This document shows, one piece after another, positions 1-64,000 of a stretch of DNA of 64,000 nt. Both the position numbers and the translations under genes were made by a program. Below the pieces are notes generated by a model, which saw nothing but the letters and a program-made list of their open reading frames with translations, did not search any database and was not told where the DNA came from. Location: the NCBI GenBank assembly GCA_028753945.1, contig JAPNXP010000002.1:3100001-3164000 (forward strand). The letters run 5' to 3'. Position 1 is the first letter of the stretch; every line of letters begins with the position of its first letter. The DNA comes from Hexactinellida sp. DTS-2022. Taxonomy: Eukaryota > Porifera > Hexactinellida.

Positions 1-1331
1 TTGATTTATTAAATATTGATCCACACATCAACAGGCACTACCTTCCAGGCGGAGGAGCAGAGTGTTCACTTAGTGTATTGCTTGTCTTAGCACACTTTGG
101 TTTAAGGAGATAGAATATCGCATTTTCGACACCCGATGACCCCCAATTATTATTGCATTTTTGAACAGTACTAGTTATTCTTAGAAGGACGTAGATACTC
201 ATAATTTCAAAAATCGAAAAATTTGAATTAGATATTCATTGTCAAAGTTAAGCCTAATAGTGAATCCATACTAGATAATGTAAGAGCTAGCAATTTACTC
301 TATTAGGCGCAAGTTCTGTAATAGTGCTAATTTAACTCTTTACTATTAGTTACATCAGATCCGCCACGTACATTTGTCAGAATCAATTTAATTATTTTTT
401 TCTATGGATTTTAAAATAATTGCCCAAATTTACCAATATTTGGCTCTGATTAATTATTAACTCTATAACTTTGTATTACAGTTCGAAAATCGACGCGGCG
501 GATCTGGTAGCTCTACTGATAAGGACCATTTTTGAGGGTTAGTTTTTTTCTCTACGACTTATACGTTTTGAGATATCCCCTACATAATCAAGGTCACTCC
601 CGGGAAATTCTTACGGAATGTATTTGTACAAAATGGCGGTGATTTTGACCTTTAGTGACGTTAAAAAGGTAGAAAAAATGTCCGAATCAAATTTTCCTTT
701 TGGATTTGGATAGATAGCATGTCAAAGTATAGCTATGAGTGGTGCAAGAAAAATTTATCCTTTTTCATAAATTGACAATAATTCAGGATTGTATGGCCAT
801 ATTTTTCTATAGGACGATGATTTTGACCTTGGGGGACGTCAAAAAGGTCAAAAAATGTCCGAATAGAAATTTTCTTTCGGAATTGGATAGATAGAGTATC
901 AGAGTATAGTTGGGAATGCATAAATAAGAATTTTGCATTTTTTAATAATATACATCAATGCGAAAGATATTCTATCTCCTTAACTGAAATTAGTTTTATT
1001 TATTTAATATTGAGCCACACATCAACAGGCTTTACCGTCCAGGCGGAGGATCAGAGTGTTCACTTAGTGTCTTGCTTGTCTTAGTTCACTTTGTTTAACT
1101 TAAAAATGTTTTATTTATTAAATATAGATCCACACATCAACAGGCACTACCCTCCAGGCGGAGGAGCAGAGTGTTCACTTAGTGTATTGCTTGTCTTAGC
1201 AAACTTTGGTTTAACTAAAATTTGTTTTATTTATTTAATATTGAGCCAACGTCAACATACACTACCCTCCAGGCGGAGGAGCAGAGTGTTCACTTAGTGT
1301 ATTGCTTGTCTTAGTTCACTTTGTTTAAGCA
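1..1331. repeat. 115-bp tandem repeat, four copies, one interrupted
   Basis: Copies begin near 1, 994, 1109 and 1225, a period of about 115 bp. Each runs from a TTTTATTTATT-like start through CAGGCGGAGGAGCAGAGTG to TTGCTTGTCTTAG and a short T-rich tail. The first copy is split by the TTAA-flanked element at 106-979. I see no coding potential. The array probably continues beyond the left edge of the window. Confidence 0.85.
106..979. mobile_element. TTAA-flanked MITE, family A (piggyBac-like)
   Basis: Inverted ends GGAGATAGAATATCGCATT and its complement are flanked by TTAA at 102-105 and 980-983. The uninterrupted tandem copy near 1208 (GGTTTAACTAAAAT) supplies the empty site, so the TTAA was duplicated on insertion. 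The 874-bp element has no transposase. TTAA duplication is the hallmark of piggyBac-type transposition. The interior contains CGACACCCGATGACCC and repeated GACCTT..GTGACGT motifs also found in the copy at 13984. Confidence 0.85.
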
Positions 1332-2339
1332 CATAAACAATGTCTCGTTATTGTAATTCCTTACATAAAAGTGTACATGGATTCCTCATACGAGCAATTT
1401 CAGCGTTCGAGAAATTTCTGGGTTGTCCATTAATTTTGGCTAATATACATGAGGAAATTGGAGCCTCGTACAGGGATATGACTAAAATAGATTTGTAGGT
1501 ATGGCAAATTGGCAATGGTCATGGTATTTATATATACCGTCACAAAATTTAGCGCTAGCTAGTTTGTATTATGTAGGTGATCTGAATTGTCTGGTTAACA
1601 ATTAAAGATACTAATATTTTTTAAACTAATCTATTTCATTCTTGTTAAGTATGTTATTAACAAATCCTCGTTGAGCCCGTGATTGAAGGTCTCGTCTGAT
1701 TAAAGAAGAAATCAATCAACACGTCAACAAACAGTTATACAACTGAGTGATCTATTAGGAGGAACGCCGTTCCCTCCGGGCTTGAATTTTCTCATGGGGG
1801 AATGTCGTTTCCCCAGCAAAAATAGCGGGAGAACGGCGTTCCCCCGCGTTCCCCCTGGAAAACATCACTGGTATAGGCGTAACACGAGAATTGTTGCGGT
1901 AGATACCCTTATTTTTTCGAGGCGCAGTACTCTCTCCTTCACGGTTTCGTTCTCTCTCTTGAGTCGCTTTCTTGCTGAATTGCACCTTTGTTTGTAATCG
2001 TTGGACACACGCGAACGTTTTTTAAGCGGTATTTATGTAATGATGTGCATTATTACGGAAGTGTTTATGACGAATGTGTAATATGACGGATGTTAAAATT
2101 AATGTAGATCAGTTGTATTTATATCACCTGGGGGCCGATTATGAGACCATTGACAACTCAATGGAAGCTGAAATTTTATTGGTTAAAAATATTACTGCTC
2201 CAGGGATATTTAATTGTTGTCTTCTTTGATACACAATTGATTCATTTAATTAGACCAATAAAAACTCTGAAATCTGATTGGTCATAGTCAGTAGATAGTG
2301 GTGTGAAAATAAGCATACGTATGTTAAGTTGCAAAATAT
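1332..2339. other. Intergenic, dispersed repeat remnants
   Basis: No gene recognised. The stretch 1910-2330 resembles 13020-13560 (both carry ACACGCGAACGTTTTTTAAG and the same downstream order), so it is an old copy of a dispersed repeat. A G/C-rich patch at 1760-1860 has repeated GGGGGAA / TTCCCCC blocks. Confidence 0.5.
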
Positions 2340-2358
2340 GTATTATATAGACTTAAAA

Positions 2359-2483
2359 ATCCAAAATTGCAGCCTGTGCCGAAGCATGTTCCTTTAGTCC
2401 TTTAGTGGCACTATATTTTGTTGTTGGTTTATTGATAGTGCCTCCAAAGGAACATGCTGTCGGCGCAGGCTGCAATTTTGGAT
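2359..2483 (+). repeat. Hairpin H, copy 1
   Basis: Two arms of about 48 nt run from ATCCAAAATTGCAGCCTG through CATGTTCC..GGAGGCACTAT, then return as the complement after a ~20-nt A/T-rich loop. Copies 1 to 7 share this plan and the arms differ by a few compensating and non-compensating changes. Confidence 0.85.
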
Positions 2484-3210
2484 TTTTTTCGCCAAGTCAT
2501 CAACGCCAAAGGTGTGAAGAACCATTTGTTAATTGGTCGCAGTGACAAGGAACGGTAGATAAATTTGAAGTTTGTTTCTATCATAAACCATCTAGAGTTT
2601 AATGCCATTCATTCATTATGTATTGATAATAAAATATTTTATTAGTTAATTATTTTAGCAATGTTATCCACGGTTGGTTGAGTTGAGTCAACAAATTCCT
2701 TATATTATATTATTTTATTTAATCCATTGTATAATAATACTACAATTAAATAGAAGCCAGCTGGAATTTATAAGTTGAATCAATTTAATTATCGCAAATT
2801 GAAACAATAGTGAAAGATTTAACAAGTTAAATCAATATAATTATTACAAGTTGAAACAATGGAATTAGATTTCACAGTTTTATTGAAATTGAAGTGTGAG
2901 TAAACAAAGAAATTTCAAGCCCCATTTATGGCAGAAATTAAACCCTTTATTGAAAGTTTTCTTCTCCCATCATACGCAGAATATTATGGTGAATCCAAAT
3001 ATGAAATAAAAATTGGGGGTTTAGTAAAACATTATTTGAGTTATGGACCAGACAAATTTTGAAAGGTGTTAAAGGTGTGTCCAAAATTTGTTAATCAAAA
3101 ATCGTGACCCCAGGTGCAAATTAGACGGTCCCATCGCACCTACATGCCAAGTTTCAGAACATCAACAATTAAGTTCTGGCCAGGGCACCGTCTACGGAGA
3201 AAAAGAAAAT

Positions 3211-3325
3211 CCCAAAATTGCAGTCTGTGCCGACGCATGTTCCTTTGGTGGCACCATATTTTGGTGGTGATTTATTTATAGTGCCTCCAATGGAACATGC
3301 TGTCGGCGCAGGCTGCAATTTTGGA
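3211..3325 (+). repeat. Hairpin H, copy 2
   Basis: Same foldback as at 2359, with arm starting CCCAAAATTGCAG and ending CTGCAATTTTGG. Confidence 0.85.
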
Positions 3326-4412
3326 TTATTTTTTCGCCATGTCATCATCACTATGAAGGTGTTAAATTATTTCAAAAAGGTGTTTCAAAAGGCAACGACC
3401 TTTAGTGAGTTGGAAGTTTCGTTTTGGCTCACTTCATTTCAAAGATATTCAAGTTTCAGTAGAATATAATAAGTGATGAGTCAGCATTTTTTATGTGAGT
3501 GTTGGGTGATCACCCAACATCAACCAACCCATTCGAAGTATAGAATTCACAAAATTGTAAAAACACATTTTTTTGACGATGTCATCATCACTTCAAGGTG
3601 TCAAGACCCATTTGTTGAGGTGTTATGTGGCATAAGGATCAATTGATAAATAGGAAGTTTGTTTCTATCTTATTTGATTTCTGAGATAAATGAAATTTAG
3701 GTAATTTGTATAAATATCTAATTTATTTATTAATTATTTACACCATTATTATCTCCAGCAAAATAAATGAAGTTCAATTATTTGAAATTATTATTAATTT
3801 AAATTTACTTTCACTATCATATTTGAATTCAGCGCACTCGATAACCCCAATAATCTATTTGGAACCATCTTTATACGTTAAACACAGAGCGAATTAATTA
3901 GAATTAAATATGTCATGTATCCATTGTGCAATAATATTCTAAGCAGAAGTATATATAATCACATAATCTGTCGTTGTTATGAAATATATAATCTTAGTTT
4001 TCAATTGGAAAATAGAAGCCTACTCGATGTCACAAGTTGAATCAATATAATAATCACAAGTTGAAACAATAGAATTAGATTTAACACTTTCAATTGAACT
4101 GAAGTGTTAGTAACAAAGGAATTTGCAAGTCAATTGTGGCACAAACGAAGCCCAATTTAAAAATTCGTGCACTGTGAAAAGGTGTAGAATTAAATTCTCT
4201 AACGAATGCATATAATTTGAATATTCGCGCACAATTTATTGTTCTTTTTCTAACAATAAACAGGTGTAAAAATGTGTCCAAAAATTTTTAATCAAAAATC
4301 GTGACCCCAGGTGCACATCTGTAACCCATGAGACACATATCCTGAAATTTTGGCTTCTTAGTTAATTAAACTCTGTTCAGTGGATGATCTACGGAAGAAT
4401 AATAATGAAAAA

Positions 4413-4525
4413 TCCAAAATTGCAGCTGTGCCGACGCATGTTCCTTTGGTGGCACTATATTTTGATGGTGTTTTATTGATAGTGCCTCCAAAGGAACATT
4501 CTGTCTGCACAGCTGCAATTTTGGA
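4413..4525 (+). repeat. Hairpin H, copy 3
   Basis: Same foldback, with a shortened stem base (GCAGCTGTG and CACAGCTGC). Both arms lost the same bases, so pairing is kept. Confidence 0.85.
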
Positions 4526-5624
4526 TTTTTTTTCGCCATGTCATCATCACTATGAAGGTGTTAAATTATTTCAGAAAAGTGTTTCAAAAGGCAACGACCC
4601 TTAGTGAGTTGGAAGTTTCGTTTTAGCTCACTTCATTTGAGAGATATTCAAGTTTCAGTAGAATATAATATGTGCTGAGTCAGCATTTTTTAGGTGCCGT
4701 TTGGGTATTCACCCAACTCCTACCAACCCATGCGAATTATTTAATTCACAAAATTGTAAAAATACAATTTTTTGACGATGTCATCATCACCTCAAAGTGT
4801 CAAGACCCACTTGTATAGGTGGTACCTGGCATAAGGACCAATTGATAAATTGGAATTTTGTTTCTATCTTATATCATTTCTGAGATTAATGAAATTTAGA
4901 TAATTAGTATAAATATTTATATATTCTATTAATAATTTAACACCAATATTATGTACATCAAATATATTAAGTTCAATTATTTGCAATAATTATTAATCGA
5001 AATTGAAATTCACTTTCATATTTGAATTCAGCGCACTCGATAACCCCAATAATCTATTTGGAACCATCTCTATAAGTTAGTCACAGAACGAATTAATTTG
5101 AATTAAATATGTAATGTATCCATTGTGCAAGAATATTCAAAGCAGAAGTAAATATAATCACATAATCAGTCGTTGTTATGAAATATATAATCTTAGTTTT
5201 CAATTGGAAAATAGAAGCCTACTCGATGTCACAAGTTGAATCAATATAATAATCACAAGTTGAAACAATAGAATTAGATTTAACACTTTCAATTGAACTG
5301 AAGTGTTAGTAACAAAGGAATTTGCAAGTCAATTGTGGAACAAACGAAGCCCAATTTAAAAATTCGTGCACTGTGAAAAGGTGTAGAATTTAATTCTCTA
5401 TCTAATGCATATAAATTAAATATTCGCGCACTATTTATTGTTCTTTTTCTAATATTAAACAGGTGCAAAATTGTGGCAAAAATTTGTAATCTAAAATCGT
5501 GACCCCAGGTGCACATCTGTAACCCACGAGACACATATCCTGAAATTTTGGGTTCTTAGTTAATTAAACTCTGTTCAGTGGATGAGCTACGGAAGGATAA
5601 TAATAATAATAATAATAATAACCA

Positions 5625-6305
5625 AGGCAGTAAGATTAGAACTGGGCCACTATACTATAGTATAGTCGGCACAGTAATAATAACCAAGGCAGTAAGATTA
5701 GAACTGGGCCACTATACTATAGTATAGTCGGCACAGTAATAATAACCAAGGCACTAAGATTAGAACTGGGCCACTATACTGTAGTATCATCGGCACAGTA
5801 ATAAAGCCAGTGATTCTAATACTGGGCCACTATACTATAGTATAGTCGGCACAGTAAAAATAATATTAAAGGCAGTAAGATTAGAACTGGGCCACTATAC
5901 TATAGTATAGTCGGCACAGTAAAAAAAAAAAAATATTAAAGGCTTTAAGATTAGAACTGGGCCACTATACTATAGTATAGTCGGCACAGTAAAAATAATA
6001 ATAAAGGCAGTGATTCCAATACTGGGCCACTATGCTATAGTATAGTCGGCACAGTAAAAATAATAATAAAGGCAGTGATTCCAATACTGGGCCACTATAC
6101 TATAGTATAGTCGGCACAGTAATAAAGGCAGTGAGATTACAACTGGGCCACTATACTATAGTATAGTCGGCACAGTAATAAAGGCAGTGAGATTAGAACT
6201 GGGCCACTATACTATAGTATAGTCGGCACAGTAATAATAACTAACCAAAGCACTAAGACCAATACTGGGCCACTATACTATAGTATAGTCGGCACAGTAA
6301 TAAGT
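5625..6305 (+). repeat. Palindromic minisatellite, 11 units of ~60 bp
   Basis: Each unit contains CTGGGCCACTATAC then TATAGTATAGTCGGCACAG; the centre ACTATACTATAGTATAGT is a perfect palindrome. Units are joined by AAGGCAGTAAGATTAGAA or AAGGCAGTGATTCCAAT linkers. I count eleven units; unit 3 (TACTGTAGTATCATC) and unit 7 (TATGCTATAG) are variant. Reverse-strand copies occur at 8218-8400 and 15960. Confidence 0.9.
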
Positions 6306-7363
6306 TAACCTGTGGCTAGTGTATTACACACACTACTTAACGGCGGAAGTTAACGCGCGCTTAAATTCATTCTGGGTTGTGATTCGTTAATGTCATTTGT
6401 TTGGGAAATGATGTGTTATGTATGTTATTCTCATTACTTATTAGTTATTAATTATTAGTTAATAATATATGATATTGGCTCAATAATTCTTAATTAAGGT
6501 ATGCTCATTTCAGCTCCATTAAAATGTTAGCTTGTTAGCACAAATAAATTGTAACACGTGGCTGATAAATTATACGCAATTATTTATTTCAGTGTATTGT
6601 ATTGCAAAGTAATTTACTTAGCTTGGGATTTAATCTCTGCATAATAATGGTTAAATCCAGGGTTGTAAATATTTGATTTAATTGATAGTACGTAATAATA
6701 AACATAATCAATCTAATAATTAGACAGATCCTAAATCCTTGATGAATCAACTACTTAATTTCATAATTTCAGTATAGGTTAGAAACTACGTAATTCCATT
6801 CATTGTCTTATTAATAGGAAGCCAATATAGGTGTAATAAATAAACAAAGAGAAGTTAACTACTCGAGTGCATTCTTGTTAACCAAACAAATCAGATCACC
6901 CACATAGTGCTAAGAATAATATGATACATTTTAACTAATAACTTTCGTTAATCACTCTTACTTGAATTGTTTGCAATAGAACACAGTCGAAAATCGATTT
7001 TGCACTTTGCTATACCTGTGTTGGTACGAAACACTATTTATGGTTGATTAGTGTAGGGACTAATTAATTAACTGTGTCACAATCAGAAGAAAAAATGGGA
7101 ATTCGTAAACTGCTATCAGGTGTAGAAATTTAGTGTACGTCTAATGCTTTGAATTTTCTACAGATCGGAGCAAAATTGGGAAGCTAGTACAAAATATCTG
7201 TTTTTCGAAACTGTGACAAAATAATCCCGTTATTTTGTTTCAAAAACCAAGAGATGGTTGTCGCAGTACAAAATTATCCCTGTATACACATTTTCAGCTT
7301 TCTGGGACTCGTAGTCTTTCCAATCAATTACGGACAAACATCCACACACACACACACACACAC
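6306..7363. other. AT-rich intergenic DNA
   Basis: No gene or clear terminal repeat seen. It forms part of the spacer between the two inverted arms. A short (CA)n run lies at 7342-7363. Confidence 0.4.
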
Positions 7364-7965
<602 letters not shown>

Positions 7966-8060
7966 CCCTCACATCTCCTATGAGAGTTCTCAACAGATCT
8001 GAACCAAATTTTGTAGGTCACTTAGGGTTTATCCAACCACCCAGAATAAGGAGTTTTTAA
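7966..8060 (-). repeat. Conserved tail of the microsatellite-bearing element
   Basis: On the minus strand this reads CAAAATTTGGTTCAGATC then GGAGATGTGAGG then the microsatellite. The same order, with (GACA)n in place of (CA)n, occurs on the plus strand at 13755-13826. Block S plus microsatellite plus this tail looks like one non-autonomous element, comparable in plan to HINE/DINE-type Helentron derivatives. That assignment is inference. Confidence 0.5.
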
Positions 8061-8217
8061 GAGATATCTACATTTCTCGAGGAGTTAACTCGAAATTATG
8101 ATTTTGCCACCTTTTCATACAATTCTATGGGAATTATCAAAGATTATAGTGCTGCTAGAAAAACAATTCAAATTCTTAATCTATGGTTTTGGTATATGAG
8201 AAATCCGAATATGATAT

Positions 8218-8400
8218 TTTTACTGTGCCGACTATACTATAGTATAGTGGCCCAGTTCTAATCTCACTGCCTTTATTACTGTGCCGACTATACTATAGTA
8301 TAGTGGCCCAGTATTGGAATCACTGCCTTTATTATTTTACTGTGCCGACTATACTATAGTATAGTGGCCCAGTTCTAATCTTACTGCCTTGGTTATTATT
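8218..8400 (-). repeat. Palindromic minisatellite, three reversed units
   Basis: Three units read ACTGTGCCGACTATACTATA then GTATAGTGGCCCAGT, the reverse complement of the 5625-6305 array. They lie at the inner end of the right arm, mirroring the left arm. Confidence 0.9.
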
Positions 8401-9475
8401 ATTATTATCCTTCCGTAGCTCATCCACTGAACAGAGTTTAATTAACTAAGAACCCAAATTTTCAGGATAGGTGTCTCATGGGTTACAGATGTGCACCTGG
8501 GGTCACGATTTTTTATCACATTTTTTTGGACACATTTTTGCACCTGTTGAATATTGAAACAGGAACAATAAATAGTGCGCGAAAATTAAATTTATATGCA
8601 TTCGATAGAGAATTAAATTATACACCTTTTCACAGTGCACGAATTTTTAAATTGTACTTAGTTTGTGCCACAATTGAGCTGCAAGTTTCCTTTGTTTACT
8701 AACACTTCAGTTCAATTGAAAGTGTTAAATCTAATTATATTGTTTCAAATTGTGATTATTATATTGATTCAACTTGTGAGATCGAGTAGGCTTCTATATC
8801 CAATTGAAAACCGAGATTTTACATTCCATAACAACGACAGATTATGTGATTATATTTACTTCTGCGAGAATATTATTGCACTGTTAATATACTGACGTAA
8901 TTAATTTTAATTAATTCAGTCAGTATACTACTTATATAGATGCTTCCAATTTGTTTATTAGGGGTTATCGAGTGTGCGGAATTGAAATTTGATAACCAAA
9001 TTAATTAATTAATTATTTATAACAAAATAATTTCACTTAATAATTGTAAGTTGACATTGAAATTGGTGTTAAATTAGAAATAATATTAATAATTATTTAG
9101 ACTAATTAATTAAATATCATAAATCTCAGAGATGATACAAGATAGAAACAAACTTCCAATCTATCAATTGTTCCTTATGGCATGTTACACCTATACAAAT
9201 GTGTCTTGACACCTTGATGTGTTGATGACACCATTAAAAAAATGTGTTTTCACAATTTTGTGAATTATATAATTCGAATGGGTTGGTTGGTGTTGGGTGA
9301 TTGCCCAACACGCACATAAAAAATGCTAACTCAGCATATATTATATTCTACAGAACCTTGAATATCTCTCAAATGAAGTGAGCAAAATGGAAACTTCCAC
9401 CACTCTAAGGGTCGTAGCCTTCTGAAATAATTTAACACCTTTATAGTGATGATGACTTGGCGAAAAGAAAAAAAA

Positions 9476-9590
9476 TCCAAAATTGCAGCCTGTGCCGACA
9501 GCATGTTCCATTGGAGGCACTATCAATAGACCACCACCAAAATATAGTGCCACCAAATGAACATGCGTCGGCACAGGCTGCAATTTTGGA
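9476..9590 (-). repeat. Hairpin H, copy 4
   Basis: Foldback with arms TCCAAAATTGCAGCCTGTGC and GCACAGGCTGCAATTTTGGA. Confidence 0.85.
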
Positions 9591-10325
9591 TTTTTATTAT
9601 TTTTTTCTTTCTCCGTAGACGGTGCCCTGGCCAGAGCTTTAGAGTTGATGGGCTGAAACTTGGCATGTAGGTGCGATGGGACCGTCTAATTACACCTGGA
9701 GTTACGATTTTTGATTAAGAAATTTTTGACACATCTTTAACACCTTTCAAATTTTGTCTGGTCCATAACTCAAAAGTTGTTTTACTAAACCCCCAAATTT
9801 TATTTCACATTTGGATTCGCCATAAAATTCTGCGTCTGATGGGTGAAGAAAATTTTCAATAATGGGTTTAATTTCTGCCATAAATGGGGCTTGAAATTTC
9901 TTTGTTTACTCACTCTTCAATTTCAGTAAAACTGTGAAATCTAATTCCATTGTTTCAACTTGTAATAATTATATTGATTTAACTTGTTAAATCTTTCACT
10001 ATTGTTTCAACTTGCGATAATTAAATTGATTCAACTTATAAATTCCAGCTGGCTTCTATTTAATTCTAGTATTACTATACAATGGATTAAATATAATATA
10101 ATAATAAAAGGAATTGTTGACTAAACTCAAATCACCGTGGATAACATTGCTAAAATAACTAACTAATAATATTATCTATTATCAATACATAATGAATAAA
10201 TGGCATTAAACTCTAGATGGTTTATGATAGAAACAAACTTCAAATTTATCTACCGTTCCTTGTGACTCGGACCAATTAACAAATGCTTCTTCACACCTTA
10301 GGCGTTGATGAATTGGCAAAAAAAA

Positions 10326-10440
10326 TCCAAAATTGCAGCCTGCGCCGACAGCATGTTCCTTTGGAGGCACTATCAATAAACAACCAACAAAATATAGTGC
10401 CACCAAAGGAACAAACGTCGGCACAGGCTGCAATTTTGGA
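10326..10440 (-). repeat. Hairpin H, copy 5
   Basis: The best preserved copy: arms of about 47 nt around the loop CAATAAACAACCAACAAAAT. Confidence 0.88.
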
Positions 10441-11187
10441 TTCTTATTATTATTATTAAAATATTTTTTTCTCCGTAGACGGTGCCCTGGCCAGAGCTTT
10501 ATAGTTGATGGGCTGAAACTTGGCATGTAGGTGCGATGGGACCGTCTAATTTGCACCTGGGGTTACGATTTTTGATTAACAAATTTTGCACACATCTATA
10601 ACACCTTTCAATATTTGTCTGGTCCATAACTAAAGAAATGTTTTACTAAATCCCCAAATTTTATTTCACATTTGGATTCACCATAAAATTTTGCGTCTGA
10701 TGGGAGAAGAAAATTTTCAATAAAGAGTTTTATTTCTGCCATAAATGGGAGTTGAAATTTCTTCGTTTACTCACACTTCAATTTCAGTAAAACTGTGAAA
10801 TCTAATTCCATTGTTTCAACTTGTAATAATTATATTGATTTAACTTGTTAAATCTTACTCTATTGTTTCAAATTGAGATAATTATATTGATTTAACTATT
10901 AAATTCCAGCTGGCTTCTATTTAATTGTAGTATTACTATACAATGGATTAAATAAAATATATTAATATAAGGAATTTGTTGACTCAACTCAACCAACCGT
11001 GGATAACATTTCTAAAATATATTACTAATAATATATTTTATTATCAATACATAATGAATGTATGGCATTAAACTCTTGATGGTTTATGATAGAAACCAAC
11101 TTCAAATCTATCTACCGTTCCTTGTCTCTCCGACCAATTAACAAATGGTTCTTCACACCTTTGGCGTTGATGACTTGGCGAAAAAAA

Positions 11188-11302
11188 TCCAAAATTGCAG
11201 CCTGCGCCGACAGCATGTTCCTTTGGAGGCACTATCAATAAACCAACAACAAAAATATAGTGCCACCAAAGGAACATGCGTCGGCACAGGCTGCAATTTT
11301 GA
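11188..11302 (-). repeat. Hairpin H, copy 6
   Basis: Same foldback. The distal arm lacks one G (TTTTGAATTTT instead of TTTTGGATTTT). Confidence 0.85.
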
Positions 11303-11334
11303 ATTTTCTATTATTAATATTACTTTCTTTTAGA

Positions 11335-11470
11335 GGAGGGAAAGGCCGCGAAGCGGCCGTTAATTGCATCGCGTAGTGCCTAACACGAACGAACAAAGGT
11401 CGCGAAGCGACCTTTGTGAGAGAGTGATCCGTCGCGAAGCGTCCGAGACCGAAGGGCTCGTACTATTAAA
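11335..11470 (+). repeat. Structured block S, copy 2 (longest)
   Basis: Stems seen: GGCCGC-gaa-GCGGCC, AAAGGTCGC-gaa-GCGACCTTT, GTCGC-gaa-GCGtC, and GAGACCGAAGGGCTC. Loops of GAA between GC-rich arms recur, unlike the AT-rich surroundings. Confidence 0.75.
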
Positions 11471-13790
11471 ACACAAGGCTGGGTGTATATATGTGTGTAT
11501 ATATATATTTGTTTGCATGTTACGAGTTGATTGAAGAAAGTGGACGGTTTCCAATTCTGATTTTTGGCATATCGGAGTAACTTTTGGCACCCATCAACAA
11601 GTTGAGGTTTCCCACCAGTTTGCCAATATGCTTACTCATTATCGCATGATGACGTAATCACTAAAATTTCACATTGTTAATTTCTACTATTTAGGCCTAT
11701 TTACGCTTTATAATTATTCCAACTGTGTGATATTTACTTGGTATTTGGAACCCCCGATATAATACAACACGATCAGGGAAGAGAGTTTATGAGTCATGTA
11801 AGTTGTTGCTAGGTCTCTAGAGATTAGTCTCAAACATAGTAATATCATTTGATTGATTAAATATGAAGGTACGTATATTAAAATTAAATAATAATTGTGT
11901 AATTGAAACTTGAAAAGGGAATGTAGTCGTTGAAACAGTAAGAAAGAAAGAACAAAAATAACCCATTTCATTTGATTAAGAAATATTTTCACCGAGATAC
12001 GCAGGTATGTACTAGTTGAAAATTACATTTCTTTGCTATATATGTTACCACTGTTTTCAATAGAAACAACGAAAATTTTGTATTCTTTTAGCATATTTGA
12101 CTTACATGTCTATTTGATATACATGTATATTTGTATACTTTTAACATATTGACTTGCATGTCTATACAACGCTCGTTTGTAAATAGGATTACGGACAGTT
12201 AAAATAATTCTTGTAAGTTTTGCATAATATAATCAACCTGTGTATGAGGCCTTCGAACCTTACACAACGCTTCCAAGGAGGAGATGGCTTACGAATATGA
12301 GAGACCGTACATTTCATTACAAAATGGCAAAAGACTTGAGGTAGGGAGGGGGAAGTATTATTTCATTAATTTACTTTCCTTTCCATAGTAACCGGAATAA
12401 CATTGAGAAGGTATTTTCATTTAATACAAGCTAGGAACGCTGGCCCAAGTGCGAGTTGTAAGAAAATGCATAGCGCGGACGAGCAGCTTTCAGTTAGTTT
12501 GTTTGTTTGTTAGTTTTTTTGTTTGTCCACATGGGGTTTGTATTAAATGATATACCACATTTAGATCAAAATATGAACAAAGTAAATTCATTAAATTGAA
12601 TATTCAATTGAGATCGAAATTATTAAAACTTGATTGTTGTGTGTCAGTGTGTGTTTGTAAATATGTGCGTTTGTTTGTTTGTTCTTCTGTTTGTTTGTCC
12701 AGATTCTATTAAAGAGATGGAAGAAAAGAAACAGCATTTATAATTGAGATAGAGTCTAACTTCAAAATGTTTTAATAGGTAAAGAAGTATGTTGATTTCG
12801 AATTTTGAATTTATATACATTTCTAATATGGCATATATATTGTTGATATTTTCCCGAAAATAATTTAATGAACCTTCAAAATGAACTTAGAGGCTAGCTT
12901 CCAATGGGTATTATAGCTATGCTGACTAGGAATTTCGCAATTATTGATTTACTAGCCGAAAAACCGCACCTCCGGGCGGCATTTTTCTGCTAGTTTACTA
13001 TGCTTTACTACGCTTTGTATTTGGTGGTAAGTTTCATTTTCACGTTTTAATCGCTTTCTAGCTGTATTGGGCGTTTGTTTACAATCATTACCAACACGCG
13101 AACGTTTTTTAAGTTGCATACGTAATAGTTGATAACAGGTTTGGATTTTGTATGTAAATTATGACTGAAGTTGGCAAAATATGTCAACCCGATCTATATA
13201 TAGTCAGGTTCTTTTATGATAAACATTCAAGGGACCATAAATTGTGCATAATAGAGAGACTTCATAATAAGCGAACTCAACTTAGTACAAACCCTATGTA
13301 AGTTGTTAAATTGGGACCATAAGGCTTGTTCATAATAAAGCAGACGAAATCTTGTTCATAATAAGCAGACCTGACTGATAGCAATAGGTATGACTATTAA
13401 ATTGTCCAACAACACAAATGTAAGGTTGAATTTTATTGGTCTATATGTATATTCAATTGTTGTTTATATTATGGGAAATCATATAGGGATAATGAACACA
13501 AATAACTGATTGGATAAATTAATTTACTCTCGACCAATTAAATTACAGTCTCAGTTAGGCATTCTATACTGCACACTTAACAATTGATAGAGACATAAAA
13601 ATCCTTTTATACTAATGCTAGATGCTAATCCATACTGGGACAACCCTCGAATTTAATTGGTTAAAGGTTTTGTCACCTTGGGGATGGGAAGATGTAAATA
13701 TTTTTCTTAAAAATTCCTTATCTGGAGTGGTGAGATAATTCCTAGATAATATGCAAAATTTGGTACAGATCGGTTTAGGCATCTCAGAGG
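11471..13790. other. AT-rich repeat-derived DNA
   Basis: No gene recognised. It contains fragments shared with 21640-22140 and 26540-26900 (GTTTGTTTGTCC..ATTGTATTAA..GAGAT and the AATATGAATATTTATT/TTGTTTAC minisatellite), so it appears to be the body of block-S elements. 13020-13560 is a copy of the repeat at 1910-2330. Confidence 0.5.
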
Positions 13791-13799
13791 AGATGTGAG

Positions 13800-13831
<32 letters not shown>

Positions 13832-13860
13832 TTGTATTTTATATATATAGATATTATAAA
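13755..13860 (+). repeat. Element tail with (GACA)n
   Basis: GCAAAATTTGGTACAGATC, then GAGGAGATGTGAGGACAG, then about seven GACA units (13799-13826), then a TATATATATAG run. It is homologous in order to 7966-8060 on the other strand. Confidence 0.6.
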
Positions 13861-13983
13861 TATTCAAATTGGGAAATCTCTACATGTTGAGGATACAAAC
13901 TTATAGCGTACCAAACTTTGCTCGATTTTGAGAATTTGAATTTTTTTGCTAAATTTTATACATTTTTGTCAAAGTCACATTAA

Positions 13984-14853
13984 GGAGATAGGTCCTCAAA
14001 TTTTCGACACCCGATAACCCCTAATTATTATTGTGTTTTCGAATAGTACTAATTATTTTAAGAAGGACGTGGAAGCTCAGAATTTCTAAAATCGAAAAAT
14101 TTGAATTAGATATTCATAGTCAAATTTGGGCCTAATAGTGAATCCATACTAGTCATTATAAATTCTAGCTATTTACTCTAATTGGCGCAAGTTCTATTAT
14201 AGTGCAAGTTTAACTCTACTACACTAGAACAAGGGATTATGCCACACAGAATTTTCGATATCGATTTAATTCTTTTTTTCTATAGATTTCCAAATAATCA
14301 CTCGATTTTATCAGAATTTTGGCATTATATAATTATTAACTCTATAAATTTGTATTAAAGTTGAAAATCGACACGGCATAATCCTAAGAACAACTGACAA
14401 GGATCATTTTTGAGGGATAGTTTTTTTCTCTACGACTTATACTTTTTGAGATACACATAAGAATACAAAGGTCACTCTCAGAAAATCTTGCGGAATTTTC
14501 TTTAATACAAAATAACGGCGACTTTGACCTTTAGTTACGTTAAAAAGGTCGAAGAAATGTCCGAATCAATTTTTTCTTTCGGAATTGGAAAGATAGTATA
14601 TCAAAGTATAGTTGGGAGTGCTTCAACAATAATCCATAATTTTTCATGATTTACTAATAATTGAGTGTCCTACCCCCTAATTTGCACAATTCCCCATTCT
14701 TTGACCTTCAGTGACGTCAAAAAGGTAAAAAAAAGTCCGAATTAAAATTTTCTTTCGGAATTAGATAGATAGTATATCAGTGTATAGCTAGGCGTGCTAA
14801 AAGCAATATTTTTGCGTTTGCAACATTAGTGATTAATTTGAGGACCTATCTCC
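13984..14853. mobile_element. TTAA MITE, family A, with 29-bp flanking direct repeat
   Basis: Ends GGAGATAGGTCCTCAAA and complement; interior homologous to 106-979. The left flank ends in TTAA. The right flank starts TTTA instead. A 29-bp direct repeat, TTTATACATTTTTGTCAAAG followed by TCACATTAA, lies immediately outside both ends (13955-13983 and 14854-14882). Confidence 0.8.
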
Positions 14854-14882
14854 TTTATACATTTTTGTCAAAGTCACATTAA

Positions 14883-15229
14883 GCCACAGGTGTCAGATTC
14901 AGGATGAAATTTAATTAGCAATTCGTAATCTCGTAGATTAATGATATATTACCAAACTATCTTTGTAAACCAATAATAAATTAGTTGACTAACTTCGCAA
15001 TTCAAAAATAAATTAGTAGACTAACTTATTAAATTAATAATATATTAGCAGACTAACTTCATAAATGAATAATATATTATAAGACAAAATTAAAATAACA
15101 AATTTGTCATGTTATCGTTATCATAATACTTTACAGACTAAACAAGGTCAATAAACCATTCTCATGTGCTCTGAAAACCCCCTTCAACCAAATTCTAGAT
15201 ACGCCCTTGCAACTTAACTAACTGACTCA
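14883..15229. other. AT-rich DNA with a diverged short repeat
   Basis: No gene seen. ATAAATTAGTTGACTAACTTC-like segments repeat at 14968-15060 with a ~45-bp period. Confidence 0.4.
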
Positions 15230-15470
15230 AGTTACCCAACTGAACTAACTGAACGAGTTTTGATCACCAGAACGAACTGAACGAACTGATCGAACAGAAC
15301 AAAATCAACGAACTGAATATATTTAACGAACTCAACGAACTGCACCAACTGAACACACTCAATGCACTGAACGCACATTTCGAATAGGACAACTAAACTA
15401 TCTGAACGATCTGAACGATCTGAACGAACGAACGAACGAACGAACTGAACGAACTGAATGAACTTAGCAA
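15230..15470. repeat. GAACGAACT low-complexity repeat
   Basis: Irregular repeats of GAACGAACTGAAC. The interior of the MITE at 37843-38091 has the same sequence type, but no terminal repeats or target duplication are visible here. Confidence 0.7.
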
Positions 15471-15709
15471 TCTATTGTATTTATATATATCCGAGGGAAG
15501 AAGAAGCATACTCGATTTGAACTTATAATCAATACTCAATACAGTTTTCACAAGCTGAAACAATAGAATCAGATTGAGCAAGAAAATATTTCTATAGTTG
15601 AGTCAACAAATTAGCCTCAATTATGGCAGAAACTAAGCACAAATTGCAAAGTCGTGTTGATCCATAAGAAGTAGAATTTTGTTCTGAAATTGGTGAATAA
15701 AAATCGAAA

Positions 15710-15812
15710 AATGGCATTTGGAGGCACTATATTTTGTTGGCTAGTTAATTGATTGTGCCTCCATTGGCCCTCCAAAGGAAAATGCTGTCGGAAAGCTGTA
15801 ATTTTAGACTTT
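15710..15812 (+). repeat. Hairpin H, degenerate copy 8
   Basis: Only the loop-proximal stem survives (GGCATTTGGAGGCACTAT and TGCCTCCATTGG), with an extra CTCCAAAGGAAAATGC arm. Confidence 0.6.
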
Positions 15813-16014
15813 TTCTCTAGTCATCATCAAAATGAACGTGTCAAAACATTTCACAATGGTGTTTCGGAAGCTAAAGATCCTTATTAGTTTTGGAAGTTTC
15901 GTTCTAACCCACTTAATCTCATACTTATTCTAGTTTGAGTACTAATGTGGGCAGCATTTTTACTGTGCCGACTATAATATAGTATAGTGGCCCAGTTCTA
16001 ATCTTAGTGCCTTG

Positions 16015-16154
<140 letters not shown>

Positions 16155-16820
16155 CCTTCCGTATCCTCTCCACAGAACAGAGTTTTTCTAACTAAGAGCC
16201 CAAACTTCAGGAAATGTGTTTCATGGTCATCGGTTACAGATGTGCACCTGGGGTCAGGATTATTTATTACATTTTTTTGGACACATTCTTGCACCTGTTT
16301 AATGTTAGAAAAAGAACAAGAAATAGTGCGCGAATATTTAATTTATATGCATTCGATAGAGAATTAAATTCTACACCTTTTCACAGTGCACGAATTTTCA
16401 AATTGTACTTAGTTTGTGCCACAATAGAGTTGCAAGTTTATTTGTTTACTAACACTTCAGTTTAATTGAAAGTGTTAAATCTAATTCTATTGATATTCAA
16501 CTTGTGATCATTATATTGATTTAACATATATATTCCAGCTGGCTTCTATTTAATTGTAGTATATTACTATACAATCGATTAAATTAAATCTAATACATAA
16601 TATAAGGAATTTGTTGGCTTAACTCACTCACCCTGGATAACATTGCTAAAATAAATAACTAATAATATAATTTATTATCAATACATAATGAATGAATGGC
16701 ATTAAACTCAAGAAGGTATATGATATAAACAAACTCCAAATTTATCTACCGTTCCTTGTGACTCGGACCAATTAACAAATGGTTCTTGACACCTTGAGGC
16801 GTTGATGACTTGGCGAAAAG

Positions 16821-16934
16821 AAAAATTGCAGCCTGTGCCGACAATATGTTCCTTTGGAGGCACTATCAATAAACAACCAACAAAATATAGTGCCACCAAA
16901 GGAACATGCGTCGGAACAGGCTGCAATTTTGGAT
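16821..16934 (-). repeat. Hairpin H, copy 7
   Basis: Arms AATTGCAGCCTGTGCCGACA and TGTTCC..GGAACAGGCTGCAATT. Its flanks match the unit type found at 10206-10326. Confidence 0.85.
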
Positions 16935-17730
16935 TTTTTTCTGTACATGATGGGTATTCTCTAGATACCTACCAATACTTTCGAAATTTCGAATTCAGAA
17001 ATTGTAAACACATTTTCTTAGCAATGTCATCATCAATACATTCTGAATCAATTATAATTAATTACGTCAGTATATTAATTGTGCAGGAATATTCTTGCAC
17101 AAGGAATATACTCACATAAACTTTCGTTGTTATGAAATATATAATTAGTTTTCAATAAGAAAATGAAGCCTACTCGATCCCACACGTTGAATTAATCTAA
17201 TTATCACAAGTTGAAACAATAGAATTAGATTTAACACTTTCAATTGAACTGTTAGTAAACAAAGGAAATGAACAACTCAATTATAGCACAAACGAAGCCC
17301 AATTTGAAAATTCGTGCACTGTGAAAAGGTGTATAATTAAATTCTCTAATGAATGCATACAAAATGAATATTCGGGCACTATTTATTGTTCCTGTTGTTA
17401 CACTAAATAGGTGTAAAGATGTGTCCAAATTTTTAAACAAAAATCGTGACCCCAGGTCACATCAGTAACCCATGAGACACCTATCCTGAAAATTTGGACT
17501 CTTAGTTAATAAAACTCTGTTTTGTAGAGATGATACGGAAGAAGGATAATAACCAACCAAGGCAGTAAGATAACTGAGCCAGTATAATAGTGAGTACAGT
17601 AGTAATAATAATAATAACTAACCGATGCAGTAGGATGAGAACTGGGCTACTATATTATAGTTAGTATGCACAGTAAATTAACGGCAGTAAGATGAGTACT
17701 GGGCCACTATACAGTAAAAATGGTGTTTGG

Positions 17731-18360
17731 CAGGGGCGTTCCGTGCGGGGAATATGGGGTAGATCCGAGCGATAAGACACGAACACGAACACGAACACGA
17801 ACACTAACACGAACACGAACACGAACACGAGCACGAACACGACACGACACGACACGAATTTGTGTTCGTGTCGTGTTTGGCCAAAGTTTTCGTGTTCTTG
17901 TCGTGTTCGTGTTAAAAATTCATGTTTTATGTCGTGTTCGTGTCGTTTTGGGCAAAGATTTTCGTGTTCGTGTCGTTTTCGTATTCAAAGTACATGTATC
18001 GTGTCGTGTTCGTGTCGTGTTCGGTTAAAGTTTTATATGGGTTTTTTTATTAATATTATTCAATACTTGTGGTACACAAGTTTTTGTATAATATTCGTAT
18101 GTTATGAATCTTATGATCTTAATTATTATATTATTCATTAAATTTTCCAAATTTGTATTTCGTGTTGATGTTCGTGTTTCGTGTTGACGTTCGTATTTCT
18201 TGTTCGTATTTCGTGTTGACGTTCGTATTTCGTGTTCGTGTATCGTGTATCGTGTTTCGTGTATCGTGTTCGTGTTCGTATCGTGACATATTGGATTATT
18301 GGTGTGGCGTAATTCGTGTTTGTTTCGTATTCGTGTTAGTCTTAAAGACAAATTTGAACA
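17731..18360. repeat. ACGAAC / GTTCGT inverted low-complexity DNA
   Basis: ACACGAACACGAACACG runs at 17777-17865 are followed by GTGTTCGTGTCGTGTTCG runs at 17866-18030 and 18160-18350, so the region can fold back on itself. It starts at CAGGGGCGTTCC, which resembles the end of the hAT-type MITE at 19378, but I could not find a matching right end. Confidence 0.7.
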
Positions 18361-19377
18361 CGACGCTCACTTCTAATATGGGGGGTGCAGCACCTCCCCA
18401 CATTTCTCCTATCTGGTCGGTAAATCCTGGGTCGTCGGTAAACTGATCGATTAACAGTAATTTCGGATATTCTTGTTAATGAAACTTGTGGGTAAACTGT
18501 TCGTCACTTAAAAATGCGAGTGTTTTCTCAATGATAAACTGGAAACTGTTCGTGTCTTCGTCTATCTGCCTCCACGTATAGCACCAATGCATGTTAGTCG
18601 GTAAAACCAAGAAGTTACACCCCCCCCCCCCCCCCCCCCAACTCAAAATGTCACGGGACGTCCCTGGTGTTTGGTAGCACATTTTTTGGGATATGACCCA
18701 AGCAGACTTTATAAGGTATCAAGATGTGTCCCAAAAAATTCGGGCCATGAGATGTACATTACAGAACAACCAGACATTAATGCTAAATTTCTATTCCTGT
18801 GGCACTTACAGTTTATGCTGGATAGCCGTCACGGAGAAAACAACCAACCAAGGAAGTGAGATTAGAACTGGCCCACTAGATAGTAGTGGGAACAGTAAGT
18901 AAATGCTGTTGACACAGCTGTAAATTTAATTTTACATTCCGACTACTACATATAGTGACCCAGTATTGAAATTACTGCACTTGATTAAGGTAGCTTAGGT
19001 AGAAATTCTGATTACAATGTACTGACAGTTTCTTTGTTCTTGTTCAAATTAAATAGGAACTCTCGAAATATAAATACTTTGAGTCTAACTAAGAGACAAA
19101 TTACTTCAGTGTGACTCTGTAATGTGTATTTTCGGAATGTTAATAAACAGGCTTCTTATAGAACTAATATAGTCGGATCTTTACTTCTAATAATGGTACT
19201 TTGAGACGGATTATATAAGACTATTAGTTATAAAAACTTCAGACTTTGTTCAAACTCACAATTAGAAATATTTAAGCTTTTCAGAATTTGTGGTGCTCTT
19301 AATTTAAGCGCCATAAATCAAATATACCTAGGATTCTCAAAAACGGTAATTTTTTGATATTTTTGTCATCGATCGAG
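18361..19377. other. Intergenic, poly-C tract
   Basis: No gene seen. A 20-base C run lies at 18620-18639. A degenerate minisatellite unit (AGATTAGAACTGGCCCACTA) lies near 18858. Confidence 0.5.
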
Positions 19378-19691
19378 CAGGGGCGTCAGAAGGGGGGGCA
19401 CAGGGGGGCACGTGCCCCCCTCAAAAATCTCGGTGCCCCCCCCACGGTGCCCCCCTCATCTGTGCATCCCCTCGCCTGTGCCCCCTTCCCCTGTCCTAAT
19501 AGATGAAATAACAACACCAATGATATACATGAGTTCAAATGTCATGATACTACTGCTCTTATTCGATGTGAAACTATAAAAAAAGACATAAAATCACGTG
19601 GGGTTTTATACCACTAAGAATTAGTTTTGGTCTGTGCCCCCCCCTAAATTCTGATTGCCCCCTCCCCGATTACACGCTTCCGACGCCCCTG
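19378..19691. mobile_element. hAT-type MITE, 314 bp, G/C-rich
   Basis: Inverted ends CAGGGGCGTCAGAAG and CTTCCGACGCCCCTG, flanked by the perfect 8-bp duplication CGATCGAG (19370-19377 and 19692-19699). CAGGG ends with 8-bp duplications are typical of hAT. The interior has runs of six to seven G or C, including the palindromic GGGGGGCACGTGCCCCCC, unlike the AT-rich surroundings. No coding capacity. Confidence 0.92.
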
Positions 19692-19699
19692 CGATCGAG

Positions 19700-20359
19700 T
19701 AGTGTGTATATATTGGAAGCATACTTCTTTATCAAAAAAATAATGTAAATATTTTAAATGAGATTTACTGTATCCTTGAAGTTTTAATTAATGGGTTAAA
19801 TATTTGCGAGAAAATATATTTCCAAGCCAAAAATCTTTTTTCCAGAAATTGAAGTTCTAAGTTAGATCAAATAATCCCGATTTCCGACAAATTTATAACT
19901 AAATTCCTTGGTGTTTCTTCCCGAAATGTAGTCATTTGTGAATCTACCGTTCGATTTATGTATAAGCAATTGAAAATAGATATTCCTAGCATTTTAGTGA
20001 TAAGCTCTAGGACAAATTCCTATTTCTCGTAGTAGGATTATTTTGTGTCAGATGACACCTCCATATAAGGATATAATTTTCCAGATATAAGGGAGTATGA
20101 GTAATTAGTACCCGATGAATTCGTCATGAGATACTGATAAATCTAATTTGTCAATATAATTTGAATAGATATTTGCACTAAATGTATACAATATAATAAA
20201 AACTGCTAACTTTTGGAATTTCTTTTATGTCTATCCTTTGAGTTATCAACTCCTCTTCTAGGATTTTGAATTCCTTTTCTTTTTCCTGTAGAAATATCGA
20301 TACTAATAGAACAAAAGGATCAGCATATAGTATATTCATATGTATAGATATCATTAAAA
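19700..20359. other. AT-rich intergenic DNA
   Basis: No gene seen. GATGACACCTCCATATAAGG near 20050 resembles an internal motif of several TTAA elements (for example 35270 and 48240). Confidence 0.4.
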
Positions 20360-20484
20360 ATGTCATTTGTGTGTGTGTATCCATACTGATGCCATTTTAT
20401 GCACTAAAGTGTCCAAATGTCCCAGGATAAATGGACACTTTTGGATAAATAGACAAAACTCGGAATAAATGGACATCGACTTGG

Positions 20485-20545
<61 letters not shown>

Positions 20546-20850
20546 CATGTCGATGTCCCTAGATCGTAAAAAGTCCCTATATCCCCCCATATAGGAACAT
20601 AAAGTCCTGCATACAAGGACACTTTTTGGGGTATGCTGGAAATGGTTCGAAAAACCAAAACTGGAAATTGTTCGAAAAACCAAAACCGGAAATTGTTCGA
20701 ATTTTTTAGTGTTGCTGCACCATGGATATGAGAAAATCCCGGCTTGAATCCATGGTCCAATAATACAAAATGAAATTCGAACTATTTCCTTTTTTGTTCG
20801 AACTATTTCCTATTTTGAAAAATTCGAACCATTTCCGCATTACCCTTTTT
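20360..20850. repeat. (GT)n and GTTCGAA foldback repeat
   Basis: Repeats of TGTCC..ATGGACA surround a (GT)n run at 20490-20543. At 20640-20845, GGAAATTGTTCGAATTTTTT and AAAATTCGAACCATTTCC form opposed arms. Confidence 0.6.
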
Positions 20851-21239
20851 GGACTCCAGACTTATTTGGAAAGACTACGTATCCAGGGATAATTTAGTAC
20901 TATGACAACGATCTATTGGTTTTTGAAGAGAAATATTCACATTTTCATCCATAAAGGTGACAATATATGTTAGCCAATTAAATTCGAGTGTTTGTTTAGT
21001 ATAGATAGCTAGACTTCATTCAATTAGTATAAATAGACTCTGCCTAATAGAAACCATTTCTGAGGCTACAATTTGATTGAGTGAAAATAAATTCATCTAA
21101 CTAAGCATTTGTTCGCGCTACATGCCTGTATTACATGGCTTAACACAACCAATTTACGTATTATGAAATAACAACAAACTGAACTGAATTAAGTACGTGT
21201 GTAATTACAAGTCACAGGTTTAACTATTAATGAATTTTT

Positions 21240-21345
21240 AAGGAGGGTGAGGCTGCGAAGCGGCCATTAATTGTGTTAAGTAGTGTATAACACGAACAAA
21301 CAAAGGTCGCGAAGCGACCGATACCGAAGGGCTCGCTTAATTAAA
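21240..21345 (+). repeat. Structured block S, copy 3
   Basis: AGGCTGCGAAGCGGCC, then AAAGGTCGCGAAGCGACC, then GATACCGAAGGGCTCG. It lacks the GTCGCGAAGCGTC stem of copy 2. Confidence 0.7.
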
Positions 21346-22160
21346 ACTATAATTAATTTATAAAATTTACACCCGATTGTTATTTGTATGCAGGCCTTCA
21401 TCTGGGTGCGGAGCGCGCACCTAGGGGTGCGTGATTTTAAGGAAAATGCTAGAAGGGTGCGTAAAATTGAATTAATTTGGGTGCGCAATGCGCACCCAGA
21501 GTATTTTTTAATACTAATTTTGGTATTTTTTTGGTAAATATACTATTTTTGGTAAATTGGGTGCGCGATTGTAAAAAAAATTACCTAGGGTGCGCGGATC
21601 TCTTAGGGCTAGATGAAGGCCTGTTTGTGTGTATGTTTGATTGTGTGTTTGTTTGTCCGGATTGTATTAATGAGATAAGGGAATAGAAACCACATTGAGA
21701 TAGAAACTAACTCCAAATGTTGTAATAGGAAAAAGAGTACGGTATGCTGATTTAGAATTTCCTATTTAAAAATTTCTAATATGAATATTTATTTATATTA
21801 TTCACAAAAATAGGTAAAATTAACGAAAATTGAAAATAACCTAGAGACTATGTTCCAACGGGTAATACAGGTAAATAAGCTTGTTTATTGTTGTTGTTTA
21901 CAAATATGTAAACAAATTAATAAAATTCAAAATGAACCCAGAAACCAGCTTGAAACTGGTTTTATAGGCAAACTAGTATGCTGATTTCAAATTTCGCACT
22001 GAGAAATTTATAATATGAATATTTAGTATTGTTCATAATCAAGAATAGGTAAACAAATATATTAAAACTAAAAAGAACTCAAAAACTAATTTCCAACTAT
22101 TATGCTGATTACGAATTCAATTTTTTCATATTTATAATGTAAGTATTTATGTCCTATTGA
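21346..22160. repeat. Body of block-S element, internal minisatellite
   Basis: GGGTGCG repeats at 21400-21600 alternate in sign (GGTGCGGAGCGCGCACC is a palindrome). From 21750 a ~130-bp motif with TATGCTGATTTC, AATATGAATATTTA and TTGTTTACAAA repeats about three times and recurs reversed at 26560-26780 and 45340-45540. Confidence 0.6.
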
Positions 22161-22240
22161 ATGAAGCGAGACCGCTTAGCGGTTGAGTTATCCGTTGCGA
22201 AGCGTTCGAGACAGAAGGGATCGTCTATTTATAAAGTTAC
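22161..22240 (+). repeat. Structured block S, copy 4
   Basis: GACCGCTTAGCGGTTGAG, GTTGCGAAGCGTTC, GAGACAGAAGGGATCG. Bases have changed on both sides of stems (for example GCGGTT/GACCGC), which suggests that pairing matters. Confidence 0.65.
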
Positions 22241-22980
22241 TTTCAACGGTTATACTGGGATATCCAATATGCTGATAACAAATTTGAAATCTCGAGTGCT
22301 GACAATAAATTATTCTAGATTATATTTTAGGGCTGAAACGAATATACCAAGGCTGAAACGAATATACCAAATATACGAATATTATTTACTCTTTGGACAA
22401 CAACATTATTTTTGTGTAGATTGGAGAGCTCGTAATATAAATTCACCGGGGGATTAGAGGTTTATTCCCGGTATAACAGCCTAGATTAACCCCTTTAGCC
22501 TAGATTAACCCCATTTTAGGGGTTAATCTTGAAAAGCCTAAATTAAACCCAGGTATAGTCGGGACTAGCCCAGACTATATCCCGGAGTTAATGGTCAGCA
22601 AATCATGATGTTATTTGTTTGTAGAATACAAGCGGGGTGCTATTTATTTAAGTGTTAAACTACGTGCTTGCATGATTCGTGTCGTATTTCATAGTGTCTA
22701 GCCAAGGTTGTAATGATAATGACTTTTATGATGACAATGGTAAATATCAACCCGTTGAATTGACACTTATACGATGTCAATATTTGCTGTTTCAACTACT
22801 ATAAATATAGAAGAACCTAATTACTTGTTCGATCTACCAAATTTATTTACTACATTGTTTTGATGGTTGATCAACTCTATATTCAAATGTTGCATTTTTG
22901 AATACAGGTTATAAACTAGGGGGTTAAAATAGGCTAGCCCAGATTATTTCCCGGCTTAAATTGGGCTAGCCTAGTTTATA

Positions 22981-24870
22981 TCCCAGGGCATAGCATTCTA
23001 TACATAAGGCAAAGTCGCGCACTAAAATTTCTGGACCAGGGATTGATTAGTATAGTCAACTAAATCAGGGTTGCCAACCCTCCCGATTTTTTGCCTTTTT
23101 TTCTCCCATTCTCCCGAACTCCCGCCAAACTTTTCAAACTCCCGCTTTTTTGGAAATTGTTTCTATATTATTATTTTATGATATACGTATAAGTAAATAA
23201 CTGGACTTTTTGCTAAAATTAGTCAAGATACGAGTACCAAGGTTTGTTCTACTCATGTATACTGTAAGTAGTTAAGATTCTTTAACCAGTACACTGTACT
23301 ATATTATGTTTTATTTCGAATTTGGATGAAATTCTTAAAAATATACCGGATGGCCTTGCGCCAACATCCTCCAGAAAGTTGTTATACTAGATCCGATGCT
23401 GAATTTTTTTCTCGTTAAGTTTATATGTCGATCTATGCAACCACGTGTGGATTAATTAAGTTTACACCACATTTTACAAATCTGATGGTCTAATCGTCAT
23501 GAAATACCTTGAAATCTCAAGAAAATATCCATAAATTACGAGAACTTTGGAAGATATTTAGACGCTAAATCTACGTATATCTGATAAAAAAACATATTTT
23601 TTAATTAATTATAATCATTATTCAAGCTATTTCGTCGTTGTTGTATTATTGCATAGATTGGGTGAATACGAGATACGCGGGAAGAAATTTGAAAGATAGA
23701 ACTATCAAAAGAAGCGTTTCCTAATTGTAGATATCCAAACATAAAAAATAATCATATTGTATCGTTCTATTCATGGTAGATTCAAAATAAATGGCATATA
23801 TTTTGAGTCTCCCGCTTTTCTCCCGTTTTTTCACCTTCGACCTCCCGATCTTTTGGTAAACTCCCGCCAAAATTGGAAAAATCTCCCGCTTTTTGGTTTT
23901 CAGAGTTTGGCAATCCTGACTAAATACGTATATGCAATGCAATTATTCTTCGAAATAAGTAATCCAGGGTGCTTCTACTTATGTAATTGTTTTTATAAAG
24001 GTGGTCATGTACAAGACGCATATTATTGAGGTACGTGTACCACTATGTCGAAATTACGTCACCGTATTGTCTAATAGGAAAAATATGCCAAAAATGTTCA
24101 ATTTCGCTTTTTCAAACAGATTGCTGTGACTAACCCATCTAGAAATTATTTTACATAAAATATCTCAGAATCAATTATGGAATGTCACCACATTCCTCTT
24201 TTGCCTTGGAAACGTGAATTCAATGACTGAGGTAATATCTCGAGTATGAATATAGTTACAGCATTATTAGTAAATGGATCCAATCGATAGCCCGTCCTTA
24301 ACTTCCTATTCAATGATAATACATTTCGATGCTCTATCTCCAACCAATTTTATGCAAATGTGTATAATCATTTGAATGTATATTACAATAATCACAATTC
24401 TCACAATTCTCTCTTAAGGACGGGCTATCGATTGGATCCATTTACTATGCTGTAACTATATTCCTACTCGAGATATTATCTCAATCATTGAATTCACGTA
24501 TCCACAGAGGAATGTAGTAACATTCGATAATTGATTCTGAGATATTTTATATAAAATAACTCCTAGATGGGTCAATTACATCAATTTGTGTTATAAAGTG
24601 AAATTGAATATTTTACATGGGTTCAAAGTTTTGCATATTTTGCCTATTAGACAATACGGTGACGTCATTTCGACATAGTGGTACCTCAATAATATGCGTC
24701 TTGTACATGACCACCTTTATTAAAAAAACAGTTACATAAGTAGAAGCTGCCTGGATTACTTATTTCGAAGAATAATTGCATTGCATATATTTAGTTGACT
24801 ATACTAGTTCATCCATGGTCCAAGTCCATTCAACCGCGGTATGGCCTTAGAGTATAGAATGCTATGCCCA
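22981..24870. mobile_element. Long foldback (palindromic) element
   Basis: GGGCATAGCATTCTATAC at the left end matches GTATAGAATGCTATGCCC at the right. Inner arms pair over most of 23926-24297 with 24419-24790, for example GGATCCAATCGATAGCCCGT with its complement, around a ~120-bp loop. The left arm is interrupted by the MITE at 23066-23918. No coding capacity. Confidence 0.85.
23066..23918. mobile_element. hAT-like MITE in the palindrome's left arm
   Basis: Ends CAGGGTTGCCAA and TTGGCAATCCTG, flanked by ACTAAAT (23059-23065 and 23919-23925). The right palindrome arm, read in reverse, has AGTCAACTAAATATATGC without insertion, so it is the empty site. CTCCCGC/GCGGGAG motifs fill both subterminal regions. 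The visible duplication is 7 bp against the usual 8 for hAT. Confidence 0.88.
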
Positions 24871-24890
24871 GGGGTTAAACGGGGGGTTAA

Positions 24891-25589
24891 GGTTCAGGTA
24901 TACTCAGGAGTACTTCTACCATAAGTATTTACCCGAATGAATTAATTTTTTTATAGCGGATTTACTTGATCCTCAGGATGCCAAAAATACAATAATATTG
25001 GCAAATAAACTAATAGAGGAAAAATCTTTTTTTTAAATTTACCAATTTTGCGGAATTAATCAATCAGAAAAGATTAACAATACCAAGAATATTATTGATA
25101 AAATGTGTTTAGCTGGATGTAATATAACTTTTGAGTCCTGGAATTGTGAATATCTACATTTTTCTGGATTTCAAATACTTTTATGTGGTGTCGATTTTCA
25201 AATGAATATTTTCCTCATCCAAAATACAAAAAACAGATGAACTATTCATATTAGGGTAAATCGCAGCACTGAAAAGTTGTATCTTTACGAGATCTCTCCG
25301 AAACCGTTGAGTTTTTGATTATACTACCAAAATTGACAAAATGACTGCTTCCGCAATTCTGAAAATGTTAGTTTTGAGATAGCGGATTTTGAAAAAAGTT
25401 TTTACAGCAATTATTCCTAAATTGAGGAGACCAAAGTGTGTCAAACTGGAAAAATAATAGGAATTTTTCTTAGAAATCTCTTGAGAGTACTCATTGGTAT
25501 CAATACAATCCCAAAATGCAATAAAAGAGAAATAGACAATGATTTGGATTTTATCAAAATATTCGAAATTTGTAGAGTATACCTGAACC
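24891..25589. mobile_element. TTAA MITE, family B, copy 1
   Basis: Ends GGTTCAGGTATACTC and GAGTATACCTGAACC, TTAA on both sides (24887-24890, 25590-25593). 699 bp and no transposase. It is nearly collinear with the reverse complement of 60170-60867. Confidence 0.88.
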
Positions 25590-25792
25590 TTAAAATAAGC
25601 TCTGAGGGAATAATCATGGCTAGCTACTAGCTAATTTTAATTAATTAATACGCTAAAAGAAGTATGTTGTGCTTGGAATAAAATTATTGTAGTTCAAAAA
25701 CATACTTTTGAGCGGTTAGTGTGTATCAAATAATCAGTCCTGGAATACATTGGCTTCTTTATTCAATTCTGGACAAACAATAAAAATATAAA
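25590..25792. other. Short intergenic spacer
   Basis: AT-rich, no feature recognised. Confidence 0.4.
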
Positions 25793-25975
25793 TACAGTAT
25801 CCTCCGCTTATTAGAGCCACTAGTTAATTGATTCACATAACAGATCAGAATTTCACAGGATTTATTCGACGGAATCATAGTTTGACTTAAATTATTTTCG
25901 GTTAATAGATTTCTCCGCTAAATCGGGTCTAAATAACTGGTCTCGAGGTGACTTTATTAAGCGGAGTCGACTGTA
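25793..25975. mobile_element. TA-flanked MITE, pogo/Tigger-like, copy 1
   Basis: CAGTATCCTCCGCTTATTAG at the left and TTAAGCGGAGTCGACTG at the right, bordered by TA. Internal AATCGG/CCGATT-type motifs repeat near each end. Related to 52451-52636. Confidence 0.8.
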
Positions 25976-25985
25976 TAAATATAAA

Positions 25986-26458
25986 TACAGTAGTGTTCGC
26001 CTAATAGCAATTGCTCTATTAGCAATATTGCTCTATTAGCATACTTGCCAACCGTCCCGCTTTTTGGCAGAGATTTTTGACTGGACGTCTCGTTTTATGC
26101 AATTGAAGCAAGGTTCCTTCCGTTGAGATAATCAAATTATTACAATTACTAGGACTATTTTGAACTCTAATTATAGAAAATATAGTATATGAATTATTAT
26201 TAACTAGTAATAGTAATACTACATCACTTATTTATCTACTTATGTTCTTTGTCCCGCCAAACTTCCTTATGTCCCGCCAAAATTCATTCCACCGTCCCGC
26301 CATAGACTTGCTATAGATTGGCAAGTATGTATTAGCAAGGTATTTTCTGTCCCCATGCGAGCATTTAATGTTATTTTTGTTCCCCTAATAGCAAGTTCGC
26401 CTATTAGCAAGCAAATTTCGTGCAAAATGCGACTTGCTATTAGACGAACACCACTGTA
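25986..26458. mobile_element. TA-flanked mariner-like MITE with a nested insertion
   Basis: Ends CAGTAGTGTTCGCCTAATAG and CTATTAGACGAACACCACTG, bordered by TA. CTATTAGCAA repeats are subterminal. The element at 26040-26329 is inserted inside. Confidence 0.82.
26040..26329. mobile_element. Nested MITE with CATACTTGCCAA ends
   Basis: Perfect 12-bp inverted ends CATACTTGCCAA and TTGGCAAGTATG. TATTAG directly abuts both ends. GTCCCGC/GCGGGAC motifs resemble the interior of 23066-23918, suggesting a related hAT-like family. The true duplication length is ambiguous because the target itself is repetitive. Confidence 0.75.
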
Positions 26459-26460
26459 TA

Positions 26461-26938
26461 CAGAGTCCTTCAGTCTCGGCCGCTTCAAGACGGACAACTC
26501 AACCGATACACTGTCTCGCATTTTTCAATAGAAAATAAATAGCTTTTTCTTTACTTCTTTTTGTCAATAAAAACAACAACAACAACAACAAATATTCACA
26601 TAATGAATTTGTAGACTTCAAATTCGAAATCAGCATCCTTGTTAACCAATAAAATCCGTTGGAAGCTAGCCCCTAGGTTTATTTTGAATTTTAATTAATT
26701 GTTTACTTATTTTGGTAAACAACAACAATAAAGATTCATATTCGAATTTGTAAATGCAAAATTCGTAATCAGCATACTTGTTTACAAAATATAACTAGTG
26801 GAAGTTAGTCTCTATCTCAATTATAAATGCGGTTTCTATTCCCCCATCACTTTAATACAATCCGGACAAACAAGCAAATAAACAAATAAACAAACACACA
26901 AACAAACACACAACAATCAAATTTTAATATTATAGATG
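26461..26938 (-). repeat. Structured block S (reversed) and element body
   Basis: The reversed block at 26461-26520 has CTTCAGTCTCGG and GGCCGCTTCAAGACGG, followed by (AAC)n and the same ~130-bp minisatellite seen at 21750-22140, then AATACAATCCGGACAAACAA. This is the element of 21346-22240 in the opposite orientation. Confidence 0.65.
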
Positions 26939-27084
26939 TACTGTAGAACTTCGTTAGCATTAACACCATTTTTGGACCCTTTAAATGATTTTCAATGCAA
27001 TGATACCGGTAATACGAATTTCGGATAAGGCAAAAATAATCTTTAAGGTCCTTGGTGTTCGTATCACCGATGTTCTACTGTAGT
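26939..27084. mobile_element. TA-flanked MITE, ~145 bp
   Basis: CTGTAGAACTTCGTTAGCAT at the left matches the complement of GATACGAACACC..GATGTTCTACTGTAG at the right, with TA at the borders. It resembles pogo-type ends and carries no gene. Confidence 0.7.
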
Positions 27085-27526
27085 ATATATACAGTATATT
27101 TATATATAGATTAAGATTTTCTTTACCTAGTAAAGATTGATTTACTAGAGACAGTTTGTGTATCAATCGTTCTTTTAAAATATGTGTTTTAAATAGATAT
27201 TATTGTATATACAAAAACTTTCAATCAATTACGTATAACAATGGAAGTTCAATGCAATAAAGTATACTTACTTCTATAACCCTTTCCCTAAAATTTCCCC
27301 TCTGTCTTTCAAGCTTGACAAGTTTCCTTGTTTTATTTGCAAAAACAAGCTAAAATGAAGAAAATTCAAATATAATTTACATTACTCTTTAGTCTATGTC
27401 GTTTCGCGACAGATTATTCAACCACTACTTGGTCTAGCTATATTAAATAATAACAACAACAAATATTCAGATTATCGTGTGTATTAACAGTCTAGTAGAA
27501 AAATATTTGGCGCTAAAAGCATCAAG
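27085..27526. other. AT-rich intergenic DNA
   Basis: No gene seen. A fragment GTCGTTTCGCGACAGATT near 27399 resembles one stem of block S. Confidence 0.4.
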
Positions 27527-29500
27527 ATTCTCTAATCTAAAATACCAAAGTTAACAGAACTAATTTATCTGAAGAAATAATGTCTAGAGTATTAATTAAT
27601 TAATTGAAAAATTACTGGAACCAAAAGTTCTACAACATTCTCTAATCTAAAATACCAAAGTATACAGAACTAATTTATCTGAAGAAATAATGCCTAGAGT
27701 ATAAATTAATTAATTGAAAAATTACTGGAACCAAAAGTTCTATAACATTCTCTAATCTAAAATACCAAAGTTAACAGAACTAATTTATCTGAAGAAATAA
27801 TGTCTGATCCACAATAAGAGAAATAATGCCTTAATTAATTATCGATATTTATCCCGAGAATTAATTATCGATATTTATCCAAAAATAAAATTGTCTAGCC
27901 TGGATATAGGAAATAAATTATTAGATGCACTGTATAATAACAGAGTCGATTCGTTTCTATATAATCATTAATTCTATGATGTACAATAGTGGTTGTTATA
28001 AATTGGATACAATATTTTGCATATTTAATTGAGACCCTAGGAATTTATACAACTCAATATATTGCAATGCTATCTGTACTATTGAGATCCAACTCGGCTA
28101 CTATTTTAGTAAATCGTCAGCTCCTGTATGAATTTCAAAAGTCAGATATGCATCGTGAGATTGAATTCAGTAACATCTTGGTATTATGTATTCTGTTTCT
28201 AGATGATACGCCTTTCTTTAGGGTATTTAGGAGACCTAATGGGAAATAAATTTAAACCATGTTACTGTATGTATATGTATACCAAAAGTTAACAGAACTA
28301 ATTTATTTGAACAAATAATGTCTAAAGTATAAATTATTATATTACTGGTACTACCAGAAGTTCTAGAACATTCTCTAATATTAAGGTTCAGGTATACTCT
28401 AGAGCACTTCTACCAAAACTATTTACCCGAATTAATTAAATTTTTTACAGCGGATTTACTTCATCTTCTAACCGGCAAAAATGCAATAATATTCGAACTA
28501 GGTAACTCAGTGAAAAATATTTTTTCTAGAAAATCGTATTTTGCGGAACGGATAGGTTTTTTCCTGCTAATGATTAGGAGTAGATTGTTGCTGCATTGCA
28601 TTAAGAAACTCCTAAACTATCATATGAGTGCAAGAATTCTTTTAATCACGTATGAGTCAAATTTTTCATCAATAAATGTGGACATCACTTTTTTCATCAT
28701 CAATAAATTAAATAAAAATAAAAATAAAAGTTACAAATGAAATCGCTACACTCATATGATAGAACTAATTGAGATCTGTCCAAAACCGTTGAGATTTTGT
28801 TTCTAGGTGGTATATGAGTCATAATATGACTTCCGCAATGGCAATAATTGTGTTTGGAGATAGCGAGGTTTGAAAAAAAGTGTCCCCTATTGCAGTGGCT
28901 TAGGTAGAGGACACTAAAAAGTCTGTATCATTGAGAGTTTTCAATATTCTTCCATAATATTTGAAATTAAGATGCGATATATGCTGTTCTATCCAAATAT
29001 AAGATAAAACCTATATGTGGCAATGTCCCGAAATTATCAAGTTTCCATGGTATACTGCAACCGGCAACCAAAACCAGAACCCCAATATTTCTTTCAAAAC
29101 TCGAAGTGAGTCAAACTTGAGAAATAATTGGAATTTTTCTATGAAATTTCGTCAAAGTCCACATGGGTGTCCACACAATCCGAAAATGCAATAAAAACGA
29201 GATTTACCATAGTTTGGGGTTTATCGAAATTTTGGGATTTTGTAGAGTATACCTGAACCTTAAATACCAAATATATCAGAACTAGTTAATCTTAAGAAAT
29301 AATGTCTAAAGTATTAATTAACTGATATAGAACATTCTCTAATATTAAATACCAAAGTTAACAGAACTAATTAATCTTAAGAAATAATATCTCAAGTATG
29401 AATTAATTAATTAATGACTAATCACTGGTACCAGAAGTTCTAGATCATTCTCCAATCAAAAAATACTAAAGTTAACAGAGCAAATTTATATGAAGATGTC
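27527..29500. repeat. 110-bp tandem repeat, interrupted
   Basis: Units beginning ATTCTCTAATCTAAAATACC start at 27527, 27637 and 27747 (period exactly 110). Diverged units resume at 28285-28380 and 29264-29500. 27830-28280 between them is unrelated AT-rich DNA. The TTAA element at 28385 splits one unit. Confidence 0.85.
28385..29259. mobile_element. TTAA MITE, family B, copy 2 (875 bp)
   Basis: Same ends as 24891-25589, TTAA at 28381-28384 and 29260-29263. The neighbouring tandem unit near 29340, CTCTAATATTAAATACC, is the exact empty site. About 175 bp longer than the other copies, with only the outer parts clearly shared. Confidence 0.88.
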
Positions 29501-29514
29501 TGCTTAAGTACCAA

Positions 29515-29560
29515 TCCGTCGCAAAGCGACCGAGACCGAAGTGCTCGTTTTCTTTTAAAT
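29515..29560 (+). repeat. Structured block S, truncated
   Basis: Only the last two stems remain: GTCGCAAAGCGAC and GAGACCGAAGTGCTC. Confidence 0.6.
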
Positions 29561-29877
29561 TGAAACTGAAAGTCATCCTTTAAGTGTGAAATTTATAAAA
29601 TATTAAGAATGTACTAAATATCTTTTGTTTCGGGTATTAGCTAATTATCTAGACAATAAGAGAATTATCATGCCTGAATTAGTTAGTTTTTCGAAAATCC
29701 CAACTATTCCATTAGTTTATTTGATTTAATGGTGAAATTACTAATCTATAACAACGTTTAAAATAGTGAAACTAAATATCTCTACATTCTCACCATTAAT
29801 ATGTCTTTAATTATTTATTTCTACATTTTAGTGCACATCATAGTCTATGACATAAGTATTAGAACTATTTTTATTAA

Positions 29878-30549
29878 ATGCCCAGATCAAAAGAAGTCTC
29901 ATCATCTTTGAGAAATCAAGCCGTTGGCTTATCTAAAGCAGGTACATCTTGCAGAAAGATCTCCACCATTCTTGGCGTAAATTGTTCGACCGTGTATTAC
30001 ATCCTCAAAAAGTTTAGAGAAACAGGATCAACCACTACATACCGAGGACTGATAGACCTAAGTCAATATTTCTTCGTGCGTCCAGGCACTTAAAGTCTAT
30101 AGTAAAGTCCAACAGGAGAACAGGATTACGAGGGATTACGCAATTATTCAATCTCAGTAGAGATGTCCCGTCTCCCAGAAGACTGTCAGTCGGAGTATAC
30201 ACAATCTAGGGTTCCATGCGCGACGTGCATGCAAGAAGCCCCTAATTTCTCCCAAAACAAAATAAAAAGGTTAGATTATTACAAGCGTCATAGACTATGG
30301 ACAGTTAATGCCTGGAAAAATGTTGTCATTTCAGATGAGTCAAAATTTAACTTGTTTCATTCAGATGGGCGGGTAATGATTTGGAGGCCTCCCCTTGAAC
30401 CTTATCATCCCGATTTTACCACAAAGACTATACAAGGCTTTGTGGGATCGCTAATGTTTGGGATGCATTACATATCAAAAACTTGGCCCCTTGATAGAAG
30501 TTCAGAATACGTTAAATCTATTCCAATGAGTAGCATTATGAATCATTGA
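29878..30549 (+). pseudogene. Tc1/mariner transposase fragment
   Basis: The first ~58 residues from ATG 29878 form the Tc1 paired-type DNA-binding helix-turn-helix (AVGLSKAGTSCRKISTILG, then STVYYILKKFRETG). A frameshift near 30045 and a stop near 30155 follow. A later frame (30163-30549) continues with KNKIKRLDYYKRHRLW and VVISDESKFNLFHSDGRVM, which holds the first catalytic Asp of the DD34E domain. The second Asp (DNxxxH region) and Glu are absent and homology fades by ~30480, so this is a non-functional 5' part. It would cut and paste DNA at TA sites if intact. Terminal inverted repeats were not found. Confidence 0.88.
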
Positions 30550-31243
30550 TCATGATTGTTCATCTCTTGATCCCAATTAATAGATGTCCAATTAAAGTAT
30601 TGTTGATTGTCTTGGAAATTATAAGGAATTAATATATGTCTTGGAAATTATAAGGAATTAATATATTATTAATAATACATTTAAAAGTATACTCACCAAA
30701 TAAAATTCCAAGAAACCTCCACTCATCGAGAAAATAGTAGATGAAAGATATTATTCTTTATGATATATACTTACGTACACATGTGTTTAGTATTCAATAA
30801 GGTTAATTTCGTGTCAATTTAAGCTCGATAATTTGTCATTTTTTAACAAAGTAGCTTAAAATAGAATCATAAGGCGCCACAATCATCATGATAGTGTGTA
30901 CTATCATTATGAAGGTGTCAGCACTGGGAGCCAGAAATAGGAAATCATGTTAGCACTACTTCAGTAGTACGGTCAGTCATTCTTACCTAAAACGTCTCAC
31001 CTGAGGCGCCACAATCAGACAATATCTGAAAGCGTCGCACAGCAAGATTCCTTAGAGCTACATGTTGTAAAATGGATAGAAAAAAATGATGAGTATCAAA
31101 AGTTATTAACAGTATTTTCTTAGATTGAAAGAATTTTCTAAGTTATGAACTTATGAACTCATCAAGAAGGGCGCTAGTTCTGACCTTAAAGAGCCTGAAC
31201 TGTAAGCAGCCGACGTTATATTCATCAATGCGATGAAACATTA
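30550..31243. other. Intergenic downstream of the OTU reading frame
   Basis: No gene seen. GGCGCCACAATCA occurs twice (30873 and 31002), and ATCATGATAGTGTG / ACTATCATTATGA form a small inverted repeat. A Helitron 3' end (hairpin plus CTRR) could lie here, but I could not identify it. Confidence 0.35.
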
Positions 31244-32041
31244 CTAAGCAAAAAAGAAGGAATCAAAATGTTCATTTCCTTTTAGACAGCTACTAAGTCT
31301 ATGATGTAAAAAACAGACTTTCTGTGCATTAAAAATCGGATCACATTCAATAGGAGTGTCTAACTTATTGTGTAAATAGTTAGGGAGAATGTTCCAATTC
31401 ATTGAGTTGACATGAGTACAATCAACTGATAATATGTCAATTCCAGCCAAGGCGGCTAACATATTAAGTTCAACATTTGTACACCATGCATTGGGTGCAG
31501 AAATAGCGTTAATATGTTCATGCAATTCCTGCTCACTGTGTATGCCAGATGTGCGCATAACATTGTAGTGATGCTGGGTACTGGTAATGAATGTATTAAT
31601 CAGATTGTACTTTAATATATCGAAAATAATTTCAGTGCCAAATATTATATGAGATAGGGTAAGGTACAAACAGTTACCATCTGGTTGAACATCATACACT
31701 GAAACATTCTGACCAAAATATGTTGTCAGTTGTGCTTTAAGTGAGGTGTAATAATTGCTTACTGCACCTCGAGTCTCACGAATAGGTAAAATTAGTGTCT
31801 CGTGTAATCCAATACTATGCGTAATCTTCTGCCGCATTGGGATAGTAAGATTATTGACCGTACCATTGAGAAAATACTCTGACAAATCGAATGGATCTCG
31901 AATTATTGCATCAAATATACATTCACGATCTGATACTGGTGATAAAGTGTATTCAGCTATATCCATTTTGTCTATAACTTCCAATGGGCTAATACACTGG
32001 CCAGCCAAAAGTATTTGAACATTAGAGATTTCAATGCACAC
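31244..32041 (-). CDS. OTU-type cysteine protease domain, Helitron-associated
   Basis: 265 codons, open throughout. The OTU active-site block is visible as VQPDGNCLYLTLSH (Asp-Gly-Asn-Cys, near residue 120), and the C-terminal His as GNEHFDSFF in the last ten residues. OTU domains cleave ubiquitin or similar isopeptide bonds and are found fused to or beside Rep/helicase in many animal Helitrons; their role in transposition is unsettled. It lies 460 bp downstream of the helicase on the same strand. There is no clear link between the two frames, so it may be the end of the same polyprotein after decay, or a separate gene. The start (ATG at 32041) is arbitrary because an upstream fusion is possible. 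Confidence 0.8.
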   Translation of the reverse strand: MCIEISNVQILLAGQCISPLEVIDKMDIAEYTLSPVSDRECIFDAIIRDPFDLSEYFLNGTVNNLTIPMRQKITHSIGLHETLILPIRETRGAVSNYYTSLKAQLTTYFGQNVSVYDVQPDGNCLYLTLSHIIFGTEIIFDILKYNLINTFITSTQHHYNVMRTSGIHSEQELHEHINAISAPNAWCTNVELNMLAALAGIDILSVDCTHVNSMNWNILPNYLHNKLDTPIECDPIFNAQKVCFLHHRLSSCLKGNEHFDSFFFA

Positions 32042-32503
32042 ACAATACTCGTCTAATAACTTATTAACGGCTATCTAAACTACTCTGAAATTACTATAAA
32101 TATCTTATTATAGATATACATCACAAAACATTATGATTTCAATTTAATTTATAAAATATCCTTGAAGTGGCATAAGTGTTTCTGCCACGTGCCACTTGTG
32201 GCATAAGTGGCACAAATTGAAATGTACTGGATCACTGTAGAAAATATTCGGATTGATTTGAAATTTTGCACTTAGAGAGATTAAACCATGAGGATTCAAA
32301 TCTGCTATCAGAATTAATATATTAACATTGCATCTTAATGTTCATAAATTAAATATTTAATTAGCTAATTAAATATTTAATGAGTTTAACGCCTCCATAA
32401 AAATTTAAATTCGAAAATTTTCCTGTTTTATTATACTTTACATATCGTTTCATGTAAATAGCCATTTTGTTGCATCTGCCATTGTTATTATGCTGGTATA
32501 ACC
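32042..32503. other. Spacer between helicase and OTU frames
   Basis: AT-rich. GTGGCATAAGTG and TGCCACGTGCCACTTGTGG repeats near 32168-32215 form a compact inverted repeat; nothing coding was seen. Confidence 0.4.
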
Positions 32504-34282
32504 TCAAATGTCTGAATACAAATTATTGCTGTTCAAATACTTTTGGCCGGTTAGTGTAGTACTGTCATTAAAGTCAAAAAGTTTCATGATTTTTCCTTTG
32601 CCATCAGATATATTTAGGACAGACTCTCTCTTTGCAGGAGCAATAGCCTCAGGCAAAGGAGTCATTGTCAATTGGGAACTTGGGAATATTTCATTCAATA
32701 GAGAACATATTTCATCTATGTCTTCTATGGGCTCAATATGAGAAGAGGATTTAAAAACTTCCCTATAGACTACATTTCTAATCCAAACTTCCCCAGATTT
32801 TGATTTGTCAGTTCCACATACCATTATTTTTAGTCCCAATGGATTTTTAACTCTACTCAATGCAACATAGAGTTGGCCATGACTAAAAATGGCTTCAGGG
32901 GATGGCAGATATTGACCAACGGTATCCAAACTCTGACCTTGCCCTTTGTTAATTGTGAAACAATAGGCTAAGCGCATTAGAAACTGCCTCCTTCTGAGAA
33001 TAAATGGAAGTTCAGACTCAGAAGAAGTCAATATAATTCGTGGTATAAACACTCGCTTATGCTTGTTTGTACCAGTTGCGATCTCCGTGGCAATTACTCG
33101 GTTTGAGAATGCTCTAATAATCAACCGAGTACCATTACAAAGACCCTCATCGGGATCAAGGTTACGCAATAGAATTACAGTCGCAAACAATTTCAAGAAA
33201 TCCGATGGGGGGGCATACCGTTAGGAGTGATGAAATTTAAAAACTCATTTGGAAAATTTACTGCAGCAGAACCTTCTACAGAATCTGCGCTCAACAGAGT
33301 TATACCATCACCAGGAAGCTGATGAATTACGTAATCGTTTATTAAATCTGCTGTATCATTTTAGGACACAGAATAATTTTTTGACTTACATAATCACGAT
33401 CAGCGTAATTTACATTTATATCACCATAGACTGAAGTGACCAAGTCTGTAATGGAATCACCTGGTACTACAAATTTGTTATCTATGTGAATCATTTGATT
33501 GTCATCCTCAGGTTCAGTGCCTTCTCCCACTCTTAATAAAAAGTTTGAAAATTTACTGACCTCGAGGGCATCTTGTGACAATAATGTTTGGAGGCGCATA
33601 TTTATGGTTAGCTTCATTACTTTAACATAACGCCAGAGATATAACCTGTTCAGACAGGAATAGACCACTTCGGCTCTCGACCCATGCTTAACCACAGGGG
33701 GTATCTGACGGAAGTCGCTTCCAAAAACCATTACTTTGCCACCAAAGGGGAGATCACAGGAACAAATATCCCTCAAACTGCGATCAACACACTCAGCTAC
33801 ATGCTTATTTGACATGCACGCTTCATCCCATAACAAAAGTTTTGTACGCTTAATTAGCTGTGCCAAAGCACTCTGTTTCGAAATGTTACATACAGATAAC
33901 TCATTGATATCAATGGGAACTTTCAACCTAGAGTGGACAGTCCTCCCTCCTGTGAGGAGGAGAGCGGCTATGCCACTGCTAGCTAACCCAAGGGCAATTT
34001 GACTCTTCGAGCGAACTTGAGCCAACAGTATATTATAAAGGATTGTCTTCCCTGTGCCCCCGGGACCATCTACAAAGAATATTTTGGGATACTGCTCATA
34101 ATCATTTACCGCTGCTATTATAGAGGTAAATACACTAAGTGATCAGAATTAAGAGAAGGAACATCATGAACAACTATAGCTAGCTGCTCATCAACGTTAT
34201 AATCTAATTCTCTCTGAATAATAAGAGCCTCCTCGTATGGACTTCTGGTATGAATGGGTATTGCCATCCCTGGGAAATCTGC
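32504..34282 (-). pseudogene. Helitron Pif1-type helicase, copy A
   Basis: SF1B helicase module of a Helitron RepHel protein. Walker A, FVDGPGGTGKTILYN, lies around 34030-34075; Walker B is LLLWDEACM; motif III GSDFRQIPPV follows. Near the C-terminus are AYCFTINKGQGQSLD and GQLYVALSRV (motifs V/VI). Breaks compared with copy B: a frame break near 33340, and a one-base loss near 33205 that turns the PPHR..FKLFATV junction into a stop. The segment after the helicase core (VCGTDKSKSGEVWIRN, ending at 32504) is Helitron-specific or lineage-specific. The 5' side is cut at ~34282 by a family A fragment. Identity with copy B is very high by eye. Confidence 0.9.
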
Positions 34283-35886
34283 TTGTACTAATGTAGTAGA
34301 GTTAAACTTGCACTGTAATAGAACTTGCGCCAAATAGAGTAAATAGCTAGAATTTAGAATGACTAGTATGGATTCACTATTAGGCTAAACTTTGTCTATG
34401 AATATCTAATTCAAATTTTTCGATTTTTGAAATTCTGAGCATCTACGTCCTTCTTAGAATTACTAGTACTGTTCAAAAATACATTAATATTTTGGGGTCA
34501 TCGGGTGTCGAAAATCGGCGGGTCTATCTCCTTGACGCTACCTACGACTAGTCAGGACTGTGACGTATTGGGTTAAATCAAAACTATTAACGATGTCAAT
34601 TCAATTAGTATATCAGTTCCTTTGCCTTACTGTATAGTATATGAAAAATTACTAACATCATTGATTTCATTCTTAAACTTGTCTATATTCAAAGAAGACA
34701 TGTATAGCGTTGCTATGTAATATAAGCCATAGATATATCTAGTAGAAAAACATGATAACTATAATCACTTTGTTTTACTTCATAACTCGTCAAATAAATA
34801 TGCATTCAACTTGCGAATACGAGAAAATCACCAATATTATCCAAATTTATATTATTTATTAGGAATTCAAAAATTATGGTCAATTTTTCGATGGAATTTC
34901 CCTATTTTTGAGAAATGTGGCCATACAACTTGGCGAAATTAGAAAAAAGTATGGAAACGCTCTGAATGTTATTTAGATATATATATAAACTACATCTCCC
35001 AGAAATTTCAAGTTGATACGATAAATAATCACGGAGTTCTCTAGCTTTTTCCACAGCCGGTATTAGAAAATATTTATGTGGAGAAGAGGGTATAGAAGGA
35101 CACAAGAGTGGCACAAACCTTCAATACTTCTTACAGATAATGGTTTGAAGATAATTGAAGCAGTTCATATTCCTCGAAAACGATTACTGATAGTGTTAGC
35201 AAGTTAGAGCTAAGCTCTTGCACAACTCTTATTTTCATGATCGATGGTTTGTGATGGTCACATGACACCTCCATATATGGGCATGGGCTTCTTAGCATGG
35301 TAACTATTTGGAAAATAGTCCAATTTGTTATTCCAATGATATATGCATGATATATTGATGTGAATAATCGATTAGATCTAAGCTCTGCTTTCTCTAGTTT
35401 ATGAGATATAAAATTGCTAAATCATCAAAATGTGGCACATATCCATGCCCATATATGGTCATTTGAAAAAACGGGCGTCTGAGGGTCACAAAATGTATTA
35501 GGGACGCATAGGAAGTCGTATATTGCGAGCCTTTTTCACTAGTGCATTTTAATTCTAGGTGCACGGGTGTCTGAGAAATGTATTCAGAGGGGGTGTTTTA
35601 GAAATAGGACCCCAAGGATAGATAATGGCCCTAACTTTGCGAATTTTCTCTTTCTATATGATTTCTATATCAATTTGGTTTTTTTTCCCACAGACTATCT
35701 AATGGGCCAGGTATATTCAAGGAAAATCACAAAAAATCACGTCAGTTACAGCAAACAATCCATCTGAAAGTGCTGAACCACTGAAAAAGTACATTCAGCA
35801 CCCCAAATATCGTAATTATAGAGGTCAAATTAATCGAGTTATTGTACGTTTGACCTTTGCATATCCTTGGGGGCTTAATCAAGCGT
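34283..35886. mobile_element. Composite insertion inside Helitron copy A
   Basis: 34283-34538 is the reversed half of a family A TTAA element (contains CGGGTGTCGAAAATCG and TCTATCTCC). The remaining 1.3 kb is AT-rich with CACCTCCATATATGG-type motifs typical of the TTAA elements here, ending GGGGGCTTAA at ~35879. Helitron Rep homology resumes at 35886. No gene recognised. Confidence 0.65.
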
Positions 35887-36486
35887 CTATAGACGAATAA
35901 TAATTTTTTGTGATTTTGGAGCCATTGGCAAAATAGTACTCGTAGGTAGCGTTAACACATCCTCAATATCAGCGTCATCTCGAAAAACGACAGATTGCTG
36001 ATTTTCAAGATGAAGAGCTAACCTCATCACATGTGGCAGATTAGCATGGAGATCGTAAGAAAATATTCTATAGCAAGCCTCGCATGCAGATATATACCGA
36101 GCTTCAACATAATTCGATACTTCGTCTACCTTCCGAGGTTTATCAGTGTGATCACCCGACTGGAACTCGATAATGGCTAGATGATGGCCTTTATAGACAT
36201 ACTTATAGAGGTACTTAACTGATCTAACTGTGCTGCAAATTTCAACGTTAATGTGAGCATTATACTTTAATAAAAGGTATGGGTTATATGGTACAACCCA
36301 TCGATTGTCAAGCTTCATACCTGCTACCTCTACAGTACGGGAGTTATCTCTGCGCCGATACAATGGGTTACCATCCTTAGTGGTGGTTGTAACGTCAGAG
36401 AATTTCTTTGGGTATTGTTTAGCACATGAACTATTGCGCATACAAACAGCAGCCTTCTTTGCAGTACAACATGGACCATGTAACAT
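35887..36486 (-). pseudogene. Helitron Rep nuclease, C-terminal part, copy A
   Basis: 199 codons. It opens with MLHGPCCTAKKAAVCM, the usual M-x-H-G-P-C block that follows the HUH region, and includes NRWVVPYNPYLLLKYNAHIN and VKYLYKYVYKGHH. The last carries the tyrosines expected for Helitron Rep strand transfer. EARYISACEACYRIFSYDLH is the standard downstream block. It should connect at its start to the HUH part (42741-43940) and at its end to the helicase; both links are broken by insertions. The start codon is internal to the original protein. Confidence 0.88.
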
Positions 36487-37101
36487 ATAGTTAGGGAATT
36501 TTAGCCCAAATTATAGGTCAACCTCGAAAAAAATTGTTACCAAACAATTTCTACACTAGCGTCTTCTTCTATGTCCGAATAAACATAGAAAAAAAGTTGC
36601 AAGCCCAAAGCTGTGAGGAAATCTTTTTACACCCCTTCAAACCTGGGGACCAGGGGCCAAAAATCGCCGATATTTTTACCTTTTTTTTTCATTAAAATCA
36701 ATTTATATGGTGTATTTTGGAATAAGGAATTGTTTAGAACCACCCATTTTATGCTAGCATTAATAGAACCTCTCGAACTTTGAGCATTTAATCGAAAAAT
36801 TCGAATATCTGAAACCTAATACTACAAAAGTTAGGCCCTATCAAATAAATTAGTTGTTTAATATTCCCGCCCGTCCCAATTTTTACACTCCGTCCGGATT
36901 CATTTACTATTAACTTATGAACTTAATAGTGCAAAATATTAGCTATTGACTGATGTTAAATATTCCTAATGTATCAATTTTAATAAGTCAAGAATTTTAG
37001 AGCATTACTTTTATATTTTGGGCATTGCCTTGTGTTTTTCTAATTAAATTAAATCAGAATATGTATTTTATTTGATATTGGATATGTTGTTTCATATTAA
37101 T

Positions 37102-37523
37102 CTGAGTTGCCGTGGGTATGGGAATCCCCATGGGGATCCCCATACCCATGGGAATGGGATGGGAATGGGAATCAGATTTTCTCCTGTGGGGATCCCCATG
37201 GGGATCCCCATAGGAATCCTGTGGGAATCCCCATAGGAATCCTGTGGGAATCCCCATGGGATATTCGAATATGGTTTCATTAGGTCATCCTTAATTAATA
37301 TAGGCATTACTATTGATACGAATCTCCTCTAGTAATTAAATTCGTTTTTATGTATATATTATACTCCCCTATTCAGTTTGAATAATCCATGAGGATTCCT
37401 TATGGGGATTCCCATGTGGATTCCCACAGGATTCCTATGGGGATTCCCATGGGGATTCCCACAGGATTCCTATGGGAATGGGATGGGAATGGGAACGGAA
37501 ATTCCATTCCCACGGCAACCCTG
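37102..37523. mobile_element. hAT-like MITE of GGGATTCCCATGGGGAT repeats
   Basis: Ends CTGAGTTGCCGTGGG and CCCACGGCAACCCTG, with perfect 8-bp duplication ATATTAAT (37094-37101, 37524-37531). The right arm of the host element near 41287 has one ATTAATATG in the same context, giving the empty site. Both halves are tandem GGGGATCCCCAT / GGAATCCTGTGG repeats that are self-complementary. Confidence 0.92.
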
Positions 37524-37842
37524 ATATTAATAGAATAAAAAAGAAAAAGAAAATCCCGTCCGCCGTCCTTATTTTCTAAAAAATCTGGATGATAAACAAG
37601 TAAATTTTTACATGTATTTATGTTGCGGTGTGTACCACACACACACTGTCATGTTAGTGTGTGCAGGTACACACTGCTGTATGACCGCACACAATCAGTG
37701 TATTAGTGTGTGCGGGCACACACTGGTACCTGCCACAATTAATGACTAGACTACATTGTCTCAATAAACACTAAGGAGTTTGTGTAATTGCGAAAGAGAT
37801 CGAATGCCGGCTGCTATCCTCGTGTATTCGGTACATACAAAC

Positions 37843-38091
37843 CAGGGAATGAAAGGTTCACGAACGAACTTATTGAACTTGAACTGAACGAACTGAACGC
37901 AAGACTTTGATGGCATTTACGCTGGACGAACTGAACGAACGTCAACGGTTGCCTGAACGGCAGTTGAACGAACTGAACGAACGCTGGTGGTGTTGAAGTT
38001 AGGAGGTGAACGTGAACGAACTGAACGTGCGTTAATTTGAAATGAACTGAATTTGGTTTATTCAGTCCGTTCGTGAACCTTTCATTCCCTG
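37843..38091. mobile_element. hAT-like MITE with GAACGAACT interior
   Basis: Ends CAGGGAATGAAAGGTTCACG and complement, with perfect 8-bp duplication ATACAAAC (37835-37842, 38092-38099). The opposite arm (GATGTACCGAATACACG, ~40985) lacks it. The interior is GAACGAACTGAACG repeats, like 15230-15470. Confidence 0.92.
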
Positions 38092-38676
38092 ATACAAACT
38101 ATAATTTTTTAATCCGTAATAATGATTATTTAATCATAGACTATAGTAGGATACTACAACTATTTAATACTACTCTAAGCAGCAAAGTTTCAAAATTGTT
38201 CGCTTATTTTCTGGGTGGCCTTTCTGCCTTACAGATAAGCCTAACTAGACCATTTATGATAGGGGTATAAAATTTAGGCAGGAGAAAGAGAATCGAACTT
38301 CGAATTCTCAATTTTTCATTCAATTCCAGTATTACATCGAACTTAGTGTATTTGTTATTTTTCCATTTAAACTTTACTACATTGAATTAAAATCAAAGTA
38401 TGTTTAAAGAGTTGCTTAGGGTTTTCATGTAGGTACTAGGTAGACTCCATGGGTCTCCATGGATAGCGAACCGACACGAATATTGCTTACTGCATTATGT
38501 ATTTCAAAGTGTTTACTACTGGGTGGCAGTGTTGCCGTCGATATGGGAATACCCACAGCATTTCCATATGATGGGAATGGGGAAAATTTTCATGCTATGT
38601 TAATTCCCGCGAGTTGAAATCCTATGGGAATGCTCTTTGCTGCGGGGTCATGTAAAGAATAAGAAATTCTATTTAA

Positions 38677-39379
38677 GGTGTTTGCCCCTTGATTTCCAGC
38701 CTCTAAAAATTGAGAAATTTTATGACGATATTTTTTACCAGGAATACTCTGTGTGATATACTGATTGACTCCCATGAGTTTTTTTTCCTCGAACTTACAT
38801 CTAAAAATGAATATTTTACAATCATATGACGTCGACTTCCATATATGGGTATTTTCTAAAAAAAAATTAAATTTTTTTAAAAAAAAGTGAATCTCGGAAA
38901 ATGAATACAAAAACCTCAATTTTTACTTTGGAAGGTCGTTTTTTTTTTTGAAATGATCAGGATATGTAGATGCATGTTTTCAACCGCGGCAGTTTTGGCA
39001 TTATAATACAAATCTATTTAATTAGGACACTTTTAGTGAGATTTTTGGAAATTTTTTGGACCAATTTCACAAAAATGAAAATAAGTTAGGGAAGACGGAG
39101 GAAATATGAAATTCTGATGCGGTTGAAAACATTGAGAATCGACTCAGGTATAATTTATAATTGACATGTTTCGGGCTAAAAAATAATAAAAAAGTTCAAA
39201 ATTCAATTCTTGGCTAGTATGGATTAGTACTGTATTGAAACTTACATAGTTCATAACTATGGATTAATGGATAGTAGAACTCTAATATTTGCAGGGATAT
39301 CTTAGAATACTTACTAGTATCCAAATATGCAATCAAAACATTAGGTCGTCGGGTGTCGAAATATCAAGGGGCTAACACC
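38677..39379. mobile_element. TTAA MITE, family D
   Basis: Ends GGTGTTTGCCCCTTGAT and TCAAGGGGCTAACACC, TTAA on both sides (38673-38676, 39380-39383). 703 bp. Next to the right end is CGTCGGGTGTCGAAAT, also found near the ends of family A, so A and D are related. Confidence 0.85.
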
Positions 39380-39383
39380 TTAA

Positions 39384-40167
39384 TAAAACGAAAACATGTT
39401 CCAAAGTATTCATAAATTTGGAAGCATACGAAAGAATGTGTCATCCATCCTTGTCTGTGAGCTGTTTTGTAATATATATTATGTATTATTGACTTGTAGT
39501 ATGATCTAACTAACATCAACTGTATAGTTAGGCTGGTCACGGGCTGATCTATAAAGCTGAATTGCCAGCCTGAAAAATGATGTAATTTATAATCAGGGCG
39601 GGAAGGAGCTGTTACAGTTAACAGCTAATATAACAGCCAACTGTAGTTTAACTAGTAACATTAAATGCGTCATTAACAGCATATTAAGGGTCTGATATTT
39701 ACATTAATCTCCTTTTGTATCTCATAGGAGACATTCTATAATAATTGGGATCGAAATTCAACTGTGAAAGAACGATTTGCAATTACTGGGCCCTCTTAAT
39801 TAAAAGCGAATAGTTTCTTATTTCTAGAAACTAAAAAAAAGCTGCTAAATACAATTTTAGCTTATGTGGCTTAAATATACTGACAATTGTCAAGTGTACT
39901 TTTGTGTAAGCAGGTGAATAGATAAATTTTAAGTAGTGTGGCGCTTACACCGCAAGCAGAGTAATATACTATATGTAATATGTATAGTATGGGCATATAG
40001 TTCACAGTTTGTATAATATCTGGAGTGATTAAAACTCCTCTACCCCCCTTATCTACACCCATCGTAAGTGTTTCCAGATACTCTATACTTGAAAAATTTA
40101 CTGAAAATTGGCTTGATAAAAAAGAAGGAGTGTAAAAAATAAGCTGTAAACAGCAAGAGTAATGCTG
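39384..40167. other. Interior of the 5.4-kb element
   Basis: AT-rich; CAGTTAACAGCTAATATAAC-type TAACAG repeats at 39610-39690. No gene seen. Confidence 0.4.
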
Positions 40168-40171
40168 TTAA

Positions 40172-40891
40172 GGTTAAATTACGGCAGATTCATGTAAAAA
40201 AACACACAAATTTCGTTTTGAAGTAAGATGTTTAATTTTCACATATATAATAGAAGACATTATAGCTATATCGAAACTGAAAACGAAATCGAATTATTTT
40301 GAATAAATTCGATTTTATGGGGCGTGCAGTTTTATGGTAATACAAAAGTCCCATAGGGGGATTTCTTCAGACTCCACCTGATAAGTGTGTCGATCTCAAG
40401 ATCATTATTAGCTAAAGACATATTATGTGCGATATATCACATAGATCATCGTTATATGCTGTAGGTGACTGGTTTAGAATTTTGATTTGACCTAAATAAA
40501 AAAAGTTGCGACCTTTTGAACTAAAGAAATCATTAAAAAGGTCATGTTTTTTATGAGATATTTGATAAAATGTTTGAAAAATAATTTCAGAGTCATAATT
40601 CAAAAATGTAAACCGACTACCAACTCCGTACGCTTATAATCTTTCAATATTGATTCTGATAACAAACATTGATGGCCGCATTGCCAAATTACACTATAAT
40701 ATCGACCACCACTTTTTGAAATCGCCCTATGGGAGATTTGTATTAGCCAAATATTGAAACCGACAAAAAATAAAAAGTATAATATATTGAGACATTTTCT
40801 TTTTTGTTTATTGCTTTGTATCGTACCTTGATCTATTTCTAACAATTACAGATTAATACAAGAGATTTCATTCCCGTGGGGTAATTTAACC
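40172..40891. mobile_element. TTAA MITE, family C, copy 1
   Basis: Ends GGTTAAATTACGGCAGATTC and GTGGGGTAATTTAACC, TTAA on both sides (40168-40171, 40892-40895). 720 bp; closely matches 61646-62363 over its whole length. Confidence 0.9.
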
Positions 40892-41905
40892 TTAACAGTT
40901 AACAGAAAAATAGGCTATTACAACATTTCTAACATTCCTGTTTATAATTAAATAATTATTATTACGGAATAAAAAATTAAAGTTTGATGTACCGAATACA
41001 CGAGGATAGCAGCCGGCATTCGATCTCTTTCGCAATTACACAAACTCCTTAGTGTTTATTGAGACAATGTAGTCTAGTCATTAATTGTGTGCAGGTACCA
41101 GTGTGTGCCCGCACACACTAATACACTGATTGTGTGCGGTCATACAGCAGTGTGTAGCTGCACACACTAACATGACAGTGTGTGTGGTACACACCGCAAC
41201 ATAAATACATGTAAAAATTTACTTGTTTACCATCCAGATTTTTTAGAAAATAAGGACGGCGGACGGGATTTTCTTTTTCTTTTTAATTCCATTAATATGA
41301 AACAACATATCCAATATCAAATAAAATACATATTCTGATTTAATTTAATTAGAAAAACACAAGGCAATGCCCAAAATATAAAAGTAATGCTCTAAAATTC
41401 TTGACTTATTAAAATTGATACATTAGGAATATTTAACATCAGTCAATAGCTAATATTTTGCACTATTAAGTTCATAAGTTAATAGTAAATGAATCCGGAC
41501 GGAGTGTAAAAATTGGGACGGGCGGGAATATTAAACAAGTAATTTATTTGATAGGGCCTAACTTTTGTAGTATTAGGTTTCAGATATTCGAATTTTTCGA
41601 GTAAATGCTCAAAGTTCGAGAGGTTCTATTAATGCTAGCATAAAATGGGTGGTTCTAAACAATTCCTTATTCCAAAATACACCATGTAAATTGATTTTAA
41701 TGAAAGAAAATAAAGGTAAAAATATCGGCGATTTTTGGCCCCTGGTCCCCAGGTTTGAAGGGGTGTAAAAAATTTTCCTCACAGCTTTGGGCTTGCAACT
41801 TTTTTTCTATGTTTATTCGGACATAGAAGAAGACGCTAGTGTAGAAATTGTTTGGTAACAATTTTTTTCGAGGTTTTGAGTTTAATTCCCTAACTAATAC
41901 AGCGC

Positions 41906-42740
41906 TTCACAATCTGATGCAATCTCGGATTGAGGCTCGAGCCACACCTTTACTAATAACGTCCCCCTCAAATCCATACATATATCAGTTTTAGCCTTAT
42001 CTATAATGGTAATAAATCCGCAATCAAAATTGAATTCGAATAATATTCGCTCGAGTGATTGAGTTAGTTCCATATTACGTAATATTAAACTCCTATACCA
42101 GATGATTTTATGTGCGCCCAAATTGAAAAAAAAATATTATGATTAAGAGTTGTTTAGCCTTTGGTTATTATCTAAGTATATAAACAAAGAAACGTAGCCT
42201 ATTTTTATATGAATTAATATTGACAATATTGTTCAGTAACGCTTCAAAGTGAAACTATTCAAATTTCTATGATTATCTTGCATTTTTCTGATTCAAACAC
42301 TTACAACAATTATTTTCATTTATTGTGAGTATTGTAACTGCCTGCAGAGCTTGATCTATATATGATCTATATGCCTGAAGTCTAAAATTACTAAATACAT
42401 TTAAGAATTTTTCTCAAAATGGGTGCAATGTATGTATAGGTTTTGACTTTGGAGAAAAATCTGTTTATTTATATTATAATACTGTTTATCTATATATATA
42501 CACTCCATTCAGCAGGAATCTTAAATAGTGGTTATATAACAATGTTAAGTAAGTATTATGCAATGGTTTAATCTTAAGTTGTTAGGTGTTAAGCATTACA
42601 AATTAGATAATTTCGCTATAAATAGTGACGAAATCCCCACCAAATTTTGTATTACGTCAGTGGCGCAAAGTGGCGCAAGGTGGTATATTTCCTAAAGTAT
42701 TTGGAATTTTGGGATGAAAATTTCTGTGAATAAACCCCAT
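41906..42740. other. Unassigned DNA between the Helitron parts
   Basis: A 75-codon minus-strand frame ends at the right border of the 5.4-kb element, but I recognise no motif in it. The rest is AT-rich. This segment does not look like Rep, so Helitron copy A is not simply one gene plus one insertion. Confidence 0.35.
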
Positions 42741-44980
42741 CTATAGAGCATGCGGAATATGCAATAATATACATTTAATCAATGTTCTGGGCCTCCGCCC
42801 TGAAGGTGTGGGTCGAGCCTTGAGATCAGGATCAGGAAGTTCAGCACATACAATCTTATAGTAATCAGAAGGGTCACGTGGTTTGCAATCATCAGCTAAG
42901 ATCACCAATATATGGGCATGCGGTAGACCACGCTTCTGAAATTCAATTGTGTAGACGTGTGCAATGGGTTTACCAAGAACATGTTTCTTAAGAATGTCAT
43001 CTAGTAATTCCCTTAGCTTTTGTTTAAAAACACGAACAATTAAATCGGGACGATCAGTAGCCTTCTGGTTAGGCAAAAGACTACTCGTTATCTCGTCCCA
43101 AAGCGGATTACATGTAAATGTAATGAATAAATCTGGCTTACCAAATTTCCGCACTATTGTCATTGCGTCCTGATAAAGTTGGAACATTTGCCTCGGAGAG
43201 TTGGTATAGCTCGAAGGTAGAATAATATTCCGTCCCAACTCAGTCGCATTAGTGTCTTCTTTGGCAACAGCATCAGCCAATCCACTATACAGATCAACTC
43301 GGATCTTCTGCTGATTGGTCTTAATGTAGTTGAGCCGCTGCTGCTCAATCTTAGCGTACATATCAACGATGTACTGGTGGAACAGCCTTCCCGAGAGGTG
43401 CAGGTGGTTAAGCCCGCTCCTGTGCATCAGGCGATAGCTATAGAACTCCAGTGTAGTAACATCGCGTCTACCTCTGCTATGAGGGATACCAAGGTGCCAG
43501 CCATCATTTCCTAGGGGAAACAGTAAGACATAATGCAGCGAGTCATACGCACAGTGTGTTTCTGTGATCCTTTTGAGACCACCACTGTGGGCATGCAAAA
43601 CAATATTCCTGTTTGCAACTCCCACAGAGTAACCTCCACCTGGGAGCAACACTGCAATTTCAGGAGCAGAAGGAGCGTTGTATCGGCGTGGATCTGGGCA
43701 ACCATCAGCTCTGATGATCAGCCTGATGTCCACTCCTCCTTGTGCTCGCATTTGATCAACTGCGTGCTTGAAGTGTGAGACATAGGGGTTAACCTCATGT
43801 AGCATTTGCTGCAAGGCCTTTAACTCAGGAAGTTTGGCCTCGCCTAGATGTCTCTGACGGTTTTCCACTTCAGCCTCTGCAGTACCGTCGTGTATGTAAA
43901 TCTGGGCAAAAACTGGTGCCTCATCACTATTTGGAAGCAAACTCCAATCTAATGGTGCACAATGCCCTGAATACTGAAGGTATATACACCACGTCTAGCA
44001 TTAGCAAGCTCTTTGTCAATATTTGCTCCGAGGGAACAAAACGCAAGGCTTGAGTTGTATGCTCGTATGTGGCTCCTGAAGTACTTGCCTCTGCTATCAG
44101 CAGCTGTGAGCAGATGGTCTAACAACTCAGGAAGTTTATCTAAGGAGGGAAGAACAACCTTGCCCTCTCCGCAACAGAGGGAAAACTTTGCACATGCTTT
44201 TGTACTTGTGGAAAGCTTTTCACTCTCCAAAAACTTAGCATCACAAATTGAACAATTATTGGACATACTACCTAATGAATGTTCATCAACCAAACCATCA
44301 CTAACCTCAGAAGAGATTTGTTATCTGGCTAAATTGAGGTACCTCTTAGATTGGAGAGTCTTACTCGTCTCATACAACAGAGTTCGGGACTTCAAACGAA
44401 CAATTCGCTCATTTTCAGACTCACTTTGTCTGAGGGTCTCCTGGTGTATGCGCTGGTACTCCAGGCGATCAGCTGACTGAGCCTCAGACTCACTTTGTCT
44501 GACGGTCTCCTGGTGTATGCGCTTATATTCCAGGCGATCAGCTGACTGAGCCTCAGACTCACTTTGTCTGAGGTTCTCCTGGTGTATGCGCTGGTACTCC
44601 AGGCGATCAGCTGATTGAGCCTCAGAAGCACTTTGTCTGAGGGTCTCCTGGTGTATGCGCTTGTACTCCAGGCGATCAGCTGATTGAGCCTCAGACTCAC
44701 TTTGTCTGAGGGTCTCCTGGTGTTTTCGCTTGTACTCCAAGCGCTCAGCTGATTCAGCCTCAGATTCGTTTTGTCTGAGGGCCTCCTGGTATTTTCGCCT
44801 GCACTCTATTCGCATAGCAGTCTCTGCGTCAGACTGCGCCAGTCTCTGAGATGTTAGTCGCTCTCGTTGCTTCTCAAGACGGAGAGCTCTTTCGCCAGGA
44901 GTCTCATTCTCACGCATTGAGCGCTTTCTCTCAGCTTCCGTCTTGAACGGTTTAGTATTAGGAAAATTATTATCCGACAT
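42741..44980 (-). pseudogene. Helitron Rep N-terminal and HUH region, copy A
   Basis: It begins at ATG 44980 with a charged region containing about six 23-residue repeats (EYKRIHQETLRQSESEAQSA type, 69 bp each). One frame then continues through a stop (NLAR-TAA, ~44321) into a zinc-finger-like block: CSICDAKF and FSLCCGEGKVVLP, then FCSLGANIDKELANARRGVY. A TAG at the conserved HHxIG site (43949) and a one-base shift precede the Helitron_like_N domain at 43940. The HUH nuclease core shows FITFTCNPLWDEI and RGLPHAHILVIL (His-Ala-His), then YKIVCAELPDPDLKARPTP. Homology ends at ~42760. Function if intact: rolling-circle nicking and strand transfer. Confidence 0.9.
44385..44800 (-). repeat. 69-bp in-frame tandem repeat in Helitron N-terminus
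   Basis: Six units with CTCCTGGTGTATGCGCTGG and CAGGCGATCAGCTGA landmarks. Because 69 is divisible by three, frame is preserved and the protein repeat is 23 residues, predicted as a charged helix. Confidence 0.9.
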
Positions 44981-46637
44981 TCTTGAACAAAATTCAGTTT
45001 TAGCTCTAGACAGCCACTATACAGCTATTTATATTAAGCTCTCTGCATACTTAATTAGTTAATTCTCATTGGTTAATAATTAATGCATGTTATAAAATTA
45101 ACTAATTAAATTAACAGTTAGAAGTAGAAAATTCTCATTGGTTAACTACACTATTTTACATTCTAATTAATCGAATTATCTATAGTGGGGTTGGGTTCAA
45201 TTATATTGTTAATTAATTATTTTGCAATTAATAAGTTTTTGACATAATTGTAATTGTAATTATAGTTGAAATTATAAGGATAGCGTAATTGTAATTGAAA
45301 ATTATAATTGATCCCAACCTTGGTATCATATCTCATATTATCTGTTTATAAATTTGTAAATGCGAACTTCGAAATCAGCATACTTGTTTGCCTATAATAC
45401 CCGTTGAAAGCTAACTTCTAGGTTGATTTTGAATTTTCATAAATTTGTTTACCTATTTTATGTAAACAACAACAACAAATATTCATATGAGAAATTTATA
45501 AACGCGAAATTCAAAATCAGCATACTTGTTTACCTATAAAACCCGTTTAAGGGTGTCCACGCATGGAAATATATCGGAAATCACCTTAAAAACATAACAT
45601 AATCCGATTTTTCTTTTTTGGGCCTAGCAATTCAAAACGACAATATCTAACATTCGTACATGGTTTTGAAACTTTTACAAGCGTATTTTCTTAGTTATGA
45701 TCTATTTTGGACAGCGGTTCACTGGTTTCACCACTTAGATCGATCCAAGTACTCTATATCTCAACAATGGTATGAATGGTGGTATCATTACTCTATCCAA
45801 GCAATAACTGACGAAAATAATTAACAATTGATGAAAAAAAAAAATTAAAAAGTGAAAATCTGAACCTTTATGACCTATAATCTCAAACAAGGGTACGTTT
45901 TCTGCTCAATTTTCTTTCTCAGACACCCGAGGTGCTACAAACAAAATATACGTCTCAAAGTACTCGCAATACCCGACTTCCTATCCGTCAATAATACATT
46001 TCGTGACCCTAACACGCACCGTTTTCAAAATGATCTACATATGGGCATACAATGTGACCATTTTTGATGACGCAGCAAATTTCTTCTCTCCTAAAGTATA
46101 AACTCGAGAGCTTAGCTCTAAACTTCTATTCACATCTATAACCCATTACAAACTCATTGGAACAACTAACGAGACAAGTGACCAAATGGTTACTCGTCTT
46201 CAAATTCCCATGCCCATATATGGATGTGCCATTTGAGTGATGTGAACATAAACCTCGAAATTAATTAATATGCGAGAGCTTAGCTCTAAGTTCCTAGAGT
46301 TATCAATAATCTATTTCAAGATTTATGGTAAAGTTCAATATGGTATAAAACAATTTTCCACATGATTACAACCGCTCCGTGCCATTTTTCTGGGAATATT
46401 TTGAAAGACCAGATGCCGGACTAAATGCCGGACTATTTTGAGAAAGATACGAAAGATTAAGGCTTGAAAATTTGTATACATAATAATTAATACTTACCTC
46501 AAGATTGACCAGTTTTTTCACCCATAAATCAAGCAATGATCACAGATTAGTAGGCCAATTATTATTAAACTTCACGAAAGTATCGACTTTAACTGACTCC
46601 GCTGCCTTCAGAATTAAATATTGGCTGATAGACGTCA
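44981..46637. other. AT-rich intergenic DNA
   Basis: No gene. 45340-45540 is a copy of the ~130-bp minisatellite of block-S elements. TTAAGGGTGTCCACGC at 45547 looks like the end of another TTAA element, with CCCATGCCCATATATGGATG at ~46208 inside it, but I found no matching far end. Confidence 0.5.
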
Positions 46638-46641
46638 TTAA

Positions 46642-47868
46642 GGATGCTTGCCGCCAAAAGTGTATTAGCCCTATGGGTAGTTTTACGATTATTTTGGATA
46701 TTGAGCTGAAATTTTCCATTATTGCCTGTAATAGCCCAACTAAGCATATAATCATGACTTTTGAACTTTTTATGAGCAATTTTCAGAATTCCATCATATT
46801 ACGTGGCGGATGGCTTCCTATCTCCGTAATACTAAATATTGTATAAGCGTTGAATATTATCATAAAAACTGTTAGAGCTCAAGTTCTAAAATTTGCTGAG
46901 TATATACAGCACTACTATAGGAAGAAAATTGACCATTTTCAGACTGATCCGTTCACAAATATTTATTTTGGATATAAATACCCTAAACATGCGGACATTA
47001 GTTCGAAAAGATCGATTTTTAGCCAATTTTTCTTGGACATGTCACGCAATATAAGTTCGTTTTGTTCAATCAAGGTCAAATATATAGTAACCGTTATATA
47101 CTAATATGTGCCAAATTTTTGGCGACTTTTGATATGTATTTTATAAAAAACTATTGGTCAAAGGTCAGAAATCTCTGTTTTGAGTTATTAAGGGTCAAAG
47201 TTTTTCCGAATAAAACACTCTCTAACTAAGATATTACAAGGTGTTTCATCCCTGTATGGAACGAGTATGTAAGCTTTTATTCGTACGATAAGCTTTACAT
47301 GTATTCAGTCATTGTTCGTAACTAAATGACTTGATATATATCCATTTATGCAAGTCCACTTTATTTTGGGACACCGGCTGGAAAAGGAATTTGATGTAAT
47401 TGGCTGTGAGAATTGTTCAAAATTCAACAGAAAGTTCATTCCAGCAATGTTTTGAACTACTATGTACATGCACCATGTATATGTGTGGAATCTTTCAATT
47501 GAATTGCTGTATATCCCAGAATAATAAAATGATAGTCACCATAGAGATTCGAACCCATAACCTCAAATATACATTCTCCATATGAATTCCACCGTGCCGT
47601 TGATACATATTAGTAATATATGAACTGATATTAGTATCAAAATGCACATAAATAACCATCAATGGTGATAAATGTGAGGAATGTTCACATAATCACCGAT
47701 GTCATCAAAAATGACGTCACTAATAATGCACTTTTGAGCAAAAATATTCTAGATTTTTGAAAATTTGCACTTCCTACAGAATTCCGGGTTATTTTTGCAT
47801 GTTATTTCACAATAATCGACACTTAAATTTTTGAAGTTAAATACCGGATAATTTGGCGGCAAGCATCC
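46642..47868. mobile_element. TTAA MITE, family E (1227 bp)
   Basis: Ends GGATGCTTGCCGCCAAA and complement, TTAA at 46638-46641 and 47869-47872. Small internal frames show no recognisable domain. The right TTAA is shared with the next element. Confidence 0.85.
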
Positions 47869-47872
47869 TTAA

Positions 47873-48770
47873 GTATACCAAGGCTAAATTTGGCTAATTT
47901 TAACATTTTTGTATGGGATTTCTGGACAAATTTATTCAGAACGCTCCAATTGCAATTGCACCGTGACTGGACGCTGATAATAAGACTTTTTAAAATTTAC
48001 ATCGGAACATTCTAAATTATAGTCTCTTCAGGAACAGTCGAAACGTCTCAAAATATGCTTAAAAATCGGACAAAAAGCCACTAAACCCCCTGGCAGCCGT
48101 TATTTATTGCGGATATAAATAAGCTTGTACTATACTTGTAATCATGTTGAGGAGTTATTGAATATGTCGCTGATAATACCTGGAAGTAAGAACTAAGCTC
48201 TAGCGGATTTTTAAATTTTGCTTGCGTCATCAAATTGTCCCAAAAACACCTCCATATATGGTATTCAGTATCTTATATCGTAAATCTTCAGATTTGGAGT
48301 TCCACATAGTGGCCTAATGGATTTGTCTTGGCAAATAGATGTCATTGCATGGTTAGAGCTAGTCGCCACGACTTGTCATTCGTGAGATAAATATTTGCTG
48401 CGTCATCAAAAATTGTCACATCCATATGCCCATATATAGTCATAAAAATTAAATTTGCAAAATTGCAAAATTTAGTGGATCTACTGTTGATAGACATTCT
48501 AAAATGTCTTTATCCATTTTTGGATGTCGAATATGAATTAATTTGAGGGACTTGTATTTGTGGCACATTTTTTGACCCCTGTGTGCTGGATTTCAAGTTT
48601 TTTGAACTATCCTGAAGAGACTATAATTTAGAATGTTCCCGAGTAAATTTTAAAAAGGCGTATTATCAACGTCCAGTCACGGTGCAATTGCAATTGGAGC
48701 GTTCTGAATAAATTTGTTCAGAAATCCCATACAAAAATGTTAAAATTAGCCAAAATTAGCCTCGGTATCC
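47873..48770. mobile_element. TTAA MITE, family F (898 bp), abutting family E
   Basis: Ends GTATACCAAGGCTAAATTTG and CAAAATTAGCCTCGGTATCC, TTAA on both sides. Inverted homology extends ~180 bp inward, including CCAGTCACGGTGCAATTGCA. It inserted at the TTAA bordering family E. Confidence 0.85.
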
Positions 48771-48774
48771 TTAA

Positions 48775-49156
48775 TTGCTAACTGAGCTGAGGCAGACTAA
48801 AGAGTAGGCAAAATAGAAGTAGAGTATTGATTTAGAACATTCTAGAACAAGTAGAAGTAGTTACCGAATACATATAAAATGTGTTATACAGGATAGACGC
48901 TCTTATAGTTATAATCAAAAGAATCTATACTTAGCCAAAATAATTTATTCTAGAAGCCTATTAATAGCTTATAACTTATGCTTTACCGGGGTTGTTTCAA
49001 TTCTCCAATTGAAGTAATATTAGCACAATTCGAAATGCTTGTGAGAGATTAAACATTCCTGTGCGTGCACACCGTTAAACCTCAAATTAATATAAATACC
49101 TTGATTAATGAGGTTATTAAGTTAACAATTTTTATTTATTTTTCATATACGTGTAA
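48775..49156. other. AT-rich intergenic DNA
   Basis: No feature recognised. Confidence 0.4.
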
Positions 49157-49495
49157 ATGGATGATATTATGGATGACCAGAACTCAAAGGACAACCCTAA
49201 GGACTCAAACCCTAAGCACTCAAACCCCAAGGACCCAAACCCTAAGGACTCAAACGCTAAGGACCCAAACCCTAAGGACCCAAACCCTATGGACTCAAAC
49301 CCTAAGGACTCAAACCCTAAGGACTCAAACCCTAAGGACCCAAACCCTAAGGACCCAAACCCAAAGGATAGAAAAAGGGGGAAGAGTGGCGGGCAAAAGA
49401 CGGGGGCAGCTCAAACTGCACTCCAATTTAAAAAAATCAAGATTTTAAATGACATTCTACAGGTATGGTTCTTTGCATATTGTGCATTATCGTAA
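49157..49495 (+). repeat. 15-bp minisatellite with open frames
   Basis: About twelve units of GGACTCAAACCCTAA (with CCC/TCA variants) at 49190-49372. Because 15 is divisible by three, two frames remain open; one, from ATG 49157, gives DSNPK/DPNPK pentapeptides followed by a basic tail KDRKRGKSGGQKTG. There is no supporting domain and I do not consider it a demonstrated gene. Confidence 0.7.
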
Positions 49496-49990
49496 TTTTT
49501 ATGTGAATTTTAACATTTAGGGTAATACTCAAATCAAGAATTTGAAATTGACAGTCGGATATAATGTTTCAATTAAGTTTAACATTCAATTTATTGTTCA
49601 TTATAAATAATAACCAAACAATTCTTATGTAAATTTCTATATAGCATAACCAAGCAAGACCAGCAATTCTGAAAGCCTCCTCCTGATTATTATATGTTAT
49701 TTTACCAATAATCAATTATATTATAACTTATTTGCTTAATTAATTGTATGTTTATGTTGCAATTCAATTTATTAATAAATCATTAATTACTCTCACTTTC
49801 AATTTAAGTGGCAATTACTTCTCATTAATCATTTATGAATAAGTTCCACAAAGTATATAGATATACTTAAGCCCATCATACATGCAATATTTTGCAATTC
49901 CGTTGCAACATTTTGCATGAAAATAGTACACGCTCTGAAAAAGTCCTCTATTCTAATATACCAAAGTAAACAGACCCCCAATTGGTTTAG
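49496..49990. other. AT-rich intergenic DNA
   Basis: No gene. CTCTATTCTAATATACCAAAGTAA near 49948 resembles the 110-bp unit of 27527-29500. Confidence 0.4.
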
Positions 49991-50080
49991 TGAGGAGTAA
50001 GGCCGCATAGCGGCCGTTAACTTTAGGTGCGTAGCACCAATCCTTCGCAAAGCGACCGAGACCGAAGGGCTCGTATATAG
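49991..50080 (+). repeat. Structured block S, well-preserved copy
   Basis: Stems in order: GGCCGC-ata-GCGGCC, GGTGCG-tagcACC, TTCGCAAAGCGA, GAGACCGAAGGGCTC. The best example of the four-stem plan. Confidence 0.75.
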
Positions 50081-50218
50081 TATATTCGGATTACACAGCC
50101 CTGCGAAAAATATTTTTTCACTTGCTGATTGTTTTGGGATGAAAATTTATAGTTAAGATCTTTATGCAGACTTCGTTAAAATCGATAAAATTATCGTATC
50201 ACGTCTAGTGTTTTTTTT

Positions 50219-50241
50219 CAATCCATTTTGTAATGTTGGCG
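50219..50241 (+). repeat. Possible left terminal repeat of the DDE-like element
   Basis: CAATCCATTTTGTAATGTTG matches, with one indel and a few changes, the reverse complement of 52398-52421 (CAATCCATTCAACCAATGTT). Both face inward around the gene at 50641-52335. No target duplication is visible, so it may be chance. Confidence 0.3.
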
Positions 50242-50640
50242 TATAAACCGTAAATATACTCTAATAGTGGGTTCTATTCGTTAATCGCCTACCTCCACTA
50301 ATAGCCCCCCAACACCCCAAATTAGCAGATACAAATTTAGTACCGGTACCCTGAGTCAATTTCTTGATCTAATATTAGTCGCAACACGATTATTAACAGA
50401 CTATACCAAATAAATTGTATCAACTTGTGATATTCTCTCTAAAATTATTTAAATTATAAATCATAAATCCCTATGCTTCTATTCGGATAAATACGGTATT
50501 CGCTATTTGTATGTTTACTCTATCCAAACCAGTAAAGTTGATATATATGTTAATCATATTGAGAACATTTATGCTAAGAAATACTATGAAATCAGATATT
50601 CAGATGACTACACATGTTTCAAAAGAAATATAATTAATTA

Positions 50641-52335
50641 CTAGTCTGAATCAGGTGTGAACTTCCGTTTGTTAGATTTTCGAGCATGAATAACACCAAT
50701 ACAATCTCTCTTGAGGCACCAACAGTAATCAGCCATCATATGAACGTCCCACCTTCCTTGATATCGTGTTTCCATTATTTTAATGTCTTGGTGGAATCGT
50801 TCACCTTGCTCCTCGGATACAGCACCAAGATTATCTGGAAAATAGTCAATATGACTGTGAAGGAAGTGAACCTTCACACTCATATTGCAGCCAAGGTGCT
50901 TGTAAGAATCGATTAACTCATTAACAATCACTTTATAATTAGGAGATTTGGTATTTCCTAAGAAGTTTTTAATTACATCTACAAATGCAATCCAGGCACA
51001 TTTTTCAATGGAACTCATAGAATTTGAAAAGTTATCATCTCGAACAAGTTTTCTTATCTGAGGACCGTCGAAAATACCGGCTATTTTCTTTTCATTACTT
51101 AGATGAGAAAACTTCTCAGCAATATATTTGAAGCAATTTCCTTCTTTATCTAATGACCTCACAAACTGTTTCATCAGTCCCAAATTTATATGAAGTGGAG
51201 GAAGTAGAATCTTGAGAGGATCCACTAGAGGCTCATGAATAATGTTCTTGTCTCCGACAGTAAGTTTGGATCTAGCTGGTCAGCTCTGTTTAGAATAGTG
51301 TTCGCTCTTAGCACGGCTGTCCCATAAGCATAAAAAACAGGGGAATTTAGTATAACCAGATTGCTGTCCCAAAAGAATGCATATGATTTTTAAGTCACCG
51401 CAGATAACCCAATTGTGTAGATTATAATTAATCTTATGCAGCACTAATTTCATGTTTTCATAGCTTTCCTTCAAATGTACTGAATGTCCAATTGGGATGG
51501 AACTAAATTTGTTACCATTATGAAGTAATACACATTTCAAACTTTGTTTTGAGCTATCAATAAAGAGTCTCCATTCATCTTGTACATATGGACACCCGAG
51601 AGCGTTAACTAGCCCTGAGACATCATGACAAAACACAAAATCATCTTCCATTACAAAGTATCTCAAAAGATCGATCTCTCTGTTTCTGTATGAATAAAAT
51701 TTGGTATCTGGGCAGAGTAAGTTTTTTTCTTTAAGTCTAGAACCTAAAAGTTCTGCAGCTTCTTTTGGTAAATCTAAATCACGTACGAGATCATTTAATT
51801 CAAACTGATTAAATAATTGGGGAGACTTAGAACGAGATGATGTGACAGGAATAAAATAGTCATTTTCTCCACTTGATGAATCTGTTATTTCACAGTCATC
51901 AATTTCTGAGATTACATGCAATTTACTGAATTCTGGGATAGGTACTTCAACAGAATGAGGAACAGGTCGAATTGCCGATGGTAAATTTGGATAAATGATC
52001 AATGACTTGGTTTTTGCATTGAAACCAGAAATATTTGTCATACAAAAGTAACAGTCGTTAATATGATTTTGAGGCTCTCTCCATACCATTGGAATGCCAA
52101 AACTTAGACTCTTTCTGATTCCTTTTGTCCATTGTCTCAGATTTTCTACACAAGATCGGCAGACTGTATGTGGAGCCCATGTTTTGTCCTGATCACCTAA
52201 TCGCATACCAAAATATCCGAAATATGCTTTTTTAACAAAGTATGTTATAGACGTGGATTGTTTGGAAGTCATAAAACTACCACAAATATAACAAAATACG
52301 TCTGGATCATTTCTACACCTTCTCCGATAGGCCAT
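50641..52335 (-). pseudogene. DDE-like transposase family with zinc motifs, one stop codon
   Basis: A single frame of 565 codons, interrupted only by TGA at 51280 (codon 352). The context, KQS-stop-PAR, suggests a former Trp. The N-terminus has paired cysteines C15/C18 and C59/C62 (FCYICGSF, VCRSCVENL) and C95/C98. Candidate catalytic residues: D260 (RLFIDSSKQSLK), D314 (VICGDLKII), E512 (SEEQGERFHQDIK). C333/C336 (FPCFLCLWD) lie 19 residues after D314, and H490/H493/H495 precede the Glu. RAG1, Transib and CMC transposases share that D-CxxC-H-H-E order. The C-terminus is basic (ARKSNKRKF). I recall this protein family as uncharacterised, repeated sequences in animal genomes; the superfamily is not certain. 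Confidence 0.7.
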
Positions 52336-52450
52336 ATTCTAATATATTACTAATAAAATACAAAAAAGAACAAGATAACATAAATTATGAATTAATCCAC
52401 CAACATTGGTTGAATGGATTGGAGATATTTGGCCTAATTCGAAATGCACA

Positions 52451-52636
52451 TACAGTCAACTCCGCTCAATAGAGCCACCGATTAATCGGTTTCTCCGCAT
52501 AATGGGGCCAAAGTTTCACCGGATTTAAGACAGAATTACAGTTTGGCTTACAATATTATCGGTAATCGGGTTCTCCGTATAATCTGGTCAAAACAACCTG
52601 GGGCCGAGGTGGCTCTATTAAGCGGAGTCGAAAGTA
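52451..52636. mobile_element. pogo/Tigger-like MITE, copy 2
   Basis: Left end TACAGTCAACTCCGCTCAAT, right end TGGCTCTATTAAGCGGAGTC followed by a decayed GAAAGTA. Homologous to 25793-25975. Confidence 0.78.
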
Positions 52637-52963
52637 CTCTTCGAATATGTTTATTTCTATAGGCAAAGGTAATATTAAATGAAAAAAATATAATATTCGT
52701 TAATTATCGAATATAATTAGTCAATCATTTGTGATGAAACATGACGTACTACAGCAATTCTGATGATAAATTTGGAATCGGCACACTCCGATCATCTAAA
52801 AATGACCACAAGATTGTAATCAGCAAATTTGACGCAGGGCAGTGTTATCAAAGCCCTGTATCTCAAACAAACATTTTCAGATTTATGTAGATAATAAACC
52901 TTTTCTGTTTTGCACTTAGAATCAAAATCTCAACAGTTTCGGATAGATCTCATGTACTAGATA
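52637..52963. other. Left part of the element hosting the RAG1-like insertion
   Basis: AT-rich. CTCAACAGTTTCGGATAGAT and the preceding CATTTTCAG resemble the interior of family B (60400-60470). The sequence continues after the RAG1-like transposon at 56051. Confidence 0.5.
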
Positions 52964-52968
52964 CAATC

Positions 52969-53009
52969 CACAGTGGGTTATTATGGCTATTCAGGGGAAA
53001 TAGGCATTT
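52969..53009 (+). promoter_or_regulatory. RSS-like end: heptamer, 23-bp spacer, conserved block
   Basis: CACAGTG (52969-52975), 23 bp, then AATAGGCATTT (52999-53009). The second copy at 57745 has the same heptamer, the same spacer length and the same block, while 20 of the spacer bases are largely unrelated. In V(D)J signals the heptamer is followed by a 12- or 23-bp spacer and a nonamer. Confidence 0.8.
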
Positions 53010-53300
53010 GCGAGGCAGACAGACCTATCAAATGTATTATTTGCGTATGGGTTATCAACCCTCTACATTCAATTTACATCACTTAATTTTATGTACCGCT
53101 TCAATTTTTTGATTTAATGACGTCATCGTGACATCACATATTTACAAAAATATCTATTTAGCTCTATAATGTGTTCCTAAATACTTCGAATGCAATGCAT
53201 ATTTTTTCACTCTATTTAAGACATACTACTTCATGCTTTCACGATTCAATATTAACTTCAAATTTTTATTATTAATATCATAGATACTAAACTAAGGAAT

Positions 53301-55425
53301 TTATTTGAAGAGCAATGAATCCAAAAGTTTGTCCTGATCCAGTGAAGCCACTTTATCTCCTTTGCACTTCTCCTTCCTGATATGCCCTATTTCTCCGCAA
53401 CGTTTGCACACTAAAACTCTACGGTAACTTGAAAAGAGAGGGTCACTCTGACTAAGAAGTCTAATAAAAACATCTCTGATGTTTAAGGAAAATGAATTCT
53501 TTCTTGAAAGGTGTTCACGATAGCGCCTTATTAGCTTATTACAAGCTTCTACAGCCTCTTCTGAATATTCTTTCAGTCCATAACCGTCATTGCAATCACG
53601 GATTAATTCTGTGGAATGAGCTAAAACCTTATGCAATGAAGGGGTAATACTTGCCCATGGGAAGGTTGTTAAAATTAGCTCGTAAGTCTGTTTGCAAAGG
53701 ACATCCATTTTTTCTGTTTCTACCTCCTGGCTACTGTTAAAAACTCGTAAGATAACTGATAGATTCATTTGAATGATTGCAATCTGCTCTCTAACGTCTG
53801 CCGGAATTAGACAGAATACCCATGTGATAATATCATTTTTATTGGAAAAACATTGCCTAGAAATATTCCCTGTTGAAGTAGTACCGCCTTGAGATGTTGG
53901 CTGATCTATTCGAAGGCCAGTTTTTTCAAAGAGAAATTCAGAACAAAACTTTTTCGCTGTTTCGATTGGTTTTGAAGTAGGCGACCATACTCTCCTTCCA
54001 GTCTTTATATGATAAACAAGGAGCATGAACCAATGGAAGACACAAGTATAGCTATGTAAAGGAGACGCCGACAGTATGTTTATATCGGATAGTTGTTCAT
54101 GAGTGATACCTAACCTATCAGCATGAGGAAGTGATAAATATTCATCCGCATCCACGTAATTGAACAGTTCTTTTGCATCTGCTATGTGCCTATTAATAGG
54201 GAATCCGGCCCTGACTAATTCTAGATCTTTTAATTCGTGTTTATGTGCAGTACATAACTGACACGATGCGCCACCAGCTCCGCTTAGAATACCAGACATC
54301 TTCCCATCGAGCATACTACGGCTGATTTTAACACGAACAACACCTTCAGGAAACTTTATTCCTTCTTGCTCAATGACTGATACTTCTGGATTAATGAAAT
54401 TAGTCATAATGAATTTAACGTTCTCATAACATTCTTTCTGGGCCAATAATACAACTGGTCTTACGCCAAATGAAGAATTAGGTGAGTAGTTTTTCCATAT
54501 TTGCATGTTACTCGAGTTGTGTATGGATAAAATTTTGAATGCGAATAAGATAAAAAATTTCGAACTTGGGGTTGGATTGAGTTGGTAATGATTATAAATC
54601 TGATGACAACCAGAACCATCGAGGCCGTCAGCTATTTACTGATAAAGGGAATTCAAATTCAAGGATCGGAGGTAATGTTTGAAATAGACGTAATAAACTC
54701 TGGAATAAAATCCTTCTATAAGATAGTGAGATCCCGATAGTAACATTATGGACATTGTTTGCATAGGTTAACTCGTTAACTAGAACGGCATCCTTACGAT
54801 ATTCAGCAAGTTTAGAATAAGATGGAAATATTATGTCCTCTGATTTACAAATTAACCGAAAAGATGTATATTTTTGCTTACCAATTTCGAGAAGATCAAG
54901 CAAGAACGTTGATTTATCTATGGACATAATTTTCGATTTATCTGCAAATGTCCCCTTTGAAATGATTTCCTTGCAGAAGTTTGCCGTGCTTACATCCTTA
55001 GTCTCGTTAGAAATAAGTTGAAGCGCTTGAGCGGCTATGGTTTTGGCACTAAAATCCTCTTTCTCAGCTATTTGACGGATTAGTTGCAATACTGGCGCTA
55101 ATCTAGTTCTCAATCCCTTGAAGGTTAACTTTGATAAGTCCTTTCGTATTTCTGCTGATAAGTCAACGGTAAAGATTCCATTGTCAGCTGAAGGTATTTT
55201 CTCCGCATCTTGTTTAACTCTAGGAGAGTAAAACATCAACTCCTCCCAGGTGCATAAATTACTTTTCTTTACAAAGCTCTCTCTTCCCGATTTGAGATCG
55301 CGAAACATTCGAGTAATGAAATGAAATTCGCTATCCGTCTGTTGGAATATGTTAAGTAATTCCTCAGAAGCAGCTCTGATTGATGGTTTAGAGTTTAAAA
55401 GTTTAAAAGCCTCTTTGTTATTCAT
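53301..55425 (-). pseudogene. RAG1-like transposase, one frameshift
   Basis: About 707 residues from ATG 55425. The N-terminal 265 codons end at 54628 by frameshift; the frame resumes at 54632 and runs to 53301. Catalytic triad: D1 in ADGLDGSGCHQIYN (54629), D2 in SMLDGKMSG (residue 67 counted from Met 54506), E in YSEEAVEACNKLIRRYRE (residue 320). Spacings are 107 and 253, against 108 and 254 for RAG1 D600, D708, E962. Zinc ligands match RAG1 C727/C730 (ASCQLC) and H937/H942 (LHKVLAH). The tail holds CKRC-GEIGH-IRKEKC, a CCHC knuckle like that reported in RAG1-like transposon proteins. LLEIGKQKYTSFRLICK upstream resembles the RAG1 region before the catalytic core. No RING domain is present. 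Confidence 0.9.
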
Positions 55426-56027
55426 TCTATAATATCAACAGTCGACAATGTTAAAATTTGATCAATTTTGAATTTTTATATTTTAAAGATTTTAAGAAAT
55501 TTATTAGTGACTTCTAGAAAATTGGGCAGAAGGGCCTCGGAGCGGCTTGGTGCGGTCCGATAAAATAGACCAAATTAAAGTTAAACCAATTAGCTATCAT
55601 AATAAAAATTAAAAACATCTGCTCACAACTGCTCACCAATATTTTTCACACTAAATAGGCAAAATAATTGTGTCCGATTATTGTTCAACATCAGTGAGAG
55701 TACACAGAAAATTTTCAGAGAATTTGCTTACGACTCTCTCTTCGTATATTTATATACTAGCATAAATGTCAAAGGAATAAGAATATCATATCCGCCTTTA
55801 CGTTGCTATGTAATTAAATATCAATTTATAAATAGAATCCAACAGTTGTGAAACATCAAACTTTCACTATAAAAATTGTTTATCAAGTTAGTAATTAATC
55901 AACACACAAGTGAAGAACCTGAAGTACTATGACAATGAAAAGTTGGATTTATAGGTTTTAGACAATGCGGAATAAGAATATAATAATATCAAAGCCATTC
56001 AGGAGTTTGAAAAATTACACTAATTCC

Positions 56028-56045
56028 CCATAATAACCCACTGTG
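56028..56045 (-). promoter_or_regulatory. Second end of the RAG1-like transposon
   Basis: Reading inward on the minus strand: CACAGTG, GGTTATTATGGGG (13 bp), then AATTAGTGTAATTT. The last segment resembles AATAGGCATTT of the other end but is ten bases closer to the heptamer. Confidence 0.7.
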
Positions 56046-56050
56046 CAATC

Positions 56051-57139
56051 CTGTATTGATTGCAATTTATTCAATTAGAAATAGTTACAGAGCTTTGCGG
56101 ATTTGGATAGGAAAATTTCGATTAAAAGCTGACATCACGTAAAATTCAAAAAAATTAAAATATATATATTTTGGACAGTCCCAGATGATACAGGATAAAC
56201 AAGATATAGGTAAACGCATTTAAATAGTATTTACCATTGTAAGTTTCATCAATACAAAAAATCTCTTACATAAAATAGTAAATTTGAAATCTTTAAATTT
56301 TCCCTGAATATTGGTCATTGAAATATTTTTGCATTTTTGCAAATAGAAGGATGATTCAAATCCGCAGTGAATTTCAAGTAAATGTGGTAAATATTTTTGG
56401 TTAAGTGCATTACAATCTACCTAACCTTAAGGTTAAATTACGGCAGATTCTGGCGGAAAACTCATAATTTCCTTTTGAAGTTAGCTTTTTGATTTTCACA
56501 TTTATGATAGAAGACTTAACATGTAAGTAATCCCATGTTTCTATACAAGAACAATTACGACTATCTTATTAGTTATCAGATCTCAAAATTTGAACAATTC
56601 TGCATCAGTAAACTAAAGTTACGTCATTTTCAAAAAATTGATAAATCTGTTTTTAATTTACCATGGACACGAAAAAATACATATGTTTGAGTTATATCTA
56701 TCACAACTCGATATTAGCCAAACAAAATATCCTAAATAGTTATTTTTTAGTCTAATATCTTCTTGCGGATATTTCCACGGTGAAATTTCAACATTTCGAA
56801 AATACGAAAGCAAGTGGCAGTCCAGTGGATCAGTCCACTTTTATGCTACGTCATCATAACAAATTCTGAAAATGTTGATTTTTTGATTGAAATCGATTGA
56901 GAATACTCAACCATGTCTAAATCCGAATTTTCACCAAATTTGAATGATTAGATCGATCTGTTTTCCTCCTGTTATAACGTGTATCAGTTATGCAGCCTAC
57001 AGTAAATAATAAAAATTTTTATAGTATAGCATTCTTTACAATGCTGCGACAAATAATATTTTGTCTTTAACAGTCATAAAGTTGAACATCACATGTAGAA
57101 TGCTTCGTCGTGTGCTTCGAAATTCGTGTGAAGATAATA
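56051..57139. other. Host element remainder and family C fragment
   Basis: 56051-56427 continues the interrupted host repeat (GCGGATTTGGATAGGAAAAT resembles 60530). TTAAGGTTAAATTACGGCAG at 56427 opens like family C, but I did not find its far end. The rest is AT-rich and without genes. Confidence 0.55.
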
Positions 57140-57215
57140 TGTGCGAACCCTCCGACCTCGGTCACTTTGCGACAGATCGGTGCACCACACCTCAAGTTAA
57201 CGGCCGATATGCGGT
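57140..57215 (-). repeat. Structured block S, reversed copy
   Basis: On the minus strand: CGGCCGTTAACTTGAGGTG, GTCGCAAAGTGAC, CGAGGTCGGAGGGTTCGC. Stems are partly decayed. Confidence 0.6.
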
Positions 57216-57744
57216 AAATTGCAATATCTTGATTTAATTCATGTATTTTAATATTTAGAAAAAATCATGAAGTTCATAATACGTTTGAGATATTCTTTGT
57301 CTCATGAAACAATGCGTATTCGTACAAACGAGGTTCTACTGTATTACTAGCCAAAGTGAGTTTGATACTAAATATATGGGCGGTTCAGTTATATCCCTAG
57401 ATTGAGACAAGTTAGTAGATAAGCAGAATGGGTCCAATACATTAGTATAAAGGAAAACAGCATAACCAGCTGACAGCTATCCTCACATTGGAGTGTACCA
57501 CTATTTGAGTTGTCTGGTATCTGAAAATAAAAAGAGACTAATGCGGATCCGAATCTTCATGCAGCTAGTCTCTAGCAATCATGGTTTGACGGTAAATAAT
57601 TGCAGAATCTTGTCTCTAATGTTCCCTATATTGCAAGGGAAGGCCCACGACCCATAGGAGATCATATGCCACACTGTTTCCAAAGAAGCGTCAAAAATAC
57701 CAGCAAAGTCTCTGGAGGGTGGTTTGAGTCGCCACTCAGCCCTA
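57216..57744. other. Intergenic DNA left of the second RAG1-like copy
   Basis: No gene recognised. Confidence 0.4.
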
Positions 57745-59902
57745 CACAGTGGGAATGTTTAAGGTAGTAAGTGGAATAGGCATTTCCGTAGCAGATACCC
57801 ACATTTCAAGTGTTGTTGACCAATAGGTTATTGTATGCTAGAAATAGAATGGAATCATCAAAAGTAATATCTATTAACTCCTATATGTAGTTCTGGACGT
57901 TCGAATGGAATATCATTGATAACAAATGTTTTGGATGGTTAAGAATTTTTAATAGTCACCCATGATTGTTATCAATAGTATTGACCTGGGTAAGAAATTT
58001 AAAATTTTGTTATGTTACATAAACTAAATAATCAAGTCAACTGATGTTAACTTTGCAAATATCTCATCTTGACTAGTCATGGATGGACTAGTCATCTATA
58101 TTTCTTTGCAGCAACTATCAGTACCACCACAATATTTGCAGGTTTTTCGGAATGTATTGAGGACTGGATCGCTACCACATAAAATACGAACAAATATATT
58201 ACGGGTATTATGAAAAAAAGATTGTTTTCTGGCCAAGTGCTCACGATACTTTCTGATCAATTTATTGCATGCTTCCACAGCTTCTTCAGAATAATCTATT
58301 AAACCATGGGAGTTGTTACAATCTCGTATAAATTCACAAGAGTGAGCGAGGACTTTATGCAGAGTTGGTGTAATATTGGCCCAAGGGAAATGAATGAAGA
58401 TAGATTCAAAAGTATCTGCATATTGTGTCGAGAGATTCGGTATTAATTTGGTAACTGCTATTAATATCCGTCGGATCACGGAAAGGTTGTTATGAATAGT
58501 TTCAGAGTGCCATGAAATTTACCCGGTAAAAGTGTCGAAACCCAATGAATAAATTCATTTTTATCTAAAAAGCACTGACGGGCTATATTTCCACATGATG
58601 TAGTGCCTCCATCACTACTAGGTTGGTCAATATTAAGACCAGTTTTCTCAAATAAGAAGCCACGAGTAAATTTCATGGAATCTTTAACTTTCATTGAAGA
58701 TGGAGACCATTTTATCTGTCCAGATTGTAAGTGGTATACAAGTGTCATAAACTATCGGAAAATACATGTATATGCATGAACAGGTGATGCACAAATAATA
58801 TTGATATCAGAAATCGGTTCATGTGTCAATCCAAATCGTTTTACTGAAGGAAGAGATTAGAATTCATCTCTATCTACTTCAGATAAATATCTTTCGCCGC
58901 TGTTATTGACCTATTAATTGGGAATCCAGTATGAACTAATTCTAGGTCGTGTAATTCATTAAAATTTAAAGTACAAATCTGACAATCAGCACCACCAGCT
59001 CCAGAGAGTATTCCAGCCATTTTCGATCAAACATACCTGCTCTATTACTACATTTACGAAACCTTGCTCCAGGTATATACAGTTCTGATTCAATTCTGAA
59101 ACCTCGGGAATAATTATACATTCCATTAACTGTCGGACGTTCTCTTCGTATTCCTTAACTGATAATAACAAAACACGTCGGATTTGAAAGTGAGAATTGG
59201 GAGTTTTGTTTTCCCATATAATATGGTTATAGGTATCTTTAATGGAAAGATGCTTAAAAGCGAATAGTAGATAATTTTTAGTGTAATATAAACATGACTG
59301 TTAGTTATAGACTTGATGAGATCCAAATCCATCCAAACCATCTTTTGCTGTAAATGCTAGAGGAAATTGAGAATTACTCAATGTCGGTAAAGTTTCTATT
59401 AATCTAGAGATCGTTTGTTTTATTATAAGCTAATACTATATTCCAATTCCGATTGAGATCTCAGATTGATTACGAATATTCTTCAGTCATGGTCGAGAGT
59501 AATATGTTTACGATTTAGAGTTAGTTCTTTGTAGCCCGGGAAATAACGCCTTCTGTTTTGCAAACTCTTTTTAGATCAACATACTTACGTTTACCAATAT
59601 CAAGTTGGGAGAGAAGGAAGGTCGATTTCTCAACTGAAATATTATTCTTTGATCCACTTGAAAATGTGCCATGTGTACAATCTCCTTACAAGCACTACTA
59701 ATTTATTGTCACCTGCAGAGCTAGAAACAAACTGCATGGCGAGAGCAGCGATCGTTATACTGTCGACAGCTTCTTTCTCAACAATGGTATCAATCAGCGA
59801 AAGAAGAGGGGCTAGTCGCGCCCTTTGACCTTTAAAGGGTAATTGTCGGTAGAAATAATCTGTACTTTCAAACTTCAAGATTCGATATCCAAAATACAAG
59901 AC
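57745..59902 (-). pseudogene. RAG1-like transposon, truncated copy B
   Basis: The 3' end is intact: CACAGTG at 57745-57751, 23 bp, AATAGGCATTT at 57775-57785. The transposase stop is near 58096. Recognisable parts, in several frames: LHKVLAHSCEFI and YSEEAVEACNKLIRKYREHL (58240-58330), GGTTSCGNIARQCF, SDINI..SPVHAYTC (58770-58830), ADCQIC (58970-58990), MFD..MAGILSGAGG with a one-base shift, KDGLDGFGSHQVYN (59315-59360), and FKGQRARLAPLLSLIDTI (59642-59899). The catalytic Asp, Asp and Glu positions survive, but stops and frameshifts are frequent. Homology stops at 59902, where Helitron copy B begins, so the 5' end, its terminal repeat and target duplication are missing. Confidence 0.87.
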
Positions 59903-60169
59903 TTAATGATTTTTCCTTTGCCATCAGATATATTTGGGACAGACTCTCTCTTTGCAAGAGCAATAGCCTCAGGCAAAGGAGTAATTGTCAATTGGTAACT
60001 TGGGAATGTTTCATGCAATGGAGAACATATTTCATCTATGTCTTCTATGGGCTCAATATGAGAAGATATTTAAAAACTTCTCTATAGACTACATTTCTAA
60101 TCCCAACTTCCCCAGATTTTGATTTGCCAGTTCCAAATACCATTATGTTTAGTCCCAATGGATTTTTAA

Positions 60170-60867
60170 GGTTCAGGTATACTCTACAAATTTCGAATAT
60201 TTTGATAAAATCTAAATCATTGTCTTTTCTCTTTTATTGCATTTTGGGATTGTATTGATACCAATGAGTACTCTCAAGAGATTTCAAAGTAGAATTCCTA
60301 TTATTTTTCCAGTTTGACACACTTTGGTCACCTCAATTTAGGAATAATTGCTGTAAATTTTTTTTTCAAAAGCCGCTATCTCAAAACTAACATTTTCAGA
60401 AATGCGGAAGCAGTCATTTTGTCAATTTGGGTAGTAGAATCAAAAACTCAACGGTTTCGGAGAGATATCGAAAAGATACAACTTTTCAGTGCTGCGATTT
60501 ACCTTAATATGAATAGTTTATCTGTTTTTTGGATTTTGGATAAGGAAAATATTCATTTGAAAATCGACATCACATAAAAGTATTTGAAATCCAGAAAAAT
60601 GTAGATATTCACAATTCCAGAACTCAAAAGTTATATTAAATCCTGCTAAACACATTTTATCAATAATATTCTTGGTATTGTTTATCTTTTCTGATTGATT
60701 AATTCCGCAAAAATGGTAAAATTAAAAAAAAGATTTTTCCTCTATTAGTTTATTTGCCAATATTATTGTATTTTTGGCATCCTGAGGATCAAGTAAATCC
60801 GCTGTAAAAAAATTAATTCATTCGGGTAAATACTTATGGTAGAAGTACTCTAGAGTATACCTGAACC
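60170..60867. mobile_element. TTAA MITE, family B, copy 3, in Helitron copy B
   Basis: TTAA at 60166-60169 and 60868-60871. Helitron copy A reads GGATTTTTAACTCTACTCAA at 32841, the exact empty site. 698 bp, opposite in orientation to 24891-25589. Confidence 0.95.
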
Positions 60868-61645
60868 TTAACTCTACTCAATCCAACATAGAGTTGGCCA
60901 TGACTAAAAATGGCTTCAGGGGATGGCAGATATTGACCAACGGTATCCAAACTCTGACCTTGCCCTTTGTTAATTGTGAAACAATAGGCTAAGCGCATTA
61001 GAAACTGCCTCCTTCTGAGAATAAATGGAAGTTCAGACTCAGAAGAAGTCAATATAATTCGTGGTATAAACAGTCGCTTATGGTTATTTGTACCAGTTGC
61101 GATCTCCGCGTCAATTAATCGGTTTGAGAATGCTCTAATAATCAACCGAGTACCATTACAAAGACCCTCATCGGGATCAAGGTTACTCAATAGAATTACA
61201 GTCGCAAACAATTTAAAGAATAGCCGATGAGGAGGCATAACGTTAGGAGTGATGGAATTTAAAAACTCATTTGGAAAATTTACTGCAGCAGAACCTTCCA
61301 CAGATCTGCGCTCAACAGAGTTATAACATCACCAGGAAGCTGATGAATTACGAAATCGTTTATTAAATCAGCTGTGTCATTTAGGACACATAATAATTTT
61401 TTGACTTACATAATCACGATCAGCGTAATTTACATTTATATCACCATAGACTGAAGTGACCAAGTCTGTAATGGAATCACCTGCTACTACAAATTTGTTA
61501 TCTATGTGAAACATTTGATTTTCCTCCTCAGGTTCAGTGCCTTCTCCCACTCTTAATAAAAAATTGGAAAATTTACTGACCTCGAGGGCATCTTGTGACA
61601 ATAATGTTTGGAGGCGCATATTTATAGTTAGCTTCATTACTTTAA

Positions 61646-62363
61646 GGTTAAATTACGGCAGATTCACCCAAAAAACACATGAATTTAGTTTTGAAGGTGG
61701 GAGTTTGAATTTCACATATATGATGGAAGAGATTATAGCTATATCGAAACTGAAAACGAAATCTAATTATCTTCTATAAATTCGAAATTATTGGGCTTGC
61801 AGTATTATGCTAATACAAAAGTCCCATAGGGGGATTTTTTCGACTCCACCTGATAAGTGTGTAGTTTGCAAGATCATTATTTGCTAAAGACCTGTACTGT
61901 GTGATCTATCAGAAAGATCATCGTTATGGGCGGTTGGTGAGTGGTTTAGAATTTTGATAAGATCTAAATAAAAAATATTGCGACCTTTTGAAACCAAAAA
62001 ATGAATAAAAAGGTCATCTTTTCATGCGAAATTTGATAAAATGCTTGATAAAAAAATTTCCAAGTCATAATTCAAAAATGTAAACCGTCTACCTACTCCG
62101 TACGCTTATAATCTTTAAATATTGATTCTGATGACAAACATTGATAATTGCATTGCCAAATTACCGCATAATATCGACCACCACTTTTGGAAATCGCCCT
62201 ATGGGAGATTTGTATTAGCCAAATTTTGAAACCGACAAAAAATAAAAAGTATAATAGATAGGGACATTTTCTTTTTGGTTTATTGATTTGTATCGTATAG
62301 GTATATATTTCTCACAATTACAGATTAATACAAGAACTTTCATTCACGTGGGGTAATTTAACC
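61646..62363. mobile_element. TTAA MITE, family C, copy 2, in Helitron copy B
   Basis: TTAA at 61642-61645 and 62364-62367. Copy A reads CATTACTTTAACATAACGCC at 33616, the empty site. 718 bp, closely matching 40172-40891. Confidence 0.95.
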
Positions 62364-63294
62364 TTAACATAACGCCAGAGATATGACCTGTTCAGACAGG
62401 AAGAGACCACTTCGGCTCTCGACCCATGCTTACCAACAGGGGGTATCTGACGGAAGTCGCTTCCAAAAACCATTACTTTGCCACCAAAGGGGAGATCACA
62501 GGAACAATTATCCCTCAAACTGCGATCAACACACTCAGCTACATGCTTATTTGACATGCACGCTTCATCCCATACCAAAAGTTTTGTACGCTTAATTAGC
62601 TGTGCCAAAGCACTCTGTTTCGAAATGTTACATACAGATAACTCATTGATATCAATGGGAACTTTCAACCTAGAGTGGACAGTCCTCCCTCCTGCGAGGA
62701 GGAGAGCGGCTATGCCACTGCTAGCTAACCCAAGGACAATTTGACTCTGTGAGCAAACTTGAGCCAAAAGTATATTTTAAAGGAATGTCTTTCCTGTGCC
62801 CCCGGGACCATCTACAAATAATATTTTGGGATACTGCTCAGGATCATTTACCGCTGCTATTATAGAGGTAAACACACTATGCTGATCAGAATTAAGAGAA
62901 GGAACATCATGAACAACTATTGCTAGCTGCTCATCAAATTATAATATAATTCTATCTCAATAATAAGATCCTCATCGTATGGACTTCTGGTATGAATGGG
63001 TATTGTCATTCCTGGGAAATCTGGTAGAGATAAACCCTGGTTTTGCAAACGCTTATCAATATCCATTAATACAGAATTAAGTATGTGCTCATCGACCTCA
63101 ATATCGGGCACATACGTTCTAGCACGATAAAGAAAGTCATCAGAAAAAGCAAATTTATACTTTTCCCAAAGAGCCGCAGGATTACATGGTTCGTCATAGA
63201 GTAGAGTTGTACGAATAGATTACGTAACTGTGGAGCCATATGCTACGAAGCAGCAATATTCAAATACAAATCATATTCGCTATCATCTTCCAGC

Positions 63295-64000
63295 AGGGCC
63301 CGTGAGAGGGGGGTCTCTGGTCCCAAAGGAGCAGGGCCCGGAACCAGATGGGGCCCGTGTTTTCACTTTGGATAAATCACGAATGTCCATCTTATATAAA
63401 CGAACCTTATTTTGCACTTAGTTTAGTTTTTTCTATAGGAGTATAATTATTATAAATGTTTTAATCAGTTTTTATTACTCCTTGTTAGAAATGTCGTCAT
63501 ACAAACATACTTCCGGTGCAGAAAAGAGGCGAGGAAATGTGTTCGGGATAAAGAAACAAAGGCAATGTCCCAGAGTCTCTTTGATATACAATTTGTCTAT
63601 CGGTCAGATGAAAATTCTCAACAACTAGCATTACCAATCGATACTATGGAAGAGATGTCGGCCATAGGATCTACAAATAATGACGTTGATCCAATAGGTG
63701 CAGAACCATCTATTAATGATTCTTAGCCTAGTGATCAAAACTCCTTTATCGAGGATACCTATACACAGTGGCACGGTAGCTTGCCTCAGCATGAATTTGA
63801 TACCTTTCAATTGCTCTATCATTAGTTCAATTTTATTCTTCGTACTTGAGAACCTAGAAATGGATCATAACTATCACCGTAGGCATTCATAGTTTTCTAA
63901 ATTTCGTATACAATACTCAAGTAACCACAAAAGTTATAAATAGAAAATCATAGTTTCACAAAATCAGGTTAGGAATTCAATAACTTTATTATCAGTATTT
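63295..64000 (+). pseudogene. hAT transposon 5' part, ZMYM-type N-terminus
   Basis: CAGGGCCCGTGAGAGGGG at 63296 looks like a hAT end (CAGGG). From ATG 63491 the frame reads MSSYKHTSGAEKRRGN, the SGAEKRK-type start of ZMYM1-like/TTF-type hAT transposases. A shift near 63575 leads to an acidic linker (ENSQQLALPIDTMEEM) and a TAG at 63724. The remainder up to the window edge is in mixed frames. The catalytic domain would lie beyond the window. Family assignment rests on a short motif. Confidence 0.55.

Follow-up and report, generated by a model that had tools for sequence, protein, structure and literature searches.

A RAG1-related transposon of probable Transib type with CACAGTG ends and asymmetric bipartite termini in a hexactinellid genome

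A DNA transposon of 3,077 bp with one RAG1-related transposase gene lies in the 64,000-nucleotide stretch of Hexactinellida sp. DTS-2022 DNA that was analysed here (the window). With a probability of roughly 0.85, we consider it a Transib-superfamily cut-and-paste element of the 'Subgroup I' type that encodes a single RAG1-core DDE transposase of ~710 residues. Its transposase is related to the enzyme that recombines vertebrate antibody genes. The window holds a broken copy, while unbroken copies and dozens of relatives are present in the same genome; most of the relatives whose two ends could be compared have one short-spacer and one long-spacer end, resembling the pair used in antibody-gene recombination. 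Mechanistically the element is ordinary. It is informative in detail: apparently it is a RAG2-less system that is relevant to the origin of the 12/23 rule. The evidence, all of it read from DNA and protein sequences, consists of the ends, the target duplications, target repeats that are uninterrupted elsewhere, the D-D-E and zinc ligands, the unbroken frames and the asymmetry of the ends.

The terminal inverted repeats (TIRs, end sequence CACAGTGGGTTATTATGG) are complementary at 18 of 18 positions, begin with CACAGTG and are flanked on both sides by the 5-bp target duplication CAATC (Table 1). Between them lies a single long gene, the next ORFs having at most 81 residues. A sequence-only reading of the same DNA had described the repeats and the duplication correctly, and its view of a RAG1-homologous cut-and-paste element with RSS-heptamer ends, a 5-bp duplication and a single long gene is supported. 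An Rfam search of the window gave zero matches.

Table 1. Features of the element, with positions in the window; residue numbers are those of an unbroken copy
Feature	Position	Strand	Remark
Target site duplication, left copy	52964-52968	.	CAATC
Left TIR	52969-52986	+	stop-codon end of the gene; begins CACAGTG
Second end element GGAAATAGG	52996-53004	+	long-spacer end, 20 bp past the heptamer
Transposase gene	53301-55425	-	one frame break near 54630; stop 53301-53303
Frames: residues 1-263; residues 265-708	55425-54637; 54635-53304	-	
C-terminal zinc knuckle CKRCGEIGHIRKEKC, residues 674-688	53364-53408	-	like RAG1L CTT1/CTT*, last loop one residue longer
Catalytic E627	53547-53549	-	aligned with RAG1 E962
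ZnH2 motif HKVLAH, residues 599-604	53616-53633	-	
Zinc-domain stretch, residues 407-455	54063-54209	-	in RAG1 and BbRAG1L, absent from HzTransib (alignment)
ZnC2 motif CQLC, residues 389-392	54252-54263	-	
Catalytic D374	54306-54308	-	aligned with RAG1 D708
Catalytic D270	54618-54620	-	aligned with RAG1 D600
Second end element GGAATTAGT	56019-56027	-	short-spacer end, 11 bp past the heptamer
Right TIR	56028-56045	-	gene's start-codon end
Target site duplication, right copy	56046-56050	.	CAATC

The two frames of the window copy together follow an unbroken copy, with a single frame break, as had been proposed. The catalytic columns align with D600, D708 and E962 of RAG1. When 21 rows were aligned, D, D and E were found in every row with a letter at these columns; the fragment L077 is without the first one. 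The D-D-E triad that had been read as D-107-D-253-E was right in kind and wrong in its first aspartate, which is D270 and not D267; D267 is not conserved in L055 in the alignment. The CxxC and HxxxxH ligands were confirmed as C389/C392 and H599/H604. A single-sequence structure prediction of the longer frame in the window had a mean pLDDT of 34 and was discarded.

The 112-Mb genome contains about 108 related places. Two nuclear-receptor zinc fingers (PF00105) mark the host as an animal, and their number fits a sponge. A search for COX1 had no match, its control responding in 8 of 14 genomes; no TTAGG array was seen, the reversed control pattern occurring 53 times; and the arthropod cuticle domain PF00379 was without a match, as was its control. 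The 18-bp end pattern, allowing at most 2 mismatches, occurred 54 times, compared with 2 occurrences of the reversed control. In family A, 12 loci were examined first: seven had both exact ends, and all seven were flanked by perfect 5-bp duplications, while the remaining five were without one or both exact ends. Since the ends are this frequent over the control and the duplications are perfect in 7/7 cases, the 18-bp ends are not a chance match. Unbroken copies, for which the sequence-only reading had proposed a genome-wide search, do exist, with a frame of 708-710 residues at 3 of the 12 loci. Neither a protein outside the RAG and Transib families nor different ends in the other copies, both named beforehand as grounds for rejecting that reading, were encountered.

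The copies are 97-99% identical and lie at unrelated sites. At 3 of the 7 sites tried, the target repeat was continuous elsewhere across the joined insertion point (85-88% for L006, 78% for L005, and weak for L001 at 68-69%). Open frames, unbroken or long, were found in several subfamilies, both with and without the C-terminal knuckle. The differences between subfamilies A and B numbered 191, 110 and 399 at the three codon positions (707 codons); only these counts were used because dS between subfamilies was saturated. Such a strong third-position excess, together with the many long open frames, would also fit a domesticated, Transib-derived host gene family that is not mobile. However, selection on the transposase accounts for the codon pattern, and near-identical copies at unrelated sites, a duplication around each of the seven copies with both exact ends and the uninterrupted target repeats make domestication scarcely credible.

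Fifteen elements belonging to 9 subfamilies begin and end with CACAGTG, as does the non-autonomous L044, whereas one heptamer is altered in each of L015, L016 and L020. The 5-bp duplication was present in 14 of 19 end pairs, namely seven of family A, L013, L051, L052, L056, L058, L075 and L078. It formed part of the search criterion for L051, L056 and L075, and when these are excluded the count is 11 of 16. The five end pairs without a duplication are L015, L016, L020, L044 and L082. A search for ends had no result for L053, L054, L055, L057, L076, L077, L079, L080 and L081. An end match for L053 turned out to be spurious; the tail of the L053 open frame departs from the alignment. No relatives were detected in viral contigs, GTDB genome contigs or plasmids.

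The protein was placed with a PDB profile search, in which the best match was HzTransib (6pqn; 8.2e-55), followed by BbRAG1L (2e-29) and RAG1 (1e-18). The identities follow the same order, with 26.5% to HzTransib, 22.3% to BbRAG1L and 19.4% to mouse RAG1, and the Pfam RAG1 family was matched at 1.2e-7. By best match and identity the element is a Transib and not RAG1L/RAGL. Its earlier description as a RAG1-like transposon is accordingly not upheld in the RAG1L sense, as the protein also falls outside the pair of BbRAG1L and RAG1, which was split from all other rows with 100/100 support in an unrooted tree with three reference rows. RAG1L and the element have in common a CTT-like knuckle as well as the zinc-domain stretch, which could be explained if the element were nested in the RAG1L clade and had lost its RAG2L gene. 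We regard this as quite improbable: besides the match, the identity and the tree, there are only 3 cysteines within residues 1-250 and thus no zinc-rich N-terminus of the RAG1L type, and among the copies examined each element has one long ORF, the 3,077-bp element being without a convergent RAG2L gene. The N-terminal region gave nothing above the Pfam cut-off. There was no match to PF03089 (RAG2) in the genome, which is weak evidence since the control search was also silent.

Membership of the Transib superfamily is indicated by the D, D, E and CxxC/HxxxxH residues of a RAG1-core DDE transposase, by TIRs that begin with a CAC...TG resembling the RSS heptamer and by the 5-bp duplication; the placement inside the superfamily is based on features and on one Transib structure. 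Subgroup I Transibs are proposed intermediates towards RAG (Tao et al. 2022, PMC9435367) and have the alpha11-alpha12 zinc-domain region, a CTT1 knuckle Cx2Cx3GHx4C and asymmetric TIRs. We read residues 407-455 as the probable counterpart of this RAG2-binding alpha11-alpha12 region and name the stretch after PMC9435367. From the CxxC to a conserved LH, 65-69 residues were counted by regex in 17 of our 18 own rows, compared with 64 in mouse RAG1, 60 in BbRAG1L and 30 in HzTransib. The regex missed L057, where its value of 3 is wrong and the row is full in alignment A1; its zinc-motif value for L056 is likewise wrong, the aligned row being normal. The knuckle was found in 9 of the 18 own rows and is missing from the other nine. 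Its spacing is Cx2Cx3GHx5C in the window family, and the last loop is x3 in L058.

A Subgroup II Transib, the kind to which most known Transibs belong, could have gained the knuckle and the asymmetric ends independently. Zinc knuckles are common and this one is patchy within the clade, so a gain is possible, and some mosquito and fly Transibs also have asymmetric ends, according to PMC8355894. However, all ten own proteins aligned in A1, the distant L055 included, have the zinc-domain stretch that PMC9435367 describes as lost in Subgroup II, and a regain of both stretch and knuckle is less likely. This origin is therefore unlikely, and we favour Subgroup I. The claim that the element is close to the ancestor type of the recombinase is supported as far as the shared zinc-domain stretch, C-terminal knuckle and asymmetric ends go; its basis is these features and not a rooted phylogeny.

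The asymmetry of the ends was compared in nine subfamilies, leaving out the non-autonomous ~1-kb family and L014-L016, L018 and L020. In 8 of the 9 the best repeated second element was shifted by 9-10 bp between the two ends, in one case tied with another offset, and the ninth had a shift of +14. The longer spacer was at the stop-codon end of the gene in the eight subfamilies with the 9-10 bp shift. Spacers of 10-11/20-21 were found in the six subfamilies where the second-element consensus occurred there. When subfamilies A and B are described with a 14-bp terminal element, the spacers to the second element are 4/13 bp. The asymmetry of subfamily A and of L058 was weakly significant when any offset was allowed. 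For L056 it was not significant, and a stronger match fell at offset -2, beyond the range that was compared. The non-autonomous family (L044, with related ends CACAGTGGGCTATTATGG/TTG) showed no significant repeat at +9/+10.

By analogy with RAG and Transib biochemistry, the transposase would bind both ends, pairing a short-spacer with a long-spacer end, nick next to CACAGTG and then form hairpins on the flanking DNA. The element would be joined to new DNA by 5-bp staggered cuts at the target, which would give rise to the 5-bp duplications. Bases immediately internal to the heptamer are probably recognised by the C-terminal knuckle, in the manner of CTT* in amphioxus ProtoRAG; for the second element, the likely reader is the N-terminal region, which is NBD-like. 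The window thus carries a recent insertion, now broken, from a family that has unbroken members at other loci.

That a clade in which no RAG2 was seen keeps a 9-10 bp spacer difference in 8 of the 9 subfamilies compared, one of them tied, points to a transposase able to use paired spacers on its own. Vertebrate RAG1 alone has no preference for asymmetric ends, according to PMC8355894. It may be, though we think it less likely than not, that a RAG1-type transposase without any RAG2 enforces the pairing of short and long (about 11/20) ends; in that case the principle behind the 12/23 rule would be older than RAG2. The point matters for deciding whether the pairing of spacers in antibody-gene recombination arose before or after RAG2. 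A natural series for testing the pairing rule is offered by the clade, in which several subfamilies have open frames, some having the knuckle and others lacking it, and whose host is perhaps an early-branching animal; its unbroken natural proteins suit a direct test of RAG2-independent spacer use.

With the Subgroup I elements of PMC9435367 our family shares a RAG1-core transposase, for which no RAG2 partner was seen here, together with the zinc-domain stretch, a C-terminal knuckle of the CCGHC type and asymmetric bipartite ends. It differs in the knuckle, which has x5 instead of x4 and is missing from half of the 18 rows, and in the number of related places in one genome. HzTransib has the same catalytic core and zinc ligands and is the best PDB match, but it lacks the zinc-domain stretch (30 residues from the CxxC to the LH, compared with 65 here), and no knuckle occurs within residues 9-471 of its 497-residue chain, the part that was seen. 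Symmetric TIRs are described for most Transib families, HzTransib included, in PMC8289069. ProtoRAG, through BbRAG1L (PDB 6b40), shares the DDE core and the zinc-domain stretch. According to PMC7204232 and PMC8289069 it also has a CTT knuckle, a 5-bp duplication and ends that are asymmetric (27/31 bp), all three of which have counterparts in our family, whereas the spacer difference here is 9-10 bp. ProtoRAG further has RAG2L and a zinc-rich N-terminus, as far as PMC7204232 describes it. AanRAGL of Aureococcus has a 13-bp terminal element, a 10-bp second element and 4/13-bp spacers, and carries RAG2L (PMC9435367); the 4/13-bp spacers recur here with the 14-bp element of subfamilies A and B, but the element sequences differ and RAG2L belongs to AanRAGL. 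Vertebrate RAG1 and its 12/23 RSSs have in common with our family the CACAGTG heptamer, the D-D-E and zinc ligands and a second element whose two spacings differ by roughly one helical turn. They differ in that second element (GGAAATAGG-like here, ACAAAAACC in vertebrates) and in the spacers, which are 10-11/20-21 in the six subfamilies mentioned above and not 12/23. No RAG2 was seen here, and at the position of RAG1 R848, which the regex located in 16 of our 18 own rows, these rows have threonine or serine and never arginine.

The 3,077-bp element of the window ends in inverted repeats of 18 bp that match perfectly, CACAGTGGGTTATTATGG, and CAATC, a 5-bp target duplication, adjoins it on each side, as the sequence-only reading had described. 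On its minus strand, two frames that overlap, 268 and 444 residues long from stop to stop, were searched separately, with the frame break left unrepaired. Since the genome comparison matched them to residues 1-263 and 265-708 of a single protein encoded at a different locus, the window copy has a single frame break, and the claim that it is one frameshift away from an intact gene held. Two neighbouring open frames of 352 and 212 residues, with a cysteine-rich start, adjoin the element. They had no match in a Pfam search and are probably another mobile or lineage-specific gene. The window also contains Helitron pieces, with domains of the PIF1 helicase, Helitron_like_N and, below cut-off, OTU-like families, and a long microsatellite.

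Coordinates of the element and of other features in the window and the genome
Feature	Reference	Position	Strand
RAG1/Transib element	window	52964-56050	minus (frames)
Frame break	window	near 54630	
352- and 212-residue frames	window	50641-52338	minus
Helitron pieces	window	31244-36510; 42741-43994	minus
CA/GT microsatellite, open in several frames	window	7370-8000	
Repeats matching the L006 empty site	window	2545-2950; 9859-10269; 10720-11125; 16462-16765	
Second, distant lineage (L055)	contig 2	3227724-3229808 (L055 125-2209)	plus
Non-autonomous family, example	L044	440-1518	
PF00105 domain	contig 9	842183-842389	
PF00105 domain	contig 17	2262919-2263143	

The genome examined was the 112.4-Mb assembly of 18 contigs, window included. 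A DNA search matched 59 rows, ten of them long and 97-100% identical, the window copy among them; the other 49 were shorter or more diverged (64-98%). When up to two mismatches were allowed, the 18-bp end recurred at 54 places versus 2 for the reversed control. Both exact ends were present in 7 of the 12 loci examined (L001-L012) of family A, the subfamily of the window element, and all seven copies had a perfect 5-bp duplication (CAATC, CACGA, CGCTG, AAATG, CATGG, TAGTA and CATGG). Unbroken copies, which the sequence-only reading had proposed to look for, also exist: three of the 12 loci (L004, L006 and L009) have an intact frame of 708-710 residues, L009 being interrupted by other DNA near one end, with its end piece at L019. 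Among about 2,120 bases, these three frames differ at only 3 to 15, and family A has therefore moved recently.

For each of the seven copies, the two flanks were joined, keeping one duplication, and searched against the window and the loci collected. At the L006 junction, four window repeats crossed uninterrupted, 85-88% identical over 304-412 bp; this repeat is the target that the L006 element hit elsewhere in the genome. The L005 junction gave one uninterrupted match (78%) and that of the window copy two weak ones (68-69%); for L002, L003, L004 and L007, no crossing match was found in the window or the collected loci. As paralogous empty sites, the uninterrupted repeats are evidence that the elements inserted with a 5-bp duplication. 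A perfect duplication was seen in 14 of 19 end pairs (seven of family A, L013, L051, L052, L056, L058, L075 and L078), although in L051, L056 and L075 it was itself part of the criterion for finding the ends; L015, L016, L020, L044 and L082 had none. G or C made up 35 of the 70 bases in the 14 duplications (binomial p 0.005 with 34.5% assumed), resembling the GC-leaning target sites that passages of PMC8289069 describe for ProtoRAG, Transib and RAG.

When a profile of ten transposases from this genome was compared with PDB chains, the E values were 8.2e-55 for 6pqn, which we take to be HzTransib, 2e-29 for amphioxus RAG1L and 1e-18 for vertebrate RAG1. For one RAG1 row the alignment was a single stretch starting at the nonamer-binding region (RAG1 GRPR); the HzTransib alignment began only at profile position 170. 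Over the reference parts aligned in this search, the unbroken protein is 26.5% identical to HzTransib, 22.3% to BbRAG1L of amphioxus and 19.4% to mouse RAG1, the latter two sharing 36.3%. The proposed D-D-E triad stood, but not its first D: the proposed D-107-D spacing starts from D267, which is absent from the distant L055, and the triad is D270, D374 and E627, with D, D and E in every one of the 21 rows that has a letter there (one fragment is without the first column). The zinc ligands are C389/C392 and H599/H604. At the residue that we take to be RAG1 R848, 16 of the genome's own rows, where a regular expression located it, have T or S, BbRAG1L has M, RAG1 R and HzTransib T. RAG1 R848 was selected in domestication (PMC9435367). 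Family A and subfamily B differ at 191, 110 and 399 first, second and third codon positions over 707 codons, a signature of selection acting on the protein. An unrooted maximum-likelihood tree of the 21 rows, without an outgroup and with three long-branched rows flagged, paired BbRAG1L with mouse RAG1 (support 100/100) and placed the genome's own rows, L055 among them, and HzTransib on the opposite side. The tree shows no nesting of the element with RAG1L, and nothing beyond that.

Three protein or family searches gave 67, 116 and 33 rows, which merged at 4 kb into at least 108 places, many of them fragments, where cut-up elements with large inserts may count twice. Autonomous Transibs typically occur in one or few copies, according to passages of Kapitonov and Koonin (2015, PMC4411706). 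L004, L006, L009, L013, L014 and L051-L058 each have an open frame about 700 residues long, the tail of that in L053 leaving the alignment. Among the matches listed, no close HzTransib relative was seen, the best-scoring match being 32% identical and no row exceeding 38%. An expansion of a Transib clade in this genome was not found in the literature searched, with subscription journals and Repbase outside its scope. L055 represents a second RAG1/Transib lineage, a distant one at about 30% identity, with a 695-residue open frame, no C-terminal knuckle and the genome's best Pfam RAG1 match among those listed; its ends were searched for and not found. The ends CACAGTGGGCTATTATGG and CACAGTGGGCTATTATTG mark a non-autonomous family, about 1.06 kb long, which a related transposase probably moves in trans.

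Apart from these elements, nuclear-receptor zinc fingers (PF00105) were found only twice in the genome (5e-28 and 1e-17; three first-look candidates), and the search had no match in any of 14 control genomes. Nuclear receptors are not known outside animals, and sponges have two, so the domains mark an animal and, as a guess, a sponge. An arthropod cuticle family (PF00379) had no match in the genome, and none in the control either.

Start-codon and stop-codon ends were compared at offsets of 4-20 bp either way in the nine subfamilies with both ends: A, B (locus L013), L051, L052, L056, L058, L075, L078 and L082. The best 9-base match lay at +9 in A, B, L052, L075 and L056 (there tied with -12), at +10 in L051, L058 and L082 and at +14 in L078. 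The stop-codon end thus has the longer spacer in all nine, in L056 by one side of its tie only, the subfamilies being related and not nine independent trials. With one end shuffled, the observed match was reached at any of these offsets, per 3000 shuffles, by 224 (A), 9 (B), 6 (L051), 7 (L052), 1734 (L056), 165 (L058), 11 (L075), 6 (L078) and 12 (L082). The shift is individually strong in six subfamilies, L078 at +14 among them, weak in two and not significant in L056, which has a better match at offset -2. When only +9/+10 was allowed, 8 (A), 13 (L058) and 86 (L056) of 2000 shuffles reached it. L052 repeats ATCTTCGAATAGGCA error-free at positions 15 and 24. A GGAAATAGG-like consensus of the second element, built from the very ends on which it was then used, gave spacers after the heptamer of 10-11 and 20-21 bp in A, B, L051, L052, L058 and L082 and of 7/21 in L078, and fell at other places in L056 and L075; 720 of 9000 shuffled ends reached a 7/9 match to it. 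No such shift was found in a related non-autonomous family.

The ends with their duplications, the target repeats without interruption, the conserved active site, the unbroken copies and the asymmetry are observed, and can be set beside the biochemistry of RAG, ProtoRAG and HzTransib. By analogy, the NBD-like region, together with the C-terminal knuckle in proteins that have one, would recognise the ends, and unlike ends would be paired with each other. Excision would proceed by nick-and-hairpin at CACAGTG and strand transfer with a 5-bp stagger.

Three features, a RAG2-contact stretch in the zinc domain, the C-terminal tail and asymmetric ends, set Subgroup I, the proposed Transib-RAG1L intermediate, apart from Subgroup II (Tao et al. 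2022, PMC9435367). From the CxxC to a conserved LH there are 65-69 residues in the own rows, 64 in mouse RAG1, 60 in BbRAG1L and 30 in HzTransib; in our reading of the alignment, the longer stretch corresponds to the alpha11-alpha12 RAG2-contact region of PMC9435367. The protein's C-terminal tail is CKRCGEIGHIRKEKC. A 57-residue tail query found no PDB match with an E value below 0.14, and most of the matches were generic CCHC knuckles. A knuckle is present in 9 of 18 own rows (L078 has SH in place of GH), and its presence and absence require three changes on the tree. Since half of the rows lack it and CACAGTG ends are kept in L052, L056 and L075, the knuckle seems helpful rather than essential in these elements. 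Whereas passages of PMC7204232 give the RAG1L knuckle as Cx2Cx3GHx4C, the last loop here has five residues, and three in L058. In A and B a 14-bp element is followed by 4 or 13 bp and then the second element, the spacing given for AanRAGL (PMC9435367). Asymmetry of the 12/23 type is present in some Transibs of mosquitoes and flies, according to passages of PMC8355894, and end asymmetry as such is therefore not new. By its features, the element probably belongs to an already described kind, the Subgroup I Transibs.
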